Source: Actinopolyspora mzabensis (GTDB lineage: Bacteria; Actinomycetota; Actinomycetes; Mycobacteriales; Pseudonocardiaceae). Taken from it: DNA of 64,000 nt. The stretch covers positions 124,001 through 188,000 of the forward strand of contig NZ_FNFM01000001.1 in assembly GCF_900101095.1 (NCBI RefSeq). Direction: 5' to 3'. The position numbers and the translations under genes are program-made. Positions 1 to 64,000 of the stretch are shown here, one piece after another. A model generated the notes under the pieces. It worked only from the letters and a program-made list of their open reading frames with translations, did no database searches and was not told where the DNA came from. How positions within the stretch are numbered: position 1 is the first letter of the stretch; every line of letters begins with the position of its first letter.

Positions 1-876
1 GCGATCGCCGGACTCGACGACGTCGCCACCGTCACACCGCCCACGCCCAACGCCGAGGGCAACGCCGCGATGGTCACCGTCATCCCGAAGTCCGGTCCCG
101 CCAGCGCGGAGACCGAGCAACTGGTCGGTGACCTGCGTGACCAGCTGGCCGACATCAACGGTGCCGAGAGCTACGTGACCGGAACCACCGCCGTCAGCGT
201 CGACGTCGCGCACTCACTGGACCAGGCGCTGCCGATCTACCTCGTGCTGGTCGTGGGGTTGGCTCTGATCCTGCTGGTGCTGGTGTTCCGCTCGATCCTG
301 GTGCCGCTGGTCGGCGTGCTCGGCTTCCTGCTGACGCTGGGAGCCGCGCTCGGCGCGACCGTGGCGGTGTTCCAGTGGGGCTGGCTGAGCGATGTGGTCA
401 ACCTCGACGACACCGGGCCGCTGATCAGCCTCACCCCGATCCTGATGATCGGCATCCTGTTCGGACTGGCCATGGACTACCAGATCTTCCTGGTGTCCCG
501 GATGCACGAGGCGTACCACAAGGGACACGCGGCCCGCGACGCGATCGTGAGCGGCTTCCGGCAGGCGGCACCTGTCGTGGTCGCGGCGGCGCTGATCATG
601 TTCTCGGTGTTCGCCGGGTTCGTTCCGGCGGGCAACGCCACCATCAAGTCCATCGCCTTCGCCCTGGCGATCGGCATCCTGGTGGACGCCTTCGTGGTCC
701 GCATGGTTCTGATGCCCGCGGCGTTGGCGCTGCTGGGCAGGGCCGCGTGGTGGCTGCCCCGCTGGCTGGGGTGGCTGCCCGCCCTCGACGTCGAGGGCAA
801 CGCGATCACCGACAGCGGCGAGTCCGACGACGGGAGCGGTTCCGACGAGAAGCAGCGGGCCGGGGTCGGTTCGTGA
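1..876 (+). CDS. MMPL/RND family transporter, C-terminal part (cut by left edge)
   Basis: About 291 residues are visible; the gene starts left of the window. The reading frame is open from base 1. A periplasmic stretch is followed by a block of hydrophobic helices starting near visible residue 77. One helix carries the Asp-Tyr pair (GLAMDYQIF) typical of the proton-relay helix of MmpL/HAE-type exporters. The C-terminal tail is short, charged and Ser/Asp rich. Proteins of this family sit in the cytoplasmic membrane and export lipids or drugs using the proton gradient; the substrate cannot be read from the sequence. A strong terminator follows directly. Confidence 0.9.
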   Translation, partial: AIAGLDDVATVTPPTPNAEGNAAMVTVIPKSGPASAETEQLVGDLRDQLADINGAESYVTGTTAVSVDVAHSLDQALPIYLVLVVGLALILLVLVFRSILVPLVGVLGFLLTLGAALGATVAVFQWGWLSDVVNLDDTGPLISLTPILMIGILFGLAMDYQIFLVSRMHEAYHKGHAARDAIVSGFRQAAPVVVAAALIMFSVFAGFVPAGNATIKSIAFALAIGILVDAFVVRMVLMPAALALLGRAAWWLPRWLGWLPALDVEGNAITDSGESDDGSGSDEKQRAGVGS

Positions 877-955
877 GCGGAGATCGGCACGTGAGCCGAA
901 CACCGGCCGGGACGCTCGATCCGTGAGACCGAGCCCGGTCGGTGAGTGAGCGGAC

Positions 956-998
956 GGGTGGCCCGGCGCCGAGGAGATCGGCGCCGGGCCACCCTTTT
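956..998 (+). terminator. Rho-independent terminator after the MMPL gene
   Basis: A perfect 15-bp stem (956-970 with 980-994) and a 9-nt loop are followed by a TTTT run at 995-998. The position 80 bases after the MMPL stop codon fits transcription termination of that gene. Confidence 0.9.
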
Positions 999-1167
999 CT
1001 TCCCCTGATCCGGTGCGTCGGGAGCCCTGCTTCGCCACCGCCGCCCGTGGCGCGTCGAACTCGCGCGAATTTCACGTCGCCCCGAAGACCGCACTCCGGG
1101 ATCCCAGGGACTTGCTGAGTAGTTTCGCTCTGTTCGCACCGCGTCACGCTCTGTTCCGGTGGCGGCG

Positions 1168-2088
1168 ATGAGCGATCACGACATTTCCGACGACGACCCC
1201 GAGAGACCCGGTCGCGCCGCTACGGGAGCGGTGGTGACCGCAGCGTTGCTGGGGGCCTGCCTCGTGATGCTCGCCCGCTCGCTGCAACTGCTCTGGCAGC
1301 AGGACACGTTGCTCGACGTGACCACCACGTCTTCGCGGCCCGGGGTGAGTGACGTGCTGCTCCGGGGTTTCATCTACTGCTTCATCGCGGCGGTGGTGGC
1401 GGGATACCTGTGGTTCACGACCCGTGCGATGTGGCTGTGCGGGCTCGCCCGGCCGGTCGCCACCGCGCTGGTGAGCCTCGGAGTGGCCGCGTTGCTCGTG
1501 CTGCCGACGGGGGCGCTACTGCGGTACGCGCTGGATTCGAGCGCGGGCTGGTTGACGGAGCTTCTGCTGTTTCCGGCACTGAGCGCGCTCGGCTACGCCT
1601 CGGTGGTGCGCTTCGAACTCGGCCGCCACGGCTATTCGAGAGGACCCCACCCCACTTCCAGGACGGCGGTTTTCGGAGCCGAGATGCTGGGGATCTGCTT
1701 CGTGCTGGTCGTCTGGTCGGTGTGGATGTACTACTGGTTCGCCCGGCTCGCAATCGGTATGTCGTCAGCGCAGGAACCCGCGAGCCTCATCGTCGCCATC
1801 CACTGCGTGCTCGCCGTGCTCCTGCTGGTGCAGGGGTGGTTCCTGGTCCGCATGATGCGGGTGATCCACCCCGCCGGCCCCGTGCCGATGCTGTTGCTGG
1901 CGCTCGGCGGCTGGCTGGTGCTGGCAGTGCTCGCCGGTTTGGCGCAGTGGGGGCTGTGGGAACTGTGGCGAGTACGTTCCGGCTACGAGGTTCACATCCC
2001 GTTGCTCGCGCTGTTGGCCGCCGCGAGCTTCGGCCTGGTGGTGCGCGGTGCGCGCCGAAGGAGGGCAGTTTCGGAAGGGCGAGCGTAA
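1168..2088 (+). CDS. Polytopic membrane protein of unknown function
   Basis: About 306 residues. I do not recognise the family. The N-terminus is acidic and hydrophilic (Asp-rich, residues 1-15), followed by several long hydrophobic segments across the whole length, so it is an integral membrane protein with perhaps seven or eight helices. The C-terminus is Arg-rich, which predicts a cytoplasmic tail. A GTG nine bases upstream (1159) is an alternative start. No neighbour suggests a function. Confidence 0.7.
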   Translation: MSDHDISDDDPERPGRAATGAVVTAALLGACLVMLARSLQLLWQQDTLLDVTTTSSRPGVSDVLLRGFIYCFIAAVVAGYLWFTTRAMWLCGLARPVATALVSLGVAALLVLPTGALLRYALDSSAGWLTELLLFPALSALGYASVVRFELGRHGYSRGPHPTSRTAVFGAEMLGICFVLVVWSVWMYYWFARLAIGMSSAQEPASLIVAIHCVLAVLLLVQGWFLVRMMRVIHPAGPVPMLLLALGGWLVLAVLAGLAQWGLWELWRVRSGYEVHIPLLALLAAASFGLVVRGARRRRAVSEGRA

Positions 2089-2230
2089 AACCGGGTTCGT
2101 CCCTGCGGCGGTAGCCGATCACGGTGCACTACCAGTCGGCGAGTGCCTGGTGGTCTTCCGCGTCCAGCGCGATCGCCTTGAACCTCGCTGTCATGCGGGC
2201 ATTCCACCACGGGACACCGACAGTCCCGGT

Positions 2231-2299
2231 CCGTCGATTTCTCGCGAAATCGCCGCGCCGCGGAGGAACGGCGCCGTAAAGTTCGCGAGAAATCGACGG
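2231..2299. repeat. Long perfect inverted repeat (18-bp arms)
   Basis: Arms at 2231-2248 and 2282-2299 are exact reverse complements. They enclose about 33 bases with a smaller GC-rich palindrome. The element lies between the convergent membrane-protein gene and the DUF397 gene, so it can act as a bidirectional terminator. The arm contains a TTTCTCGCGA core that recurs in palindromes near 41.46 kb and, more loosely, near 52.88 kb. Confidence 0.75.
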
Positions 2300-2336
2300 C
2301 CCCGTGAGGCGGTCCGGGAGGTTCAGCCCGGAAGGT

Positions 2337-2540
2337 TCAGCCGAGTCGGTCGTGGTGGAGGTAGTGGAGGAAGTTGGTCCACTGGGTGTGGGTGAAGTGG
2401 TGGTGGGGTCCGTCGGGGTTCTTGGAGTCGCGCAGCCGCCAGCCCGTCGTGTGGTAGGCGACCTCGACGCAGTTCTCCGCGCCCGCGCTGAAGCTGGATT
2501 TGTGCCAGTTCGGCTCGTCGTGATTCCGCGTTTCGCGCAT
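2337..2540 (-). CDS. DUF397 family protein
   Basis: 67 residues. The sequence has the DUF397 hallmarks: a W-x-KSSFS segment near the N-terminus, an ENCVEVA stretch, then a RDSKNPDGP block and a C-terminal region with FTHTQW. These small actinobacterial proteins nearly always lie beside an XRE/DUF5753 regulator. Here that regulator ends 9 bases upstream, so the two form an operon. In streptomycetes such pairs have been tied to development and antibiotic control. The partner role is known for the family; the target here is unknown. Confidence 0.9.
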   Translation of the reverse strand: MRETRNHDEPNWHKSSFSAGAENCVEVAYHTTGWRLRDSKNPDGPHHHFTHTQWTNFLHYLHHDRLG

Positions 2541-2549
2541 GTGCTGCTC

Positions 2550-3407
2550 CTAGCTCAGTTCCTCGATGCGTCGATCGATTGCTTCGACAGTCTTTTGGGG
2601 ACTCAGCGCGACCGCACGAAGGTTGTCATAGGCGAGGTTGTAGACCCGAACATGTTCACGGCCGAGGTAGTCACTGCCGGTCAAGCCTTCGGTATAGACG
2701 ATACTCGGCTTGCCCTCCAGCAGAGTGATGATTGTGAACGAGGTCCCGTGGCATGTGTGCGCACCCCCGTCGAACGGGACCACTTGAACGGTCGTGTTCG
2801 GGGAGTTGGCGAACTGCCTGATCTGTTCGAGTTGATCACGCAACACTCTCTTCCCGCCGATCTCGCGGTGCAGCGCCTCCTCACCCACGATCAGCCAGAA
2901 CCGGGCCTCTTCGTTGTGCAACAGAGTTGTCGCCCGTTTGATGCGTTCTTCGGCCATGCGGTCGACATCGGCGCGGGAAACCACGACTGAGTCGGACAGC
3001 ATCGCGTGGGCGTACTCGAACGTCTGCACGGTTCCCGGGAACGAGTCGGGGAAGAACAGTTTGAGTTCGGTCGCGGCGGCGATCAGGTTGACATACTTGG
3101 TCGCCCACTCGGGGACACGTGCGGGTGGCAGTTTGCGTCGTGCTTCCGTGGCCAGTTCCTTGAGGGCGTCAGCGCGTTCCCGCGTGATGCCGAAGACGTC
3201 GATCGCCTTCGACAGTTCCCTGTCGGTGACGCTCTTGTCACCCTGCTCGACCTTCGAGAGCTTTCCCGCGTACCAACCGAGCCGCCTGGTCGCATCCGAT
3301 GTGGACAACCCGCTGTTCTCGCGGGCCTCGCGCAGTTCGGCGCCCAGCAGGATCCGCTGCACGACCGGCCCTGGATCTTCCTCAGTCACGTCAGCAGTCT
3401 GTCCCAT
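2550..3407 (-). CDS. XRE-family regulator with DUF5753 domain
   Basis: 285 residues. A helix-turn-helix lies at about residues 18-75 (LGAELREARENSGLS followed by KLSKVEQG). The DUF5753 ligand or partner domain fills residues 100-280. The ATG at 3407 is chosen because the HTH begins a few residues later, as in the family; the upstream extension reads over the divergent promoter. It is followed after 9 bases by its DUF397 partner and divergent from the gene at 3535, with a palindromic site between them. Confidence 0.9.
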   Translation of the reverse strand: MGQTADVTEEDPGPVVQRILLGAELREARENSGLSTSDATRRLGWYAGKLSKVEQGDKSVTDRELSKAIDVFGITRERADALKELATEARRKLPPARVPEWATKYVNLIAAATELKLFFPDSFPGTVQTFEYAHAMLSDSVVVSRADVDRMAEERIKRATTLLHNEEARFWLIVGEEALHREIGGKRVLRDQLEQIRQFANSPNTTVQVVPFDGGAHTCHGTSFTIITLLEGKPSIVYTEGLTGSDYLGREHVRVYNLAYDNLRAVALSPQKTVEAIDRRIEELS

Positions 3408-3480
3408 CGCTCGTGTCGTCCGTAGCTGTCCCTCGTGCGGAGTAATTTCGCCATCAATGACTTTTCTACTGGAATTTCCG

Positions 3481-3508
3481 GTGTAAGTTGCCGAGCAACG
3501 AGTTACAC
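3481..3508. promoter_or_regulatory. Operator-like inverted repeat between divergent genes
   Basis: GTGTAAGTTG (3481-3490) is mirrored by CAAC (3496-3499) and TTACAC (3503-3508) with one extra base pair. It sits between the XRE gene (start 3407, minus) and the hypothetical gene at 3535 (plus). A binding site for the XRE protein is the natural guess. Confidence 0.45.
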
Positions 3509-3534
3509 GATATGTGATCGAAAGGGTGCGCAGC

Positions 3535-3954
3535 ATGACGGGGACGTCCACCGGTCGGGAGTTCGAGGAACCAGCCACGGGAGAGTCGCCGGACGCGGGG
3601 CGAAACGGCAGAAACGGGTCACTCGCGCATCCGTTGGACGCCCACGTGGTCGATCCGACGGACATGCCGCCGCTGTGCGGCGAGAGCGAGTTCGCGGAGT
3701 TGATGAGCGGCATGGTCACCGATACCGCGCCCAGGGTGTTCGCGGTGGTGCGCGAGTACGGCGAGCGGGTGGACGCCAGCGTCGCGGCATGGGGCATGGC
3801 CTTCGAGGATCACGCCGAGCTCGTGGCCGTCGACGGCACCGTGCGGATGCGGGTCCCCGAACCGGAGCAGGCGGCGCGCCGGTTCCGCTTCGGCAGTCAC
3901 ATCGCTGCCCGCGTGGTGTGGCCGGTATCGAACGGCGCACGCGAACTCGACTGA
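3535..3954 (+). CDS. Hypothetical protein divergent from XRE/DUF5753 regulator
   Basis: 139 residues. The family is not recognised. The first 50 residues are Gly/Asn/Glu rich and look disordered; the rest has mixed charge and no membrane segment or signal peptide. GAAAGGG at 3520-3526 supports the ATG at 3535 over the GTG at 3514. Being divergent from the XRE/DUF397 pair and sharing a palindrome with it suggests it could belong to that regulon. Confidence 0.6.
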   Translation: MTGTSTGREFEEPATGESPDAGRNGRNGSLAHPLDAHVVDPTDMPPLCGESEFAELMSGMVTDTAPRVFAVVREYGERVDASVAAWGMAFEDHAELVAVDGTVRMRVPEPEQAARRFRFGSHIAARVVWPVSNGARELD

Positions 3955-4109
3955 ATACGATTCCCCATCGTGTCCCGATTCCCCGTCCTGCCCCGGCTGC
4001 CGGTGCTTCGTCGAGGTCCGGTGCGGCACTTCCCGGGAACCGATTAGGGAGTCGGAGTCACTCTGCCGTACCGGATGGGCACGCGCCGCCGAACGAGTTT
4101 CGCGGGCGA

Positions 4110-4544
4110 TCACAGCGAGCGCAGCGCGGCGCGGATCTCCTCCGGTACCGGAAGGGTGCTGTGGGTCTCGCGGTCCACGTAGACGTGCACGAACCGCCCC
4201 AGCGAGGCGGCTTGATCGCTGCCGTTGCCGAACACCGCCAGCCCGTAGGTGACGCTGGAGTTGCCCAGCCGCCGCAACCCGATCCCCACCTCGACATCGT
4301 CGGGAAAGCTCAGCTCGGAGAGGTACCGGCAGCCGGTCTCGGCGACCATGCCGATCGCGGGCAGCTCGCGGATGTCGGTTCCGGTGGCCCGCATCAGCCA
4401 GCCGTTCACGGCGGTGTCGAACCAGGAGTAGTGCACCACGTTGTTCACGTGGCCGTAGGAGTCGTTATCGCCCCAACGGGTCGTGATCGGCCACAACACG
4501 TTGAAGTCCGCACGCTTCGGGGGTGGATCGGGAAAGTCGGACAC
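4110..4544 (-). CDS. Acyl-CoA thioesterase, 4HBT hot-dog fold
   Basis: 144 residues, start GTG. The motif RWGDNDSYGHVNNV near residues 22-35 is the classic 4HBT active-site segment (catalytic Asp followed by Gly-His-Val-Asn). It is followed by the expected SWFDTAVNG helix and beta strands. Such enzymes hydrolyse acyl-CoA in the cytoplasm; chain specificity cannot be told. It stands alone, facing the tRNA gene. Confidence 0.9.
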   Translation of the reverse strand: MSDFPDPPPKRADFNVLWPITTRWGDNDSYGHVNNVVHYSWFDTAVNGWLMRATGTDIRELPAIGMVAETGCRYLSELSFPDDVEVGIGLRRLGNSSVTYGLAVFGNGSDQAASLGRFVHVYVDRETHSTLPVPEEIRAALRSL

Positions 4545-4676
4545 GCCGGGCAGCCTAACCCCTCGGTGCCGGGCGGACCCCGTGTCAAGGACGACTGTCA
4601 CGGACGGTACGATGTTTCGTGTTCGGCAACGAGCTGGCAATGCTCCGAACGGAGCATCCACCGTCCGATTACTCAG

Positions 4677-4751
4677 GCGCGATTAGCTCAGCGGGAGAGC
4701 GCTACCTTGACACGGTAGAGGTCGCTGGTTCAAACCCAGCATCGCGCACCA
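4677..4751 (+). tRNA. tRNA-Val (GAC)
   Basis: A full cloverleaf can be drawn: acceptor GCGCGAT (4677-4683) pairs with ATCGCGC (4741-4747), D stem GCTC/GAGC, anticodon stem CTACC/GGTAG with loop TTGACAC (anticodon GAC), and T stem GCTGG/CCAGC with loop TTCAAAC. CCA is encoded at 4749-4751. Confidence 0.97.
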
Positions 4752-4804
4752 CTACCTCCGTTCCGGATCAGCCGCGCGATCGGCGCCTCCGGGGTCGGCA
4801 CGAT

Positions 4805-5284
4805 TCAGCGGGTGCGTTCGTAGTGGCGGCGTGCCTTCGCGCGGTTGCCGCAAACGGCCATCGAGCACCAGCGGGCGCGGTTGGCGCGGCTGCGGTCGAG
4901 CAGGAACAGCCGGCACTCGTCGTTGGCGCAGGGGCGTAGTCGGCCCGGAAGCTCTTCCTCGGTCTCGGCCCAAGCCAGGATCACCTCGACTGGCAACCGG
5001 GCGTGCGGGGGAGTGCTGAGAGTCCACCGCAGACCGTCCGAAGTGAACTCCGGGGTTCGGTGGACCCCTTCGAGCAGCGGGCTCAACGCCTCGGGCGAGC
5101 TCTCCCCCAGCACCACGTCCCGCAGGGCGTCCCGTGTCCGGCGCAGCAGCGCCAGTTCTTCGAGGCTGCCTTCGCCGCCGTGCTCCCGCGCCCAGCGCTT
5201 GCCTTCGGCGGGGTCGCCGAGCGCGTCCTGCTCCTCGCCGTTCACCAGTGGCCTGCTGTTGAGCAGGTCCAGCAGCGCGTCCAT
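4805..5284 (-). CDS. CGNR zinc-finger / ABATE domain protein
   Basis: 159 residues. The N-terminal half matches the ABATE (DUF1470) domain: a DLLNSRP start, an ALRD region, then strands ending in RLRPC. The C-terminal 35 residues form the CGNR zinc finger with Cys ligands in CANDEC and in WCSMAVCGNR, followed by KARRHYER. These proteins are likely stress-linked regulators in actinomycetes. It is divergent from the alpha/beta hydrolase gene, and a 7-bp inverted repeat lies in the shared promoter region. Confidence 0.9.
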   Translation of the reverse strand: MDALLDLLNSRPLVNGEEQDALGDPAEGKRWAREHGGEGSLEELALLRRTRDALRDVVLGESSPEALSPLLEGVHRTPEFTSDGLRWTLSTPPHARLPVEVILAWAETEEELPGRLRPCANDECRLFLLDRSRANRARWCSMAVCGNRAKARRHYERTR

Positions 5285-5323
5285 CGGGTATCGCTCTCTC
5301 TAACTGGTTCGAGTTCTTTGACA

Positions 5324-5360
5324 GGTTAGCCCAACCGTGCTTCCATAGCCAAAGCTAACC
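5324..5360. promoter_or_regulatory. Inverted repeat GGTTAGC/GCTAACC in a divergent promoter region
   Basis: GGTTAGC at 5324-5330 and GCTAACC at 5354-5360 are exact reverse complements, 23 bases apart. A related CTAACTGG lies at 5300-5307. The region is AT-richer than its surroundings and separates the CGNR gene (minus) from the hydrolase gene (plus). A site for a regulator of both genes is plausible. Confidence 0.4.
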
Positions 5361-5386
5361 ACATAAAAACCTTGAAGGGGTTAGAA

Positions 5387-6253
5387 ATGAGCTCGGTGCA
5401 CCACCGGACCACCACCGTCGAGGGCCACGAGATCTTCTACCGCGAGGCAGGGCCGGCCGAGGCCCCCACGATCGTGCTGCTGCACGGCTACCCGACCAGC
5501 TCTTTCATGTTCCGTGAGCTCATCCCGCTGCTGGCAGGGGATTACCACGTCATCGCGCCGGACCACCTCGGCTTCGGCCGCTCGGCCGCCCCCGGAGTGG
5601 AGGAGTTCGAGTACACCTTCGACGCCCTCGCCGAACTCACCGACGGACTCCTCGACCAACTGGGGTTGGAGAGCTATGCCCTCTACGTCCAGGACTACGG
5701 CGCTCCCATCGGATGGCGTCTCGCACTCAAGCACCCCGAACGGATCTCCGCCGTGGTCACCCAGAACGGCAACGGCTACGAGGACGGTTTCGTCGAGTCG
5801 TTCTGGGCCGATGTCTGGGCGTACGCGGCGAATCCCGGCCCCGAGACCGAACCCGCGGTCCGCGCCGCGCTGAGTCACGAGGCCATCCGCTGGCAGTACG
5901 TGCACGGCGTGCCCGATCCGAGCGTGGTCAGTCCGGACACCTGGGAGCACGACTTCGCCCTCGTCTCCCGCGAGGGCAACGACGAGGTCCAGCTGGCGCT
6001 GTTCCGCGACTATCCGAACAACCGCCCGCTCTACCCGCTGCTGCACGAGTTCCTGCGCACCAGCGGAGTGCCGGTGCTCGCCGTGTGGGGACGCAACGAC
6101 GAGATCTTCGGCCCGGATGGTGCGCGGGCCTTCACCCGCGACGCCGAGGACGCCGAGGTACACCTGATCGACGGCGGTCACTTCCTGCTGGAGAGCCATC
6201 TGGACGTCGTCGCGGGCTACCTGCGCGGCTTCCTCGGGCGGGTGCTGGGCTGA
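5387..6253 (+). CDS. Alpha/beta hydrolase, haloalkane dehalogenase/epoxide hydrolase-like
   Basis: 288 residues. The oxyanion motif HGYP is at 33-36. The nucleophile elbow reads VQDYGAP with Asp103 as nucleophile, not Ser, which places it with the haloalkane dehalogenase/epoxide hydrolase branch. The likely acid lies after AVWGRNDEIF and the catalytic His in DGGHF near the end. An AAGGGG ribosome site five bases upstream supports the ATG at 5387. Substrate unknown; a cytoplasmic detoxification role is likely. Confidence 0.85.
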   Translation: MSSVHHRTTTVEGHEIFYREAGPAEAPTIVLLHGYPTSSFMFRELIPLLAGDYHVIAPDHLGFGRSAAPGVEEFEYTFDALAELTDGLLDQLGLESYALYVQDYGAPIGWRLALKHPERISAVVTQNGNGYEDGFVESFWADVWAYAANPGPETEPAVRAALSHEAIRWQYVHGVPDPSVVSPDTWEHDFALVSREGNDEVQLALFRDYPNNRPLYPLLHEFLRTSGVPVLAVWGRNDEIFGPDGARAFTRDAEDAEVHLIDGGHFLLESHLDVVAGYLRGFLGRVLG

Positions 6254-6678
6254 GTTCGCGGGCCGAATTTTCGATCGCGGCGGCCGGTTGTTCGGAGCGA
6301 ATCATGACCCCGAAGTGCGTAGGGAGGCACCCGGAGAATCGAACGAAGTCGTCTGAAATCCGGAAGTCGATTCCCCGAACACGAGCGCCACCGGGTCGAT
6401 GGAGTTTCGGAAGTGTTCGGGGCGATACCGGTCTTCCGGAACCGGCCGCGGCGGCACCATCGGTCACAGGCGCGCGAGAACGAGTGGCTCGACGCGGTGG
6501 ATTCCGTTGCGACCTTCGCGGCCGGAACGCGTTCGATCGTTCGAATCCGGCGATCGCTTGACAAGTTCGGGCGAGCCGTGACCCATTGGGTCAGCCCGCA
6601 TTGGAATGCGAGCGAAGTACTCGTGTTCGTCCCACGGCGGAATCGGAAAGACTGTTGGTCCCGCTGCCTCCGGTGAGG
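6254..6678. other. Stretch without a recognisable gene
   Basis: Short overlapping open frames occur on both strands, but none has a ribosome site, recognisable motif or family resemblance. I see nothing here that I can name. Confidence 0.5.
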
Positions 6679-6867
6679 CTACTGAGCCAGGTCGTCCAGG
6701 ACGGTGGTGACGTCGTTGGGATGGTAATAAGTACGGCCGGAGTCAGTGTAGCGGCGCCAGCCGTGCTTGTGCGCATAACGATAGATGGTCCCCTTGGGGA
6801 TGCGCCATATGGTGGCTATGTCATCGGCTGTCAAACCGGCTACCGGAACTTCACGCTCCAAGTTCAT
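6679..6867 (-). CDS. Small helix-turn-helix protein
   Basis: 62 residues. The segment LTADDIATIWRIPKGTIYRY followed by HKHGWRRY is an excisionase/MerR-like helix-turn-helix that checks presence of a DNA site, and RTYYHPNDV is the wing. Its ATG (6867) overlaps the stop codon of the upstream gene in an ATGA arrangement, so translation is coupled. Pairs of a zinc-ribbon-like protein and a tiny HTH protein are common in actinomycetes, often near secondary-metabolite clusters. A role in controlling the cluster that begins at 8.1 kb is possible but unproven. Confidence 0.75.
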   Translation of the reverse strand: MNLEREVPVAGLTADDIATIWRIPKGTIYRYAHKHGWRRYTDSGRTYYHPNDVTTVLDDLAQ

Positions 6868-7295
6868 TCTCCTTCGCTGCTCCGTATCTGACGGGCGAGT
6901 TTCGACCACCAAGTGACCGGCCACGAATGTGTGGGGGAGGTCGTGCAGACGATTTCGGAGGGTGGGATTTCGCCGTGAGGGCGAATGAGGGCGAACAGTT
7001 CGCCCGCGCAGTCGGAATCGGGGCAGTAGCCGACGCGTACGCGTCTGCCGTCGTCCGGATAGGCGATGCCGCGTGCGGTCCGCTCGAGATACCGGATCTC
7101 GTCCACCAGATCACCCGCGGCGGAATGACGGGCCAGCCAGTCGACGTGGTGGGCCAAGAAGCACGCGAGCGCGGAAATTTCCCGCACGGGTGGGGTCAGC
7201 CGCCGTTCCTCGGTGACGAGACCGGCCCAGGAGGCGAGGACCGTGAGGATGGAAGACCGTATCTCGGCGGTGGTGGCGTTGATCGATGAGTCAAT
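6864..7295 (-). CDS. Zinc-ribbon-like protein, start uncertain
   Basis: The conserved part, about 140 residues, begins with TTAEIRSSILTVLASWAG and continues through LACFLAHHVDWLARH to a CPDSDC pair and a later Cys (probable zinc ribbon), then HSWPVTWW. This is a recognisable actinobacterial family of unknown function paired with a small HTH protein. No ATG, GTG or TTG lies where the family normally starts. The nearest in-frame candidate is an ATT at 7295 or a TTG further upstream, so either the start is non-standard or the 5' end is damaged. Confidence 0.65.
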   Translation of the reverse strand: MDSSINATTAEIRSSILTVLASWAGLVTEERRLTPPVREISALACFLAHHVDWLARHSAAGDLVDEIRYLERTARGIAYPDDGRRVRVGYCPDSDCAGELFALIRPHGEIPPSEIVCTTSPTHSWPVTWWSKLARQIRSSEGE

Positions 7296-8100
7296 GTTGG
7301 CGGCTCTTCGTGGACGTTTCCGTATTACCCTTACTTCTTTCGAGCCCCCACCTCTATTACAATCGGAATACAATGTGGGTAGTATTCGCAGATTACTTGC
7401 GAGGCGTTCCCGGCACCCCCGGCACAGAAACCCCTGGTCGGTTCTGCGTGGCCCTTTCCTCCCACTTTCGCATGAGGAAGCTCGGCATAACTCGCTCCCC
7501 ACTGTACGGCCTCCAGACGTAGATTCGCTCAGCTGATCGGAAAGAAGTCGTACTCGTGCCGTGCGCTCCCGTGGACTATGCGTAACCCCGCTGCTAAGCA
7601 GGGAGCAGATCGCACCACAGCTGTACTTGTCAACCGGGAAGTCGACACGGTGTGCGGAGTAGGCTAACCAGCAGCCGATCGACGCAGCGCCTCTGCTGTG
7701 GACAGTCCTGTCGGCTGGTGCGGCCGGTGTTCGCGGATTTCCTCCCTGGGCCCGCGTTTCGGGTGTGCCCTGGTTCGACTGCCGCACCCCAAGCTGTTTC
7801 CGGGGACGGAGCGAGGACTGCTCCTTTCGGCCGAGTGAGAATTTCGCGGTTCCGGCGTAGGCAACCCCCGCCGGACCTCCGAGCGCCCGACGCGGTGCGC
7901 GCGACCGTGCGGATCGAGGAAGGGACGAGTGCCGAAAAGGATGCCTTGACAACCAGCTCGCGAAGAACGTATCAATATACTTGTTGTCCTGATTATGCCC
8001 TGATAAGAAGAAAAGCGGCTTCATCCGCGCGAATGGGTTTGTCAGTCGTAAATCGCTCCCGTGGACAGCGGCCGCTGCACGGTGCAACCAGGTGTGCGGA
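7296..8100. other. Region without a recognised gene, left flank of the biosynthetic cluster
   Basis: About 800 bases hold only short overlapping frames without family resemblance. Parts (7300-7400, 7960-8040) are clearly less GC-rich than the neighbours. A sigma-70-like promoter lies near its right end at 7946-7975, and the decayed type III PKS fragment begins after it. Confidence 0.5.
7946..7975 (+). promoter_or_regulatory. Candidate promoter for the cupin-led operon
   Basis: TTGACA (7946-7951), an 18-base spacer, then TATCAA (7970-7975). It points towards the cupin-led operon whose first intact gene starts at 8510. The decayed PKS fragment would fall in the 5' leader. Confidence 0.4.
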
Positions 8101-8189
8101 ACGCACCGGTCGGCTCGCGGAGCGGGTCGAACGTATCGGATATGTACCGGAGTCGGAACGGTCCCCGATCGTCCCGGCCGAGTTGTGTT

Positions 8190-8450
8190 CTCAGCCTTAT
8201 TACTGATGTCGACTCGCGACGGTCCGAGATTTTCGGGTTATCTCGGTCGGTTTCTCGATGTCGATCGGAAGGCGTTTCGCCCTGCTCGGGAAACTTCTCG
8301 TCGAGCACGGCGGCATCGCGAGTGTGCTCGACACCCTCGGACGCTGTTCGAGGGGTAAGCGGCAACCGCGTGGACTTCCGGCGTGTTCGCCGGTTCCGGC
8401 TCCGTACCGCCCCCCAGCGGAGGGCGTGTGGTGCTGGACCGACGACGCGT
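8190..8450 (+). pseudogene. Decayed 3' fragment of a type III polyketide synthase
   Basis: In one frame the translation includes LGRFLDVDRKAFR, matching LGEFLDVDRKMFR of the intact enzyme encoded at 17442-18509. In a second frame LLVEHGGIASVLDTL matches TLVDYGNIASAVVLDAL. In a third, GVFAGSGS matches GMIAGFGP. The matching pieces occur in the same order and spacing as in the intact gene, interrupted by frame changes. Only the last quarter of the gene is detectable; resemblance upstream of 8190 is too weak to claim. It lies just before the intact cupin, so the ancestral order was PKS-cupin. Confidence 0.8.
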
Positions 8451-8509
8451 CGAGGTGTTCGGACCGAGTTCAGCGGGTCTTGTTCGGACGGATGACGAGG
8501 AAAGCCAGT

Positions 8510-9043
8510 ATGAGCGGTCTCATTGTCCCTTCGGGGCAGGGACGAAAACTGATCACCAAGATGCAGGAAATCACTTTCAAGGCCACCGCGGCGGACGGCT
8601 CCGCCGTATCGTGCTTCGAGGTGATGGTGCCACCCGGTTTCGACGTCGGAGCGCACACCCACCAGCACTCGCAGGAGTTCTTCTACGTTTTGGAGGGGGA
8701 GCTGGACCTCCTGGCGTTCGAGCCGGTCACACGTACCGATGCGGACTGGCAGGACTGGGAGTCCACGGCGGGCGACCGCGTCGTCCGGGCCGGGCCGGGG
8801 AGCTGCATGTTCGTTCCATCCGGATGTCCGCACGCGTTCCGCAACGCCACCGCGGAGCCCGCCCGCATGCTGTTCCAGAGCTACCCCTCACCCGATCACG
8901 AGCACTACTTCGAGGAGATCTACGAGGTCTTCTCCGGGCGCTCCTCGGAACCGGACGCCGTGCAGAAGCTGCGCGAACGCTACGACATCGACCAGATCAC
9001 GCCGCTTCGTTTCGAACCACCCTCGACCTCGCACTCCCAGTGA
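8510..9043 (+). CDS. Cupin quinone-forming monooxygenase (MomA-like, THN to flaviolin)
   Basis: 177 residues with one cupin barrel. The first cupin motif is GAHTHQHSQEFFYVLEGE (metal-binding His and Glu) and the second includes PSGCPHAF. Cofactor-free or metal-dependent cupins of this kind, such as MomA, oxidise tetrahydroxynaphthalene to the quinone flaviolin beside RppA-type synthases (established for the family). A GAGGAAAG site five bases upstream fixes the ATG at 8510. It is first in the run of same-strand genes, and the aminotransferase follows after 34 bases. Confidence 0.85.
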   Translation: MSGLIVPSGQGRKLITKMQEITFKATAADGSAVSCFEVMVPPGFDVGAHTHQHSQEFFYVLEGELDLLAFEPVTRTDADWQDWESTAGDRVVRAGPGSCMFVPSGCPHAFRNATAEPARMLFQSYPSPDHEHYFEEIYEVFSGRSSEPDAVQKLRERYDIDQITPLRFEPPSTSHSQ

Positions 9044-9077
9044 GCGGCGAACACGATGTACAGCATGAGGTGCAGCG

Positions 9078-10232
9078 ATGGAGACGATTCCCCTGGTGCA
9101 GGCGAGCTTGGGCGAACAGGAGCTGGCAGCGGTCGCGGAGGTGTTCGCCTCGGGCTGGCCCGCGGGCCAGGGGCCGTGGGGGAAGGCACTGGAGGCCGAG
9201 CTGGCCGAGCGTTACGGCGTGGGTGACGCGGTCGCGCTGAGCAACTGTGGCGCCGCGCTCCACCTGTCCCTGCTCACACTGGGTGTGGCCCCTGGTGACG
9301 AGGTGATCGTGGCCGATTACACGTTCCCGGCCCCCGCGCACGCGGTGCGATACGTCGGTGCCGAACCGGTGTTCGCGGACGTGCGGGCGGATACCGGCAC
9401 CATCGATCCGAGGGCGGTCGCGGAGCTGGTCGGCCCGCGGACGGTGGGCGTGATCGCGGTGGACACGGTCGGATTACCCGCCGACTACACCGAGCTGCGT
9501 GCGATCACGGACCGACACGGACTGTTCCTCGTGGAGGACGCCGCGTGTGCCGTCGGCGCGACGTACCAAGGGCGTCAGGCGGGTGAGCTGGCGCCGCTGG
9601 CCTGTCTGTCGTTCCACGGCCGCAAGGGCGCCACCAGCGGTGAGGGTGGAGCGCTGCTCGCGGCCGATCCGGCGCACGGAGCCACCGCGCGGTTCCGGGC
9701 GTCCTTCGGTATCGGAAGTATCTTCGACCAGAGCAGGGTCGTCGGCCTGCCGGTGCCGGTGTTCGAGGAAATCGGTTACAACTACAAGCTGTCCGATATC
9801 GCCGCCGCGATCCTGCGGGTACAACTCGGGCGGATCGGTGAGCTGTTGGAGCGCCGCAGAGCCGTGGCGGCGCGCTACGAGGAACTTCTCGCCGACGAAG
9901 AACTCCTCACGGTGCCGTGGGTGCCGGAGGACCGCACGCACGCTTGGCAGTCCTACATGGTCAAGCTCGATCCGAGCGTGGACCGGGAGGGAGTCGCCGC
10001 CGACCTGCGTGCGCAGGGGATCGGTTGCGGTCACGGGACATGGGCGTGTCACCTGCAGCCCGTGTACGAGTCGAAGCGGTCCTGCCCGGTCTCGGCCGAT
10101 CTCTTCCACCGCAACCTCGCTGTTCCGATGCACGCCGAACTCACCGCGGATCAGGTGGAGCGGACGGTCGAGGTGCTGCGCGGTGCGCTTCGCGCGCACG
10201 CGCGTCCGCGAGGCGGTCGGCGGGTCGGTTAG
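9078..10232 (+). CDS. DegT/DnrJ/EryC1 family PLP aminotransferase (8-amino-flaviolin type)
   Basis: 384 residues, full length for the family. Motifs in order: GPWGKALE, ALSNCGAALHLSL, DYTFPAPAHAV, VEDAACAVGA (PLP ring Asp) and SFHGRKGATSGEGG with the Schiff-base Lys183. In furaquinocin- and naphterpin-type pathways an aminotransferase next to the THN synthase and cupin converts flaviolin to 8-amino-flaviolin. The neighbours here match that set, so this role is inferred rather than the sugar transamination usual for DegT. A rare TTA leucine codon occurs at 9474-9476. Confidence 0.85.
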   Translation: METIPLVQASLGEQELAAVAEVFASGWPAGQGPWGKALEAELAERYGVGDAVALSNCGAALHLSLLTLGVAPGDEVIVADYTFPAPAHAVRYVGAEPVFADVRADTGTIDPRAVAELVGPRTVGVIAVDTVGLPADYTELRAITDRHGLFLVEDAACAVGATYQGRQAGELAPLACLSFHGRKGATSGEGGALLAADPAHGATARFRASFGIGSIFDQSRVVGLPVPVFEEIGYNYKLSDIAAAILRVQLGRIGELLERRRAVAARYEELLADEELLTVPWVPEDRTHAWQSYMVKLDPSVDREGVAADLRAQGIGCGHGTWACHLQPVYESKRSCPVSADLFHRNLAVPMHAELTADQVERTVEVLRGALRAHARPRGGRRVG

Positions 10233-10431
10233 CGCGAAAGGGCGGCCGACCGGTGCCGGGCCGCGTTCGGCAGCGATTGTCGGTCTCAGCTGGTCACGGT
10301 ACCGCGGTGTCGCTGTGAACCATTCGCCGGTGGTTTTCCACGCGAGTCCGAACCACCGTCCCGTTCCCGATGCGCTGTCGGTGCTTGTCCCCATCCAACC
10401 GAAAAGTCGCGATCGATGCTTGGAGGAAGAA

Positions 10432-11331
10432 GTGTCGGAAACCGATGAGTTGACGAGGCTCTGCTCGGCCCTCGAAGAATCCGCCGGGTTGCTGGACATT
10501 CCCTGTTCCAGGGAGCGGATTCGGCCCGTCCTCGCCGCGTACGAGGACATGCTGTCGCAGGCCATGATCGCCTTCAGGGTGACCAGTGCCGAGGACGACG
10601 AGGGGGAGCTCGACTGCCGTGTCCTGTTCCGGAGAGACGTCGATCCGTACGGCATAGCTTCCTCGAAAGGGTTCATCGCGGCGGACGACCACCCCGTCGG
10701 TGAGCTGCTCTCGGATATTCAGCAGCGGTGCCCGGTCGACAGTTATGGTATCGATTTCGGGGTCGTGGACGGGTTCAAGAAGATCTGGGCGTTCTTTCCC
10801 GATGGTGACTTCCAGCCGCTCTCGCGGCTCGCGGAGATGCCGTCCATGCCCCGTGCGCTGACCGAGAACGCCGGTTTCTTCTTCCGTTACGGTCTGGAGG
10901 ACCGGGTGGGGCTGATCGGCATCGATTACCACGGCAGAACGGTGAACGTGTACTTCGGCAAGCTGCCGGACGAGTGTCTCGAGCCGGAGGCCATTCGTTC
11001 GATGCACCGGGAGATCGGGGTTCCGGAACCGAGTGATCAGATGCTGCAGCTCTGTGCGCAGTCCTTCGGCCTTTACTTCACTCTCAGCTGGGACTCCTGG
11101 AATATACAGCGAATTTCCTTCAGTTCCATAACGCAGGATCCGATGTCCTTTCCCGTGCGATTCGGGTCGAGGATCGAGGATTTTGTGAAGAACTTTCGGT
11201 ACGGTGTGGACGATCCCAAGATGGTCCATGCCGCCGTGAAATCGACCGGCGAGGAGTACTACAAGATCCAGGCGTACTACCGGTGGCGGCCGGCCACGGT
11301 GAATCTGACCTCGGCCGATTCCGGCGAGTAA
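10432..11331 (+). CDS. ABBA-type aromatic prenyltransferase (first copy)
   Basis: 299 residues, GTG start. Length and pattern fit the NphB/CloQ/Fur7 ABBA family: an N-terminal helix with ESAGLLDIPCSRERI, then alternating alpha and beta segments with KIWAFFP, GLIGIDYHGRTVNVYF and YFTLSWDSWNIQRI. These soluble enzymes attach DMAPP- or GPP-derived prenyl groups to phenolic rings, often without metal. A GGAGGA site at 10422-10427 fixes the start; the longer open frame overlapping the aminotransferase is spurious. A second copy lies at 15015, and the two proteins share their fold-defining motifs but are clearly diverged. Confidence 0.9.
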   Translation: MSETDELTRLCSALEESAGLLDIPCSRERIRPVLAAYEDMLSQAMIAFRVTSAEDDEGELDCRVLFRRDVDPYGIASSKGFIAADDHPVGELLSDIQQRCPVDSYGIDFGVVDGFKKIWAFFPDGDFQPLSRLAEMPSMPRALTENAGFFFRYGLEDRVGLIGIDYHGRTVNVYFGKLPDECLEPEAIRSMHREIGVPEPSDQMLQLCAQSFGLYFTLSWDSWNIQRISFSSITQDPMSFPVRFGSRIEDFVKNFRYGVDDPKMVHAAVKSTGEEYYKIQAYYRWRPATVNLTSADSGE

Positions 11332-11537
11332 GCCTCCTGGTGTGACTCCGCAGGTCACGCGCGCAGTGATGATCGCGGCGTGGACGGGAACCGCCCCGGC
11401 CCACGCACCCGGGGGAGCTGTCCGAGTGCTCGTTCCGGGTCCACCGCCCGCACCGCACCGGGCGCTTTTCGTGTCGGGTACGGGGTGCGGTGCCGACGTG
11501 CTCGGTGTCATTCGTTGCAGAAAGCAGGTGATCCGCC

Positions 11538-12086
11538 GTGGTTACTCGCGAATCACAGCTGGTGGAACTCGTGGACGAGGAGGGTGCTGCCACCGGTTCC
11601 TGTTCGGTCGCCGAGGCGCACACCGCGCCCGGCAGGCTGCATCGGGCGTTCTCGGTGCTGCTGCTGGACGATCTCGACCGCCTCATGCTCCAGCAGCGGG
11701 CCGCGGTGAAGAGCCGATTCGCACTGCGGTGGGCCAACGCCTGCTGCAGTCATCCGGCCCCGGGCCAGAGCGTGTTCGACGCCGCCGCCCAGCGGATGCG
11801 CGAGGAGATCGGAGTGGACGAGGTGACGCTGTACCAGGCCGGTGTACACCTCTACCGCGCCGAGGACCCGCGTACCGAACGGATCGAGCACGAGTACGAC
11901 CACGTCCTGGTCGGCCGGGTACCGGCGGATCCGCCGCTGCGGCTGGATTCGACCGAAGTGGCCGAGGTCCGCTGGGTGCGACCGGACCGGCTGCGTGCGG
12001 ACCTGGCCGCCAATCCGGACAGCTACGCCCCCTGGCTGAAAGGCGTGCTCACGGTGGCAACCGAGGGCTCCGATCAGCTGTCCTGA
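11538..12086 (+). CDS. idi: Isopentenyl-diphosphate isomerase type I
   Basis: 182 residues, GTG start, Nudix-fold type I enzyme. The active-site motif reads NACCSHP with Cys70 at the catalytic position, followed by the Nudix-like RMREEIGV and the metal-binding segment IEHEYDHV. It interconverts IPP and DMAPP in the cytoplasm. Here it would raise DMAPP for the two neighbouring prenyltransferases. No mevalonate-pathway gene or prenyl diphosphate synthase is in the window, so precursors must come from elsewhere (MEP pathway assumed). Confidence 0.93.
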   Translation: MVTRESQLVELVDEEGAATGSCSVAEAHTAPGRLHRAFSVLLLDDLDRLMLQQRAAVKSRFALRWANACCSHPAPGQSVFDAAAQRMREEIGVDEVTLYQAGVHLYRAEDPRTERIEHEYDHVLVGRVPADPPLRLDSTEVAEVRWVRPDRLRADLAANPDSYAPWLKGVLTVATEGSDQLS

Positions 12087-12161
12087 GCCGCCGTGCTCCT
12101 TCCCGGCGCAGGTCGGTGACGATCCGCGGGTTTGCCGAGCACCGTAAAGGAGACAGTCACG

Positions 12162-13751
12162 ATGCAGGACTCCGTAATCCACAAGTCGATTCGCAAGCAC
12201 GGCCTTCAGCTCGGCATGGTGCCGCAGTGGGCCGTGGCCAGGAACAGCTCGACGGAACTCGACGTCGACCACGAGCTCGACGCCCTCCCGGAAGTGGGAC
12301 GGCGCCTGACCGTGTCCGAGTTGGCCGAGCACGTGGACGACCTCGCCGGGCGGCTGTGGGCGGCCGGGATACGCCCCGAGGAGTACGTGGCGATCCACAA
12401 GACCGCCAACTTCGACATCTGGATGCTCGCCACCGCGGCCTCCCGGATCGGAGCGGTTCCCGTGCTGTTGTCACCGGCGCTGGACGGTGCGACCGTGGGT
12501 GCCCTGCTCGGTCGGCTGGACCGACCACACCTGCTCAGCGACGCGCACAAGCTCGACGCGATGGCGGAAGTCCCGCTGCGGGAGCTGACCGAACAGGTGA
12601 TCACAGTGGCCGGGCACTCGTCGGACGCGGTATCGCTCGGCGAACTCGCCGGTTCCTCGCGAGTGCGCCCGGTGCTCAAGGAACCGGACGAGCCCGCGAT
12701 GATCACCCACACTTCCGGGACCACCGGGATACCCAAACTCATAGTGCACACGCCCCGGAGCATGGGAACCAGGCTTCGGCCGCAGTGGTGGCTGCTCTCG
12801 TTGCTGCGGAAACGGGAGACAGTCGCGATCAACGTTCCCTACGTGCACTCCCGGACGTTCGCTGCGATGTCCTTGGTGCTGCTGAAGGCGATGCCGGTGC
12901 TGCTGATGAACGAGCCCGAGCCCGAAGAAGCAGCCGAACTGTTCGTGAAGCACCGGCCGGGGCTGATCGAAGCTCTGCCCAACACGCTCATGGCGTGGGA
13001 AAAACTCACCGAGGACCCTCGGCGACCGTTCGCGTCGATAAGATACTTCAGCAGCACGTTCGACGCGATACATCCCAGAACGATCAGCCACATTCTCGAG
13101 TCGTCCAAGCGGTTCGCGCCGCTGTTCTTCCAGATCTACGGGCAGAGCGAGGTGGGGCCCGCCGTCGGTCGGCCGTACTTCCGTGGCCACGCCCACCGAG
13201 CGAACGGGCGCTGCGTCGGTTGGACGATGCCGGGCTGCGCGAGGGTCCGCGTGGTGAGCAGGAACGGCGAACGGCCGTCGCGGAACAACCCCGGATACAT
13301 CGAGGTGGCTTGGTCGGGACTGGCGAAGACGTACCTGGGTGAGCAGGAAAGATACGACACCAACCGCTACGGGGCTTGGTGGCGCACCGGCGACATCGGT
13401 TACCGAACCAAGTTCGGCTGTCTGCACATGTTCGACCGGGAGATCGACATGATCCACGGCGTGCGCAGCACCCTGGAGGTCGAGGATCTCGTGTTGAACA
13501 GGATGGACGAGCTGGGCGAACTCGTCGTGGTGCGGGGCTCGAACTCCGAGCCGATCCCCGTGCTCTGCACGAACGACGACCAACCACTGGACCGGGACCG
13601 CTGGTACGCGGCCGTCGCGGATTTGCCGCAACTGGCCGAACCGGTCCAGATTCCGGAGGCCGAACTACCCCGGACAGCCACGTTGAAGGTGCAACGTGTC
13701 GAACTGTCCCGCCGACTCCAGGAACGAACACAAGGCGCGCCGGATGTGTGA
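12162..13751 (+). CDS. AMP-forming ligase (ANL superfamily), possibly diazotization/deamination type
   Basis: 529 residues. ANL core motifs: TSGTTGIPK (184-192), YGQSE, TGDIGY and a C-terminal Lys509 in TLKVQR. An AAGGAGA site supports the ATG at 12162. No carrier protein is adjacent. In cremeomycin biosynthesis an ANL enzyme (CreM) helps convert an arylamine plus nitrite to a diazo group, and furaquinocin biosynthesis is reported to remove the amino group of amino-flaviolin reductively. The position beside the aminotransferase makes such a role attractive. Plain acyl-CoA or acyl-adenylate formation remains an alternative. Confidence 0.8.
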   Translation: MQDSVIHKSIRKHGLQLGMVPQWAVARNSSTELDVDHELDALPEVGRRLTVSELAEHVDDLAGRLWAAGIRPEEYVAIHKTANFDIWMLATAASRIGAVPVLLSPALDGATVGALLGRLDRPHLLSDAHKLDAMAEVPLRELTEQVITVAGHSSDAVSLGELAGSSRVRPVLKEPDEPAMITHTSGTTGIPKLIVHTPRSMGTRLRPQWWLLSLLRKRETVAINVPYVHSRTFAAMSLVLLKAMPVLLMNEPEPEEAAELFVKHRPGLIEALPNTLMAWEKLTEDPRRPFASIRYFSSTFDAIHPRTISHILESSKRFAPLFFQIYGQSEVGPAVGRPYFRGHAHRANGRCVGWTMPGCARVRVVSRNGERPSRNNPGYIEVAWSGLAKTYLGEQERYDTNRYGAWWRTGDIGYRTKFGCLHMFDREIDMIHGVRSTLEVEDLVLNRMDELGELVVVRGSNSEPIPVLCTNDDQPLDRDRWYAAVADLPQLAEPVQIPEAELPRTATLKVQRVELSRRLQERTQGAPDV

Positions 13752-13796
13752 TCGAACCAGCCGGCCAGGGCGAGAGACGCGAAACGGAGCGATCCA

Positions 13797-14867
13797 ATGA
13801 CACCGGAAGCCACGCTCGCGCGGTTGCGCGAGTACATGGTGGGACCCACACGGCTCATGACCCTGCTCTCCTGCTTCGAGCTCGGCATCATCGACGCCCT
13901 TCGGGAGCGGCCCGGTATGACCTCGGCCGAACTCGGTGAGGTGGCCGGTACCAAACCGGATGCTGTCGAACAGCTCCTACATCTGATGATCAAGGAGGGC
14001 TTCGTCGCGTACGACGGGGAATCCGGTGGTTACGCTCTCGATGCGCTGGCAAAAGTGGCCGAGAGAGATCTCCGGCGGGCGCTCTCCTACATGAACATGA
14101 TCAAGGTGGTAGCGCTCAGGCAACTGTTCCATCTCCCCGAGAGCGCTCGGAACGGAATGCCCGTCGGACTCGAAGAGCTCTACGGACACGAGGGGACACT
14201 TTACGACGCGGTGGCAGAGCACGGTGACCTGCGCGAGGCGTGGGCGCCGTTGATGGACACCGTCACCGCCAACATCGACCCCTGGTACTTCGCCAACGTC
14301 GACATACCTTCCGACTCACGGGTACTGGACCTCGCGGGAAACACCGGTATCGGGGCGATCCACACCCACCGGATGAAGGCGTCTCCCGGGGTTCGTGTGA
14401 CGACCTTCGACCTGCCGGAGAAGGAGAAGGAGTGCCTGGAGAACTTCAGAAAGCATGATCTCGAGGAGCACTGCTCGTTCATCGGTGGTGACGTCTTCGA
14501 TGAGGTTCCCGAGGGCTTCGACGTGGTCCTGATCAAGCACTTCCTGGACATGTTCGACAAGGAGGACGTGTTCAAGATCCTCGAAAGGGTCAACAGCTCG
14601 CTCGAACCCGGTGGCCGGGTCAATATCCTGGTTCCGGTGTACCCGGAGGACATGACCGAATCCGACAACTACAACGTCGACTTCTTCCCGGCGTTCTTCA
14701 TCGGGTGCACCATGGGGCAGGGCGGTCCGCAGCAGATGTCCACCTACCGGAAATGGCTGGAAGAGTGCGGTTTCGAGGTGACGAAGACGATTACGAAGGA
14801 TCCCGCCGACATACCCCCGGACGTAATCCCCCGGCAGGGGATCCTGTGCGCCAGGAAGACCGAATGA
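13797..14867 (+). CDS. SAM-dependent methyltransferase with winged-helix dimerisation domain
   Basis: 356 residues, typical for the COMT/hydroxyneurosporene-type class. Residues 1-90 are the dimerisation winged helix (LMTLLSCFELGIIDALRE, then ELGEVAGTKPDAVEQLL). The SAM-binding loop reads VLDLAGNTGIG, a variant of the usual DxGGGxG, followed by the acidic TFDLPE and the catalytic-region VVLIKHFLDMF and EPGGRV. It starts 45 bases after the ligase gene. It likely O- or C-methylates the naphthoquinone core or its prenylated product; which atom cannot be read. Confidence 0.88.
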   Translation: MTPEATLARLREYMVGPTRLMTLLSCFELGIIDALRERPGMTSAELGEVAGTKPDAVEQLLHLMIKEGFVAYDGESGGYALDALAKVAERDLRRALSYMNMIKVVALRQLFHLPESARNGMPVGLEELYGHEGTLYDAVAEHGDLREAWAPLMDTVTANIDPWYFANVDIPSDSRVLDLAGNTGIGAIHTHRMKASPGVRVTTFDLPEKEKECLENFRKHDLEEHCSFIGGDVFDEVPEGFDVVLIKHFLDMFDKEDVFKILERVNSSLEPGGRVNILVPVYPEDMTESDNYNVDFFPAFFIGCTMGQGGPQQMSTYRKWLEECGFEVTKTITKDPADIPPDVIPRQGILCARKTE

Positions 14868-15014
14868 TCCCCTCGGGGACCCGAGCCTTCGAGGAACCGC
14901 CACAGCTCACCGCGGCGGAGTTCGGAAAAACCGCGAGCGGATGCCGCGATCGTGGGGAACATCGGGAGACGGATTGCCGGTCAAGAACCGGTCTGCCCGG
15001 CGAGTGGAGGACGA

Positions 15015-15941
15015 GTGTCCGGAGACGCTGATTCGAAAAAAGACGTGTACTCGGCGATCGAAAAATCGGCGGGGCTGATGAACGCGCCTTGTTCGCGGCA
15101 CAAGGTGGGGCCGGTCCTGGACGCTTTCGGTGACGACCTCGGTGAGGCCGGGATCGTTTTCAGCGTGCAGACGGGCGAGCAGCACGCGGGTGAGCTCGAC
15201 TACACCATCACGGTTCCGGCCACCGGAGACGATCCTTACACGCTGGCGCTGTCGAACGGACTTCTGGCGGAAACCGAGCACCCCGTGGGTGCCCTGCTCT
15301 CGGACATCCGTGCGCGATGCCGAATCAGTGAGTACTTCATCGACTGCGGAGTCGCCGGTGGGTTCAACAAGGCATACGCACATTTCCCGCACGATCCGCA
15401 GAGTGTGACGCGGCTCGCCGAGCTCCCGTCCATGCCGAGTGCTCTGGCCGACAACTCGGACTTCTTCGCACGCCACGGGTTGGAACAGGTGGCGATGGCG
15501 GGGATAGACTACGGCAAGGAATCGGTAAATCTGTACTTTGCCCAACTCTCCGAGGGCAGCCTCGAGCGGAGCAACATCCTGTCGATGCTTCGTGCGAGCG
15601 GTCTGCCGGAGCCCGCTGGGCAGCTGCTGAACTTCGCCAGGGGGGCCTTCAGGATTTATGTCACCCTGACCTGGGACTCTTCGGCGGTGAAGCGGATAGC
15701 CTTCGCATCGCGGATGGGCCAGGAGGAGATGGAAGCGGCGCTGTCGGAATTTCCCGTTCGGGTGAGTCCGGAGATCGAGCGGTTCGTGCGGAACGCTCCG
15801 CACACCTATTCCGGCGATCGGCTGCGAATTCTGGCCGTCAAGTCCGCTCCCGAGGGCGAGTACCTCAACTTCGGTTCCTACTATCAGATCTCTCCGCTGG
15901 TGCGGAATTTGCTGGCCGCGTCCGACGACGAACGGAGTTGA
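15015..15941 (+). CDS. ABBA-type aromatic prenyltransferase (second copy)
   Basis: 308 residues, GTG start chosen because GGAGGAC lies at 15006-15012. It parallels the first copy: EKSAGLMNAPCSRHKV matches ESAGLLDIPCSRERI, and AGIDYGKESVNLYF matches IGIDYHGRTVNVYF, with RLAELPSMPSAL against RLAEMPSMPRAL. The pair probably arose by duplication followed by divergence, which suggests two different prenylation steps or substrates. Soluble, cytoplasmic. The prenyl donor length cannot be judged by eye. Confidence 0.9.
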   Translation: MSGDADSKKDVYSAIEKSAGLMNAPCSRHKVGPVLDAFGDDLGEAGIVFSVQTGEQHAGELDYTITVPATGDDPYTLALSNGLLAETEHPVGALLSDIRARCRISEYFIDCGVAGGFNKAYAHFPHDPQSVTRLAELPSMPSALADNSDFFARHGLEQVAMAGIDYGKESVNLYFAQLSEGSLERSNILSMLRASGLPEPAGQLLNFARGAFRIYVTLTWDSSAVKRIAFASRMGQEEMEAALSEFPVRVSPEIERFVRNAPHTYSGDRLRILAVKSAPEGEYLNFGSYYQISPLVRNLLAASDDERS

Positions 15942-16403
15942 CCTCCCAACGGCCGGGAGGGGGAACACGGAACCGGGGCGCGAGCCCCGGAAGCCGACTC
16001 CGATCGAGTGGCTGACTCCCCTCGTCGGGGCGCACGTGGTTTCCGCCGCGCCCATTTCCCGCGAAGTAGGGAACGGGATCCGCCGGTGTTAGTGGGCGTC
16101 GGAACAACGAGTGGACACCGGTACACCGCCCACTTCGATACCGTGGAAGCCGATCGACCGATATCGGGCCTCGCATGTCGGGAAGACGGTCACTATCCAG
16201 TTTATCGAGCTGCTTCCGGTGCGGAGTTGTCGACAAGGCACCGGAGATATCGACTCAGCGGGTTGTCTCGGACAGTCTTGGAATCACGGACCCGTCGAGT
16301 TGTGGCAGGATCGGAGAGTGACACCTGTTACGCGACTACGCCGTGACGAGCATCGCTTCGTCGGCAACCGGTGGTCGCCCGTGAATTTAGGGAGAGAAAC
16401 CTT
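15942..16403. other. Non-coding stretch between prenyltransferase and DoxX-like gene
   Basis: About 460 bases with only weak overlapping frames. I find no family resemblance and no remnant I can identify. Confidence 0.5.
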
Positions 16404-16787
16404 ATGAATCTGGCTCTATGGATCGTTGCCGGATTGTTGGCCGTCGTCATGCTGGTCGGTGGTACCACCAAGATGTTCGTGCCGAAGGAGAAGTTGGGTG
16501 CGACCGCCCACGGTGGATGGACCAACGACTACGGTGACGGCTTCGTCAAGACCCTCGGAGCCCTGGAGTTCCTCGCTGCTATCGGTATCATTCTGCCCGC
16601 TGTGGTCGATATCGCACCAATCATGGTGCCCGTGACCGCAGTTTGCTGGGTGCTGCTGATGATCGGCGCGATGATCACGCATCTCCGTCGTCACGAGAAG
16701 TTGCCCGTCGTCGCGAACCTGATCTATCTGGCCATGGCCGTCTTCGTGGCATGGGGACGATTCGGTCCCGAGTCCTTCACCGGTTGA
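16404..16787 (+). CDS. DoxX-like small membrane protein
   Basis: 127 residues. Four hydrophobic segments (about 3-20, 50-68, 72-90, 105-122) and the early motif GGTTKMF fit the DoxX/DoxD-like family. GGGAGAG at 16390-16396 supports the ATG at 16404. Family members are linked to quinone or thiol redox in membranes. Its presence inside a naphthoquinone cluster suggests it handles quinone redox or product tolerance, but this is inference. Confidence 0.8.
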   Translation: MNLALWIVAGLLAVVMLVGGTTKMFVPKEKLGATAHGGWTNDYGDGFVKTLGALEFLAAIGIILPAVVDIAPIMVPVTAVCWVLLMIGAMITHLRRHEKLPVVANLIYLAMAVFVAWGRFGPESFTG

Positions 16788-17441
16788 TCCGGTCGGTTTC
16801 GGCTACCACAGAGGACCGGTCGACGGGTAGTGGAGAGACTCGTGAACATCGGCCCGACCGCCACGAAATCTCCGGTTCCCGCGGGTGGGTTCCAGCCACC
16901 GATACCGCGGTTGTGGCAACCCCGCCTCGCACGACTGGTCCTCGCCCCGGCAGCAGGGCCGAATGCCGCTGAACCGGCCTGCCGGGGCGATTTCGGACGG
17001 AAATCTCCGTCGCGAACCGCGTGTGCCTCGTCGTGATGGTCGAGTGTGGCGTCGACCCGCGCTCGTGGGCCGCCCTCGACTCCGATCCCGTTCGGCGCGT
17101 GATGTTTCCCCGAATTTCGTCGCTCGGGCTTGTAACCGTATCTTTCTCGCCGTACAATTAATCTCGCGAAAGGCGGCATCCTCCTCGGTGGACGCTTTTC
17201 GTCGTGTTGTTTTCGCCCTTTGTTCCACGTTTGCGAACCACGAATGATCGCTCGATTCCGTATCGGGTGATGCTCACTCGTCCCCAGAAAAGAATTCAGG
17301 AGCTGGGCGGGGTAGGCGTTCCCGTCCACGCAGCCACGCGGAAACACGTTACAGCTCATCCTGCTCCGGTCGGTACTAGCGAAATCGCAGCGAAGGACAT
17401 CACCAATCACGGGCAGAATCACCAGAAAGTAAGTTCCATAA
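16788..17441. other. Long leader region upstream of the type III PKS
   Basis: About 650 bases without a recognisable gene. GC falls after 17100. A good sigma-70-like promoter is found at 17130-17158, leaving a leader of roughly 275 bases before the PKS start. No further element is recognised. Confidence 0.5.
17130..17158 (+). promoter_or_regulatory. Candidate promoter for the type III PKS / haloperoxidase unit
   Basis: TTGTAA (17130-17135), a 17-base spacer, then TACAAT (17153-17158). Both hexamers are close to the sigma-70 consensus, and the site points at the PKS gene 284 bases downstream. Confidence 0.5.
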
Positions 17442-18509
17442 ATGCCAATATTATGCAGGCCATCCGTGAGTGTTCCGGAACATGTCATATCAATGGATGA
17501 GACACTGGAGTTGGCCGAACGAGCACACGCGGGGAAGTCGCAGCTTTCCCTGGCGTACCGATTGATCCAGAACACCGGGGTGCAGAAGAGACACACGGTA
17601 CGGCCCGTGGCGGAGACACTTCGACACCCGGGATTCGAGGAACGCAACCGCATCTACGAGCTGGAGTCCAAGAAGCGAACCCCCGAGGTGATCGAACGAG
17701 CTCTGGCTAACGCGAACCTGGCGACACGTGAGATCGACGCGATCATATACGTGTCCTGCACCGGGTTTCTGATGCCTTCGCTGACCGCGTGGTTGATCAA
17801 CACCATGGGGTTTCGCACCGATACCCGGCAGATTCCCATCGCACAACTGGGCTGTGCGGCGGGTGGCGCGGCGATCAATCGCGCCCACGACTTCTGCGTG
17901 GCCCATCCCGAGAGCAATGTTCTGATCGTTTCGTGCGAGCTGTGTTCCCTGTGCTACCAGCCCGATGACGACGACGTCGGTTCACTACTGTCCGACGGGC
18001 TGTTCGGCGATGCGGTCGCGGCCGCCGTCGTTCGAGGGAGCGGGGGTTCAGGGGTGGCATTGGAGCGCAATTCCTCCTACCTCATCCCGGACACCGAGGA
18101 CTGGATCTCCTACGATGTACGTGACACCGGATTTCACTTCCGGCTGGACCGTCGGGTGCCGGGGACGATGGAACCGCTCGCCCCGGTGCTGAACGAGTTC
18201 GCTGCAGGGCACGGTTGGGATGTCCGCAACCTCGACTTCTACATCATCCACGCCGGTGGCCCGAGAATTCTGGATGACCTCGGCGAGTTCCTCGACGTCG
18301 ACCGGAAGATGTTCCGCCACAGCTGGGCCACTCTCGTCGATTACGGCAATATCGCTAGTGCGGTCGTGCTCGACGCGCTGCGGAGGCTGTTCGAGGAGGA
18401 CATGCCGTCCGAGGGAGCTTCCGGCATGATCGCAGGTTTCGGTCCCGGGATCACCGCCGAGATGGCGGTGGGTCGTTGGAGCGTTGATTCGTCGGAAATT
18501 TCCGGCTGA
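17442..18509 (+). CDS. rppA: Type III polyketide synthase, 1,3,6,8-tetrahydroxynaphthalene synthase
   Basis: 355 residues, nearly collinear with RppA of Streptomyces. The catalytic triad falls at Cys138 (QLGCAAGG), His270 (HAGGPRILD) and Asn303 (YGNIAS), the same numbers as in RppA. Other signature stretches are LCRPSVSVPEHV, IQNTGVQ and the C-terminal GFGPGITAE. The enzyme condenses five malonyl-CoA to THN in the cytoplasm and so supplies the aromatic core for the cluster. Codon 4 is the rare TTA. A decayed copy of the 3' end lies at 8190-8450 on the other side of the cluster. Confidence 0.95.
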   Translation: MPILCRPSVSVPEHVISMDETLELAERAHAGKSQLSLAYRLIQNTGVQKRHTVRPVAETLRHPGFEERNRIYELESKKRTPEVIERALANANLATREIDAIIYVSCTGFLMPSLTAWLINTMGFRTDTRQIPIAQLGCAAGGAAINRAHDFCVAHPESNVLIVSCELCSLCYQPDDDDVGSLLSDGLFGDAVAAAVVRGSGGSGVALERNSSYLIPDTEDWISYDVRDTGFHFRLDRRVPGTMEPLAPVLNEFAAGHGWDVRNLDFYIIHAGGPRILDDLGEFLDVDRKMFRHSWATLVDYGNIASAVVLDALRRLFEEDMPSEGASGMIAGFGPGITAEMAVGRWSVDSSEISG

Positions 18510-18553
18510 GTTCCTCGGGTCCGGTTCGAACGGACGACCGGGAAGTGACGAGT

Positions 18554-18655
18554 ACGAGCGGTTTCTCGCCCTGTCGGGGCGAAGCGGAAACCGATCACCA
18601 GGATGCGGGAATCAATCCGCGGCACCACGACGGCGGTCGCGAACCGCGTCAGCGA
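18554..18655 (+). pseudogene. Decayed 5' fragment of the MomA-like cupin gene
   Basis: Downstream of the intact PKS the DNA resembles the first ~100 bases of the cupin gene at 8510. Shared exact blocks include gagcggt, tcggggc and gatcacca, in the same order and nearly the same spacing. The start codon equivalent is ACG (18554-18556) instead of ATG, and the frame is lost. It runs up to the leader of the haloperoxidase gene. It mirrors the left border, where the cupin is intact and the PKS decayed. Confidence 0.75.
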
Positions 18656-18692
18656 AATCTATAAACCATCGAATGCAGAAAGGTCGCACCCC

Positions 18693-20240
18693 ATGGCGTC
18701 CTCCGGGAATTCTTCGGCCTCCTCCTACTCACTGCAACGCAGATCGGTGCTAGCCGGTGCGGCTACCGCGGCTCTGCTTCCGTTCGGGAGTATCGGCGTC
18801 GCCAACGCGCGTCGGTCCAGCCCTTCGGCATCGCAGACGACATCCGATTTCGACCTCGACAACGACAATTTCATCAGCTATTTGTCCGATAATTCCGACA
18901 CTTCGGCGGTATCGGATTTCATCGCTCCGATGGACGTGACCATCCTGATTCGCTACACCTGCATGGCGCACAACGCGTGGTTCGACGCGCTCGCGCCGTA
19001 CCACCCGACGGCGGTCGGTGTTTACTCGAAGCTCGGACGTCGTCCCCGAAGCGAAGCCCGCACCAACAGGAACAAGAACATCGCGGCCCTCTACGCCTGG
19101 CGCCACGTCATGCAAAGCGTGGTACCCGCCGGGATGCCGACCTATCGGGCGTTGGTCTCCTCGTTCGGGCTGGATCCCGACGACGACTCGGAGGATCCGA
19201 CCACTCCGGTCGGTATCGGGAACCTGGCCGGTAAGGCCGTCGTGGAGGGACGCCTGCGGGACGGCATAAACCAGCTCGGTGACGAGGGAGTCCGGTACAA
19301 CGGGAAGCCCTACCAGGACTACACCGGATACCGGCCCGAGAACAGTGCCTACGAGTTGCGCAACCCTTCCCGCTGGCAGCCGGAACTGCTGGAACACGGC
19401 CGTCGCCTCGGGAACGCCGATGGCGACAAGGGCATGTTCATGATCCAGGTCTTCACCACCCCGCAGCTGCGGCTGACCACGCCTTACACCTACGAGGACC
19501 CGAGCCATTTCCGCCTTACTCCCCCGCACCACAGCGATCACACCAATCGGGCCGCCTACAAGCGTTCGGTGGACGAGGTGCTGCGTGCCTCGGCCGGGCT
19601 CACCGAAGAGCAGAAGGTGAAGTCGGAGTTCTTCGACAACAAGTTCCTGGGCGTCGGGATGTCGGTCCTGGCCGCGGCCAGGAACCACGAACTGGATCTG
19701 GACGGTTGGGTGCAGCTGTTGATGGTGACCGGGGTGGCGATGCTGGACGGCCTGATCGCCTGCTGGCACCACAAGACCGGTTTCGACGCCGTGCGCCCGT
19801 TCAGCGCGGTCCAGCACGTTTACGGCGACACCGAGCTGACGGCTTGGGGCGGCCCCGGGAGGGGAACCGTCAACGATATCCCCGCCAACGAGTGGTCCAG
19901 CTATCTGAACGTGGGCAACCACCCCGAGTACCCGTCCGCCTCCACGACGGTCCTGTCCGCAGAGGCGCAGGCCGCGCGCCGCTACCTCAACTCCGACTCC
20001 CTGAACTGGTCGTACACCTATCCGGCGGGGTCGTCACTGGTTGAGCCCGGAATCACCCCCTCCAACGACCTCCGGTTCGGTTGGCGCACCTGGACCGACT
20101 TCGTGCAGGACGGCAGCGACAGCAGGGTTTGGGGCGGGGTGCACTTCTCGAAATCGGCGGACAACTCCATCGGTTTCGGCACGCAGTTCGGTGACTTGGC
20201 TTACCAGTACGTGCAGCGTCACATCGACGGCAACGTATAG
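18693..20240 (+). CDS. Vanadium-dependent haloperoxidase homologue with altered active site, Tat-type signal
   Basis: 515 residues. The N-terminus has SLQRRSVLAGAATAALL, a twin-arginine-like signal as in Streptomyces NapH proteins. Vanadate-site residues seen: Lys361 and Arg368 (KTGFDAVRP), Ser415, then Arg478 and His484 (SRVWGGVHF). In the P-S-G-H motif the Gly and catalytic His are Ala416 and Ser417. The ATG at 18693 (AGAAAGG upstream) is preferred; the earlier in-frame ATG at 18603 lies in the cupin remnant. Homologues chlorinate, cyclise or (NapH3) isomerise THN meroterpenoids. The lost His suggests a non-halogenating role. Confidence 0.88.
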   Translation: MASSGNSSASSYSLQRRSVLAGAATAALLPFGSIGVANARRSSPSASQTTSDFDLDNDNFISYLSDNSDTSAVSDFIAPMDVTILIRYTCMAHNAWFDALAPYHPTAVGVYSKLGRRPRSEARTNRNKNIAALYAWRHVMQSVVPAGMPTYRALVSSFGLDPDDDSEDPTTPVGIGNLAGKAVVEGRLRDGINQLGDEGVRYNGKPYQDYTGYRPENSAYELRNPSRWQPELLEHGRRLGNADGDKGMFMIQVFTTPQLRLTTPYTYEDPSHFRLTPPHHSDHTNRAAYKRSVDEVLRASAGLTEEQKVKSEFFDNKFLGVGMSVLAAARNHELDLDGWVQLLMVTGVAMLDGLIACWHHKTGFDAVRPFSAVQHVYGDTELTAWGGPGRGTVNDIPANEWSSYLNVGNHPEYPSASTTVLSAEAQAARRYLNSDSLNWSYTYPAGSSLVEPGITPSNDLRFGWRTWTDFVQDGSDSRVWGGVHFSKSADNSIGFGTQFGDLAYQYVQRHIDGNV

Positions 20241-20331
20241 CCTCGATTCTCCCCGCGGCCACGGTCCGGATCGGACGCACCGCCGAGCGGTCCGGGCCGC
20301 GGTGCGAGTTCCGCGCTTCCGATGAGGCCGG

Positions 20332-20369
20332 ATGGCGGTGCCGGGTACGGGAGGCCCCGGCACCGCCAT
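20332..20369. terminator. GC-rich hairpin between convergent genes
   Basis: Perfect 14-bp arms (20332-20345 and 20356-20369) with a 10-base loop. It lies after the haloperoxidase stop codon and before the convergent DUF2000 gene. There is no T-run. A second, looser inverted repeat (CCGCGGCC/GGCCGCGG) is at 20253-20302. It probably ends transcription of the cluster. Confidence 0.6.
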
Positions 20370-20562
20370 GGCCGAGCTCGCGCTGCCCGCCGGGTTTCGT
20401 CCGTCGGCTCCGCCCGCTCGTTCCTGCCCGGAGACACCGCCCCACGGCATAGCCGGATTCGTCGCGTCATTTCTCGTTCTCACCGGGTGGGGAGGATTTC
20501 GGTTCATCCGTGGTGGGCGGTTCCGGCCGGGCACTCAGGGTCGGGCAGTTGTGGTCGGGCGG

Positions 20563-20994
20563 TCAAGGATGCATCCGCGCGCCCTTGACAATCTTGTCCA
20601 CGACGTTGCGCGGTCCGTACACGCCCACTCCCACCGGATCGAGCTTTTCCCGCGGAACGGTCCGAACCGCGGCGCGGTTGTCCCGGTCGTTGCCGGTGCC
20701 GAACAGCTCGGAGGTGAACACCGCCACGGCCGTGTTCCGCGCGACGGCGCGGGAGTGCGCTCGGGTCACCACCTCCCCGCTGCCCTCGAAGATCAGCACC
20801 GGCTGCCGGAACATCGACAGGTACTCGGTTTCGTCGGCGTCCCGGTACGGCTCGCCGATCACCTCCGGGCTCCTCGTGCCGAGTCCGCTCACCAGGAACG
20901 CGGTCACGTTCAGCCGCTGCCAGGTCGCCAGGTCCTCGCGCAGCAGCACGGCGATCTTCGTGTCGAACCGTATCGGGGAGGTCTCCGCTGTCAT
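20563..20994 (-). CDS. DUF2000 family protein
   Basis: 143 residues from the ATG at 20994. RFDTKIAVLLREDLATWQRLNVTAFL is the family's N-terminal signature, followed by PVLIFEG and a long helical C-terminus. Longer versions of the frame would overlap the divergent AraC gene. DUF2000 genes are commonly found divergent from an AraC regulator, as here. Cytoplasmic, function unknown. Confidence 0.85.
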   Translation of the reverse strand: MTAETSPIRFDTKIAVLLREDLATWQRLNVTAFLVSGLGTRSPEVIGEPYRDADETEYLSMFRQPVLIFEGSGEVVTRAHSRAVARNTAVAVFTSELFGTGNDRDNRAAVRTVPREKLDPVGVGVYGPRNVVDKIVKGARMHP

Positions 20995-21043
20995 GGGGAG
21001 ATCGTGTCCCGCCGCCCGCGAGCGAGTCTTGTACGTTCTTTGC

Positions 21044-21841
21044 ATGGTCACCAGTTCGGGAGTGGCTGCGTGGCGTCCACCTGTGCCCGGGATCGTGGAG
21101 GCCTACCACGCTCACCTCGTGGAGCACGCCTATCCGATGCACGCCCACGACTCGTGGACGCTGCTGCTGGTGGACGACGGGACGGTGCGCTACGACCTGC
21201 ACCGCCACGAGCACGGCGCGCTGCGGAGCCTGGTTACGCTGTTGCCGCCGCACGTTCCGCACAACGGCACGCCCGTCACCCCGCAGGGGCTCAGGAAGCG
21301 AGTGCTCTACCTGGATCCCGGCCAGTTCGGCGAGGATCTCGTGGGACTCGCGGTGGACGCGCCCACCATCGACGATCCGCTGCTACTGCGTCGCATTCGG
21401 CAGCTGCACGACTCGCTGCTGCTGCCCGGCGACACGCTGGAAGCCGAGAGCAGGTTGACCCTGGTCACCGAGCGACTGCGCCGCCACCTGGGCGAGCGCA
21501 CCCGGACGGCGGAACCGATCGACCACGCGAAACCCGCCGTGCGACTGCGCGAGCTGCTGGACGAACACCTCGTCGAAGGAATCACGCTCCGGCGGGCGGC
21601 GAATCTGCTGCACACCCACCCAGCACATCTCGTCCGGGCTTTCAGCGGGGAGTTCGGCACCCCGCCGCACCAGTACCTGACCGGGCGCAGGGTCGATCTC
21701 GCCCGCCGGTTGCTGCTCGACGGGATGGCACCCCGGTTCGCGGCCACGGCGGCGGGATTCTACGACCAGTCCCACCTCGGCAGGCACTTCAAGCGAGTGA
21801 TCGGCACGAGCCCGGTGCGGTTCGCTCGTTCCGGCGAGTAG
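21044..21841 (+). CDS. AraC family transcriptional regulator
   Basis: 265 residues. The N-terminal part is a cupin-like ligand domain (YHAHLVEHAYPMHAHDSW, then LLPPHVPHNG). The C-terminal 100 residues form two helix-turn-helix units, with ITLRRAANLLHTHPAHLVRAF and AATAAGFYDQSHLGRHFKRV. It is divergent from the DUF2000 gene and most likely controls that gene and itself. There is no sign that it regulates the biosynthetic cluster, although it is adjacent. Confidence 0.92.
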   Translation: MVTSSGVAAWRPPVPGIVEAYHAHLVEHAYPMHAHDSWTLLLVDDGTVRYDLHRHEHGALRSLVTLLPPHVPHNGTPVTPQGLRKRVLYLDPGQFGEDLVGLAVDAPTIDDPLLLRRIRQLHDSLLLPGDTLEAESRLTLVTERLRRHLGERTRTAEPIDHAKPAVRLRELLDEHLVEGITLRRAANLLHTHPAHLVRAFSGEFGTPPHQYLTGRRVDLARRLLLDGMAPRFAATAAGFYDQSHLGRHFKRVIGTSPVRFARSGE

Positions 21842-21921
21842 GGCCGTGCCGGATTCAACCGCCGAAGGGCTCGGGGCCGAAGCGGCCCCACGCCACGAAG
21901 GCGGTGCCGTTGCGAGGCGGG

Positions 21922-22317
21922 TCAGGGCAGCGGTGGTAGATCCAGTGGTCGCACCCAGGTTTTGAGGCACCCGGCGATGGCGGGTACGTCGAGCTGCCCC
22001 TCGGCGACATCGACGACCAGGGCCACGACCGTCCCCTGATCGGCAGGGTGCAGGTGACAGCCGTTGAGCCGGTAGAACACATCGGTGGCCGACCAGGCAG
22101 TACGTTTGTTGCCGTCGAGGAACGGATGGTTCCGAGCGAGGCCGTGCAGCGGGGCCGATGCCTTTTCGCTCAACGTGGGGTAGGCGTCGCCACCGAACGC
22201 ACTGGCCTGTGGACGCAGCACGGCTCCTTCGAGCAGCCCGAAATCGCGAAGCGCGTCGGAACCGACAAAGTGGGCGTTCATCGCCTGCACGTCGTCGGCG
22301 GTAAGAAACCAGGTCAC
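21922..22317 (-). CDS. doc: Doc-type toxin (Fic/Doc family)
   Basis: 131 residues, GTG start. The Fic-fold signature reads NHPFLDGNKRTAW, matching HxFx(D/E)GNKR. Length fits Doc ('death on curing') toxins, which phosphorylate EF-Tu in known cases. It starts 4 bases after the stop codon of the antitoxin gene, a classical toxin-antitoxin operon order. All key residues are present, so the toxin looks functional. Confidence 0.9.
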   Translation of the reverse strand: MTWFLTADDVQAMNAHFVGSDALRDFGLLEGAVLRPQASAFGGDAYPTLSEKASAPLHGLARNHPFLDGNKRTAWSATDVFYRLNGCHLHPADQGTVVALVVDVAEGQLDVPAIAGCLKTWVRPLDLPPLP

Positions 22318-22321
22318 GAAG

Positions 22322-22543
22322 TTACAGGTCCTTGAGCTTGTCCAGGGCCACGGCGTGTTGTTCGAGCGTGGTTTCGAAAGCCGAGCGAACCGTGTCCGGC
22401 CGGGCGTGTTCCCGCAGGTACTCCGCGATGGCGCGTTTGACGACCTCGTTGACGGACGTGTTGCTCGCGAAAGCCGCCGTGCGCAGTGCTTCGGCCATCT
22501 CGGTCGGCAGACGTAATGTCATCCCGGTTGTGTCAGCGGTCAT
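22322..22543 (-). CDS. Ribbon-helix-helix antitoxin partner of Doc
   Basis: 73 residues from the ATG at 22543; AAGGAGG stands nine bases upstream. TGMTLRLPTEMAEALRTAA followed by NEVVKRAIAEYLREH is a ribbon-helix-helix DNA-binding domain. The C-terminal 25 residues (FETTLEQHAVALDKL) would neutralise the toxin. The usual partner of Doc is Phd; here the antitoxin is of RHH type instead, a known alternative in actinomycetes. Confidence 0.88.
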   Translation of the reverse strand: MTADTTGMTLRLPTEMAEALRTAAFASNTSVNEVVKRAIAEYLREHARPDTVRSAFETTLEQHAVALDKLKDL

Positions 22544-22560
22544 TATCAATCACCTCCTTG

Positions 22561-22584
22561 TGACACCATGGTCCCATGGTGTCA
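22561..22584. promoter_or_regulatory. Perfect palindromic operator of the Doc operon
   Basis: TGACACCATGG (22561-22571) and CCATGGTGTCA (22574-22584) are exact 11-bp inverted repeats separated by 2 bases. The site lies about 18 bases upstream of the antitoxin start, where RHH antitoxins bind to autoregulate their operon. Confidence 0.85.
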
Positions 22585-22814
22585 CGGCCGCGTCGAGGTG
22601 AGGCGCGATCCGGGTAGCCGCCACTGCCGTAGCGGGTCAACCGCGGGAGGACTCGGATCCGAAACGGGCCACGCGTGAAGGCGGCCCTCGTCGGGTAGCG
22701 CGGATTCGCGACGACGGCGGTCCGCTCCTCGCGACGGAGACGGGGATCATCGCGCCGCCCGGCAGCGACACCCAGCAGCGATACCCGGCGGCGATCCCCG
22801 TGGAATCGATCCCC

Positions 22815-24416
22815 TCAGGCGCCCACTTCCTCGGTTTCCGAGTGCCGCGCCTCGCCCGGCACGTGCCTGCCCAGCAGCCGCAGGCCGAGCAGCAGCACCG
22901 CGATCGAGACCAGGAAGGAGGCCCACCACGGGAAGCCGAACCCGATCGGCAGCAGTCCGACGACCACCGCGACCGCCCCCGCGTAGAGGGCGTAGGGGAT
23001 CTGGGTGCGCACGTGGTCGACCACATCGCACTGCGAGGCCAGGGAGGAGATCACCGTGGTGTCCGAGATCGGTGAGCAGTGATCGCCCCACACCGCTCCG
23101 GCCAGCACGGTGGCCACGCTGGCGTAGATGATCGGGTGCCCTCCCGCGGTCTCGGCCCCCTGCGCCTGCAGCAGTGACCATGCCAGCGGTACCGCGAGCG
23201 GCGTAAGGATGCCCATGGTTCCCCAGCTCGTGCCGGTGGCGAACGCGACGGCGGCCGCGAGCAGGAACAGGATCACCGGCAGCAGCGGCGCGGGCAGCGC
23301 CTCGCTGAGCGCGCCCGCCAGGAACTCGGCGGTCTCGAGCTTCTCGGTCAGCGAGGACAGCGCCCAGGCCGCCGAGAGGATGATGACCACGTACAACACC
23401 GACTTGATCCCGGCGAACCACGCGTCCACGAACTGCCCCAGCGAGAGCAGCCGTTGGCCGAAGCTCAGCACCGCCGCGACGAGCAGCGCCACGAAGGAAC
23501 CCCATACCAGCGCGGCGAACGGATCCCCGGCGCCCATGATCTCGAGGACGGTGCTGCCGCTGCCGGTGGTCAGCAGTCCCACGAAGGTCGTCACCACCAG
23601 GGCGAGGATCGGAACCAGCGCGTTCAGGAAGCGGTGCGGAGTTCGTTCCCCGGGGCGCAGCTCGGTCTCGGTGTCCGCACCGGATCCCAGGTTCGAGCCC
23701 GGACGCAGCACCGTGCCCGACTGTCTGGCACGCTGCTCGGCCCGCGCCATCGGGCCGAAGTCGCGTCGGCTGCCGGCGATCGCGAACACGAGCACCACGG
23801 CCAGCACCGGGTAGAAGGCGTAGCGCAGCGAGCTGACGAACACGGCGAAGCCGCTCTGTTCGAGCCCGATCCTGCCGACCGCGTCGTCGACCAGTCCGAC
23901 CTGGTAACCGATCCAGGTGGTGAAGAGACCGCACGCGGCCACCGGTGCGGCGGTGGAGTCCACTATGTAGGCGAGCTTCTCCCGCGAGATCCGCAGCCGG
24001 TCGGTGATGGGGCGCATCGTGTTGCCCACCACGAGGCTGTTCGCGTAGTCGTCGAAGAAGATGGCCAGCCCCAGACCGCCGGTCGCGAGTTGGCCCCGCC
24101 TGGGGGTGGCGGCCCAGCGCGTCACCAGTTTCACGATGCCGTCGGTACCGCCGTTGCGCCGGATCACCCCCACGAGGCCACCGATCATCGTGGTGGCTAC
24201 GACGATCATCACGTGGTCCCGGTCCGCGAGCGCGTCGACGATGTACACGCCCACCGTGTCCAGCAGTGAAGTGCCGAGTCCCGTGAGGGTGGCTCCTTCC
24301 AGCAGCCAGGCCCCGAGCCAGACTCCGGCCAGCAGCGCGGGGATGACCTGCCGTGTCAACAGCGCCAGGGCGATCGCGAGCAGCGGAGGCAGGATCGACA
24401 GCCACGTCGCGGTCAT
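22815..24416 (-). CDS. NhaC-family Na+/H+ antiporter
   Basis: About 533 residues. The ATG at 24416 has AAAGGAA upstream; a longer frame from 24581 reads through a tandem repeat and is not credible. Twelve or so hydrophobic helices, with conserved family stretches FFDDYANSLVVGNTMRP and FATGTSWGTMG and GDHCSPISDTT. The protein exports Na+ in exchange for protons at the cytoplasmic membrane. It stands alone. A 20-bp tandem repeat precedes it. Confidence 0.92.
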   Translation of the reverse strand: MTATWLSILPPLLAIALALLTRQVIPALLAGVWLGAWLLEGATLTGLGTSLLDTVGVYIVDALADRDHVMIVVATTMIGGLVGVIRRNGGTDGIVKLVTRWAATPRRGQLATGGLGLAIFFDDYANSLVVGNTMRPITDRLRISREKLAYIVDSTAAPVAACGLFTTWIGYQVGLVDDAVGRIGLEQSGFAVFVSSLRYAFYPVLAVVLVFAIAGSRRDFGPMARAEQRARQSGTVLRPGSNLGSGADTETELRPGERTPHRFLNALVPILALVVTTFVGLLTTGSGSTVLEIMGAGDPFAALVWGSFVALLVAAVLSFGQRLLSLGQFVDAWFAGIKSVLYVVIILSAAWALSSLTEKLETAEFLAGALSEALPAPLLPVILFLLAAAVAFATGTSWGTMGILTPLAVPLAWSLLQAQGAETAGGHPIIYASVATVLAGAVWGDHCSPISDTTVISSLASQCDVVDHVRTQIPYALYAGAVAVVVGLLPIGFGFPWWASFLVSIAVLLLGLRLLGRHVPGEARHSETEEVGA

Positions 24417-24484
24417 CTGGTTCCTTTCGGGCGGTGGCCGGGGCTTTCCGTTGTGGAAGGCCGGTAGCGGAGGTTGTCCGGATC

Positions 24485-24543
24485 CGCTGGGTACTCCCAA
24501 CACACGCTGGTTACTCCCAACACACGCTGGGCACCCCAACACA
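24485..24543. repeat. Three tandem copies of a 20-bp repeat upstream of the Na+/H+ antiporter
   Basis: Units at 24485-24504, 24505-24524 and 24525-24543 share CGCTGG, a variable pair, then ACTCCCAACACA. The third copy is one base shorter and slightly diverged. The array lies 69-127 bases upstream of the antiporter start codon, so it is in its leader or promoter. Confidence 0.85.
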
Positions 24544-24735
24544 CGGTGCATGAATCCGGTCACCGCGAGTGGGTGTGACATACGGTAGCTTTACTCGATC
24601 GAGCGACAAATAGTTACTCGTTGCTTCATTCCGCCGGATAATCGTACTTCGTTGCGCACACCGTGCTGATATTTGCGCGCCGATGTCCGGTGAAAGTTTC
24701 TCGTGACCGACCGCGTTCCGGATCTCGTCATCGGT

Positions 24736-24785
24736 CAGTCGGTTGACTGATTTAAATCAAGTGATTAAATTAGCTGACTGAAAAG
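24736..24785. promoter_or_regulatory. AT-rich operator cluster for the TetR gene
   Basis: TGATTTAAATCA (24748-24759) is a perfect palindrome. CAGTC/GACTG (24736-24749) forms another inverted repeat, and GATTAAATTAG follows. The base composition contrasts sharply with the GC-rich surroundings. It lies about 85 bases upstream of the TetR start. Confidence 0.55.
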
Positions 24786-24844
24786 TTGGCGGCGGGACTT
24801 ACGCCGCGTCGGGGCGTCGGGGAGTGGTGTCGACGAGGATGGCC

Positions 24845-25504
24845 ATGACGAGACGGACTGCTCGGATCGAGCGTGGCGCGACCACACGGGAGTCGATCCT
24901 GCGCACCGCGGTACGGCTGTTCGCCGAACACGGGATGTACGCGGTGTCCAACCGCCGGATCAGCGAGGTCGCGGAGCTGGGCAACAGTGCCGCGGTCGGG
25001 TACCACTTCGGCACGAAGGACGAGCTGGTGCGCGCGATAGCGCACCAACACGGGGAACGCATCGAGTACATCCGGGTCAACGTGTTCCCCGAGGCCGCTG
25101 GCTCCACCGAACTGCGGGAGCGGGGCTAGTGGGTCTCCTGTCTGGTGCGGCCGATGACGCTGTACCTGGAGTCGTTGGGCACTCCCTCGTGGTACGCGCG
25201 GTTCGCCGCGCAGGTGATGGCCGATCCGGTGCTCCACGAGATCATCACCGAGCAGTCCCTGCATTCCGACTCATTGCGGTTGTCCCTGGAAGGGATGAAC
25301 CGGTGTCTACCCGAGCTGCCCCGCGACGTGCTGACCGAACGCTGGAGCGTGGCGCTGAACCTGACCAGGCAGATGTGCGTCGAACGGGAACGCGCGCTCG
25401 CCGATGGCCTGCCCACCCCGCACGCGAGCTGGGACGAGTTCGCCACCGGCCTCGTCGACGCGCTCACCGGCCTCTGCTCGGCCCCGGTGACACGTCAGCC
25501 GTGA
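24845..25504 (+). pseudogene. TetR family regulator interrupted by an in-frame stop
   Basis: The N-terminal half is a good TetR domain (TRESILRTAVRLFAEHGMYAVSNRRISEVAELGNSAAVGYHF, shown here only as a location, residues 16-60). After about 94 residues a TAG at 25127-25129 stops translation. The same frame then continues with VSCLVRPMTLYLESLGTPSWYARF, a normal TetR ligand domain, up to 25504. Nine extra bases (25121-25129, including the TAG) seem inserted where relatives read directly on. The product would be only the DNA-binding half unless readthrough occurs. Confidence 0.75.
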
Positions 25505-25691
25505 TCGACTCGACCGGTGACTCCGAGCGGTAGCGAGCTCGCGCGAACACGACATCCATCGGAATCGATCCCGCACGCCCGCCCCGATCGCGCGGCCGAG
25601 GCCGGGCTCAGGCACGCCGCCCACCGGCCGGCTCCCCGAACGTCCCCGGCCGGCACAGCAACGAGAATTCCGAGCTGCAAGGACCGAACGC

Positions 25692-27539
25692 ATGACCAAC
25701 CACGAGCGGTCACTCGAAGCGGAGCTGCTGGATCCGGACCGGCTCGGTTTCGATCCCGAGGAACTGCGCGCCCGCTACCGGACCGAGCGGGGCCGACGTC
25801 TCCGCTCGGACGGCGCGGCCCAGTACATCGCACCGACCGGTGACTTCGGCTACTACGTGACCGATCCGTACGTCGAGGCCGAGCCGAACCGCGAACCGCT
25901 CACCGACGAGGTGGAGGTGCTGATCGTCGGCGCCGGATTCGGCGGACTGCTGGCAGGGGCACGACTCCGTCAGGCGGGGTTCGACTCGATCCGCATGCTG
26001 GAAAAGGGCGGCGACGTCGGCGGTACCTGGTACTGGAACCGCTACCCGGGGGTGCGCTGCGACATCGAGTCCTACATCTACCTGCCGCTGCTGGAGGAGC
26101 TCGGTTACGTCCCCACCGAGAAGTACGCGCGCGGCGAGGAGATCCGGCAGCACACCGTCAACATCGCCGAGAAGTTCGACCTCTACCGGGACGCGTGCTT
26201 TCAGACCGAGCTGACCGGCGCGACCTGGGACGAATCCAGCCATCGCTGGAACGTGACCACCGATAGGGGCGACGAGATGACCGCCCGGTACGTGATCTTC
26301 TCCAGCGGCCCGTTCAGCAGGCCCAAGTTGCCGGGCATTCCCGGCATCGACGACTTCGCCGGGCACACCTTCCACACCAGCCGGTGGGACTACTCCTACA
26401 CCGGCGGTGACCAGACCGGCGGCATGCACGAGCTCGCGGACAAGCGGGTCGCCGTCATCGGTACCGGCGCCACGGGGATCCAGTGCGTACCCGACCTGGC
26501 CGAGGACGCGGGCCACCTCTACGTCTTCCAGCGCACTCCGTCCGTCGTGGACGAACGGGGCAACCGTCCGACCGATCCGGAGTGGGCCGAGAACCTCCCC
26601 GAGGGTTGGCACGGCCGCAGGCGCGACGACTTCCTCGCCGTGCTCGGCGGCGACCGGGCCGCCGAGGACATGGTGGGTGACCGGTGGAGCGACCTCGCCC
26701 AGCACTACCACGCGGTGGCGGACGAGACCGGCAGGGACGAGCTCACCAACGAGGAGCACGAGCTCGTGCGGGAGGTCGCCGACTTCCACAAGATGAACCA
26801 GGTGCGAGAACGGGTCAAGTCCATCGTCGAGGACGAGGAGACCGCCCGTGCGCTGCAACCGTGGTACCGCTACGAGTGCAAGCGCCCCACCTTCAACGAC
26901 GAGTACTACCCGGCCTTCAACCGCCCCAACGTGACCCTGGTGGACACCGACGGACGCGGCGTCGAGCGCATCACCGAACACGGGTTGGTCAGCCGGGGCG
27001 TCGAGTACGAGGTGGACTGCATCGTCTTCGCCACCGGCTTCCAGGTCGGCGGCTCCCACCCCGCGGCCTCCGGATTGGCCCTCTACGGCCGTGACGGTGT
27101 GACGCTGCCCCGGCACTTCAGCGAGGGCATGCGCACTCTGCACGGGTTCACCAGCCACGGTTTCCCCAACCTGTTCTGCATGGGTCCCTCGCAGAACGGA
27201 GTGGCACCCAACTTCACCCACGTGCTCGACGACCAGTCCGTCCACATCGCGGCGATGATCACCGAGTCCGCCAAGCGCGGCGCGGCCTATGTGGAACCCA
27301 CCGAGGCGGCCGAGCAGGAGTGGGTCGACGAGATGGGGCGCAAGGCCGGTGTCGACCGGGCGCTGGACGAGTGCACGCCGGGCTACTACAACAACGAGGG
27401 CCAGTCCTCGGTCGTGCGGAGCTTCTACCGGCCGGACGAGCTCGAATTCGCCGAAACACTGCGGCAGTGGCGCGCGAACGACCGATTCACCGAGGTGCTG
27501 GTCGATGCCGGGCGGGAGCACGCCGATGACCGGAGCTGA
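25692..27539 (+). CDS. Baeyer-Villiger-type flavin monooxygenase
   Basis: 615 residues. FAD-binding GAGFGG at 80-85, the Baeyer-Villiger fingerprint FxGxxxHxxxW as Phe222-Gly224-His228-Trp232, and the NADPH-binding GTGATG at 257-262. Also GGTWYWNRYPGVRCD, typical of cyclohexanone- and steroid-type enzymes. It is full length and looks intact. The family inserts oxygen next to ketones, using NADPH and O2. It is preceded by a broken TetR gene and overlaps a broken SMP-30 gene by 14 bases, so the operon was once translationally coupled. Confidence 0.93.
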   Translation: MTNHERSLEAELLDPDRLGFDPEELRARYRTERGRRLRSDGAAQYIAPTGDFGYYVTDPYVEAEPNREPLTDEVEVLIVGAGFGGLLAGARLRQAGFDSIRMLEKGGDVGGTWYWNRYPGVRCDIESYIYLPLLEELGYVPTEKYARGEEIRQHTVNIAEKFDLYRDACFQTELTGATWDESSHRWNVTTDRGDEMTARYVIFSSGPFSRPKLPGIPGIDDFAGHTFHTSRWDYSYTGGDQTGGMHELADKRVAVIGTGATGIQCVPDLAEDAGHLYVFQRTPSVVDERGNRPTDPEWAENLPEGWHGRRRDDFLAVLGGDRAAEDMVGDRWSDLAQHYHAVADETGRDELTNEEHELVREVADFHKMNQVRERVKSIVEDEETARALQPWYRYECKRPTFNDEYYPAFNRPNVTLVDTDGRGVERITEHGLVSRGVEYEVDCIVFATGFQVGGSHPAASGLALYGRDGVTLPRHFSEGMRTLHGFTSHGFPNLFCMGPSQNGVAPNFTHVLDDQSVHIAAMITESAKRGAAYVEPTEAAEQEWVDEMGRKAGVDRALDECTPGYYNNEGQSSVVRSFYRPDELEFAETLRQWRANDRFTEVLVDAGREHADDRS

Positions 27540-29135
27540 CGTCGAAGTGCCGGAACCGGGAACCGGGCGTTCGCAACCGGTGCGGTTGAACCAGCCGAGC
27601 GGGTTGCGGGGTGCCAACGGCATCGCCTTCGGCCCCGACGGGCTGCTGTACGTGGCGCAGTTCCTCACCGGAAGGATCAGCGCGGTCGACACCGACTCCG
27701 GCGAGGTCGAGGTCGTGGTCCCCCCCCGGACGGCCCGCTGCGCACACCGGACGACGTCGCGTTCGGCACGGACGGGACGATGTACGTCGCCGACGTGGCA
27801 CCGGGGCGGGTGTGGCGGCGCTCCCCGCACGGGGAGTTCACCCTGGTCACCGATGCCATGGTGGCACCCAACGGGATCACGTGCCTCGGCGACCGCCTCT
27901 TCGTCAACGAGATGCGGCCCGGTGGAAGGCTGCTCGAGCTGTTCCCGGACGGCGGTTCACCTGTACTGCTCGCCGAGGGGCTGGCCTACGGCAACGCGAT
28001 GCAGTTCGGCCCCGACGGATGGTTGTACTACCCGCACATGATGACCAACGAGGTGCTGCGGATTCCACCGGAGGGAGGAGCTCCCGAACTCGTCGTGAGC
28101 GGGTTGCCCATTCCGGTCGCCGTGCGCTTCGACCGAGCAGGGGAGCTGTTCGTGCTCTCCTGCGACGCGGCGGGAACGATCACGCATGTCGATCCGGACA
28201 CCGGCGGGGTGGCGAGCCTGGTCACCGGGATCCCGGGGCTGGACAACGCCGCGTTCGACCCGGAGAACCGCATGTTCGTGTCCAGCTTCGTCCAGGGCGG
28301 TATCACCGAGCTCGGTGCGCACGGCCGCGTTCGTACCGTGGTTCCGCCAGGGCTGAACGGGCCGTTCGGGATCACCGTCGGCCCCGGCGGCAGGGTCTAC
28401 GCGGCAGACCACTTCGGGCTGTCGAGCGTGCCGACCTCCGGCGAGCTCGATCAGGTGGACGTGGTGGGCGGAACACTTCCCGCGCTGCCGCGGAACGTGG
28501 TCGCCACCGGCGGGGTGCTCCAACTCGTCGACGTCAGCGGTGGTCTACACGCTTACGAACCCGGGAGCGGAGTCTCCCGCACGCGTGCCACCGGAGTCGG
28601 TGAACCCGCCGGAATCGCGGCCGACTCGAGCGGGCGAGTCGTGTTCGCGGCACCGGAGAAGGGGCAGGTGCTGGCCGTCGACGAAACCGACTCGGTCACG
28701 GTGCTCGCCGAAGGGCTGGAACACCCGGTCGGTGTGACGCTGGACGACCACGGTCGCTGTTACGTCAGCGACGATCGACTCGGACGAGTACTGCGCCTGG
28801 ACGAGGACCCCGTGGTCGTGCTGGACGGGCTTGCCATGCCGCAAGGGATCGCAGTCAGCGGCGCGGAACTGTTCGTGGTCGAGATCGAACACCGGCGGTT
28901 GCGGCGGTTCGATCCCGCGACCGGCACGAGCACGGTCGTGCTCCGCGAGCTGGCCGTGGAGTCGCTTTCCGGGGTGAGCGGCACCGGCTCGAACGGTGAA
29001 CCGGAGCGTAGTGGTCGTCCGAGTTCGTTCGTCGACCTGGCGGTGGCCGGGGACGGCTCGCTGCTGCTGGCCGCCAACGGGGAAGGAAGCGTGCGGCTGA
29101 TACGACTCGACGCGGAAGGAACGGGTGGCCGGTGA
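27526..29135 (+). pseudogene. SMP-30/gluconolactonase-like beta-propeller gene with a one-base frameshift
   Basis: Translation from the ATG at 27526 gives repeats such as NGIAFGPDGLLYVAQF, then breaks at a run of eight C (27720-27727). A second frame continues with MYVADVAPG and many further propeller blades (NGITCLGDRLFVNEM, VGVTLDDHGRCYV) to 29135. One extra C would restore a continuous ~536-residue protein. Such NHL/SMP-30 propellers are hydrolases of lactones and fit a pathway after a Baeyer-Villiger step. Either the gene is mutated or the run is miscounted. Confidence 0.8.
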
Positions 29136-29385
29136 GCTGGGACCACGGCTCACCTCGATCAGCCCAGGCGTCATCTCCAAGCCCCTGGTTCAGGAGGAGC
29201 TGAACTCGGAACACCTCGGCGCGGTACGCGCGATGATCGAGGCCTCCGCCGCAGGGCGGCCCGGTACCCCCGATGACATCGCAGCGGCGGCGGTTTTCCT
29301 ACTCGGTCCCGAGGCCCCCTTCGTCACCGGCACCGACCTACACGTGACCGGTGGCGTGGTGGCAGCGGCGCGGGCCGGGCGGCTT
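29125..29385 (+). pseudogene. C-terminal remnant of a short-chain dehydrogenase
   Basis: The frame reads ELGPRLTSISPGVISKP, then AAGRPGTPDDIAAAAVFLLGPEAPFVTGTDLHVTGG. This is the C-terminal third of a classical SDR (after the catalytic Tyr-Lys). The cofactor-binding and catalytic parts are absent, and the usual bases between LGPR and SISPG are deleted. The remnant abuts the end of the SMP-30 gene, as if a deletion joined them. No stop follows: the frame runs on into the DUF488 gene. Confidence 0.75.
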
Positions 29386-29592
29386 GGTGGGCCCGAACCG
29401 GGGGGAGTCGAGTTTTCCGGGGGGCTCGCCGGGGTGGTTACTCGGCGGAACCTCCCGGCGGCGCCGACCGCGTGCGTGGTGGTTCGACCGGATGCGTGGC
29501 GGTTCGGCGCTGCCGTGCCGAGAAATACCGGCGACCATAATCCGACGGAAACATCCGGACTCGGCGAAGCACTGGCGGTTTTGGGGGCGACG

Positions 29593-30126
29593 ATGCGGCT
29601 GATCACGGTCGGGCACGGCACGAGCACCCGTGCCGAGTTCGTCCCGCTGCTGCACACGGCCGGGATCGAGGCCGTGGTGGACGTGCGCACCGCGCCGGGC
29701 AGCAGGCACAATCCCGACTTCAACCACTCCGAGATCCGGGAGTGGCTGCCCGAGGCCGGAGTGGACTATCGCTGGGACAAGCGGCTCGGCGGGTTCCGGA
29801 AGCTACCCGCCGAATCGCCGGACACGGCGTGCAGGAACGAGGGATTCCGTGCCTACGCCGCGCACATGCGTACCGAGGACTTCGGCGAGGCCGTCGAGGA
29901 ATTGCTGACGGGGGCCGCGAACCGCCGGACGGCCGTGATGTGTTCCGAGAGCGTGTGGTGGCGCTGTCATCGCCGCATGATCGCCGACTACGCGACGCTG
30001 GTTCGCGGTGTGCGGGTCGTACACCTGATGCACGACGGCAAGTTGCGCGAGCACCGCACGATGGACGGTGTTCGGCGGCGGGAGGACGATCTGCTGGTCT
30101 ACGACGGCGGGCAGCTGCGGCTCTGA
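29593..30126 (+). CDS. DUF488 family protein
   Basis: 177 residues from the ATG at 29593. TVGHGTSTRAEFVPLL, VDVRTAPGSRHNPDF and MCSESVWWRCHRRMIAD are DUF488 hallmarks, including the Cys residues of the last motif. Function is unknown; some members occur near DNA repair or stress genes. The long upstream open extension is the SDR remnant and not part of this gene. Confidence 0.88.
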   Translation: MRLITVGHGTSTRAEFVPLLHTAGIEAVVDVRTAPGSRHNPDFNHSEIREWLPEAGVDYRWDKRLGGFRKLPAESPDTACRNEGFRAYAAHMRTEDFGEAVEELLTGAANRRTAVMCSESVWWRCHRRMIADYATLVRGVRVVHLMHDGKLREHRTMDGVRRREDDLLVYDGGQLRL

Positions 30127-30258
30127 GCGTCGTTCCGGGACGAACTTCTCTTTCGTCCTCCCGGATCGGTTTCCTCCGGTATTCGCGTTCTCCGGTTTCT
30201 GCGGTGCGATGAGTGCTAGAGTGCGCCGAACCGGAAAACGAGTGCTGGGAGAGGGTTC

Positions 30259-30513
30259 TTGGATTGGTTGATCATACCGACCTCGCGGCGTGACTGGGCG
30301 ATACTCACCGGGCTCGTCGGTTCGGTGGTCGCCGTCGCGGTGATCGTTTTCGGGACGTTTTCCGGGCGGAGTCTCCTCGCGGCCGGAGTGTTCCTGCTGG
30401 CCGCGGTGTTGGCGGTGCTGGCGGTGTGGCCGAAGCGGGCGATCGGGATTCCACTCTCGGTGCTCGCCGTGTCATTAAAGCCGTTGGGGGCCTATGTGCT
30501 CGTCACTCCGTAG
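30259..30513 (+). CDS. Small membrane protein
   Basis: 84 residues, TTG start with GGAGAG upstream. Two hydrophobic segments (about 15-35 and 40-58) and a possible third at the end. The family is not recognised. It is followed by three genes for ESX-like small proteins on the same strand and may belong with them. Confidence 0.55.
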   Translation: MDWLIIPTSRRDWAILTGLVGSVVAVAVIVFGTFSGRSLLAAGVFLLAAVLAVLAVWPKRAIGIPLSVLAVSLKPLGAYVLVTP

Positions 30514-30635
30514 TTCGATCGGCCCGTCGGGTGGAGCGAGGTGGGACGATCGGTGTGCGCCGCTTGTTCGCCGCCGCTTCGCGCCCTCGGGCAACGCCGG
30601 TTCAGCGCAGCCGTCTCGTGAGGGGGTTGAACCCA

Positions 30636-30965
30636 ATGAGTGAAAAGTTCCGGGTGGAGTTGTCGGCCCTGACGGGTTACGCGGAACAGCTGGAAAGGAA
30701 CGCGGGGCACGTGGAATCCGCCCGTGGCTACATGGCGGGTCCCGGCTCCGACACATCGGAAATGCAGGGACTTCTGTCGGGTATCGCCGAGGGTTACCAA
30801 CCGCTCGTCGCCTGGCAGCTGGGAATTCTGGAAAAGATGGCCAGCGGTCTGAAGCGAACCGGTGGTGCGCTGCAGGAGTCGGAGCGGGTGTACCGTTCGC
30901 ACGACGACTCGGCCTCGGCCACCCTCGATCGGAGCTACCGAGGCGGCTCCTTCGAGAACGGTTGA
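30636..30965 (+). CDS. ESX-like small alpha-helical protein (EspC/WXG100-like)
   Basis: 109 residues, all-helical, no signal peptide. ALTGYAEQLERNAGHVESARGYM in the N-terminus and MASGLKRTGGALQESERVY in the C-terminus resemble EspC/DUF2580-type substrates of type VII secretion. The next gene, 31 bases on, encodes a larger ESX-like protein. No ESX machinery gene (EccC, EccD) is in the window. Export through a distant ESX system is inferred from family resemblance only. Confidence 0.7.
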   Translation: MSEKFRVELSALTGYAEQLERNAGHVESARGYMAGPGSDTSEMQGLLSGIAEGYQPLVAWQLGILEKMASGLKRTGGALQESERVYRSHDDSASATLDRSYRGGSFENG

Positions 30966-30996
30966 AATTCTTCGGAACGGAACTGGGGAGGAAATC

Positions 30997-31695
30997 ATGG
31001 CCGGATACGCCGATGTGGTCGATCCTACGAGGAGATTGACCACCCCGGGAGACTACGGAGCCGAGGTTCGCGCCGCGGCGCAGGAAGCATTGGGTGCGAT
31101 CGGGGAGATCGACTCCGCTTTCCAAACCATCGTCGGCTGGAGCCCGGCCCAGGAGTTGCTCGAATGGGTCGGCGGCAACTGGGGGCAACTGCTGAGTCTT
31201 CGCGACACTTGGGAGAACCTCGCGAAGGCGAACCTCGATCTCAAGGAGAACCTCGAATCCGGATTGGGTGCGCTCGAACCGCTCTGGGAGGGAAACGCGG
31301 CCACGGCCTTCGAGAATCACATGGGGCAGTGGAATTCCGCGCTCGAGCAGAACCACGACGCCTGTATCGCGATCCGGGACAAACTGATCGACCTGGCCGA
31401 GAACGCCCAGCAGACCGTTGACATGGTCATTCAGACCATCTTGACGGTGGCGAGTATCGTCACGGCGGCGCTTTCCTCGTTCTCCATACCGGTCTACGGG
31501 CAGGGCAAAGCCATCAAGGCGGTTTGGGACACGGTCAAACTGATCAATGACGTCCGCAAAGTGGTGACGGCTTTCATCAACCTGGTGAAATACGCCAACG
31601 AGTTCTTCCAGTCGGTCCAGGAGATCGCCGACGACAAAACTCCGGTAGTGAATGTGGAGCTTCCGGACTCGGGGTACGTTGCACCGTCTTCCTAG
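30997..31695 (+). CDS. WXG100-like type VII secretion target with C-terminal hydrophobic region
   Basis: 232 residues. GGGGAGG-like site before the ATG. A helical hairpin around LEPLWEGNAATAFENHMGQW supplies a WxG-type turn (Trp-Glu-Gly). After residue 145 a hydrophobic stretch (ILTVASIVTAALSSFSI) follows, then another helix. It lies in a run with the previous and next genes and probably forms a helical partner complex with the 109-residue protein. Confidence 0.75.
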   Translation: MAGYADVVDPTRRLTTPGDYGAEVRAAAQEALGAIGEIDSAFQTIVGWSPAQELLEWVGGNWGQLLSLRDTWENLAKANLDLKENLESGLGALEPLWEGNAATAFENHMGQWNSALEQNHDACIAIRDKLIDLAENAQQTVDMVIQTILTVASIVTAALSSFSIPVYGQGKAIKAVWDTVKLINDVRKVVTAFINLVKYANEFFQSVQEIADDKTPVVNVELPDSGYVAPSS

Positions 31696-31726
31696 TTAGT
31701 TCGTAACTCTCCGGAAAGGGTCCAAG

Positions 31727-32179
31727 GTGAGCAGTTTTTCGGAGCGGCTGCGCGCGGTCGAAGACCGCTATCAACAGGGCGCCGCCGAGTTCGAGCGGAT
31801 GCGGCAGGAACACGAGAGCTCCCTGCGGGAGGCGCGCGAGAACTATCCGCCCCTGACCGAACGGCAGAACGAGGAGCTCGCCGAGTACTACCGCTCCGGG
31901 CAGGCAGGGGCGGAGTTGCGTCGACTCCAGCTCATGGTGGACCGGGGGGAGGTTACGTGGGGCGAGATCAAACGCGGTGAGTGCGATCCCGAATGGACGG
32001 AAGCCTACTACGCTTCCTTCGAGGAAGGCGGTCGCCTGCTGCGCGCGGCGGTCGAGGGAGAACCCGTCGAGCGTTATCTGCCGCAGGAATCACCTGCCGA
32101 GAAATCACCGGCCGAGGAGCCGATCTCCGACGACGAATACTTCGAGAATCAGAGTTTCCTGCGCGACGATCGCTGGTAG
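31727..32179 (+). CDS. Hypothetical protein in the ESX-like group
   Basis: 150 residues, GTG start. Strongly charged, Glu/Arg rich; residues 5-45 predict a coiled coil (RLRAVEDRYQQGAAEFERM). A central WGEIKRGECDPEW piece and a low-complexity Pro-Ala-Glu tail follow. Family not recognised. It starts 31 bases after the WXG100-like gene on the same strand, suggesting an operon, perhaps as a chaperone or cargo. Confidence 0.65.
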   Translation: MSSFSERLRAVEDRYQQGAAEFERMRQEHESSLREARENYPPLTERQNEELAEYYRSGQAGAELRRLQLMVDRGEVTWGEIKRGECDPEWTEAYYASFEEGGRLLRAAVEGEPVERYLPQESPAEKSPAEEPISDDEYFENQSFLRDDRW

Positions 32180-32232
32180 GAGACCCCGAGCGAGCAGCGG
32201 TACGAGTGATCCGCTTCGCTCGCTCCGTCTCC

Positions 32233-32796
32233 TCAACGCGGTGAGAACGTCTCGCGCGCACGCTCCGTGGCATCGATCGTGGCCACGAGGAACTGCCTGA
32301 TCGTTTCCCGCTGCTCGGCGCTGAATCCGTCCCAGGCGCCACCGAGCTCCCGCAGCAGCGGCCGGTAGAACTCGCCGGCGACCTGCCTGGCGGTGTCGTG
32401 GATGTCCAGGTCGACCCTGCGCCGGTCCACCTTGCTGCGCTCCCGGGTGATGTGACCGAGCGACTCCAGTCGCTCCAGCAGTGCCGTGGTGGCCGAAACA
32501 CTCATGTCGAGGGTGGCCGCGAGTCTGCTCGGTGTCATCGGTTCCTCCCGGTTGGCCGCGTCAAGGATCGTGACTAGGGCGTTCAGGTCGGTTTGGTGCA
32601 GCCCGTGGGCATCGCCGAACAGCACGTTGAACCGGTCGAGCTCGACGTTGAGCTGTCGCAGCAGCTTGCCCAGCACCACGTGGTCCTCGTAACCGGTGGA
32701 GGTGCCGGTTCGGCCCGTTTCTTCCGTTTCCCCCGCGTTCCCCGCTTTCCCCGTGTCCGCCGGCTCCTCGCTGCCCTGGGCGTTTGCCGAGGTCAT
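32233..32796 (-). CDS. MarR family transcriptional regulator
   Basis: 187 residues. The first 35 are Gly/Glu/Thr rich and disordered. Residues 60-150 hold the winged helix (LNALVTILDAA, then MTPSRLAATLDMSVSATTALLERLESLGHITRERSKVDRR). It is divergent from the MMPL exporter gene, with a 13-bp palindrome between them. It most likely represses that exporter, as MarR proteins often do for adjacent pumps. Confidence 0.9.
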   Translation of the reverse strand: MTSANAQGSEEPADTGKAGNAGETEETGRTGTSTGYEDHVVLGKLLRQLNVELDRFNVLFGDAHGLHQTDLNALVTILDAANREEPMTPSRLAATLDMSVSATTALLERLESLGHITRERSKVDRRRVDLDIHDTARQVAGEFYRPLLRELGGAWDGFSAEQRETIRQFLVATIDATERARETFSPR

Positions 32797-32837
32797 CGTT
32801 CCTCCTTCGCTCCGTGCTTCCCCTGCCGTCGCAGTAG

Positions 32838-32850
32838 TTCGACAGTCGAA
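32838..32850. promoter_or_regulatory. Palindrome TTCGACAGTCGAA, probable MarR operator
   Basis: TTCGAC/GTCGAA with a central A is perfectly symmetric. It lies in the short region between the MarR gene (start 32796) and the MMPL gene (start 32926), followed by AT-rich sequence that may hold the exporter promoter. Confidence 0.6.
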
Positions 32851-32925
32851 TTATTCTATGGTGTTAGTAATGCTCCGCGGGGCTCGTGCTTCCCCACGAA
32901 CCCTCGACGACGACTAGGACCCCCC

Positions 32926-35049
32926 ATGATCTCCACCGGTCACTCCTCCCACGCGGACCAGCATCCCCCGAGAGTGCGGCGGTTGCGATGGCTGGTCCCC
33001 GCGTTGCTGGTGATCGCCTGGCTGGCTCTCGGCGGCATCGGCGGGCCGTTCGCGGGCAAGCTGGCCGAGGTCTCCGAGAACGACAGCTCCACCTTCCTAC
33101 CCGCCTCCGCCGAGGCCACCAAGGTCAACGAACTGCAGCGACAGTTCTCCGGCGGACAGCGCATCCCCGCGTTCGTGGTGGCCGAGCGCACCCGGGGAAT
33201 CACCGGTTCCGACCGCCAGTACCTGCTCGGGATCTCCGAGCGGATGGCCTCGATCGAAGGGGTCGAGCGGGTATCACCCCCGATCCCCTCGCCACGGGAC
33301 GACCAGGCGGTGCAGCTGATCGTCTCGATCGACTCCGGTGCCGAACCGGCGAACGCGGTCTCGGAGATGCGCGGCCTCCTGGAGCGGTCACCCCCCGGAC
33401 TGACCACCCTGGTCAGCGGCCCCGCAGCGCAGTCCGCCGATCTGGCCGAGGCGTTCAGCGGAGTCGACGGGCTGCTGCTGCTCGTCGCGGGTGGGGTGGT
33501 TCTCCTGATCCTGATCCTGGTCTACCGCAGTCCGCTGCTGCCGGTGCTGGTACTGCTCAGCGCGGTGTTCGCCCTCGGACTCGCCAGCCTCGCCGTTTAC
33601 TTCCTGGCAGCGGGCGACGTCCTCACCCTCAACGGCCAGAGCCAGGGGATCCTGTTCATCCTGGTGGTCGGCGCCGCCACGGACTACGCCCTGCTGTTCG
33701 TCGCACGGTTCAGGGAGGAACTGCGCGCGAGCCCCGACAAGTACCGGGCCGTGCTGCGCTCCTGGCGCGCCACCCTGGAGCCGATCCTCGCCTCCGCGGG
33801 CACGGTCATCCTGGGCCTGCTGTGCCTGCTGTTCAGCGACCTGAACTCCAACAAGAGCCTGGGCCCGGTGGCGGCCATCGGCATCGCCGCAGCGCTGCTG
33901 GCCTCGATCACCTTCCTGCCCGCCGTACTCGCGCTGACCGGCCGCGCCGCCTTCTGGCCCTTCCCACCCCCACGGGAGACCGCCGGGCAGGACGACACGG
34001 CGGAGGATTCCGAACCGCGGCGCCCGGCATTCTGGGAGCGAGTCAGCTCCCTGGTGGGAAGGGCTCCCCGGGCGATCTGGATCGGTACCACGGTGGTGCT
34101 GCTCATCGGCACGCTCGGACTGCCGCAGCTGCGGGCCGACGGCACCGCGCAGTCGGACGTCTTCCTGACACCGGTCGAATCGGTCGCCGGTCAGAAGATG
34201 CTCGCCGAGCACTTCCCCGCCGGCTCGGGAGCCCCCACCGTGATCATCGCCGACGCGGACAGCACCGAGCGCGTGGTGCGAGCGGCCGACGTGCCCGGGG
34301 TGGCCGAAGTCTCGGTCACCAGGACACCTGCGGGCGCGCCCAAGGTGGTCGACGGGCGGGTACTCGTCGAAGCCGTGCTCACCGACCCCGCCGACTCGGA
34401 GGCTGCCCTCGCGACGGTTCAGCGGATTCGCGACTCGGTGCACCCCGTCGACGGCGCCGACGCGCTGGTCGGCGGAACGAGCGCGATCCAGCTCGACACC
34501 CGGTTGACCGCCGAACGCGACCGCTCCGTGATCATTCCGATCGTGCTGCTGGTCATCCTCGTGGTGCTGGTGCTGTTGTTGCGTGCCCTGGTCGCGCCCC
34601 TGGTGCTGCTCGCCACCGTGGTGCTCTCCTTCGCCGCCACGATGGGCGTGTCCGCGTTGGTGTTCAACCACGTCTTCGACATGCCCGGCGCTGACCCGGT
34701 CGTCCCGCTGTACGGATTCGTGTTCCTCGTCGCCCTGGGGATCGACTACAACATCTTCCTGATGACCCGCGCGCGGGAGGAAGTACGTCGCTCGGACAAC
34801 CGGACCGGTGTGCTGCGTGCGCTGTCGGTCACCGGTGGTGTGATCACTTCGGCCGGAGTGGTGCTGGCGGCCACGTTCGCGGCGCTGGCGGTACTGCCGA
34901 TCCTGTTCCTGGCCCAGCTCGCCTTCATCGTGGCGTTCGGGGTGCTGCTGGACACGCTGGTCGTGCGTTCGCTGCTGGTACCCGCGCTGTCCCTGGACAT
35001 CGGCAGAACCATGTGGTGGCCCGCCCGCTCGGGGCGCGGTGACAGCTAG
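32926..35049 (+). CDS. MMPL/RND family exporter
   Basis: 707 residues, full length for the short actinobacterial MMPL class. One helix at about 27-45, a periplasmic domain with the FLPASAEATKVNELQRQF start, five helices up to 360, a second periplasmic domain, then five more helices. Asp-Tyr pairs appear in both helix sets (ATDYALLFVARF and GIDYNIFLMTRA), as expected for proton-coupled transport. It acts in the cytoplasmic membrane; the substrate is unknown. Regulation by the divergent MarR protein is inferred. Confidence 0.93.
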   Translation: MISTGHSSHADQHPPRVRRLRWLVPALLVIAWLALGGIGGPFAGKLAEVSENDSSTFLPASAEATKVNELQRQFSGGQRIPAFVVAERTRGITGSDRQYLLGISERMASIEGVERVSPPIPSPRDDQAVQLIVSIDSGAEPANAVSEMRGLLERSPPGLTTLVSGPAAQSADLAEAFSGVDGLLLLVAGGVVLLILILVYRSPLLPVLVLLSAVFALGLASLAVYFLAAGDVLTLNGQSQGILFILVVGAATDYALLFVARFREELRASPDKYRAVLRSWRATLEPILASAGTVILGLLCLLFSDLNSNKSLGPVAAIGIAAALLASITFLPAVLALTGRAAFWPFPPPRETAGQDDTAEDSEPRRPAFWERVSSLVGRAPRAIWIGTTVVLLIGTLGLPQLRADGTAQSDVFLTPVESVAGQKMLAEHFPAGSGAPTVIIADADSTERVVRAADVPGVAEVSVTRTPAGAPKVVDGRVLVEAVLTDPADSEAALATVQRIRDSVHPVDGADALVGGTSAIQLDTRLTAERDRSVIIPIVLLVILVVLVLLLRALVAPLVLLATVVLSFAATMGVSALVFNHVFDMPGADPVVPLYGFVFLVALGIDYNIFLMTRAREEVRRSDNRTGVLRALSVTGGVITSAGVVLAATFAALAVLPILFLAQLAFIVAFGVLLDTLVVRSLLVPALSLDIGRTMWWPARSGRGDS

Positions 35050-35110
35050 GCGGTGACGGCTGGGCGGTGACGGCTGGGCGGTGACGGCTGGGCGGTGACG
35101 CCTGGGCGAG
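35046..35110. repeat. Four tandem 14-bp repeats at the end of the MMPL gene
   Basis: CTGGGCGGTGACGG-type units at 35046-35059, 35060-35073, 35074-35087 and 35088-35101, with a partial fifth copy. The first unit (CTAGG variant) contains the exporter's TAG stop codon. Copies are almost identical, so the expansion is recent. Confidence 0.9.
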
Positions 35111-35281
35111 AGTGGCGACCGCCGCCGTGCTGCGTCCACAGGGGACACAACATCGGCGGCGGCCGCCACCGGAACTAGCCACTCGACGTCGGGCCTCGCC
35201 GGGGCGAGCGTCCGCGAGAGGTTCCGCCGAGCGAGCACAGCGGAAAACCGAGTAGGCAAGGTCCAACTCGTCGCGGGACCG

Positions 35282-36931
35282 TCACTTGTACGCGTAGTAG
35301 GTCTCGAACGCCTGGAACGCCACCTCCTGCCGCCACTGCAACCTCGCCTTCGGGCTGTTCGACAGCAGTTCGGCACACGTCGCGTCCGGCTCGCCGAAGC
35401 CGGGGGTGTCCGAGGCACACGCCGATCTCATCCGGTCGGAACCGGGCTCCGTCCACAGACTCTCCCCTTGCACGAAAGCCTGTTCCAACGAGGTCCGGGC
35501 ACTGGCCTTGAGCTGCGAGTAGTTCAGCCCGAAGTCCGTGGCGGCCCGCCGGTACTGCGCGGTGATGTCGCTCCGGGAGACACCGGGGTCGTCGGTGGCC
35601 AGCGCGAAGGGGACGTCGTGCGCCATGTACTCGGGAAGCGGGTGCTCCTCCGGTCCGCAGACCCGCAGTATCTGACAGTTGCTGGTCAGCGGCACCTCGA
35701 CCGCGATGTCGCGTGCGGCCATGTGATCGGCCAGCGCCTGCCAGCCGTCCTCGTGCACCAGGTCGATCCCGTGGCCGATCCGGTCGGCTCCGGCGATCCG
35801 TACGGCCTGCTCGATGTGGTACGTCAGCTCCTCGGGTTTGACCAGCCCCGGAACGAGCTCACCGGCATGCAGCGTGACCGACACGCCGGGGTACTGCCTG
35901 CTCAGGTAGTCGATCATCCGCATGTGCAGGGTGTAGTCCCGCAGCGAGATCTCGTGGTCCTCGGGCTGGACCATGTTGACGCCCACGAATCGCGGATCGC
36001 TCTGCGCCAGCTCGAACCCGAGCAGCAACTGCGTGAAAACGCTGGCGGGGGAGTTCGCCCGCGCCACCTGGTAGTTCAGCCGGATCTCCACATCACAACC
36101 GGGGCGGGAACTCGGGGTGCCGCAGTTCAGCAGCTCCCGGTATCGCGCGAAGTCCTGATCGGTCGCACGCCGCGCGGCCCGTTCGACCTCAGCCATGCCC
36201 TCGCGAAGCAGTGTCGTACGGAGTCGCCGGAAATCCCGTTCGGAGCTCGGGTCGAAACCGACACGCTCCACGAGTTTCCCGCGTGCCTCGGACTGCCTGG
36301 ACAGCAGCGTTTCGAGGTAGAACTGGTTCTGCTCGGCGAGATCACCCGCCACCTCGGCGAGCATGTCGCCCTCGCGCCCCTCGGTGGCCGCCCAGAACTT
36401 GCCGAAGGTGGCGAAGAAGTGGTCGTGTCCCGATTCCTCGCCGCCCGGCTCGAAACCGGCCATCGACCACGCCTCGAGCACCCGCTCGCGGAACTCCGGA
36501 TCGCTCACCGCGTCCGAGGCGGGTCGCTGCCCGGTGGTGCAGGGGGCCAGGGAGGACTGCATGGTCTCGGCCTCGATGCAACGGCCGTCCTCGGCGGCGT
36601 AGCGGATCAACGACTCGGTGGAAACCGCGCCGGAGAGGTGGTTGTGCAGGTCACCTCCCTTCGGCATTCCGCGCAGGAACTCGTCGAGCTTCTCCGGGCG
36701 GTCGCGTACCCGGTCCAGATACCGGTTCACCCGGCATTCCCGGTCCCACGGTGCGCACGCCGGGGCCTTCTCACCCGGGGTGGTCTCCGCCTCGGCGGAT
36801 CGCGGTTGTGCCACCAGCATCGGAAGCGAAGCTGCGGTGAGCAGCACCGCCAGCGTGATGCCTCCCGCGCCGGTGGCGCCTCGGCGTCCTCCTGCCGTCC
36901 GGGAGCGTGCGCTCCCACCGAGCGGCTTCAT
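35282..36931 (-). CDS. Secreted adenosine deaminase-like protein
   Basis: 549 residues. The N-terminus has Arg residues and then a hydrophobic segment ending near AEAETTPG, a signal peptide. The deaminase fold follows: GGDLHNHLSGA (metal-binding HxH), TLHAGE (zinc His and catalytic Glu), RIGHG and ATDDPG (zinc Asp). Several Cys pairs fit an extracellular protein, as in ADGF/CECR1-type deaminases. It would convert adenosine to inosine outside the cell. ATG at 36931 is chosen for its GGGAGAACC site. Confidence 0.88.
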   Translation of the reverse strand: MKPLGGSARSRTAGGRRGATGAGGITLAVLLTAASLPMLVAQPRSAEAETTPGEKAPACAPWDRECRVNRYLDRVRDRPEKLDEFLRGMPKGGDLHNHLSGAVSTESLIRYAAEDGRCIEAETMQSSLAPCTTGQRPASDAVSDPEFRERVLEAWSMAGFEPGGEESGHDHFFATFGKFWAATEGREGDMLAEVAGDLAEQNQFYLETLLSRQSEARGKLVERVGFDPSSERDFRRLRTTLLREGMAEVERAARRATDQDFARYRELLNCGTPSSRPGCDVEIRLNYQVARANSPASVFTQLLLGFELAQSDPRFVGVNMVQPEDHEISLRDYTLHMRMIDYLSRQYPGVSVTLHAGELVPGLVKPEELTYHIEQAVRIAGADRIGHGIDLVHEDGWQALADHMAARDIAVEVPLTSNCQILRVCGPEEHPLPEYMAHDVPFALATDDPGVSRSDITAQYRRAATDFGLNYSQLKASARTSLEQAFVQGESLWTEPGSDRMRSACASDTPGFGEPDATCAELLSNSPKARLQWRQEVAFQAFETYYAYK

Positions 36932-37154
36932 CAAAGGTTCTCCCTGGGGAAGTCGTTCTCTGGGCCGTGCACGACACACACGACCCGCCGACGATCCCCG
37001 ATCATGATCTCCGCGACCAGTCCGGAGGACGAATTTTCATCCGGGGGGAGGAAGATCGATACCCCCGAAAGTTGGCCCTTCGCTCGTCACCGGCTCCGGC
37101 CGGGCGGACGAATCGGAACGGCCGCCGGAGAGAGCGCGGCAGTGGGCGGTGGTT

Positions 37155-37964
37155 ATGCTCGGCCGCGTGCTGACTGTCTCGACGGTGAATGTCAACGGCC
37201 TGCGCGCCGCCGCCAAGAAGGGCTTCGTCGAGTGGCTGGCCGCCACCGACGCCGACGTGGTCTGCATGCAGGAGACGCGGGCGGAGTACGAGCAGCTTCC
37301 GGAGGCCGCGCGTGCGCCCGCCGGTTGGTACACGCTGCTGGCGCCGAGCGCGGCCAAGGGACGCAGCGGGGTGGCCATCTACAGCCGCACCGAACCCGAG
37401 GTCACCAGGATCGGATTCGGCTCCGAGGAGTTCGACGACAGCGGCCGCTACGCCGAGGCCGAGTTGGACGGCTTGGTGGTGGGCAGCCTGTACCTGCCGA
37501 GCGGGGAGGCGGGTACGTCCAAGCAGGACGAGAAGGAACGCTTCATGGCGGAGTTCCTGCCGTACCTGCACCAGCTGCGTGACCGGGCGCGGCAGCAGGG
37601 CAAGGAAGCACTGGTCTGCGGTGACTGGAACATCGCGCACCAGGAGATCGACCTGAAGAACTGGAAGAACAACCGCAAGTCTGCCGGATTTCTGCCGGAG
37701 GAGCGTACCTGGCTGAGCAGGGTGTTCGACGAGGCGGAGTACGCGGACGTGGTGCGCCGCCGGTTCCCGGAGGGGCCAGGGCCGTACTCGTGGTGGTCCT
37801 ACCGGGGCAAGGCCTTCGACAACGACTCCGGTTGGAGAATTGATTATCACGTCGCCACCGAGCGGCTGGCGGAGTGCGCCTCGGAGGCGAGGGTCGAGCG
37901 GGCTCCGAGCTATGACAAGCGCTGGAGCGACCACGCACCGGTTACGGTGTGCTACGACATGTGA
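37155..37964 (+). CDS. Exodeoxyribonuclease III family enzyme
   Basis: 269 residues. NVNGLRAA near the start, MQETRA (metal Glu), GRSGVAIYS, CGDWNIAH (Asp-x-Asn) and KRWSDHAPV with the catalytic Asp-His at the end are all present. This is the AP endonuclease/ExoIII fold used in base-excision repair. Start is uncertain among GTG 37149, ATG 37155 and GTG 37167. It stands alone. Confidence 0.9.
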   Translation: MLGRVLTVSTVNVNGLRAAAKKGFVEWLAATDADVVCMQETRAEYEQLPEAARAPAGWYTLLAPSAAKGRSGVAIYSRTEPEVTRIGFGSEEFDDSGRYAEAELDGLVVGSLYLPSGEAGTSKQDEKERFMAEFLPYLHQLRDRARQQGKEALVCGDWNIAHQEIDLKNWKNNRKSAGFLPEERTWLSRVFDEAEYADVVRRRFPEGPGPYSWWSYRGKAFDNDSGWRIDYHVATERLAECASEARVERAPSYDKRWSDHAPVTVCYDM

Positions 37965-37974
37965 TATGTGCCGT

Positions 37975-38006
37975 GCGTAGCTACGCGGGCATCGTGTGTA
38001 GCTACG
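37975..38006. promoter_or_regulatory. Two copies of a GCGTAGCTACGC palindrome
   Basis: A perfect 12-bp palindrome at 37975-37986 recurs with one change (GTGTAGCTACGC) at 37995-38006, exactly 20 bases on. Both lie just upstream of the MNT/HEPN remnant, where an operator for that toxin-antitoxin locus would be expected. Confidence 0.55.
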
Positions 38007-38030
38007 CGGGCACAATGCGGTCGGGAGATG

Positions 38031-38222
38031 ATGGCCGTGCACGAGCTGCTCGAAGCGAAGCGACAGCAGATCGAGGAGTTGTGCTCGACGCTCTCGATAC
38101 GTCGCCTCGACCTTTTCGATTCGGCCGTCGACGATTCCTTCGACGATGCTCTGGTGTGGCAGGTTCTCAACGAGAAGCTACCCGTGTTGGACAAGGCACC
38201 GCGGCATCTGCTGGATCAGTAG
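38031..38222 (+). pseudogene. MNT antitoxin 5' end fused to HEPN toxin 3' end (internal deletion)
   Basis: 63 residues. The first half (VHELLEAKRQQIEELCSTLSIRRLDLFDSAV) resembles the N-terminus of MNT-type nucleotidyltransferases, with FGSA changed to FDSA and the catalytic Asp motif missing. The second half (DALVWQVLNEKLPVLDKAPRHLL) resembles the C-terminal end of HEPN/DUF86 proteins. The two are normally separate adjacent genes, so an in-frame deletion appears to have joined them. A GGGAG site still precedes the ATG. A functional product is unlikely. Confidence 0.65.
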
Positions 38223-38741
38223 GGCACGGTGATGTGCCCGCGAGCAGCGGATGCGTTCCCGAGGTGTGAACACGTCCGAAACCGCGCCGAGGAATCCCCC
38301 AGGGCCGGGGAGCTTTTACTCCCCGGCCGTCGGTCTCGACAGTGACATGGTGCCGAGACCTTTCCCCAGGGGCAGGTCTTCCGCGACACCCGTGACCCCG
38401 TGTACCTCGCCGACCGAGATCGGTTCGAGTACCCCATTGGGCGGCCCTCCTGGTGGTCGGAGCTCCGCCCGGTGTCGTGTTCGCCTGCCACGTGTTGGAT
38501 TCTGGGCGGTGGCTGCTCCGGCGGACAACTGTGACCAGTGGGGATATCCCCGCCGGGGATATCCTTGCCGGTAATACCGGCCACGGTGGGTGTCCGTCCT
38601 CCCGGGAGGGCGCGGAGGCGGGCCTCGTGGAGGTCGGGCGATCCGTTCGGGAGCGGCCCATCGCCGCACGGTCTCCATTTTGATCACTTCTGGTAGTCAA
38701 CCTGTCACCGTTCACGGCGAGTCTCGACATAGAATCGTGAT
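38223..38741. other. Gene-poor stretch with hairpins, possible IS200/IS605 end remnant
   Basis: No intact gene. It contains a perfect 10-bp hairpin at 38303-38328 and GGGGATATCCCC-type palindromes near 38541-38566. The hairpin preceded by GAATCCCCC recalls right ends of IS200/IS605-type elements, with any transposase remnant on the minus strand. I cannot identify a protein match. Confidence 0.35.
38303..38328. repeat. Perfect 10-bp hairpin GGCCGGGGAG/CTCCCCGGCC
   Basis: Arms 38303-38312 and 38319-38328 with a 6-base loop. It could be a terminator (no T-run downstream) or the subterminal hairpin of an insertion-sequence end. Confidence 0.6.
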
Positions 38742-39521
38742 GTGATCATCGAACCGCCGAGTTTCGGTAGCTATTTACGCCACCTGAGATCGGGTGCTCC
38801 GCCCGCCGCGTTCGCGCCCGATCCGACATACCGGGCACCGCGCCCGGCGATGAACCGGGCGGAGTTGGCGACGGCCGCGCGCGCCAGCGTGGGATATATC
38901 CAGAAACTGGAACAGGGCCACGCGGACAATCCCTCCACGGCAGTGGTGGATCGACTGGCCGATGCTCTCGGAAGCATCTCGGTGGAACGGCAGCACCTTC
39001 ACGACCTGGCCGGCGTCCAGCGCGGTGACCAACCGGAACCGATGCGGCGGCAGGAAGTGACGTCGGTGCAGCGCGAGGCGGCCGACGGGTTGCATCCGAG
39101 TTTGGCCGCCTACGTCGACGAGGGATGGAACGTGCTGTACTCCAACGTGGAGTACCGGCGGGTGTTTCGGCGTATCACCGAGGTCGGCAATGTGTTGACC
39201 TGGTTCTTTTTCGTCCCGGAGTCCAAGGCTGTCATGGTCGAGTGGGAGCACGAGGCGCGGCTGACGGTGGCCTGGTTACGTGCTCTCATGGCGCGCCGGC
39301 CCGGTAACCCGGTGTTCGACGAGGTTCTGGAGATGCTCTCGCGATCGGCGGAGTTCGTGCGGATGTGGGAGTTGCAGGAAGTGATCCTGGGGCGCCACAA
39401 GCCGCATTTCCTGGTCCACGACCTCGATCTCGGGCGACGGGTCGAATTGTTGGCACAGGTCTACCCGATTCCGGACCCGAGTCAGGAAATGCAGCTCTAC
39501 CTGGGAATTCCGGCACGTTAG
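38742..39521 (+). CDS. XRE family regulator with MmyB-like ligand domain
   Basis: 259 residues, GTG start. The HTH spans about 40-85 (MNRAELATAARASVGYIQKLEQG). The C-terminal domain has the MmyB/MLTR pattern: NVLYSNVEYRRVF, WFFFVPESK and LVHDLDLGRRVELLAQVYPIPDPS. Such proteins often control adjacent oxidoreductases or hydrolases; here the alpha/beta hydrolase gene is convergent and 7 bases apart. Confidence 0.88.
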   Translation: MIIEPPSFGSYLRHLRSGAPPAAFAPDPTYRAPRPAMNRAELATAARASVGYIQKLEQGHADNPSTAVVDRLADALGSISVERQHLHDLAGVQRGDQPEPMRRQEVTSVQREAADGLHPSLAAYVDEGWNVLYSNVEYRRVFRRITEVGNVLTWFFFVPESKAVMVEWEHEARLTVAWLRALMARRPGNPVFDEVLEMLSRSAEFVRMWELQEVILGRHKPHFLVHDLDLGRRVELLAQVYPIPDPSQEMQLYLGIPAR

Positions 39522-39528
39522 GGCGTCG

Positions 39529-40320
39529 TCAACGGTCCAGGGCGTCCAAGAAGGACAGCAGCAGCGAGGTGGTTTCCCCGGGATGCGTCACGGGTGGTGC
39601 GTGGGCCGCCTCGTCGACCTCTTGCAGCGGACTCGCCTGCGGGATGGCGGAGGCGAGGAACTCCATGCGTTCCCGGGGGATGGAGACGTCCTTCGAACCG
39701 CGTAGCAGCAGTGTGGGCGACGTGATCTCACCGACGCGAGCGGTGATGTCGTCCCGTTCGAGCAGGCACCGCACGGGGGACCCGAGTGGGAGCGGGCGGG
39801 TTTTCCAGCGCTCCCGCCAGTGGGCCGCTTGCGGGTGGTCCCCGATGATCTGCTGGGACAGCGGAACGAGCAGCTCGTCCACGGGGCCCTGCTCGGCCAG
39901 TCCTTCGAACAGGGCGGTGTAGTCGCGGAGGTCCGCATCGGACAGTGGGTGCGCCTCGGTGTCCAGCAGCAGGAGTCCGGTGACCCGGTGCGGCGCGAGC
40001 AGCGCCGTACGCAGCGCGGTGAACCCACCCTGCGACAGGCCGCCGACGACCGCGTGCCGGATGCCCAGGTGGTCCATCAGGCCGAGCAGGTCGTTCGCGG
40101 TGTCCCAATAGGTGAACGGCGCGTCACCGGCCGGGGTGTCGCCGTGACCACGTGCGTCCCAGGTCACCACGCGGTAGCCGCGGTCCGCGAGAGCCTCGGC
40201 CTGTGCGCTGAACATGGTGTGGTCCAGGAAGAAGCCGTGCCCCAGCAGTACGGCGGGACGTTCGTCACCCCCGGTGTCCGCGAAGTACAGCTCGTGTCCG
40301 TTGATGCGGGACAGTGGCAT
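39529..40320 (-). CDS. Alpha/beta hydrolase
   Basis: 263 residues. HGFF oxyanion motif near 33, nucleophile elbow GGLSQGG with Ser, acid in RGSKDVSIP, and His near the end in EAAHAPP. The ATG at 40320 has AGAGGAA upstream; a longer frame is not supported. Closest in pattern to 3-oxoadipate enol-lactonase/esterase-type enzymes. Substrate not assignable. Confidence 0.88.
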   Translation of the reverse strand: MPLSRINGHELYFADTGGDERPAVLLGHGFFLDHTMFSAQAEALADRGYRVVTWDARGHGDTPAGDAPFTYWDTANDLLGLMDHLGIRHAVVGGLSQGGFTALRTALLAPHRVTGLLLLDTEAHPLSDADLRDYTALFEGLAEQGPVDELLVPLSQQIIGDHPQAAHWRERWKTRPLPLGSPVRCLLERDDITARVGEITSPTLLLRGSKDVSIPRERMEFLASAIPQASPLQEVDEAAHAPPVTHPGETTSLLLSFLDALDR

Positions 40321-40508
40321 TCGTGTTCCTCTCGCGAAGTGCGTCCGCTCCGACCAGGGCCCGGAATCAGCCCGATTTTGCGATACTACGAAGTTCCGTT
40401 GGTGGGTCCGCAAGCCCCGGTTCCCACGAGTGAGCACTCGCAATCGTTAAGTGACCGGAAGACCCGTGCCGGACGCGGTGGCCTATCGTCGTGGTCGTGA
40501 CGACACAC

Positions 40509-41426
40509 ATGCAGCCTATCTCCGAACTGTTCGATCCGGCCGTGTGGCAGCCTGTGGCGGGCTTCGACTTCACCGACATCACTTACCACCGTTGCGTCGA
40601 GGACGGCCCCGGTAAGGGCACCGTCCGCATCGCGTTCAACCGCCCCGAATCGCGGAACGCGTTCCGGCCGCACACCGTCGACGAGTTATACCGCGCGCTC
40701 GATCACGCCCGGATGACCAGCGACGTCGGTTGTGTGTTGCTCACGGGGAACGGGCCCTCGCCCAAGGACGGTGGTTGGGCCTTCTGCTCCGGCGGTGACC
40801 AGCGAATCCGGGGCCGGTCGGGGTATCGCTACGCCGAGGGTGAGACCGCCGAGACCGTCGACCCCGCCCGGGCGGGGAAGCTGCACATCCTGGAGGTGCA
40901 GCGGCTGATCCGGTTCATGCCCAAGGTCGTCGTCGCGGTGGTTCCCGGTTGGGCGGCCGGAGGCGGGCACAGCCTGCACGTGGTGTGCGACCTCACGCTC
41001 GCCAGCGCCGAGCACGCGCGGTTCAAGCAGACCGACGCCGATGTCGGCAGCTTCGACGGCGGGTTCGGTTCCGCCTACCTGGCGCGCCAGGTGGGACAGA
41101 AGTTCGCGCGTGAGATCTTCTTCCTCGGCCGCCCCTACGACGCCGAGCAGGCCCACCGGATGGGGATGGTCAACGAGGTGGTTCCGCACGGTGAGCTGGA
41201 GGAGACGGCGTTGCAGTGGTCCCGCGAGATCAACGGCAAGTCCCCGACCGCGCAGCGCATGCTCAAGTACGCCTTCAACGCCATCGACGACGGACTGGTC
41301 GGCCAGCAGGTCTTCGCCGGGGAGACGACCCGGCTCGCCTACATGACCGACGAGGCGGCCGAGGGGCGCGACTCGTTCCTGGAGAAGCGGACCCCGGACT
41401 GGTCGGAGTTCCCCTGGTACTACTGA
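40509..41426 (+). CDS. menB: 1,4-dihydroxy-2-naphthoyl-CoA synthase
   Basis: 305 residues, crotonase fold. FDPAVWQPVAGF at the N-terminus, FNRPESRNAFRP, FCSGGDQRIRG, GWAAGGGHSLH (oxyanion hole), DVGSFDGG (catalytic Asp) and the C-terminal SEFPWYY are all MenB features. It closes the second ring in menaquinone synthesis from O-succinylbenzoyl-CoA. No other men gene is in the window. Start may be any of GTG 40491, GTG 40497 or ATG 40509. Confidence 0.95.
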   Translation: MQPISELFDPAVWQPVAGFDFTDITYHRCVEDGPGKGTVRIAFNRPESRNAFRPHTVDELYRALDHARMTSDVGCVLLTGNGPSPKDGGWAFCSGGDQRIRGRSGYRYAEGETAETVDPARAGKLHILEVQRLIRFMPKVVVAVVPGWAAGGGHSLHVVCDLTLASAEHARFKQTDADVGSFDGGFGSAYLARQVGQKFAREIFFLGRPYDAEQAHRMGMVNEVVPHGELEETALQWSREINGKSPTAQRMLKYAFNAIDDGLVGQQVFAGETTRLAYMTDEAAEGRDSFLEKRTPDWSEFPWYY

Positions 41427-41453
41427 TCGTTGCTTTGACCCGCGGCCGTGAGC

Positions 41454-41479
41454 GCGGCGATCTCGCGAGAAATCGCCGC
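41454..41479. repeat. Palindrome with TCTCGCGAGA core
   Basis: GCGGCGAT (41454-41461) and ATCGCCGC (41472-41479) flank TCTCGCGAGA-containing sequence. It lies 28 bases after the menB stop codon and shares the TCTCGCGA core with the long inverted repeat at 2231-2299. Confidence 0.65.
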
Positions 41480-41716
41480 CGGGATGCTCCCGAGCACCGT
41501 CCGGGGCCTCTTTCGTGGGACCACGCCCCGCCGGTGCAACCTCCGGCGTACCGCCCGCGTCCCCACGGAGCAGCGATCCGTTCCACCGGCCGGTGTCCTC
41601 CCCGAGCAATGCCGTTCGCGAGCCGTGGCCGAAGTCCTCGGGGAGCCGGGCGACGAGCGGTACTCGGGGATGCCGAGTGGCTCGGAACTCGAGCAGCGCA
41701 GTGAGGAGAGGTCGGT

Positions 41717-41848
41717 ATGCCGCAACACCGCACACCCCCGAGATGTCCCGTCTGCGGGATGCACTTCTGCATCTGTCCGGACAAGAGCGCCCGAACCGGT
41801 GGTTTCCGCCGCGGAGTGGTCGCGGCCCCGCGACGAACCCACCGGTGA
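41717..41848 (+). CDS. Possible 43-residue zinc-ribbon microprotein
   Basis: A short frame with a good site (GAGGAGAG, six bases upstream) encodes a 43-residue protein whose core reads RCPVCGMHFCICPDK. Four Cys in a CxxC then CxC arrangement could bind one zinc. The tail is Arg rich. I do not recognise the family. The rest of 41480-42026 shows no other gene. Confidence 0.4.
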   Translation: MPQHRTPPRCPVCGMHFCICPDKSARTGGFRRGVVAAPRRTHR

Positions 41849-42026
41849 ACTTCGGCTCGCCGGGAAAGCGCCGCGAACGCCGCGACAGACCTCGGTGGAG
41901 GGGCGGCGACAGCTCGCCTCGGGAGTCGCCCCTCCAGTCGGTGCGGGCCCGGACGCGAACGGGGTCTCCCCGGAACCAGGTCCGGGAAGACCCCGCAAGC
42001 GTTCTTTTACGTTCGAACTCCGCTCG

Positions 42027-43526
42027 TCAGCGCACTGCCTCGAGCGCGTCGACGATGCCCGCGCCGTAGAAACCGGCACCGGTCCTGCCGCCGCGGCACT
42101 TGGCGTCGTCCTCGCCGTCACCGTCGGTGTCGTAGCTCTTCGGGCACGGCACGGTGTCGGCCTGCTGGCGCAGGGCGGCGTTGACCATCCTCGCGTCCCA
42201 CCTCGGGTGCTCCGCCCGGATCAGGGCGGCCACCCCGGCCACGTGCGGCGAGGCCATCGATGTGCCCTGGTAGAAGCCGTACTCGCCTTCCGGAAGGGTG
42301 GACAGCACGCTGCCGTTGCCGGAGGGTGTGTCGGCGGTCTGCCTGCTGTCGCCGCCCGGTGCGGCGACGTCGACCGAACCGATGCCGTAGTTGGAGTAGA
42401 AGGACTTGCTCGACTCCGGCCCCACGGCCGAGACCGTCACCATGCCGGGCAGCTCACCGGGCAGCACCTGGCACCCGTTGCCCGCCCAGCGATCCTCGGT
42501 GGGGCCGCCGTTGTTGGGGCTGTTGGTGTCGTGGATCCGCTTCGACAGGTTCCAGTTGCTGTTGCCCGCCGCGACGACGTTGAGCACGTCGTTGCCCCTG
42601 GCGTGGTTCACCGCGCGGCGCACCGCTTCCGCGACGGCCGCCTGGTCGCGGTCACGCTGGCACCACAGGTACCAGGGGTCGATGAAGTAGGAGCTGTTGG
42701 TCACGTCGATGCCGTGCTCGGCGGCCCACATGAATCCGCAGATCGCCGAACCGGGGTAGATGAAGCCCTCGTCGTTGACGACCTTGATCGACACGAGTGT
42801 CGCGTTCGGAGCGACCCCGGAGATCCCCACACCGTTGTTCGCCGCGGCGACCGTGCCCGCGACGTGCGTGCCGTGTCCGCTGCTCGTCGGGGCCCATGCC
42901 TGCTGCGAACGGTCCGGTGTGCCGTTCTCGGTGCAGCCCACCGAACGGCTGGTGTCCAGATTGGCCGCCAGGTCCGGGTGGTCGGGGTCGATGCCCGAGT
43001 CGAGCACGCCCACGGTCACGCCCTTACCGCTGTCGGAGTTCTCGTGGGCCTTACCCGCATTGATCATCCGCATGTCCCACTGCTCGGGCGCGAGCGGTTC
43101 CTCGCCGCTCTCGCCAGCGCGGGACGCGGCGCCGGTGGTCAGGGTGCCCCGGCGCTTTTCCAGCGTCTCCGAGTCTGATTCACCGCTGTTCTCGGGAAGC
43201 TGTTCGGCGAGGTTACGGCTCGCGCCCGCGGCCCGTACCCCGGGATCGCCCCGTACTGCCTCGGCGAACTCCGAGTCGCGCGAGGTGGCCAGCAGTACGC
43301 CGATCTCCGGCCAGCTCTGCACGACTTGGCCGTCGGCAGCGCGTACCGAATCGGCGGTGCGTTCCAGACCGCCGTGCTGGGGGCCGATCACGATGAAGTG
43401 GGCCGGATCTCCGGTGTTGGCGGAGTCCGGCGTGCCTGCCGCGGCCACGGCGGGCGCGAGCAGGGTCAGGGCCAGTGCGGATCCGATAATCCGCAGTGGT
43501 TTGAGTCTCAGGGGTTTGGGTGACAC
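42027..43526 (-). CDS. Secreted subtilisin-like serine protease (S8)
   Basis: 499 residues, GTG start. A signal peptide (hydrophobic 12-30 ending AAAG) is followed by an inhibitor-like propeptide (FIVIGPQHGG onward) to about residue 145. Catalytic triad: Asp in GVLDSGIDPDHPD, His in GHGTHVAG, Ser in GTSMASPHVAG, with the oxyanion Asn in VVAAGNSN. The C-terminus holds an Asp-rich DTDGDGEDD loop that may bind calcium. It is exported and probably digests extracellular protein. Confidence 0.94.
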   Translation of the reverse strand: MSPKPLRLKPLRIIGSALALTLLAPAVAAAGTPDSANTGDPAHFIVIGPQHGGLERTADSVRAADGQVVQSWPEIGVLLATSRDSEFAEAVRGDPGVRAAGASRNLAEQLPENSGESDSETLEKRRGTLTTGAASRAGESGEEPLAPEQWDMRMINAGKAHENSDSGKGVTVGVLDSGIDPDHPDLAANLDTSRSVGCTENGTPDRSQQAWAPTSSGHGTHVAGTVAAANNGVGISGVAPNATLVSIKVVNDEGFIYPGSAICGFMWAAEHGIDVTNSSYFIDPWYLWCQRDRDQAAVAEAVRRAVNHARGNDVLNVVAAGNSNWNLSKRIHDTNSPNNGGPTEDRWAGNGCQVLPGELPGMVTVSAVGPESSKSFYSNYGIGSVDVAAPGGDSRQTADTPSGNGSVLSTLPEGEYGFYQGTSMASPHVAGVAALIRAEHPRWDARMVNAALRQQADTVPCPKSYDTDGDGEDDAKCRGGRTGAGFYGAGIVDALEAVR

Positions 43527-43696
43527 CGAGCCTCCCGAACAGGCGAACAGGGTTACTGAATGTGGGAGTCTGCGCCCCGATGCGGCTAGTGGATAGGCCT
43601 TAATGGAGTAATCGGATTACACCGCACGTAGGTGTTGTGACCCATCGCGCCCTTTTCGCGGTGTGGCGGTGCTCGCCGGACGGTTACGGTGTTGGC

Positions 43697-46282
43697 GTGT
43701 CGGTCGATCTCGAAGTGCCGCCGCCCGAACCAACCCCCAGCCCGTCCGCGATGCGTCGTGCGCTGCGCAGAGCCACCGAAGGGGTGGCGCTGGACAGCAC
43801 CGAGGCCGCCGTGCTGCTGCACGCTCGCGGCGATGACCTCCGGACGTTGCTGGAAGCAGCGGGCAGGGTCCGCGACGCGCATCTGCGTGCCGAGGGACGT
43901 TTCGGCGTCGTCAGCTACAGTCGCAAGGTTTTCGTTCCGCTGACCCGCCTGTGCCGGGATCGGTGCCACTACTGCACGTTCGCCACCGTGCCGCACAAGG
44001 TTTCCGCTCCCTTCCTGGAACGGGAGGAAGTTCTCGACATCGCCAGGCGGGGAGCCGAGTCCGGTTGCAAGGAGGCCCTGTTCACCCTCGGCGACCGACC
44101 CGAGGAGCGCTGGCAGGACGCGGCCGACTGGCTGCACGAGCGCGGCTACTCGTCCACGGTCGACTACCTGCGCTCCTGCGCGATCGCGGTGCTGGAGGAG
44201 ACCGGTCTGCTGCCGCACCTCAACCCGGGCGTGCTCGGCTGGTCGGAGTTGACCAGGCTGAAACCGGTGGCCCCCAGCATGGGCATGATGCTGGAGACCA
44301 CATCGGAGCGACTGTGGAGTCGGCCCGGCAATCCGCACTACGCCAGTCCGGACAAGGAGCCCTCGGTACGGCTCCGGGTGCTCGCCGACGCGGGCCGGGT
44401 GGCCGTGCCGTTCACCAGCGGAATCCTCATCGGAATCGGTGAGACGCTCGCGGAACGTGCCGACTCGTTGCTGGAACTGCGTGCCAGCGCCAGGCAGTAC
44501 GGTCATCTGCAGGAAGTCATCGTGCAGAACTTCCGTGCCAAGCCGGACACGGCCATGCGCGGCATGCCGGACGCGGATCTGCACGAACTCGCGGCGACGG
44601 TGGCCGTCGCCCGGCTGCTCCTGCCGTCCGGGGTGAGTGTGCAGGCCCCGCCGAACCTGGTGGGGGACGAGCACGACCTGCTGCTGCGCGCGGGGATCGA
44701 CGACTGGGGCGGGGTCTCCCCCGTGACGCCGGATCACGTGAATCCGGAGCGGCCCTGGCCCAGGGTGGAGGAACTGGCGGAGCAGACCGCGGCGGGCGGG
44801 TTCGAGCTGCGGGAGCGGCTGACCGCGTACCCGAAGTACGTGCGTGCCGGGCTGGCCGGTGACAGCTCCGCCTGGCTGGATCCCAGGATCGCCACCCACG
44901 TCGCCGAGCTGGCCGATTCGGAGGGCATGGCCGATCCCGAGGCGCGACCGGTCGGGCGGGAGTGGCAGGAGCCGGACGGCGGTCTCGAATCGATCGGTCG
45001 CACCGATCTCAACAGCAGTATCGACACCGAGGGCCGCAGCGCCGACCGTCGCGGCGACTTCGACAGTGTCTACGGCGACTGGGAGGAACTGCGGGACAGG
45101 CTGCCCGCCGCGAGGGAGCCGGAACGGCTCGACTCGGATGTCACGGCGGGCCTGCGGCTGGCCGAGCACGACCCCGCTGCGCTGCTGGAGCCGGGCAACA
45201 CCGAGGCAGCGATGGCGCTGCTCACCTGCGACGGCACGGCGCTCGACGAGATGGCTCGAATCGCCGACGCGCTGCGTGCCGACGTGGTCGGGCAGGACGT
45301 CACCTACGTGGTCAACCGCAACATCAACTTCTCCAACGTCTGCTACGTGGGGTGCAGGTTCTGCGCCTTCGCGCAACGGGAACGCGATTCGGACGCGTTC
45401 CGGCTCTCGCCCGAGGACGTCGCGGACCGAGCGGAGGAGGCCCGCCGCGCCGGTGCCACCGAGGTCTGCATGCAGGGAGGTATCGATCCCCGGCTGCCGG
45501 TCGGGGCGTACGCGGACCTGGTGCGTGCGGTCAAGAACCGGATCCCCGACATGCACGTGCACGCCTTCAGTCCGATGGAGATAGTCAGCGCCGCGTCCAA
45601 AGCGGGCGTGAGCGTCGCGGAGTGGCTGACCGAGCTGCGCGATGCCGGGCTGGACACCATCCCCGGTACCGCGGCCGAGATACTCGACGACGACGTCCGG
45701 TGGATACTGACCAAGGGCAAGCTGCCCGCCGCCGAGTGGATCGAGGTGGTCAGCACCGCCCACCGGCTGGGGATCCGTTCCTCGTCGACCATGATGTACG
45801 GCCACGTGGACACCCCGGAGCACTGGCTGGGGCATCTGCGCACGCTGGCCGGTGTGCAGGACACCGCGCGCGAGAACGGCGCGGCCGGGTTCACCGAGTT
45901 CGTCGCGCTGCCCTTCGTGCACCGCAACGCGCCCATCTATCTCGCGGGGCTGGCACGACCCGGCCCCACCCGCAGGGACAACCGTGCGGTGCACGCGATG
46001 GCACGGCTGGCACTGCACGGCAGGGTGGACAACGTGCAGTGCTCCTGGGTCAAGCTGGGCGACGAGGGCACGGTCGAGGTGCTGCGCGGCGGTGCGAACG
46101 ACCTCGGCGGAACCCTGATGGAGGAGACCATCAGCAGGATGGCCGGGTCCGAGCACGGCTCACAGCGAACCATCGAGCAGTTGCACGAGGTCTCCACCGC
46201 CGCCGGAAGACGGGCACGGCAACGCGGCACCGATTACGGCCCCGTGCCCGTCATGTCGTTGGGGGTTTCGCCACTCGGCTGA
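43697..46282 (+). CDS. fbiC: FO synthase, bifunctional CofG/CofH
   Basis: 861 residues, GTG start. Two radical-SAM halves: the first cluster motif CRDRCHYC (near residue 92) belongs to the CofG part, the second CYVGCRFC (near 551) to the CofH part. Together they make 7,8-didemethyl-8-hydroxy-5-deazariboflavin, the chromophore of coenzyme F420, from tyrosine and a pyrimidine. Length fits actinobacterial FbiC. It stands alone, divergent from the subtilase. Confidence 0.96.
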
Positions 46283-46339
46283 CAAGGTCGAACCGGTCCC
46301 GCTCGTTCCGGTGGTCGAGGACGGGCGGGACCGGAGTTC

Positions 46340-46765
46340 GGTCCGATTCGGTTCCCGGAGTTCAAGGGCAAGCGGGCTGGCTTGTCATGCCGGTTCACCA
46401 CCGGATCGTTCGGCTTGGTCGACTCGGACCGGCGGCACGTGAAGCTGCCCCGCATTGGGCTGGTGCGCAGCTGCGAGTCCACCCGCGAACTCGCCCGGTA
46501 CGTCGTCGGCGTCGGCATGGGCGAGTTGCGCCGCCAGCCCGACTACGAAACGAGGTGGCGGGGCACCCGGCTGCTCGTGGCCGACCGGTTCTGTCCCAGC
46601 TCGAAGACCTGCAACGACCGCGGCGCGGTGAAAGCCAAGCTGGGCCTGGCGGAGCGGACGTTTACCCGCGATGCCCGCGGCCATGTCGCGTATGGTGATC
46701 TGAACGCGGCTGGCAACCTCGCGGGCCTGGCGTCCTCCCACAGTTGGTGGGCGACGGAAAACTAG
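46340..46765 (+). pseudogene. TnpB (IS200/IS605 OrfB) remnant with internal deletion
   Basis: The frame reads FPEFKGKRAGLSCRFTTGSFGLV, then VKLPRIGLVRSCESTRELARYV, which is the middle of actinobacterial TnpB. It jumps directly to YETRWRGTRLLVADRFCPSSKTC and ends with DLNAAGNLAGLA, the C-terminal RuvC end. The RuvC core between is missing, and three of four zinc-finger Cys are lost (NDRG for SGCG). No TnpA is nearby. This is an inactive guided-nuclease fossil. Confidence 0.85.
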
Positions 46766-46905
46766 CCCGAGGGAAACCCCGGTAAGCCCCGCACCGTGCG
46801 GGCAGCGGGTACTGCCACGGGAAGGCCCGCGCCATGTGGCGCTGGCCAACCCGGTAGCCGTAAGGCTGCCGGTCAGGCCACGCTGCTACACATTTCCTGA
46901 ACGGC
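46766..46905 (+). other. Possible right-end / guide-RNA scaffold of the TnpB element
   Basis: Directly after the TnpB remnant, a GC-rich stretch with short inverted repeats (GCCCCGCACC region, GGCAGCGGGTACTGCC, GGCGCTGGCC) resembles the transcribed 3' ends of IS200/IS605-type elements that yield the reRNA. By eye I can show the structure-prone sequence but not the exact scaffold fold. Confidence 0.35.
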
Positions 46906-46922
46906 CACGGCGTACGTTCGCC

Positions 46923-47129
46923 GTGATCGCGATCTCGCTCGCGGTCGGGCTCGCGGGTAGTCCGTCCGTCACCGCGATCACCTCCGGCTCCGCTTCGGGG
47001 CGGATGGGCGGCTCCCGAGGTGGTGCTGCCTTCAGTAGGACCAGCGGCCAGGGTGGTGCTTCCGACGGTTCCGGAAACGCGCCTGACGGCGGTTCGGGTA
47101 CCGCCGGCGGTGGTTCGCCCGACAACTGA
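46923..47129 (+). CDS. Possible small exported Gly/Ser-rich protein
   Basis: 68 residues from a GTG. A hydrophobic start (VIAISLAVGLAGSPSV) resembles a signal peptide or anchor, followed by Gly/Ser/Ala low-complexity sequence to the stop. There is no clear ribosome site, and the frame is open further upstream. It may be real or a GC-rich artefact. Confidence 0.3.
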   Translation: MIAISLAVGLAGSPSVTAITSGSASGRMGGSRGGAAFSRTSGQGGASDGSGNAPDGGSGTAGGGSPDN

Positions 47130-47272
47130 GGATTTCGGGGACGCTTCGCACGAAGCGTGCTTTCCGCCCGCTCCGTCGATCGGAGGCGGGCGGATTTCTC
47201 GTCGATCTTCCGGCGAGGCAGTGCGCTCACTCGGCAGGGTGAGCGACCGACTGTCGTGGACGGGAGGTGAGG

Positions 47273-47715
47273 GTGGGTTTTTTCGATTGGTTCACCGGCA
47301 CGGCACGGCACGGCCCGAGAAGGGGGTTCGGCCGCGTTCGTCGCAGGAGGTATACCAGGCGATTATGGCGGTCAATCGGCCCGACGCCTCATTCGAGGTG
47401 CGTGACGGGCGGACCGAGGGGGTCGATCTGGTTTGCGAGTGGCGGGTCATGAACCACCACTGGTACGAGCACTTCAAGATGTTCTGTGAGCGGGAGTTCT
47501 ACAGCGTCCTGCTGCGGTTCGATCCGGAACGGCGGGAGATCCGCTCCACGGATCACAAGTGGACGATCGACTGGGTCCGCGGTGCTCCACAGGTCCGTGC
47601 ACGGGCCGAGTTCGAACGAGGACAGGCCAAGAGCGTCAGAGCCGTGTGGGCGTTGAAGAAAGGGGAGAACGGAAAGCGATGCTGGGAACTTCAGGCGACC
47701 TTTTCGGCCTCGTAA
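47273..47715 (+). pseudogene. Conserved actinobacterial protein frameshifted by GGCAC repeat expansion
   Basis: The start frame reads VGFFDWFTGTAR. The rest of the protein, PEKGVRPRSSQEVYQAIMAVNRPDASFEVRDG onward (given as location only, about 130 residues to 47715), is in another frame. The break lies at three tandem GGCAC units (47297-47311). With two units the frame is continuous and matches the family pattern 'GFF..TGTxRPxxGVRPR'. The family has unknown function. Either phase variation or a fixed mutation is possible. Confidence 0.8.
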
Positions 47716-48271
47716 CTGAAGGATCCGCTCCGGAAAGCCGTCACCGATTGCGGCTGGACCTGGCGCGGCGTGAGTTTCGCGAAGTCGTGAATACGGTTCC
47801 GGGTATTTGTCCCCCGTGACTTGGCCGCTCGGCGCTTCGCGTGATTCGTGCCGTCCTTTTCGTCGAATTCCGATGAACTCTGGCGGATCGGCGACGACTG
47901 TCGGGGTTCCGGGCGTGGCCGACGAACCTCACTCGGGACACCGAACGCGTTCATGCGTGTCCGCAACGTATCGGTTCCCGTTTTCTCGGTTTCGCTCGCA
48001 ACCCCGGATTCCCCCACACGTCTCACGGGGTGTGGCCGGGAACCGGGATGGACCGTAGTCCGTTCCGATCGCCGGTCGTGGTGTGCGGCCCCGTTGTCGC
48101 CGTTCGTGTGTCGACCAATACGCTCTCCGCTGTCACCGCGCGATCGTGGGACGTTCTCGGCACCGGCAGCGAACCGTTGGGGCGCCCGGGAGCTCGCCCG
48201 GGGTGACGGCACGGAACGCACGGCGTTCCCGTGGGATACACGATCGAAGTCCGACCAGAAAGGCACGGCTC
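47716..48271. other. Stretch without a recognisable gene
   Basis: About 550 bases with weak overlapping frames on both strands, no motif and no ribosome site linked to a plausible start until the small gene at 48272. Confidence 0.5.
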
Positions 48272-49751
<1,480 letters not shown>

Positions 49752-49811
49752 GCTGATCCTTTCGGGGTAACCTGCTGCCACCGACGAGCGACGCCGCGGA
49801 GGTAGCAGCAG

Positions 49812-50849
49812 GTGGTCGACCGTAGTCAACCGGCACGCACCGCCCGGGAGCAGTCGAGCCCCGGCAGGTTCGAGCTGCTCCGGGCGCGTTATCCCCGGTT
49901 GGATCGGCTGGTCCGGGCCGCGCAGCGGTATCAGAGCCACTACGGCGACTACTACGCGGCCGCTATCACCTACTTCAGCGTGCTGGCGCTCGTGCCGCTG
50001 CTGATGATCGTGTTCGCGGTGGCCGGTTTCGTGCTGGCCAGCAATCCCGAACTGCTGCAACGTCTCCAGTCGGCCATCTCCGAGGCCGTGCCCAGCTCGC
50101 AGCTGAGCCAGTTGATCAATGGAGTCGTGGACGAGGCGATCAAGCAGGCGGGCGCGGTCGGGATCATCGGCCTGTTGGCAGCGCTGTACTCGGGTCTGGG
50201 GTGGATGACCAACCTGCGTGAGGCGCTCACCGCCCAGTGGGCACAGGGGCCGACGGCCCTGTCTTTCCTCAAGCGGACCCTCGCCGATCTGCTCTCGCTG
50301 GTCGGGCTCGGGGCGGCGATGGCGGTCTCGTTCGCGATCAGCGCGCTGGGCGGCGGGGTGGGCAGGATGCTGTTCCGGTTGGCGGGTATCGGGAACAACT
50401 TCTGGGCGGGGCTCGTGCTGTGGCTGCTGGCCCTGCTGCTGTCGCTGGCGGCCAGCTGGCTCGTCTTCCTGTGGGTGCTGGCACGCCTTCCCAGACAGCC
50501 CGTGACGCTGCGCAGCGCGGTCTGGGGCGCACTGTTCGCCGCGATCGGTTTCGAGGTACTCAAGCAGGTCGGTGTGGTGTACCTGAACAGCCTCAGCTCT
50601 TCTCCCGCGGCGGCCGCGTTCGGCCCCATCCTCGGGTTGCTGGTGTTCGCGTACCTGACCTCCCGGTTCCTGCTGTTCGTCACGGCCTGGACCGCCTCCG
50701 CCAGGGAGAATCAACCCGTGGCGGAGGTCGAGCCGCCGCCACCGGCCGTGATCCGCCCCGAGGTGCCGTCCCGACGCGGCGCGGGCGTGACCGTGGGGGT
50801 GTTCGGTCTCGGCACCCTGCTCGGTTGGTTGCTGCGCGGGCGGCGCTGA
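49812..50849 (+). CDS. YihY/BrkB family inner-membrane protein (YhjD-like)
   Basis: 345 residues, GTG start. An AITYFSVLALVPLLMIVFA segment opens a six-helix membrane domain; GLGWMTNLREAL and the C-terminal ASARENQP tail fit the YhjD subgroup. The role is uncertain (possible transporter linked to envelope lipids in enterics). Conserved beside trpS and the D-Ala-D-Ala carboxypeptidase gene. Confidence 0.9.
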   Translation: MVDRSQPARTAREQSSPGRFELLRARYPRLDRLVRAAQRYQSHYGDYYAAAITYFSVLALVPLLMIVFAVAGFVLASNPELLQRLQSAISEAVPSSQLSQLINGVVDEAIKQAGAVGIIGLLAALYSGLGWMTNLREALTAQWAQGPTALSFLKRTLADLLSLVGLGAAMAVSFAISALGGGVGRMLFRLAGIGNNFWAGLVLWLLALLLSLAASWLVFLWVLARLPRQPVTLRSAVWGALFAAIGFEVLKQVGVVYLNSLSSSPAAAAFGPILGLLVFAYLTSRFLLFVTAWTASARENQPVAEVEPPPPAVIRPEVPSRRGAGVTVGVFGLGTLLGWLLRGRR

Positions 50850-50872
50850 GACGAGCGGTTACCGGCCGTCGA

Positions 50873-52129
50873 TCACTCGTCGTCTCGCCCGGCGGTGATG
50901 TCGACCTTCCTGCGGGCGCGCTGCAGCCGCAGTGCGGCCACCAGCATCAGCAGTGCCACCACCAGCAGTAGCAGGAGACCGAGCCCCATGGTTGGGAACC
51001 GGTCGGTTTCCGGATCCGACGTGCGTTGTGCCGCTTCGACCGCGGTGGTGGCGGTGGAGGTGGGGCTCGGCTCGGGGGTGCGCCGCGCGACCAGTTTCCC
51101 GACCACGCGGTCCCCGTTCAAACGGAAGCCGTAGTCGAGCAGCGCGGCAGCCTGCTCGGACAGGTCCACCGGGCGGTGTTCCCCCCGCAGCAGCACCGCG
51201 ACCAGTTCGCGGCCGTTCCGCTCCGCCGCGACGACCCGGGTGTGCCGGGCGTCGTTGGTGTAGCCGGTCTTGCCGAAAACCGCTCCGGGGTAGTCGCGCA
51301 TCACGTCGCTGTCGCTGGCGATGCGCACCGGTGACTGCCCGGGCGGTGCGGGGAGCCGGGTGCGTTTCGTGCCCGCGGGGCGCGCGAACTCCGGATCGCG
51401 CAGCGCGGCACGCAGGATCAGTGCCATGTCGTAGGCCGAGGTGCTCATCCCCGGACCGTCGAGCCCGGAGGTGGTGGCGGCCCTGGTGTCCCTGGCACGC
51501 AGCCGTGCGGCGAGTTCATTCATGCGCCGCACGGTTTCCTCGGTTCCACCGATCTTTCGCGCCAGCGCGTGCGCGGCGTCGTTGCCCGACTGCAGGATCA
51601 GCCCGCTCAGCACCTGTCGCACCGTGTAGTCGACCCCCGGTTCCAGCCCCACCGCGCTGCCCTCCACCGCGGCGTCGGACTCGGCGGCCGTGATGGTCTC
51701 GGAGAGTTCCAGCTCGCGTACGGCGACGAGCCCGGTCAGGATCTTGATCACCGAGGCGGGGCGGTACCTGCCGTGCGGGTTCTTGGCGGCCAGCACCTTC
51801 CCGCTGTCCAGCTCCGCCACGATCCAGGTGGCCGACCTCACCCGCTTCGGTGGGTCGGGCGCACCCGGTGGGATCACGATGCCGCAGTGTCCCATTCCGG
51901 GCCCGCCGATCGGCTCCTCCGGAACGGGGAGCGGTTTCGGTGTCGGCTCTCCCGACGCCGGGACCTCGGAACTGTCCACAGGAGAGGGAGGAAGCGTGGC
52001 GTTCGGGCAGCTCGATCGCGTCCGGTTCGGCGTGGCCGTGCCCGCGGGCACGAACAGTCCCATCGACAGGAGCGCCACCAGCGCTGCCGTGGCGAGTCGG
52101 ACCGGAAAACGAGTGGCTGCTGTGGACAC
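50873..52129 (-). CDS. D-alanyl-D-alanine carboxypeptidase (S11)
   Basis: 418 residues, GTG start. Signal peptide at the N-terminus, then a Pro/Ser-rich linker. Active-site motifs: SVIK (SxxK), SGND (SxN) and KTGYT (KTG). A C-terminal hydrophobic helix (LGLLLLLVVALLMLVAAL) plus Arg/Lys tail anchors it in the membrane. It trims peptidoglycan pentapeptides outside the membrane. Convergent with the yhjD-like gene. Confidence 0.95.
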   Translation of the reverse strand: MSTAATRFPVRLATAALVALLSMGLFVPAGTATPNRTRSSCPNATLPPSPVDSSEVPASGEPTPKPLPVPEEPIGGPGMGHCGIVIPPGAPDPPKRVRSATWIVAELDSGKVLAAKNPHGRYRPASVIKILTGLVAVRELELSETITAAESDAAVEGSAVGLEPGVDYTVRQVLSGLILQSGNDAAHALARKIGGTEETVRRMNELAARLRARDTRAATTSGLDGPGMSTSAYDMALILRAALRDPEFARPAGTKRTRLPAPPGQSPVRIASDSDVMRDYPGAVFGKTGYTNDARHTRVVAAERNGRELVAVLLRGEHRPVDLSEQAAALLDYGFRLNGDRVVGKLVARRTPEPSPTSTATTAVEAAQRTSDPETDRFPTMGLGLLLLLVVALLMLVAALRLQRARRKVDITAGRDDE

Positions 52130-52256
52130 GCGGACCAGCCTAGGTCACGTTCCCGGTGGTGCGAATCCGCCGAGTGTCCGAGGAGCTCAAGTGTGCCGGC
52201 GGAGGCCGAGTGCGCCCGAGAGGGCTGTGGCCGCGGGCACAGTAGATACTGGGTAC

Positions 52257-52487
52257 GTGCGAATTTCCCGTGGTATGGCGTTGTTCCTGCTGGCCTTCGG
52301 GGTCTGGTCCTGGCTGTTGTGGCCCACCTTTCTCCGCAACATCCTCGGCGACGAGCAGTCGTGGTCGAACGGGGCGCCGACGGCGTTCCTGTGGGTGCAC
52401 GTGGTGATCGCGGTGGTTTCCCTCGTGCTGGGCACCGTCATCGGCGTGTTCGGTTTGCGCGCCTACCGCGCGAGTCGCGACGGCTGA
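52257..52487 (+). CDS. SCO4848-like small membrane protein
   Basis: 76 residues, GTG start. Two hydrophobic helices (ALFLLAFGVWSWLLW and VHVVIAVVSLVLGTVIGVFGL) separated by a WSNGAPTAF loop. This is the conserved actinobacterial membrane protein found between the carboxypeptidase and succinate dehydrogenase genes. Function unknown. Confidence 0.85.
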   Translation: MRISRGMALFLLAFGVWSWLLWPTFLRNILGDEQSWSNGAPTAFLWVHVVIAVVSLVLGTVIGVFGLRAYRASRDG

Positions 52488-52950
52488 TCGAAGTTCGTCG
52501 GTCGGGTTGGCGAGTTGCTCGCTCGGCGGAGTATCCGCGCGGCAGCGCTTTTCGCGCGGCGGCGATCCGATTTGTGACCTAGGTCCGGGGAGCACGTCAA
52601 CTATGTCCGGCTTCGTGGGCCGGAGGAGACGTCGGCCAAGAATCCGGCTATCGTGATCGCGCGGGGTCACGAACGCCACCGGGCCGGTGGCTCCGCGTTT
52701 CCGTGCGCCGAGGCAGCGGCAGTGATCGCCCGCTGTCCAGGGGCCCGGGAGTGTGCGCCGTCGTATTCCCACTCGCCGCGGCACACACGTTCCACGACCC
52801 CGTACAACGAGGTACGGGGTCTCCCGGCCAGGGGAAGACCGTACGGACCGTTGCCCGAGTGCGTCACGTTCCGGCGAGCCGTCGATCTCACGCGAGATCG
52901 ACCGCCCACCGGAACGCGGCATCACGAGGGTCCCGAGCAGCGCCTCGGAA
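52488..52950. other. Intergenic stretch before sdhB
   Basis: No gene recognised. It contains a perfect 9-bp inverted repeat at 52881-52902, close to the sdhB stop codon, which probably ends transcription of the sdh operon. Confidence 0.55.
52881..52902. terminator. Inverted repeat GTCGATCTC/GAGATCGAC after the sdh operon
   Basis: Perfect 9-bp arms (52881-52889, 52894-52902) and a 4-base loop, 49 bases past the sdhB stop codon on the minus strand. No clear T-run. Its CGAT-TC-GCG pattern is related to the palindromes at 2231 and 41454. Confidence 0.6.
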
Positions 52951-53747
52951 TCAGCGCCTGCGGAACATCAACGCCCGCTTGACCTCCTGGATCGCCTTGG
53001 TCACCTGGATGCCACGCGGGCAGGCGTCGGTGCAGTTGAACGTGGTGCGGCAGCGCCACACCCCGTCGATGTCGTTGAGGATGTCCAACCGCTCCTCGGC
53101 GGCCTCGTCCCTGCTGTCGAAGATGAACCGGTGCGCGTTGACGATCGCCGCCGGTCCGAAGTAGGAACCCTCCGACCAGTAGACCGGGCACGAGGTGGTG
53201 CAGGCCGCGCAGAGGATGCACTTGGTCGTGTCGTCGAACCGCTCCCGCTCGGCGACCGACTGGATCCGCTCCCGCGTCGGGTCGTTCCCGGTGGTGACCA
53301 GGTAGGGCTTGATCGCCTTGTATGCCTCGAAGAAGGGCTCCATGTTGACCAGCAGGTCCTTCTCGACCGGAAGGCCCTTGATCGGCTCCACCGTGATGGT
53401 GGTCTCGCCCTTCTTGGCGAACATGTCCTTCATCAGGACCTTGCACGCCAGTCGGTTGACGCCGTTGATCCGCATGGCGTCCGAGCCGCACACGCCGTGC
53501 GCGCAGGAACGCCGGAAGGTCAGCGTGCCGTCGACGTACCACTTGATGTAGTGCAGCAGGTTGAGCACCCGGTCGCTGGGCAGCGCCGGAATGCGGTACG
53601 ACTCCCAGTGCAGGTCGTCGTCGACCTCCGGGTTGTAGCGCTCGATCTTGACCGTGACCATCGTCGCGCCCTCCGGAATCGGGGGAGCGTCCGAGGGCAG
53701 GTCGACGGTGGCCGTGTCGCTGTTCGCGTCGGTGGTGGGGGCGGTCA

Positions 53748-53748
<1 letters not shown>
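52951..53748 (-). CDS. sdhB: Succinate dehydrogenase iron-sulfur subunit
   Basis: 265 residues. The [2Fe-2S] site is CAHGVCGSDAM plus a later Cys; the [4Fe-4S] and [3Fe-4S] sites are CILCAAC...CP and CTDACPRGI. It passes electrons from SdhA to the membrane quinone site. Its ATG overlaps the sdhA stop by one base, so the pair is coupled. Last gene of the operon. Confidence 0.97.
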
Positions 53749-55538
<1,790 letters not shown>

Positions 55539-55575
55539 GGTGGTCTCCTTGGCTCGTCGCCTGCTGGGCCGCGCG

Positions 55576-55995
55576 TCAGCTGATGTTCGGATCGAAGGTG
55601 AACAGCACGTACGTTCCCAGTACCACGGTCAGCACGATCGAGCAGTACAGCAGCATCTTCAGCCAGAAGCGGGTACGGTCAGAACGTGAATAGTCGTTGA
55701 TGACGGTTCGCAGCCCGTTACCGCCGTGCAGCCCCGCCAGCCACAGCATCGTCAGGTCCCAGAGCTGCCAGAACGGTGATGCCCAGCGACCCGCCACGAA
55801 GGCGAAGTTGATCCGGTGTACCCCGCCGTCCAGGAAAAGCATGATCAGCATGTGACCGAGAACGAGGAACAGCAGCACGACTCCGGACAGCCGCATGAAG
55901 ACCCAGCTGTAGAGCTCGAAGTTGCTGCGCCTGGCCGCGGGACGCCCGGGGGAACGCGGCTTGTCGACTGACAGTGGTGCTTCGGTAGTGGTCAT
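55576..55995 (-). CDS. sdhD: Succinate dehydrogenase membrane anchor subunit
   Basis: 139 residues. Three helices: LSGVVLLFLVLGHMLIMLF, a middle LTMLWLAGLHGGNGLR, and MLLYCSIVLTVVLGTYVLF. His in the first and second helices are probable heme ligands. The N-terminal 30 residues are hydrophilic. It starts 7 bases after sdhC. Confidence 0.93.
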   Translation of the reverse strand: MTTTEAPLSVDKPRSPGRPAARRSNFELYSWVFMRLSGVVLLFLVLGHMLIMLFLDGGVHRINFAFVAGRWASPFWQLWDLTMLWLAGLHGGNGLRTVINDYSRSDRTRFWLKMLLYCSIVLTVVLGTYVLFTFDPNIS

Positions 55996-56002
55996 GGTCG
56001 TA

Positions 56003-56437
56003 CTAACCCCCGAACAGTTCCGTGGCGGCGCGGGTGATCATGCTGATGGCGGCCGGGATGATCAACACCAGCCACAGCCCCAGGACGGTCCACAGCATCG
56101 GTCGCTGCAGGCTCGGTCCCCTGGACCAGAAATCGACGAGCATCACGCGGATTCCGTTGAACGCGTGGAACAGCACCGCCGCGAGCAGCCCTAGCTCGAA
56201 CACGATCATCAGCGGATGCTTGTAGGTCTCGATCACCGTGTCGTACGCGTTGGGTGAGACCCGCACCAACGCGGTGTCCAGGACGTGTACGAACAGGAAG
56301 AAGAAGGTGAGCACGCCCGTGATGCGGTGGGCGACCCACGACCACATGCCCAGGTCGCCGCGATAGAGGGTGCCCTTGGCACGAGGTGCTTCCCCGCGAG
56401 GGCGTCCCTCCGCCGCGGTGGCGGTTGTGCTGGCCAT
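56003..56437 (-). CDS. sdhC: Succinate dehydrogenase cytochrome b556 subunit
   Basis: 144 residues. RGDLGMWSWVAHRITGVLTFFFLFVHVLDT is the conserved start of the SdhC membrane domain (position about 26-55), with the Ser/Arg quinone-site residues and heme His. Two more helices follow. First gene of the sdh operon; the promoter must lie in the 450-base region upstream. Confidence 0.94.
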   Translation of the reverse strand: MASTTATAAEGRPRGEAPRAKGTLYRGDLGMWSWVAHRITGVLTFFFLFVHVLDTALVRVSPNAYDTVIETYKHPLMIVFELGLLAAVLFHAFNGIRVMLVDFWSRGPSLQRPMLWTVLGLWLVLIIPAAISMITRAATELFGG

Positions 56438-56887
56438 GACGGAAGGCCTCCAACGTCGCTGGTGGACTCTGGGCCCGTTCCGGATGCTGCGCGGAGAACG
56501 GCCCGTAACCGCAGCACCCTGCGCCCGCGCCGATTACCCGAACGGACCCTTGACCCATCGGATGCTAGACCCGTGGGCGCCGGCTGTCCCACTCGCATGT
56601 GCCCGCTGTGATCGAGCAGACAACTACCGGGGGTAGGTTGATCGATGTAGATTGGTTCTGCCCCGGGCAGGGACCTCGTCACGGCGCGGGTGTCAACCGG
56701 CTGGTCCGAGATTAGTGTCACCTTTATCGTATTAAGGCACGTTTCGAGCGGTGTGCGCAGGTCCGCCATTGTTCGTGGTTGACATATTTCACTTTTTGGG
56801 TTGTGGGCGGTGCCAGTGGGACAGGAACGAAAGTTGATTACGTTGAGTAGTTCCCGAACGAGTGAGTACGGGTGGTGATCGGGGAAC
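56438..56887. other. Divergent promoter region between sdhC and cdd
   Basis: About 450 bases without a gene. It holds AT-richer stretches (56640-56800) with TTGACA at 56779-56784 pointing to cdd, but no well-spaced -10 box that I can defend. Confidence 0.45.
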
Positions 56888-57280
56888 TTGGTCGAACCCA
56901 ACTCCGTCGACTGGCCCGCCCTGCGGGCAGCCGCCACCTTCGCCGCCGAGCACGCCTACTGCCCCTATTCCGGGCTCGCCGTGGGAGCCGCGGCGAACTG
57001 TACCGACGGGCGTGTGGTGGTGGGGTGCAACGTCGAGAACGCCTCCTACGGTGTGACGTTGTGCGCCGAGTGCACGCTGGCGGGCGAGCTCCGGATGAGC
57101 GGGGGTGGCGCTCTGGTCGCCGTTTCGGTCCGGGACGGGCAGGGAAACCTGCTCATGCCCTGCGGCCGGTGCAGGCAGCTGCTCCACGAGCTGGGCGGCC
57201 CGGAGTGCCTGGTCGACACCCAGGAGGGCATCCTGACGGTACGGCAGCTGCTGCCCCACCCCTTCGCATCCCCGCCCTGA
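56888..57280 (+). CDS. cdd: Cytidine deaminase
   Basis: 130 residues, TTG start behind GGGGAA. Zinc site: CAEC with the following Glu context and PCGRCRQ, and the substrate motif NVENASYG. It turns cytidine and deoxycytidine to the uridine forms. It sits before deoA, a common pyrimidine-salvage pairing in actinobacteria. Confidence 0.94.
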   Translation: MVEPNSVDWPALRAAATFAAEHAYCPYSGLAVGAAANCTDGRVVVGCNVENASYGVTLCAECTLAGELRMSGGGALVAVSVRDGQGNLLMPCGRCRQLLHELGGPECLVDTQEGILTVRQLLPHPFASPP

Positions 57281-57526
57281 CGTCTCAGCAATGTCGCCGC
57301 CCGGCAGCGGCCGGACCGGTCGTTTCCCGGGTTCGCACTCCGGGGTGAGAGGCGCCTGGTCCCCGCGCGCCGACGTCTCGCCGCCACGGTCCCCGCGTGG
57401 GTTCCCACTCGTGCCTCGCCGCGTGCGGCGACGTTCGTCCGGAACGGGCTCGCCACGGCTGTTCTTCCGGGATGTCGGCCGGTAATCTCCCCGTCCACCG
57501 CCCCAACGCCCGAACCGGAGCGTGTC

Positions 57527-58822
57527 ATGCCGCACAGTGTCGTGGAGATCATCGGTGCCAAACGGGACGGGGACAGGCTCTCGGCGGCGCAGATCGACTG
57601 GGTGATCGACGCCTACACCCGGGGTGAGGTCGCCGAGGAACAGATGTCGGCGTTGGCGATGGCGATCCTGCTCCGGGGCATGGACGAGGCCGAGACCGCG
57701 CGTTGGACGGCGGCTATGGCCGCCTCCGGTGAGATGCTCGACCTCGGTGCCCTGGACCGCCCCACGGTGGACAAGCACTCCACCGGCGGCGTCGGCGACA
57801 AGATCACCCTCGCGCTGACACCACTGGTGGCCGCCTGCGGGGCCGCCGTGCCGCAGCTTTCCGGCCGCGGCCTCGGGCACACCGGAGGGACGCTCGACAA
57901 GCTGGAGTCCATCCCCGGCTGGCGCGCTCGACTCACCACTGCCGAGCTGTACCGCAATCTCGACGAGGTGGGAGCGGTGATCTGCGCCGCCACGGAACGG
58001 ATCGCCCCCGCCGACAGCAGGATGTACGCGCTCCGGGACGTGACCGCCACGGTCGAGTCGGTGCCGCTGATCGCCGCTTCCATCCTGAGCAAGAAGCTCG
58101 CCGAGGGAACCGCCTCACTGGTGCTGGACGTCAAGTGCGGCTCGGGTGCCCTGCTGACCGAACCGGAGCAGGTAAGACGCCTCGCCAGGACCCTGGTCGC
58201 CACGGGCGGCGAGAACGGAGTGCGCACCAGCGCGCTGCTGACTTCGATGTCGGCGCCGCTGGGCGTGGCGGTGGGAAACGCCCTGGAGGTCACCGAGGCG
58301 GTGAGCGTGCTGCGGGGAGAGGGACCTTCCGACGTCACCGAACTCACGCTCGCGCTGGCCCGCGAGATGCTGGCGAGCAGTGGCATGTCCGATGTGGATC
58401 CCGCCGGAGTGCTGGCTTCCGGGGCGGCATACGAGAAGTGGCGCGCGCTCGTCGCCGCGCAGGGCGGTGACCCCGATGCGGACCTCCCCGTCGCCGCGCA
58501 CGTGCACACCTTGTACGCGCCGCGGAGCGGGAATCTCGCCACGTTGGACGCTCGTGCGGTCGGTGCCGCCGCGTGGCTGTTGGGCGCCGGACGGGCCCGC
58601 AAGGAGGACGAGGTACGGCACGCCGCGGGCGTACGTTGCCTGGCCAAACCAGGTGACCCGGTGTCCGGGGGCGAACCGTTGTTCGAACTGCACACCGAGG
58701 ATCCGGCTACGATCGAGGAAGCGTCGCGCCGACTGCACGGTGCCTACGAGATCACCTACGGCGAGGTTCGGACCGATCCGGTGGTGCTGGAACGCGTGAC
58801 AGGTTCCGACGTGGCGGTGTGA
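57527..58822 (+). CDS. deoA: Thymidine phosphorylase
   Basis: 431 residues. KHSTGGVGDK (phosphate site), SGRGLGHTGGTLDKLE, and the Lys-rich DVKCGSGA of nucleoside phosphorylase family 3. It splits thymidine or deoxyuridine to base and deoxyribose-1-phosphate. It works downstream of the cytidine deaminase encoded just before it. Confidence 0.95.
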   Translation: MPHSVVEIIGAKRDGDRLSAAQIDWVIDAYTRGEVAEEQMSALAMAILLRGMDEAETARWTAAMAASGEMLDLGALDRPTVDKHSTGGVGDKITLALTPLVAACGAAVPQLSGRGLGHTGGTLDKLESIPGWRARLTTAELYRNLDEVGAVICAATERIAPADSRMYALRDVTATVESVPLIAASILSKKLAEGTASLVLDVKCGSGALLTEPEQVRRLARTLVATGGENGVRTSALLTSMSAPLGVAVGNALEVTEAVSVLRGEGPSDVTELTLALAREMLASSGMSDVDPAGVLASGAAYEKWRALVAAQGGDPDADLPVAAHVHTLYAPRSGNLATLDARAVGAAAWLLGAGRARKEDEVRHAAGVRCLAKPGDPVSGGEPLFELHTEDPATIEEASRRLHGAYEITYGEVRTDPVVLERVTGSDVAV

Positions 58823-58824
58823 CA

Positions 58825-58852
58825 CCCACGGGGTCGCTTCCGACCCGGTGGG
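58825..58852 (+). terminator. Hairpin after deoA
   Basis: CCCACGGGGTCG (58825-58836) pairs with CGACCCGGTGGG (58841-58852) except for one mismatch, three bases past the stop codon. No T-run follows. Confidence 0.55.
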
Positions 58853-58978
58853 CGCCACACCGTGTGGTCCCCGTCGATCCCCGTTCCCCGTGCCGACATC
58901 GCCGGAGATGCGCCCCGGTGGCATGCGGCGCCGCTTGCCCGGGGCCGTGCTCCGGCGGGAGTCGGTATTCGTGTCCGA

Positions 58979-60169
58979 TCAGGCGCTGTCGGCCGTGTAG
59001 TCGTCGTCCAGCTCGTCCGAACCGCTCGCCTTGTCCGAGTCGCGCTTGGCGCTCTTGGAACGGTTGCGACGCTGCTGTTGCTGCCGGGGCAGTGTCGTCG
59101 GCGGCGAGACCGCGTTGTTGTTCGAGGGGGCCCCGCCGCCGAGGATCAGTTCGGCGAAGGTCGCCATGGCCTCGTCCAACTGGCCGGCGTGCTTGCGCTC
59201 GCTCTCCTCGTTGGCGTTGCGCACCAGCGAGTCCAGCGATTCCGAGTCCGGACGCTCGGAGAGGGTTCCCCGCAGCTGCGAGAGGTCCTCACCGAGGGTG
59301 CTGCCGACGTCGCCGATCCGTTCGGTGACACCGCTCTCGACGGAGTCGATGCGACTGTTGACGTTCTCCTCGACCGAGTCGATCCGGCCCGATACCTGGT
59401 CCAGCCTGCCGGCCAGCGACTCCAGTCGGTCGGCGAGCTGTTGCAGCCGCTCGGTCGGGTCCACGGCCGGGCGCTCCGCGAGCGCGTCCAGCTTGCCGTT
59501 GACCTTCTCGGCGTTCTCGGACAGGGTCTCGCCGATGCCGTTGCGGACTTCCTGAGCCGCGTCGCTCACCGAGCGCTGCAACGATTCCCTGGTGCCGTCG
59601 AGGTGCTCGTGGACACCCTCGTCGATCTCGGCGAACCGCCCGCGCAGGCTGGTCTCCATCTGGTCGAGACGCTCCTTGAGCGGTTCCTGGACGGAGCCGG
59701 GAACCTCCTGCAAGCGGGTGTCTTGCTGATCCAGGTGCTGTCCCAGCTCTTCGAGTCGATTGTGGACGTGGGAGAGCCTGTCCTCCAAGCCGTCCATGCG
59801 GCCCGTGACGCCGTCGAAACGTCCCGCCATGCCGTCCAGCCTGCCGTCGAGTTGCGCGAACGGCTTGGCCAGCTTGTCGGCGAGACCCTCGACCTGGCTG
59901 TTCAGGCCGGAGATCGCGTTCTCCTGGGCTTCCAGTTTGGACAGTGCCTCGTCGAGTCGTTCGGCGAGCACGCTGACTTCGGTGCGATCCGGCAGCTCGG
60001 ACAGCCGTTTGCGTACGGAGCCGAGGGACTCCAGCGGCGACATCCGGGCGTTGATCTCGTCGAGAGCGTCGAAGATCTGCTGCTGTTCGCTTTCGCGGAT
60101 CTCCGCTGCCCGCGTCAGCATGTTCCGCATACGGTCGAACGACACCGTGTCTTGGCTGTTCTCGTTCAC
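58979..60169 (-). CDS. Long coiled-coil protein
   Basis: 396 residues. From about 25 to 320 the sequence is almost wholly heptad-like, with repeats such as LDGRLDGMAGRFDGV and RIDSVEENVNSRIDSVESGV, rich in Asp, Glu, Arg and Leu. The tail is disordered: SNNN, a Gln/Arg run, then KRDSDKASGSDELDDDY. There is no signal peptide or membrane helix, so it is cytoplasmic. It resembles actinobacterial proteins annotated only as hypothetical. A scaffold or cell-shape role is a guess. Confidence 0.8.
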   Translation of the reverse strand: MNENSQDTVSFDRMRNMLTRAAEIRESEQQQIFDALDEINARMSPLESLGSVRKRLSELPDRTEVSVLAERLDEALSKLEAQENAISGLNSQVEGLADKLAKPFAQLDGRLDGMAGRFDGVTGRMDGLEDRLSHVHNRLEELGQHLDQQDTRLQEVPGSVQEPLKERLDQMETSLRGRFAEIDEGVHEHLDGTRESLQRSVSDAAQEVRNGIGETLSENAEKVNGKLDALAERPAVDPTERLQQLADRLESLAGRLDQVSGRIDSVEENVNSRIDSVESGVTERIGDVGSTLGEDLSQLRGTLSERPDSESLDSLVRNANEESERKHAGQLDEAMATFAELILGGGAPSNNNAVSPPTTLPRQQQQRRNRSKSAKRDSDKASGSDELDDDYTADSA

Positions 60170-60726
60170 GGCAAAGGTCGTCCTTCGTCGAGGGGGAGGG
60201 AGAGGACTATTGGAGCGTAGCGAGTAGGGGGTCCGTTGGGCATATGCCCCCCGGCATTTTCCACGAAGACGGTGGCGATTGTTCCCTCGAACGGAGTAAT
60301 TACACCACTTTTACGGTCTTCCGCGCGGGTCATCATGAACCCGTATCGCACTGTACGATCCCCTGTCCTGGCTTCTCCAACGAGCTGTGATCGCGCAGCG
60401 TGATCAATTCTTGCACGAAGGTGGCCGCGAGTTCAACAGTAGGGCGGACCCGCGGTGCCGCCGAGCCGACGGCGAACCGGGCCGCCACCCCGAAAGTATG
60501 GCGCGGAGTCATTCGTGCGGTGGAAGCTGCTCGTCGAGCGACGTACGCCCCGGTCGCCTGCCGGTGCCGGGACGCTCGCGCCCGCACCCCGCCGCAGGAG
60601 GCCGCGGCGCACTCCGGTGGCGGAGAAGCGCCGCGGCGCGAGTGTCCACTCACACCTCATCGGAGTGCGAACCGGCGGGGACCTCGACGACCGCGCCCTC
60701 GGGTGAGCGGGGGCGGGGAACTCCGC
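60170..60726. other. Stretch without a recognisable gene
   Basis: About 550 bases. A 12-bp palindrome GGGCATATGCCC lies at 60238-60249, upstream of the coiled-coil gene, and AT-rich sequence follows (60255-60360); together they look like its promoter region. No gene is seen. Confidence 0.5.
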
Positions 60727-61998
60727 TCAGTGCACCCGCAGCCTCGCCTCGAAGCTTTCCACCAACTCGCGCCACGCCGCTACCTCGTGGTCGAACGGCG
60801 GGGTGGGGGGCAGCCGGTTCGGGTCGGGGCGGAGCACGTAGGACAGCATCCATCCCAGGCGTTCCGAGGAGCCCAGTGCGTTCTCCACGCTCTCGTCCCC
60901 CGCCCAGGAGGCCGCGTCGGTCAGCAGCTCCTCGGCCAGGTCGAGTTGGTTCGGGTCGATCTCGGACGGTCCCTCGGCCAGATCCTCGTCCAGTCCGGTC
61001 AGCACGTAGGTGTTGTCCGGCTCGACCTCGATCTCCAGCTCACCCGCGGTGGCCGCGTTCTTGACCTGCTGCCAGGTCGCGACCCGCGCCAGGTCGGTGT
61101 TGTCCACTTTGTCCTCGGCCAGGTAGCGCGCCAGAGCCCTCGGCGAGGTGCAGGCGTCGATGCTGCCGTCCGAACCGAGAAAGACCGGCTCCTCGCCCAG
61201 GAAGCAGCGTAGTGAGTAGTACTCCCGGCCACCGGTTATGATCTTGATCGGATCGATACCGATCTCGCGCCAGAAGCCCGCTTCCTCTTCCCCGGTCTCA
61301 CCGTGCTCGTCCGCCTCACCGCTGTGCTCGGTCTCGCCCGGCTCCTCGTGCTCGGAGCCCGTGCCCGCGTCCGATTCGGCGTCCTCGGTCTCCTCCGGTA
61401 GTTCCTCGGCCAGCTCGTTCTCGGCCTCGGAGACGGCGGTGGCATCCACCTCGGGACTCGCCACGACCCCGTCGATCGCGTCCAGCAGCTCGTCCCACCG
61501 GTCGGCCACCACCCGGCAGATCCGGTTCCAGCGACGTTGGCCCTCCTTGCCGCTGAACGGCAGGGTGCCCTCCCCGAGCAGATCGAATCCCTCGGCGTCC
61601 TGCAGCACCTCGGTTACCGTGTCGAGTTCGCAGACCTCGGCCAGCGAACGCGCCATCTCCACGATCTCGGAGAGCTCGTTGATGGTCCAGGTGTCCGGGG
61701 GCTCGGCGATGAGTTCCGGAACACCGACCAGGTCGTACTGATGGTCCTCGTCCGGACTGAGGTCCACAGCCGAGAGGGCTGGGACGACGTACCAGGCCGG
61801 GTGATCGTCCAGGTCGTTGGCCGCGCCGGATCGCACGAAGGCGGCCAGGTGGGCCGGGTCGGAAAACGCGTACAGATTCTCTTCGTGGCCGAGGAAGGCT
61901 TCCCACTCCTCGCCGTCCTCGCGCCATCGGGGAGCCCAGAGGGTGACCAGATCGCCCTGCGGCAGCCCGAGCTCGATCGGGACGATGTCCTGCGCCAT
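60727..61998 (-). CDS. Conserved actinobacterial acidic protein ('primosomal protein' by tradition)
   Basis: 423 residues. The N-terminal region (IVPIELGLPQGDLVTLWAPRW) and the paired segments NLYAFSDPAHLAAFVRSG and SIDACTSPRALARYLAED show an internal duplication. A highly acidic linker, about 40 residues of Glu/Asp/Gly/Thr, separates the halves. Related proteins are often annotated as primosomal protein, but no DNA-replication motif is visible. Cytoplasmic, function unknown. Confidence 0.8.
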   Translation of the reverse strand: MAQDIVPIELGLPQGDLVTLWAPRWREDGEEWEAFLGHEENLYAFSDPAHLAAFVRSGAANDLDDHPAWYVVPALSAVDLSPDEDHQYDLVGVPELIAEPPDTWTINELSEIVEMARSLAEVCELDTVTEVLQDAEGFDLLGEGTLPFSGKEGQRRWNRICRVVADRWDELLDAIDGVVASPEVDATAVSEAENELAEELPEETEDAESDAGTGSEHEEPGETEHSGEADEHGETGEEEAGFWREIGIDPIKIITGGREYYSLRCFLGEEPVFLGSDGSIDACTSPRALARYLAEDKVDNTDLARVATWQQVKNAATAGELEIEVEPDNTYVLTGLDEDLAEGPSEIDPNQLDLAEELLTDAASWAGDESVENALGSSERLGWMLSYVLRPDPNRLPPTPPFDHEVAAWRELVESFEARLRVH

Positions 61999-62450
61999 CT
62001 TGCTACCTCCGGTCGCCGTAGCGGACGCTGCCGAAGCCTACGGGATGGGGATTCGATTGCCGATACGGTGTCGTACCGTGTGTAGCCGGCTCGCACCAGG
62101 GCCCTTGTTCAATGGCTCACCCTGGTGGGCCCGAACACTCGGCGAACCGAGTACCCGAGTCGGGACGCATCGAAGCAAGGAACCCCAAGCTACCTCATCG
62201 AAGTTCTCCCGTCGGCTCGTCGGGGTGCTCGCTCGGCGGAACCCCCAGCCGTCTCTCGCGCCGGTAGGGCCGACAACGGGTGGCGACCTCGCGCCTTCCT
62301 CCGGGAGATGGCACGGCGGAACCGCTCGGCCCAGCGACCCTTCCCGCATCGAGTGGCCGGGTCCCCCGCGAGCGGACACGCCGAACGGACCGCTCCCCAC
62401 CTCACTGTTGGCGGTACCGCTCAGCGATTTCCACACCGATCATGAGGTGA
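61999..62450. other. Stretch without a recognisable gene
   Basis: About 450 bases between divergent genes. Short GC-rich frames only; no promoter that I can defend and no remnant recognised. Confidence 0.45.
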
Positions 62451-63032
62451 ATGGATGTCACGCTGCTGTGGACCAAAATCACACTTTGGCTCGCCGAGTA
62501 CGCGCCGACGACCGCTGCCGAACTCAAGCAGGCCCTGCCGCCCCCGGACATGGCCGACTTCGAATCGGAGTTCGAGCTCACGCTTCCCCAGCAGCTCAAG
62601 GAGTGGTGGGCCTGCTGCGGTGGAACCGAATCCGGCTCGTTGACCGATGTGCTGCCGCCGTTCTACACGCCCTACGGCGCGTCGGGGGCGTGGCGGGTCT
62701 GGTGCGAATTGCGGGAGACCTGGGCGGCCAACTGGCACCGGCCCGCCTGTGACTACTACGCCGGTTCGGCGGGAAGGAGCTTCCACCCGGCCTGGATCCC
62801 GATCGCCGGGGACGGGTTCGCCGACGAACTGGTGGTGGATCTGCGGCCCGGCCCGTTGCGTGGCTGCGTGCTGGAGTGGGAACAGGAGATGAGCCGTGTC
62901 GGGCCGCCGCTGTGGGCAGATCTGGCCTCGATGCTGGCCGACGTGCACCGCGCGCTCACCGAGGGCCGTTCCGCCGGTTACAGCAGGCCGACGGTGACCG
63001 AGGACGGCAGACTGGACTGGCAGATCCGCTGA
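62451..63032 (+). CDS. SMI1/KNR4 (SUKH) family protein
   Basis: 193 residues, ATG behind GAGGTGA. The pattern ADFESEFELTLPQQLKEWWACCGG, then WIPIAGDGFADELVVDLRPG, is the SUKH fold. SUKH proteins are often immunity proteins against polymorphic toxins; no toxin gene is next to it here, so it may also be an orphan housekeeping member. Confidence 0.8.
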   Translation: MDVTLLWTKITLWLAEYAPTTAAELKQALPPPDMADFESEFELTLPQQLKEWWACCGGTESGSLTDVLPPFYTPYGASGAWRVWCELRETWAANWHRPACDYYAGSAGRSFHPAWIPIAGDGFADELVVDLRPGPLRGCVLEWEQEMSRVGPPLWADLASMLADVHRALTEGRSAGYSRPTVTEDGRLDWQIR

Positions 63033-63109
63033 ACCCACCGAACCGCCCAGCCGGGGTGCGGTGATTTCGTGGGAAATTCACGCGCCCCGGGGGCGGTAGC
63101 GGATCCGGT

Positions 63110-63853
63110 TCAGCGGAACCGCCTGCCCTCGTCGCGGCGAAAGGTGAACACCGCCAGCGCTCCGAGCGCGGCCGTCCAGCCCACGGCGACGGCCGACGCG
63201 GTCAGCGGCGGCCCGCCTCCGGTCAGCGCGCCGAGTACGAGCTCGCGGGCCGCCCTGGTCGGAAGTACGTTCGAGATCCTGTCCAGCCAGGCCGGGAACA
63301 CGCTCGGCGGCAGGAACAGGCCACCCGCGAACGCCAGTGGGAAAAGTGTCAGCTGGACAGTGGGGATGGCCGCCTTGAGCGGCATGGAGTACCCAACCGC
63401 GAGCCCGAGGAAGGCGAACGGTACGCCCGCGAGGACCAGTGCGAACACCGTCGTGCCCACCTCGATCGCCGAAGCCTCGGCCGCCGTGAACAGCACCGCC
63501 GTCAGTCCCACCGGTATCAGCGACAGCAGTGCGAAGCACAGCGCGTTGCACAACCTGCCACCGAGCTGCGCCAGCGGGCCGGTGGGCAGCGTCCGCAGAT
63601 AGCTGTGCCATGCCTTGGCGCGATCCTCGGCGACCCCGGCGCCGAGGTTGAACACGAAGGCACTGATCACCGCGAACATCGACATCTGCCCCGCCGCTTC
63701 GGTGGCCGCCGCGGTGTTGCCGGAGACCGAGCGGTTGGAGACGACGAACAGCAGCATGAACAGCGTGGGGAACGCGAGGGTGCCCAGCGCGGCCATCGGG
63801 ATCCGGACCGTTTCGCGGAACTGGTAGCGCGTGTAAAGCAGGACGGCGCTCAT
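63110..63853 (-). CDS. ABC-2 type transporter permease
   Basis: 247 residues with six hydrophobic segments, typical of DrrB-like ABC-2 permeases (TLAFPTLFMLLFVVSN, FAVISAFVFNLGAGVAEDR, GVPFAFLGLAVGYSM). Its ATG overlaps the stop codon of the upstream ATPase gene in an ATGA arrangement. The pair exports a lipid, drug or polymer across the membrane. Confidence 0.9.
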   Translation of the reverse strand: MSAVLLYTRYQFRETVRIPMAALGTLAFPTLFMLLFVVSNRSVSGNTAAATEAAGQMSMFAVISAFVFNLGAGVAEDRAKAWHSYLRTLPTGPLAQLGGRLCNALCFALLSLIPVGLTAVLFTAAEASAIEVGTTVFALVLAGVPFAFLGLAVGYSMPLKAAIPTVQLTLFPLAFAGGLFLPPSVFPAWLDRISNVLPTRAARELVLGALTGGGPPLTASAVAVGWTAALGALAVFTFRRDEGRRFR

Positions 63854-64000
63854 GCTCTTCCCCCGGCGTGCTCGTCGATCGGGTTCGCCTCGGCGGTCAG
63901 CGCGGTGAACGCTTCCTCCAGCGAAGCCCCCGTCACGCTCAGGTCCTCGAAGTCCGCTCCGCTGCGCACCAGGTCGCGGACCAGTTGGTCGGAGTCGCGG
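63850..64000 (-). CDS. ABC transporter ATP-binding protein, C-terminal end (cut by right edge)
   Basis: 49 residues are visible, starting at the window edge. The end reads LVRSGADFEDLSVTGASLEEAF then LTAEANP, the usual C-terminal region of DrrA-like ABC-2 ATPases. The Walker motifs lie outside the window. It overlaps the permease start by four bases. Confidence 0.8.
   Translation of the reverse strand, partial: RDSDQLVRDLVRSGADFEDLSVTGASLEEAFTALTAEANPIDEHAGGRA

Follow-up and report, generated by a model that had tools for sequence, protein, structure and literature searches.

A biosynthetic gene cluster of Actinopolyspora mzabensis carries two homologous copies of the junction between a type III polyketide synthase (PKS) gene and a cupin gene, one at each end of the cluster, and each copy has lost a different gene: the PKS is dead on the left and the cupin is dead on the right. 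The best explanation, and in our view a very probable one, is that a stretch including the PKS-cupin junction was duplicated and then underwent reciprocal loss (tandem-duplication-loss, as in the SNAP model). A first-pass annotation of the 64,000-nucleotide stretch of DNA analyzed here (the window) had proposed duplication of the junction with reciprocal loss, and the two junction copies, with their opposite losses, bear this proposal out.

Gene Content and Order of the Cluster

All parts of the cluster lie on the plus strand. An intact cupin gene of the fur2 type (8510-9043) is followed by a DegT-type aminotransferase of the fur3 type (AT; 9078-10232), an ABBA prenyltransferase (PT1; 10453-11331, start not fixed), an isopentenyl-diphosphate (IPP) isomerase of the NUDIX family (idi; 11538-12086), an AMP-dependent ligase (12132-13751), a methyltransferase (OMT; family Methyltransf_2; 13797-14867), a second ABBA prenyltransferase (PT2; 14952-15941), a DoxX-like membrane protein (16404-16787), the intact, relocated copy of the type III PKS (17442-18509) and a vanadium chloroperoxidase-like gene (VCPO; 18693-20240). 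The isomerase has the same place after PT1 in L032 (Phytohabitans) and in L096 and L100 (Streptomyces), and the VCPO follows PT2 in L059/L103. The intact PKS is about 77-83% identical in amino acids to the PKSs that adjoin the closest cupins in relatives. Together the type III PKS, cupin, DegT aminotransferase and ABBA prenyltransferase make up the fur-type gene set, from which we infer, reading the chemistry from gene families only, a cluster for a prenylated naphthoquinone-type (fur-type aminonaphthoquinone) meroterpenoid. The PKS is predicted from this gene set to make tetrahydroxynaphthalene, and the product would be an aminonaphthoquinone derivative. Several mechanically called open reading frames around 5372-8087 and 9474-11511 were set aside, having no family match and running in frames other than the coding one.

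PT1 and PT2 are related to each other (about 44% amino acid identity) within this one cluster; a survey of MAR4 Streptomyces found no single cluster with paralogous prenyltransferases (PMC4650096). To the right of the VCPO, two inverted fragments of a DoxX 3' end (21849-21904 and 22633-22777, minus strand) flank an ORF with a Fic domain (21922-22317, minus strand). One DoxX fragment is kept in G005, a congener, without the stretch that lies between the window's two. DoxX may have moved by copying and loss as well.

Two Copies of One Junction

In a blastn comparison, 8221-8569 and 18258-18611, both on the plus strand, share 248 identities over 360 bp (69%), with an E-value of 2e-28 locally and 1e-25 when the window is compared with itself. 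When 8150-8620 is compared with the whole genome (5.0 Mb), the right junction is the one further match (E-value 6e-26). The first-pass annotation had described junctions that align along about 400 bases, including the spacer and the cupin start, and had proposed a pairwise DNA alignment as a check. The alignment found does include the spacer (8459-8509 in the left copy, 18510-18552 in the right). None of 300 shuffles reached the score of the PKS remnant, and none of 1000 reached that of the right-hand spacer and cupin start.

We relied on profile searches, because plain Smith-Waterman comparison of the whole left and right regions forced long-gapped and uninformative alignments. The left PKS 3' remnants score 41-92 bits, against a maximum of 5.1 bits in reversed controls (0.79 Mb). 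For the left remnants in the window and in G005, profiles derived from nine relatives that have PKS-cupin reach 41-49 bits, and those derived from the PKS of the clade itself reach 80-92 bits. The spacer and cupin stub of the right copy have matches in just three places, the left junctions of the rearranged clusters, namely those of the window, G005 and Saccharomonospora saliphila (37, 37 and 22 bits); a search against the PKS-cupin junctions of relatives gave no match. Alignment and profiles thus agree with the earlier description of a decayed PKS 3' end before an intact cupin on the left and an intact PKS before a decayed cupin on the right, and its coordinates proved accurate (PKS remnant 8218-8458, cupin ATG at 8510, PKS stop at 18509, cupin remnant from 18553).

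Decay of the Left PKS and the Right Cupin

The left PKS 3' end (8218-8458; PKS nucleotides ~814-1055), recognized by blastn, profiles and the tree described below, has no open PKS frame and is followed by the spacer and the intact cupin. Between the window and G005, differences in this remnant are spread flat over the three codon positions (16/77, 13/76 and 17/76), while those in the intact PKS number 1/76, 0/75 and 11/75. The even spread indicates that the left PKS copy is unconstrained DNA; by this pattern it is dead and evolving without codon constraint. The remnant and the intact PKS differ at 27/76 third codon positions, near the 22/73 that separate the PKSs of the window and S. saliphila (G206/L041), so the low identity of 69% fits age and neutral decay.

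To the left of the 3' end, a weak piece from the middle of the dead PKS can be placed (PKS nucleotides ~470-570; in the window 8165-8217, nucleotides ~480-555). It falls below significance in the window (-4.0 and 2.4 bits with the profiles) and is supported by pieces at the corresponding position in G005 (8.8-15 bits) and in S. saliphila (16-17.6 bits; PKS nucleotides 468-559), against a null maximum of 5.1 bits. The piece in S. saliphila is significant by profile and not by plain Smith-Waterman, under which its score is reached by 24 of 300 shuffles. S. saliphila keeps this middle piece and has no PKS 3' piece, and the window and G005 have in common the loss of about PKS nucleotides 570-815.

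On the right, the cupin 5' remnant (18553-18640) has ACG in place of the ATG start codon, as it does in G005 and S. saliphila. The ACG common to all three clusters suggests a single event, probably before the genera split. In S. saliphila the cupin stub scores 148, narrowly above the highest of 1000 shuffles (137).

Gene Order in Related Clusters

Which gene order is the ancestral one? The rearranged order of the window recurs in G005 and S. saliphila, whose cupins are 94% and 83% identical to that of the window in cupin searches; many other clusters have cupins at 64-77%. Within the genus, the cluster occurs in only 2 of 10 genomes. Among the 39 loci with both genes, the PKS lies directly before the cupin in 27 and the cupin directly before the aminotransferase in 38, and two further loci of the family (L112, L113) also have the PKS directly before the cupin. 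In the furaquinocin cluster, fur1, fur2 and fur3 encode a type III PKS, a cupin and an aminotransferase in that order (PMC9686526). The comparison with related clusters, most of which have the three genes adjacent, sustains the first-pass proposal that PKS-cupin-aminotransferase is ancestral. It also shows that the position of the PKS is labile in these clusters and that the adjacency of cupin and aminotransferase is nearly fixed.

L096/L100 have the order PKS-cupin-AT-PT1-idi-DoxX(-)-AMP ligase-OMT and, PKS and DoxX apart, are collinear with the window from AT through OMT; L059/L103 have PKS-cupin-AT-AMP ligase-OMT-PT2-VCPO. The order in the window is that of these four clusters with the PKS shifted from the head to a position before the VCPO; DoxX differs too.

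The PKS lies elsewhere in the three rearranged clusters and in nine Streptomyces loci (L030, L092-L095, L097-L099 and L102). The nine are placed elsewhere in the cupin+AT tree and the PKS tree, which are broadly congruent, and this indicates that PKS relocation happened more than once. A footprint was sought in the nine and none was found (best E-value about 0.05-0.8); among the relocated-PKS clusters compared, it is kept in the clade of the window only. A scan of the full family in 390 genomes yielded no further rearranged cluster, and no genome was found with two intact PKS-cupin units in tandem, an arrangement that the first-pass annotation had suggested might survive in some strains. Two cupin copies per genome occur in G613 (C41, C33) and in G753 (two places); the pair in G753 lies near both chromosome ends and probably reflects terminal repeats.

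Each of the three rearranged genomes has a conserved stretch next to the cluster (6660-7691 in the window, minus strand). It is 57% identical in amino acids to its counterpart in S. saliphila over 344 residues, and the ORF tested has no Pfam match. Homology to S. saliphila stops at this stretch and at the VCPO end of the cluster, as if the cluster had moved between genera as a cassette. Plasmid matches all came from Streptomyces or Embleya, at 71% identity or less.

Common Descent of the Two PKS Copies

In a tree built from the PKS 3' end (238 columns), a branch with support 99/96 separates the two remnants and the clade's three intact PKSs from 36 other PKSs. This placement argues that the duplication was internal to the lineage and that the two PKS copies are internal duplicates descended from it. 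Could the intact PKS and the cupin stub have come instead from another cluster by horizontal transfer, replacing the resident PKS? An identity of 69% is low for a recent duplicate, and such clusters are known to exchange genes (PMC4650096). By the third-position counts given above, the low identity fits age and neutral decay; the remnant and the intact PKS are mutual closest relatives among the PKSs sampled, and the spacer is lineage-specific. We consider such an import improbable.

The placement of the remnant relative to the S. saliphila PKS is not clean, a point in favor of import and one that counts against duplication with reciprocal loss and against a single event before the genera split. 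In the same tree the remnants group with the PKSs of the window and G005 to the exclusion of the S. saliphila PKS (99/99), despite the common gene order of S. saliphila. A topology in which the three intact PKSs stay together is weakly rejected (AU test, p-value 0.03), and individual sites are nearly balanced (9 for and 6 against). Gene conversion or compositional attraction is a possible cause of this grouping.

A Promoter-like Element at the Operon Head

A 57-bp element at 7944-8000 (plus strand), conserved at the operon head, has the sequence features of a promoter: TTGACA and, after an 18-bp spacer, a TATA-like hexamer (TATCAA/TATACT). In the window it lies directly left of the PKS remnant; G005 and S. 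saliphila have it at the corresponding place, and in L096 and L100 it stands 475 bp upstream of the PKS (50-56 bits for the window and L096/L100). One copy occurs in each of seven loci, and none was found elsewhere in 0.79 Mb or in reversed sequence. In canonical clusters that have the element, it heads the PKS operon. Since the element stands upstream of the PKS in L096/L100 and is still at the left end here, the PKS moved and the head stayed. We infer that the element is an active promoter, in which case transcription of the cupin and the genes that follow it probably starts at the old PKS promoter and the dead PKS serves as their leader. In L092 (11986-12040) and L093 (11077-11130), in the orientation with the cupin on the plus strand, the element lies about 300 bp upstream of the cupin, and the PKS is inverted and downstream on the other strand. 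These two loci apparently represent a separate loss of the PKS from the operon head, with the promoter left behind.

The stationary head element bears on another reading offered by the first-pass annotation, in which a segment was excised as a circle and reintegrated after opening at the PKS-cupin junction, so that the gene order was rotated. In L032 the AMP ligase and OMT precede the PKS and the prenyltransferases follow the AT, an order that amounts formally to a rotation of that in the window and first suggested rotation of the whole segment; given L096/L100 and L059/L103, a move of the PKS alone is simpler, and the whole-segment rotation was rejected. Conservative reintegration of a circle would leave no duplicated junction, and here the junction is duplicated. 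The ancestral head element did not move with the segment and still adjoins the dead PKS, the VCPO has kept the right-hand position that it has in L059/L103, and L096/L100 are collinear with the window, PKS and DoxX apart, without any rotation. Excision and reintegration of a circle is thus very improbable, the least credible of the readings weighed here.

A Probable Duplication with Reciprocal Loss

Under duplication and reciprocal loss, the events would have been as follows. The ancestral cluster would have had the order promoter-PKS-cupin-aminotransferase-PT1-idi-AMP ligase-OMT-PT2-(VCPO). A stretch comprising the PKS, the spacer and at least ~90 bp of the cupin would have been duplicated, placing a second PKS-cupin junction between PT2/DoxX and the VCPO. 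The PKS at the head would then have decayed to fragments by deletions, and the second cupin would have lost its start codon and almost its whole body. The net effect would be that the PKS went from head to tail, where it adjoins the VCPO, and the block from cupin to methyltransferase stayed put. The position and strand of DoxX are not explained by one event.

How long was the duplicated stretch? It may have been the whole block, duplicated in tandem; a single deletion from about cupin codon 30 to just before the VCPO would then finish the process. It may instead have been a short, dispersed copy of ~1.3-1.7 kb, carrying the PKS and the first ~100 bp of the cupin into the gap before the VCPO, after which the original PKS decayed. 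This version of the duplication leads to the same outcome without an 8-9 kb repeat or any further step, and with fewer losses. It is in keeping with a cupin stub that has no neighboring remnants of other duplicated genes, with the absence of the head element upstream of the moved PKS, and with the lack of any similarity, in the search made, between the DNA upstream of the dead PKS and that upstream of the moved one. Profile searches covering every intergenic stretch detected no stubs of AT, PT1, AMP ligase, OMT or PT2 inside the cluster, and so do not distinguish the two versions. Beside the cupin remnant there is no trace of a second AT, prenyltransferase, AMP ligase or OMT, so duplication of the entire segment may have occurred but is not demonstrated; the statement in the first-pass annotation that the segment between the borders once existed as a repeat or circle is not supported as a necessity. 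The full tandem version must account for the missing second AT-to-PT2 block by one clean deletion. Tandem duplications are frequent (PMC7055797), and no transposase or insertion signature was seen that would provide an evident agent for a short copy. On these two grounds we lean somewhat toward tandem duplication of the whole block and regard the short dispersed copy as possible and rather less likely.

Comparison with Known Systems

The cluster resembles the furaquinocin cluster (fur1-fur2-fur3-fur4) and related naphthoquinone meroterpenoid clusters in having a type III PKS, cupin, aminotransferase and prenyltransferases, and differs from the furaquinocin cluster in that its PKS is at the far end, adjoining a vanadium chloroperoxidase.

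Change of gene order by duplication and asymmetric loss is a known mechanism. In the SNAP model, a duplication is followed by asymmetric loss, giving a new gene order (Brandis and Hughes 2020; PMC7055797). Its authors point out that direct empirical evidence was lacking and that no unique feature marks an event once it is complete; the trace they suggest is pseudogenes with matching active copies (PMC7055797). As in the model, each copy of a duplication here has had a different gene inactivated, which fixes a new order, and the pseudogenes at this locus have active counterparts, like the proposed trace. The unit here is at most ~9 kb, whereas SNAP concerns duplications from tens of kb upward that are held by selection. 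Changes in the order of operon clusters in Gammaproteobacteria and Bacilli have likewise been attributed to intrachromosomal duplication and asymmetrical loss (Brandis 2021; PMC8046335). That study infers the mechanism from gene order and cannot fix it precisely, whereas here decayed pieces can be read at both ends. No relevant account of reciprocal-loss footprints in biosynthetic clusters turned up in literature searches.

We give about even chances to a fuller reading, in which the locus is a natural fossil of a SNAP/TDRL-type event, with its reciprocal stubs, its polarity, the old promoter left behind and separate further decay in two genera, and in which the relocation changed the wiring of the cluster, so that the tailoring genes remained on the old PKS promoter and the PKS was paired with the haloperoxidase. 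Changes of gene order in bacteria are usually inferred from the states before and after; here the event is frozen part-way. It is readable base by base and common to two genera, which makes its timing, the order of the losses and the consequences for the promoter testable. Among systems of this mechanism, the locus is an unusually legible example at the scale of a gene cluster.
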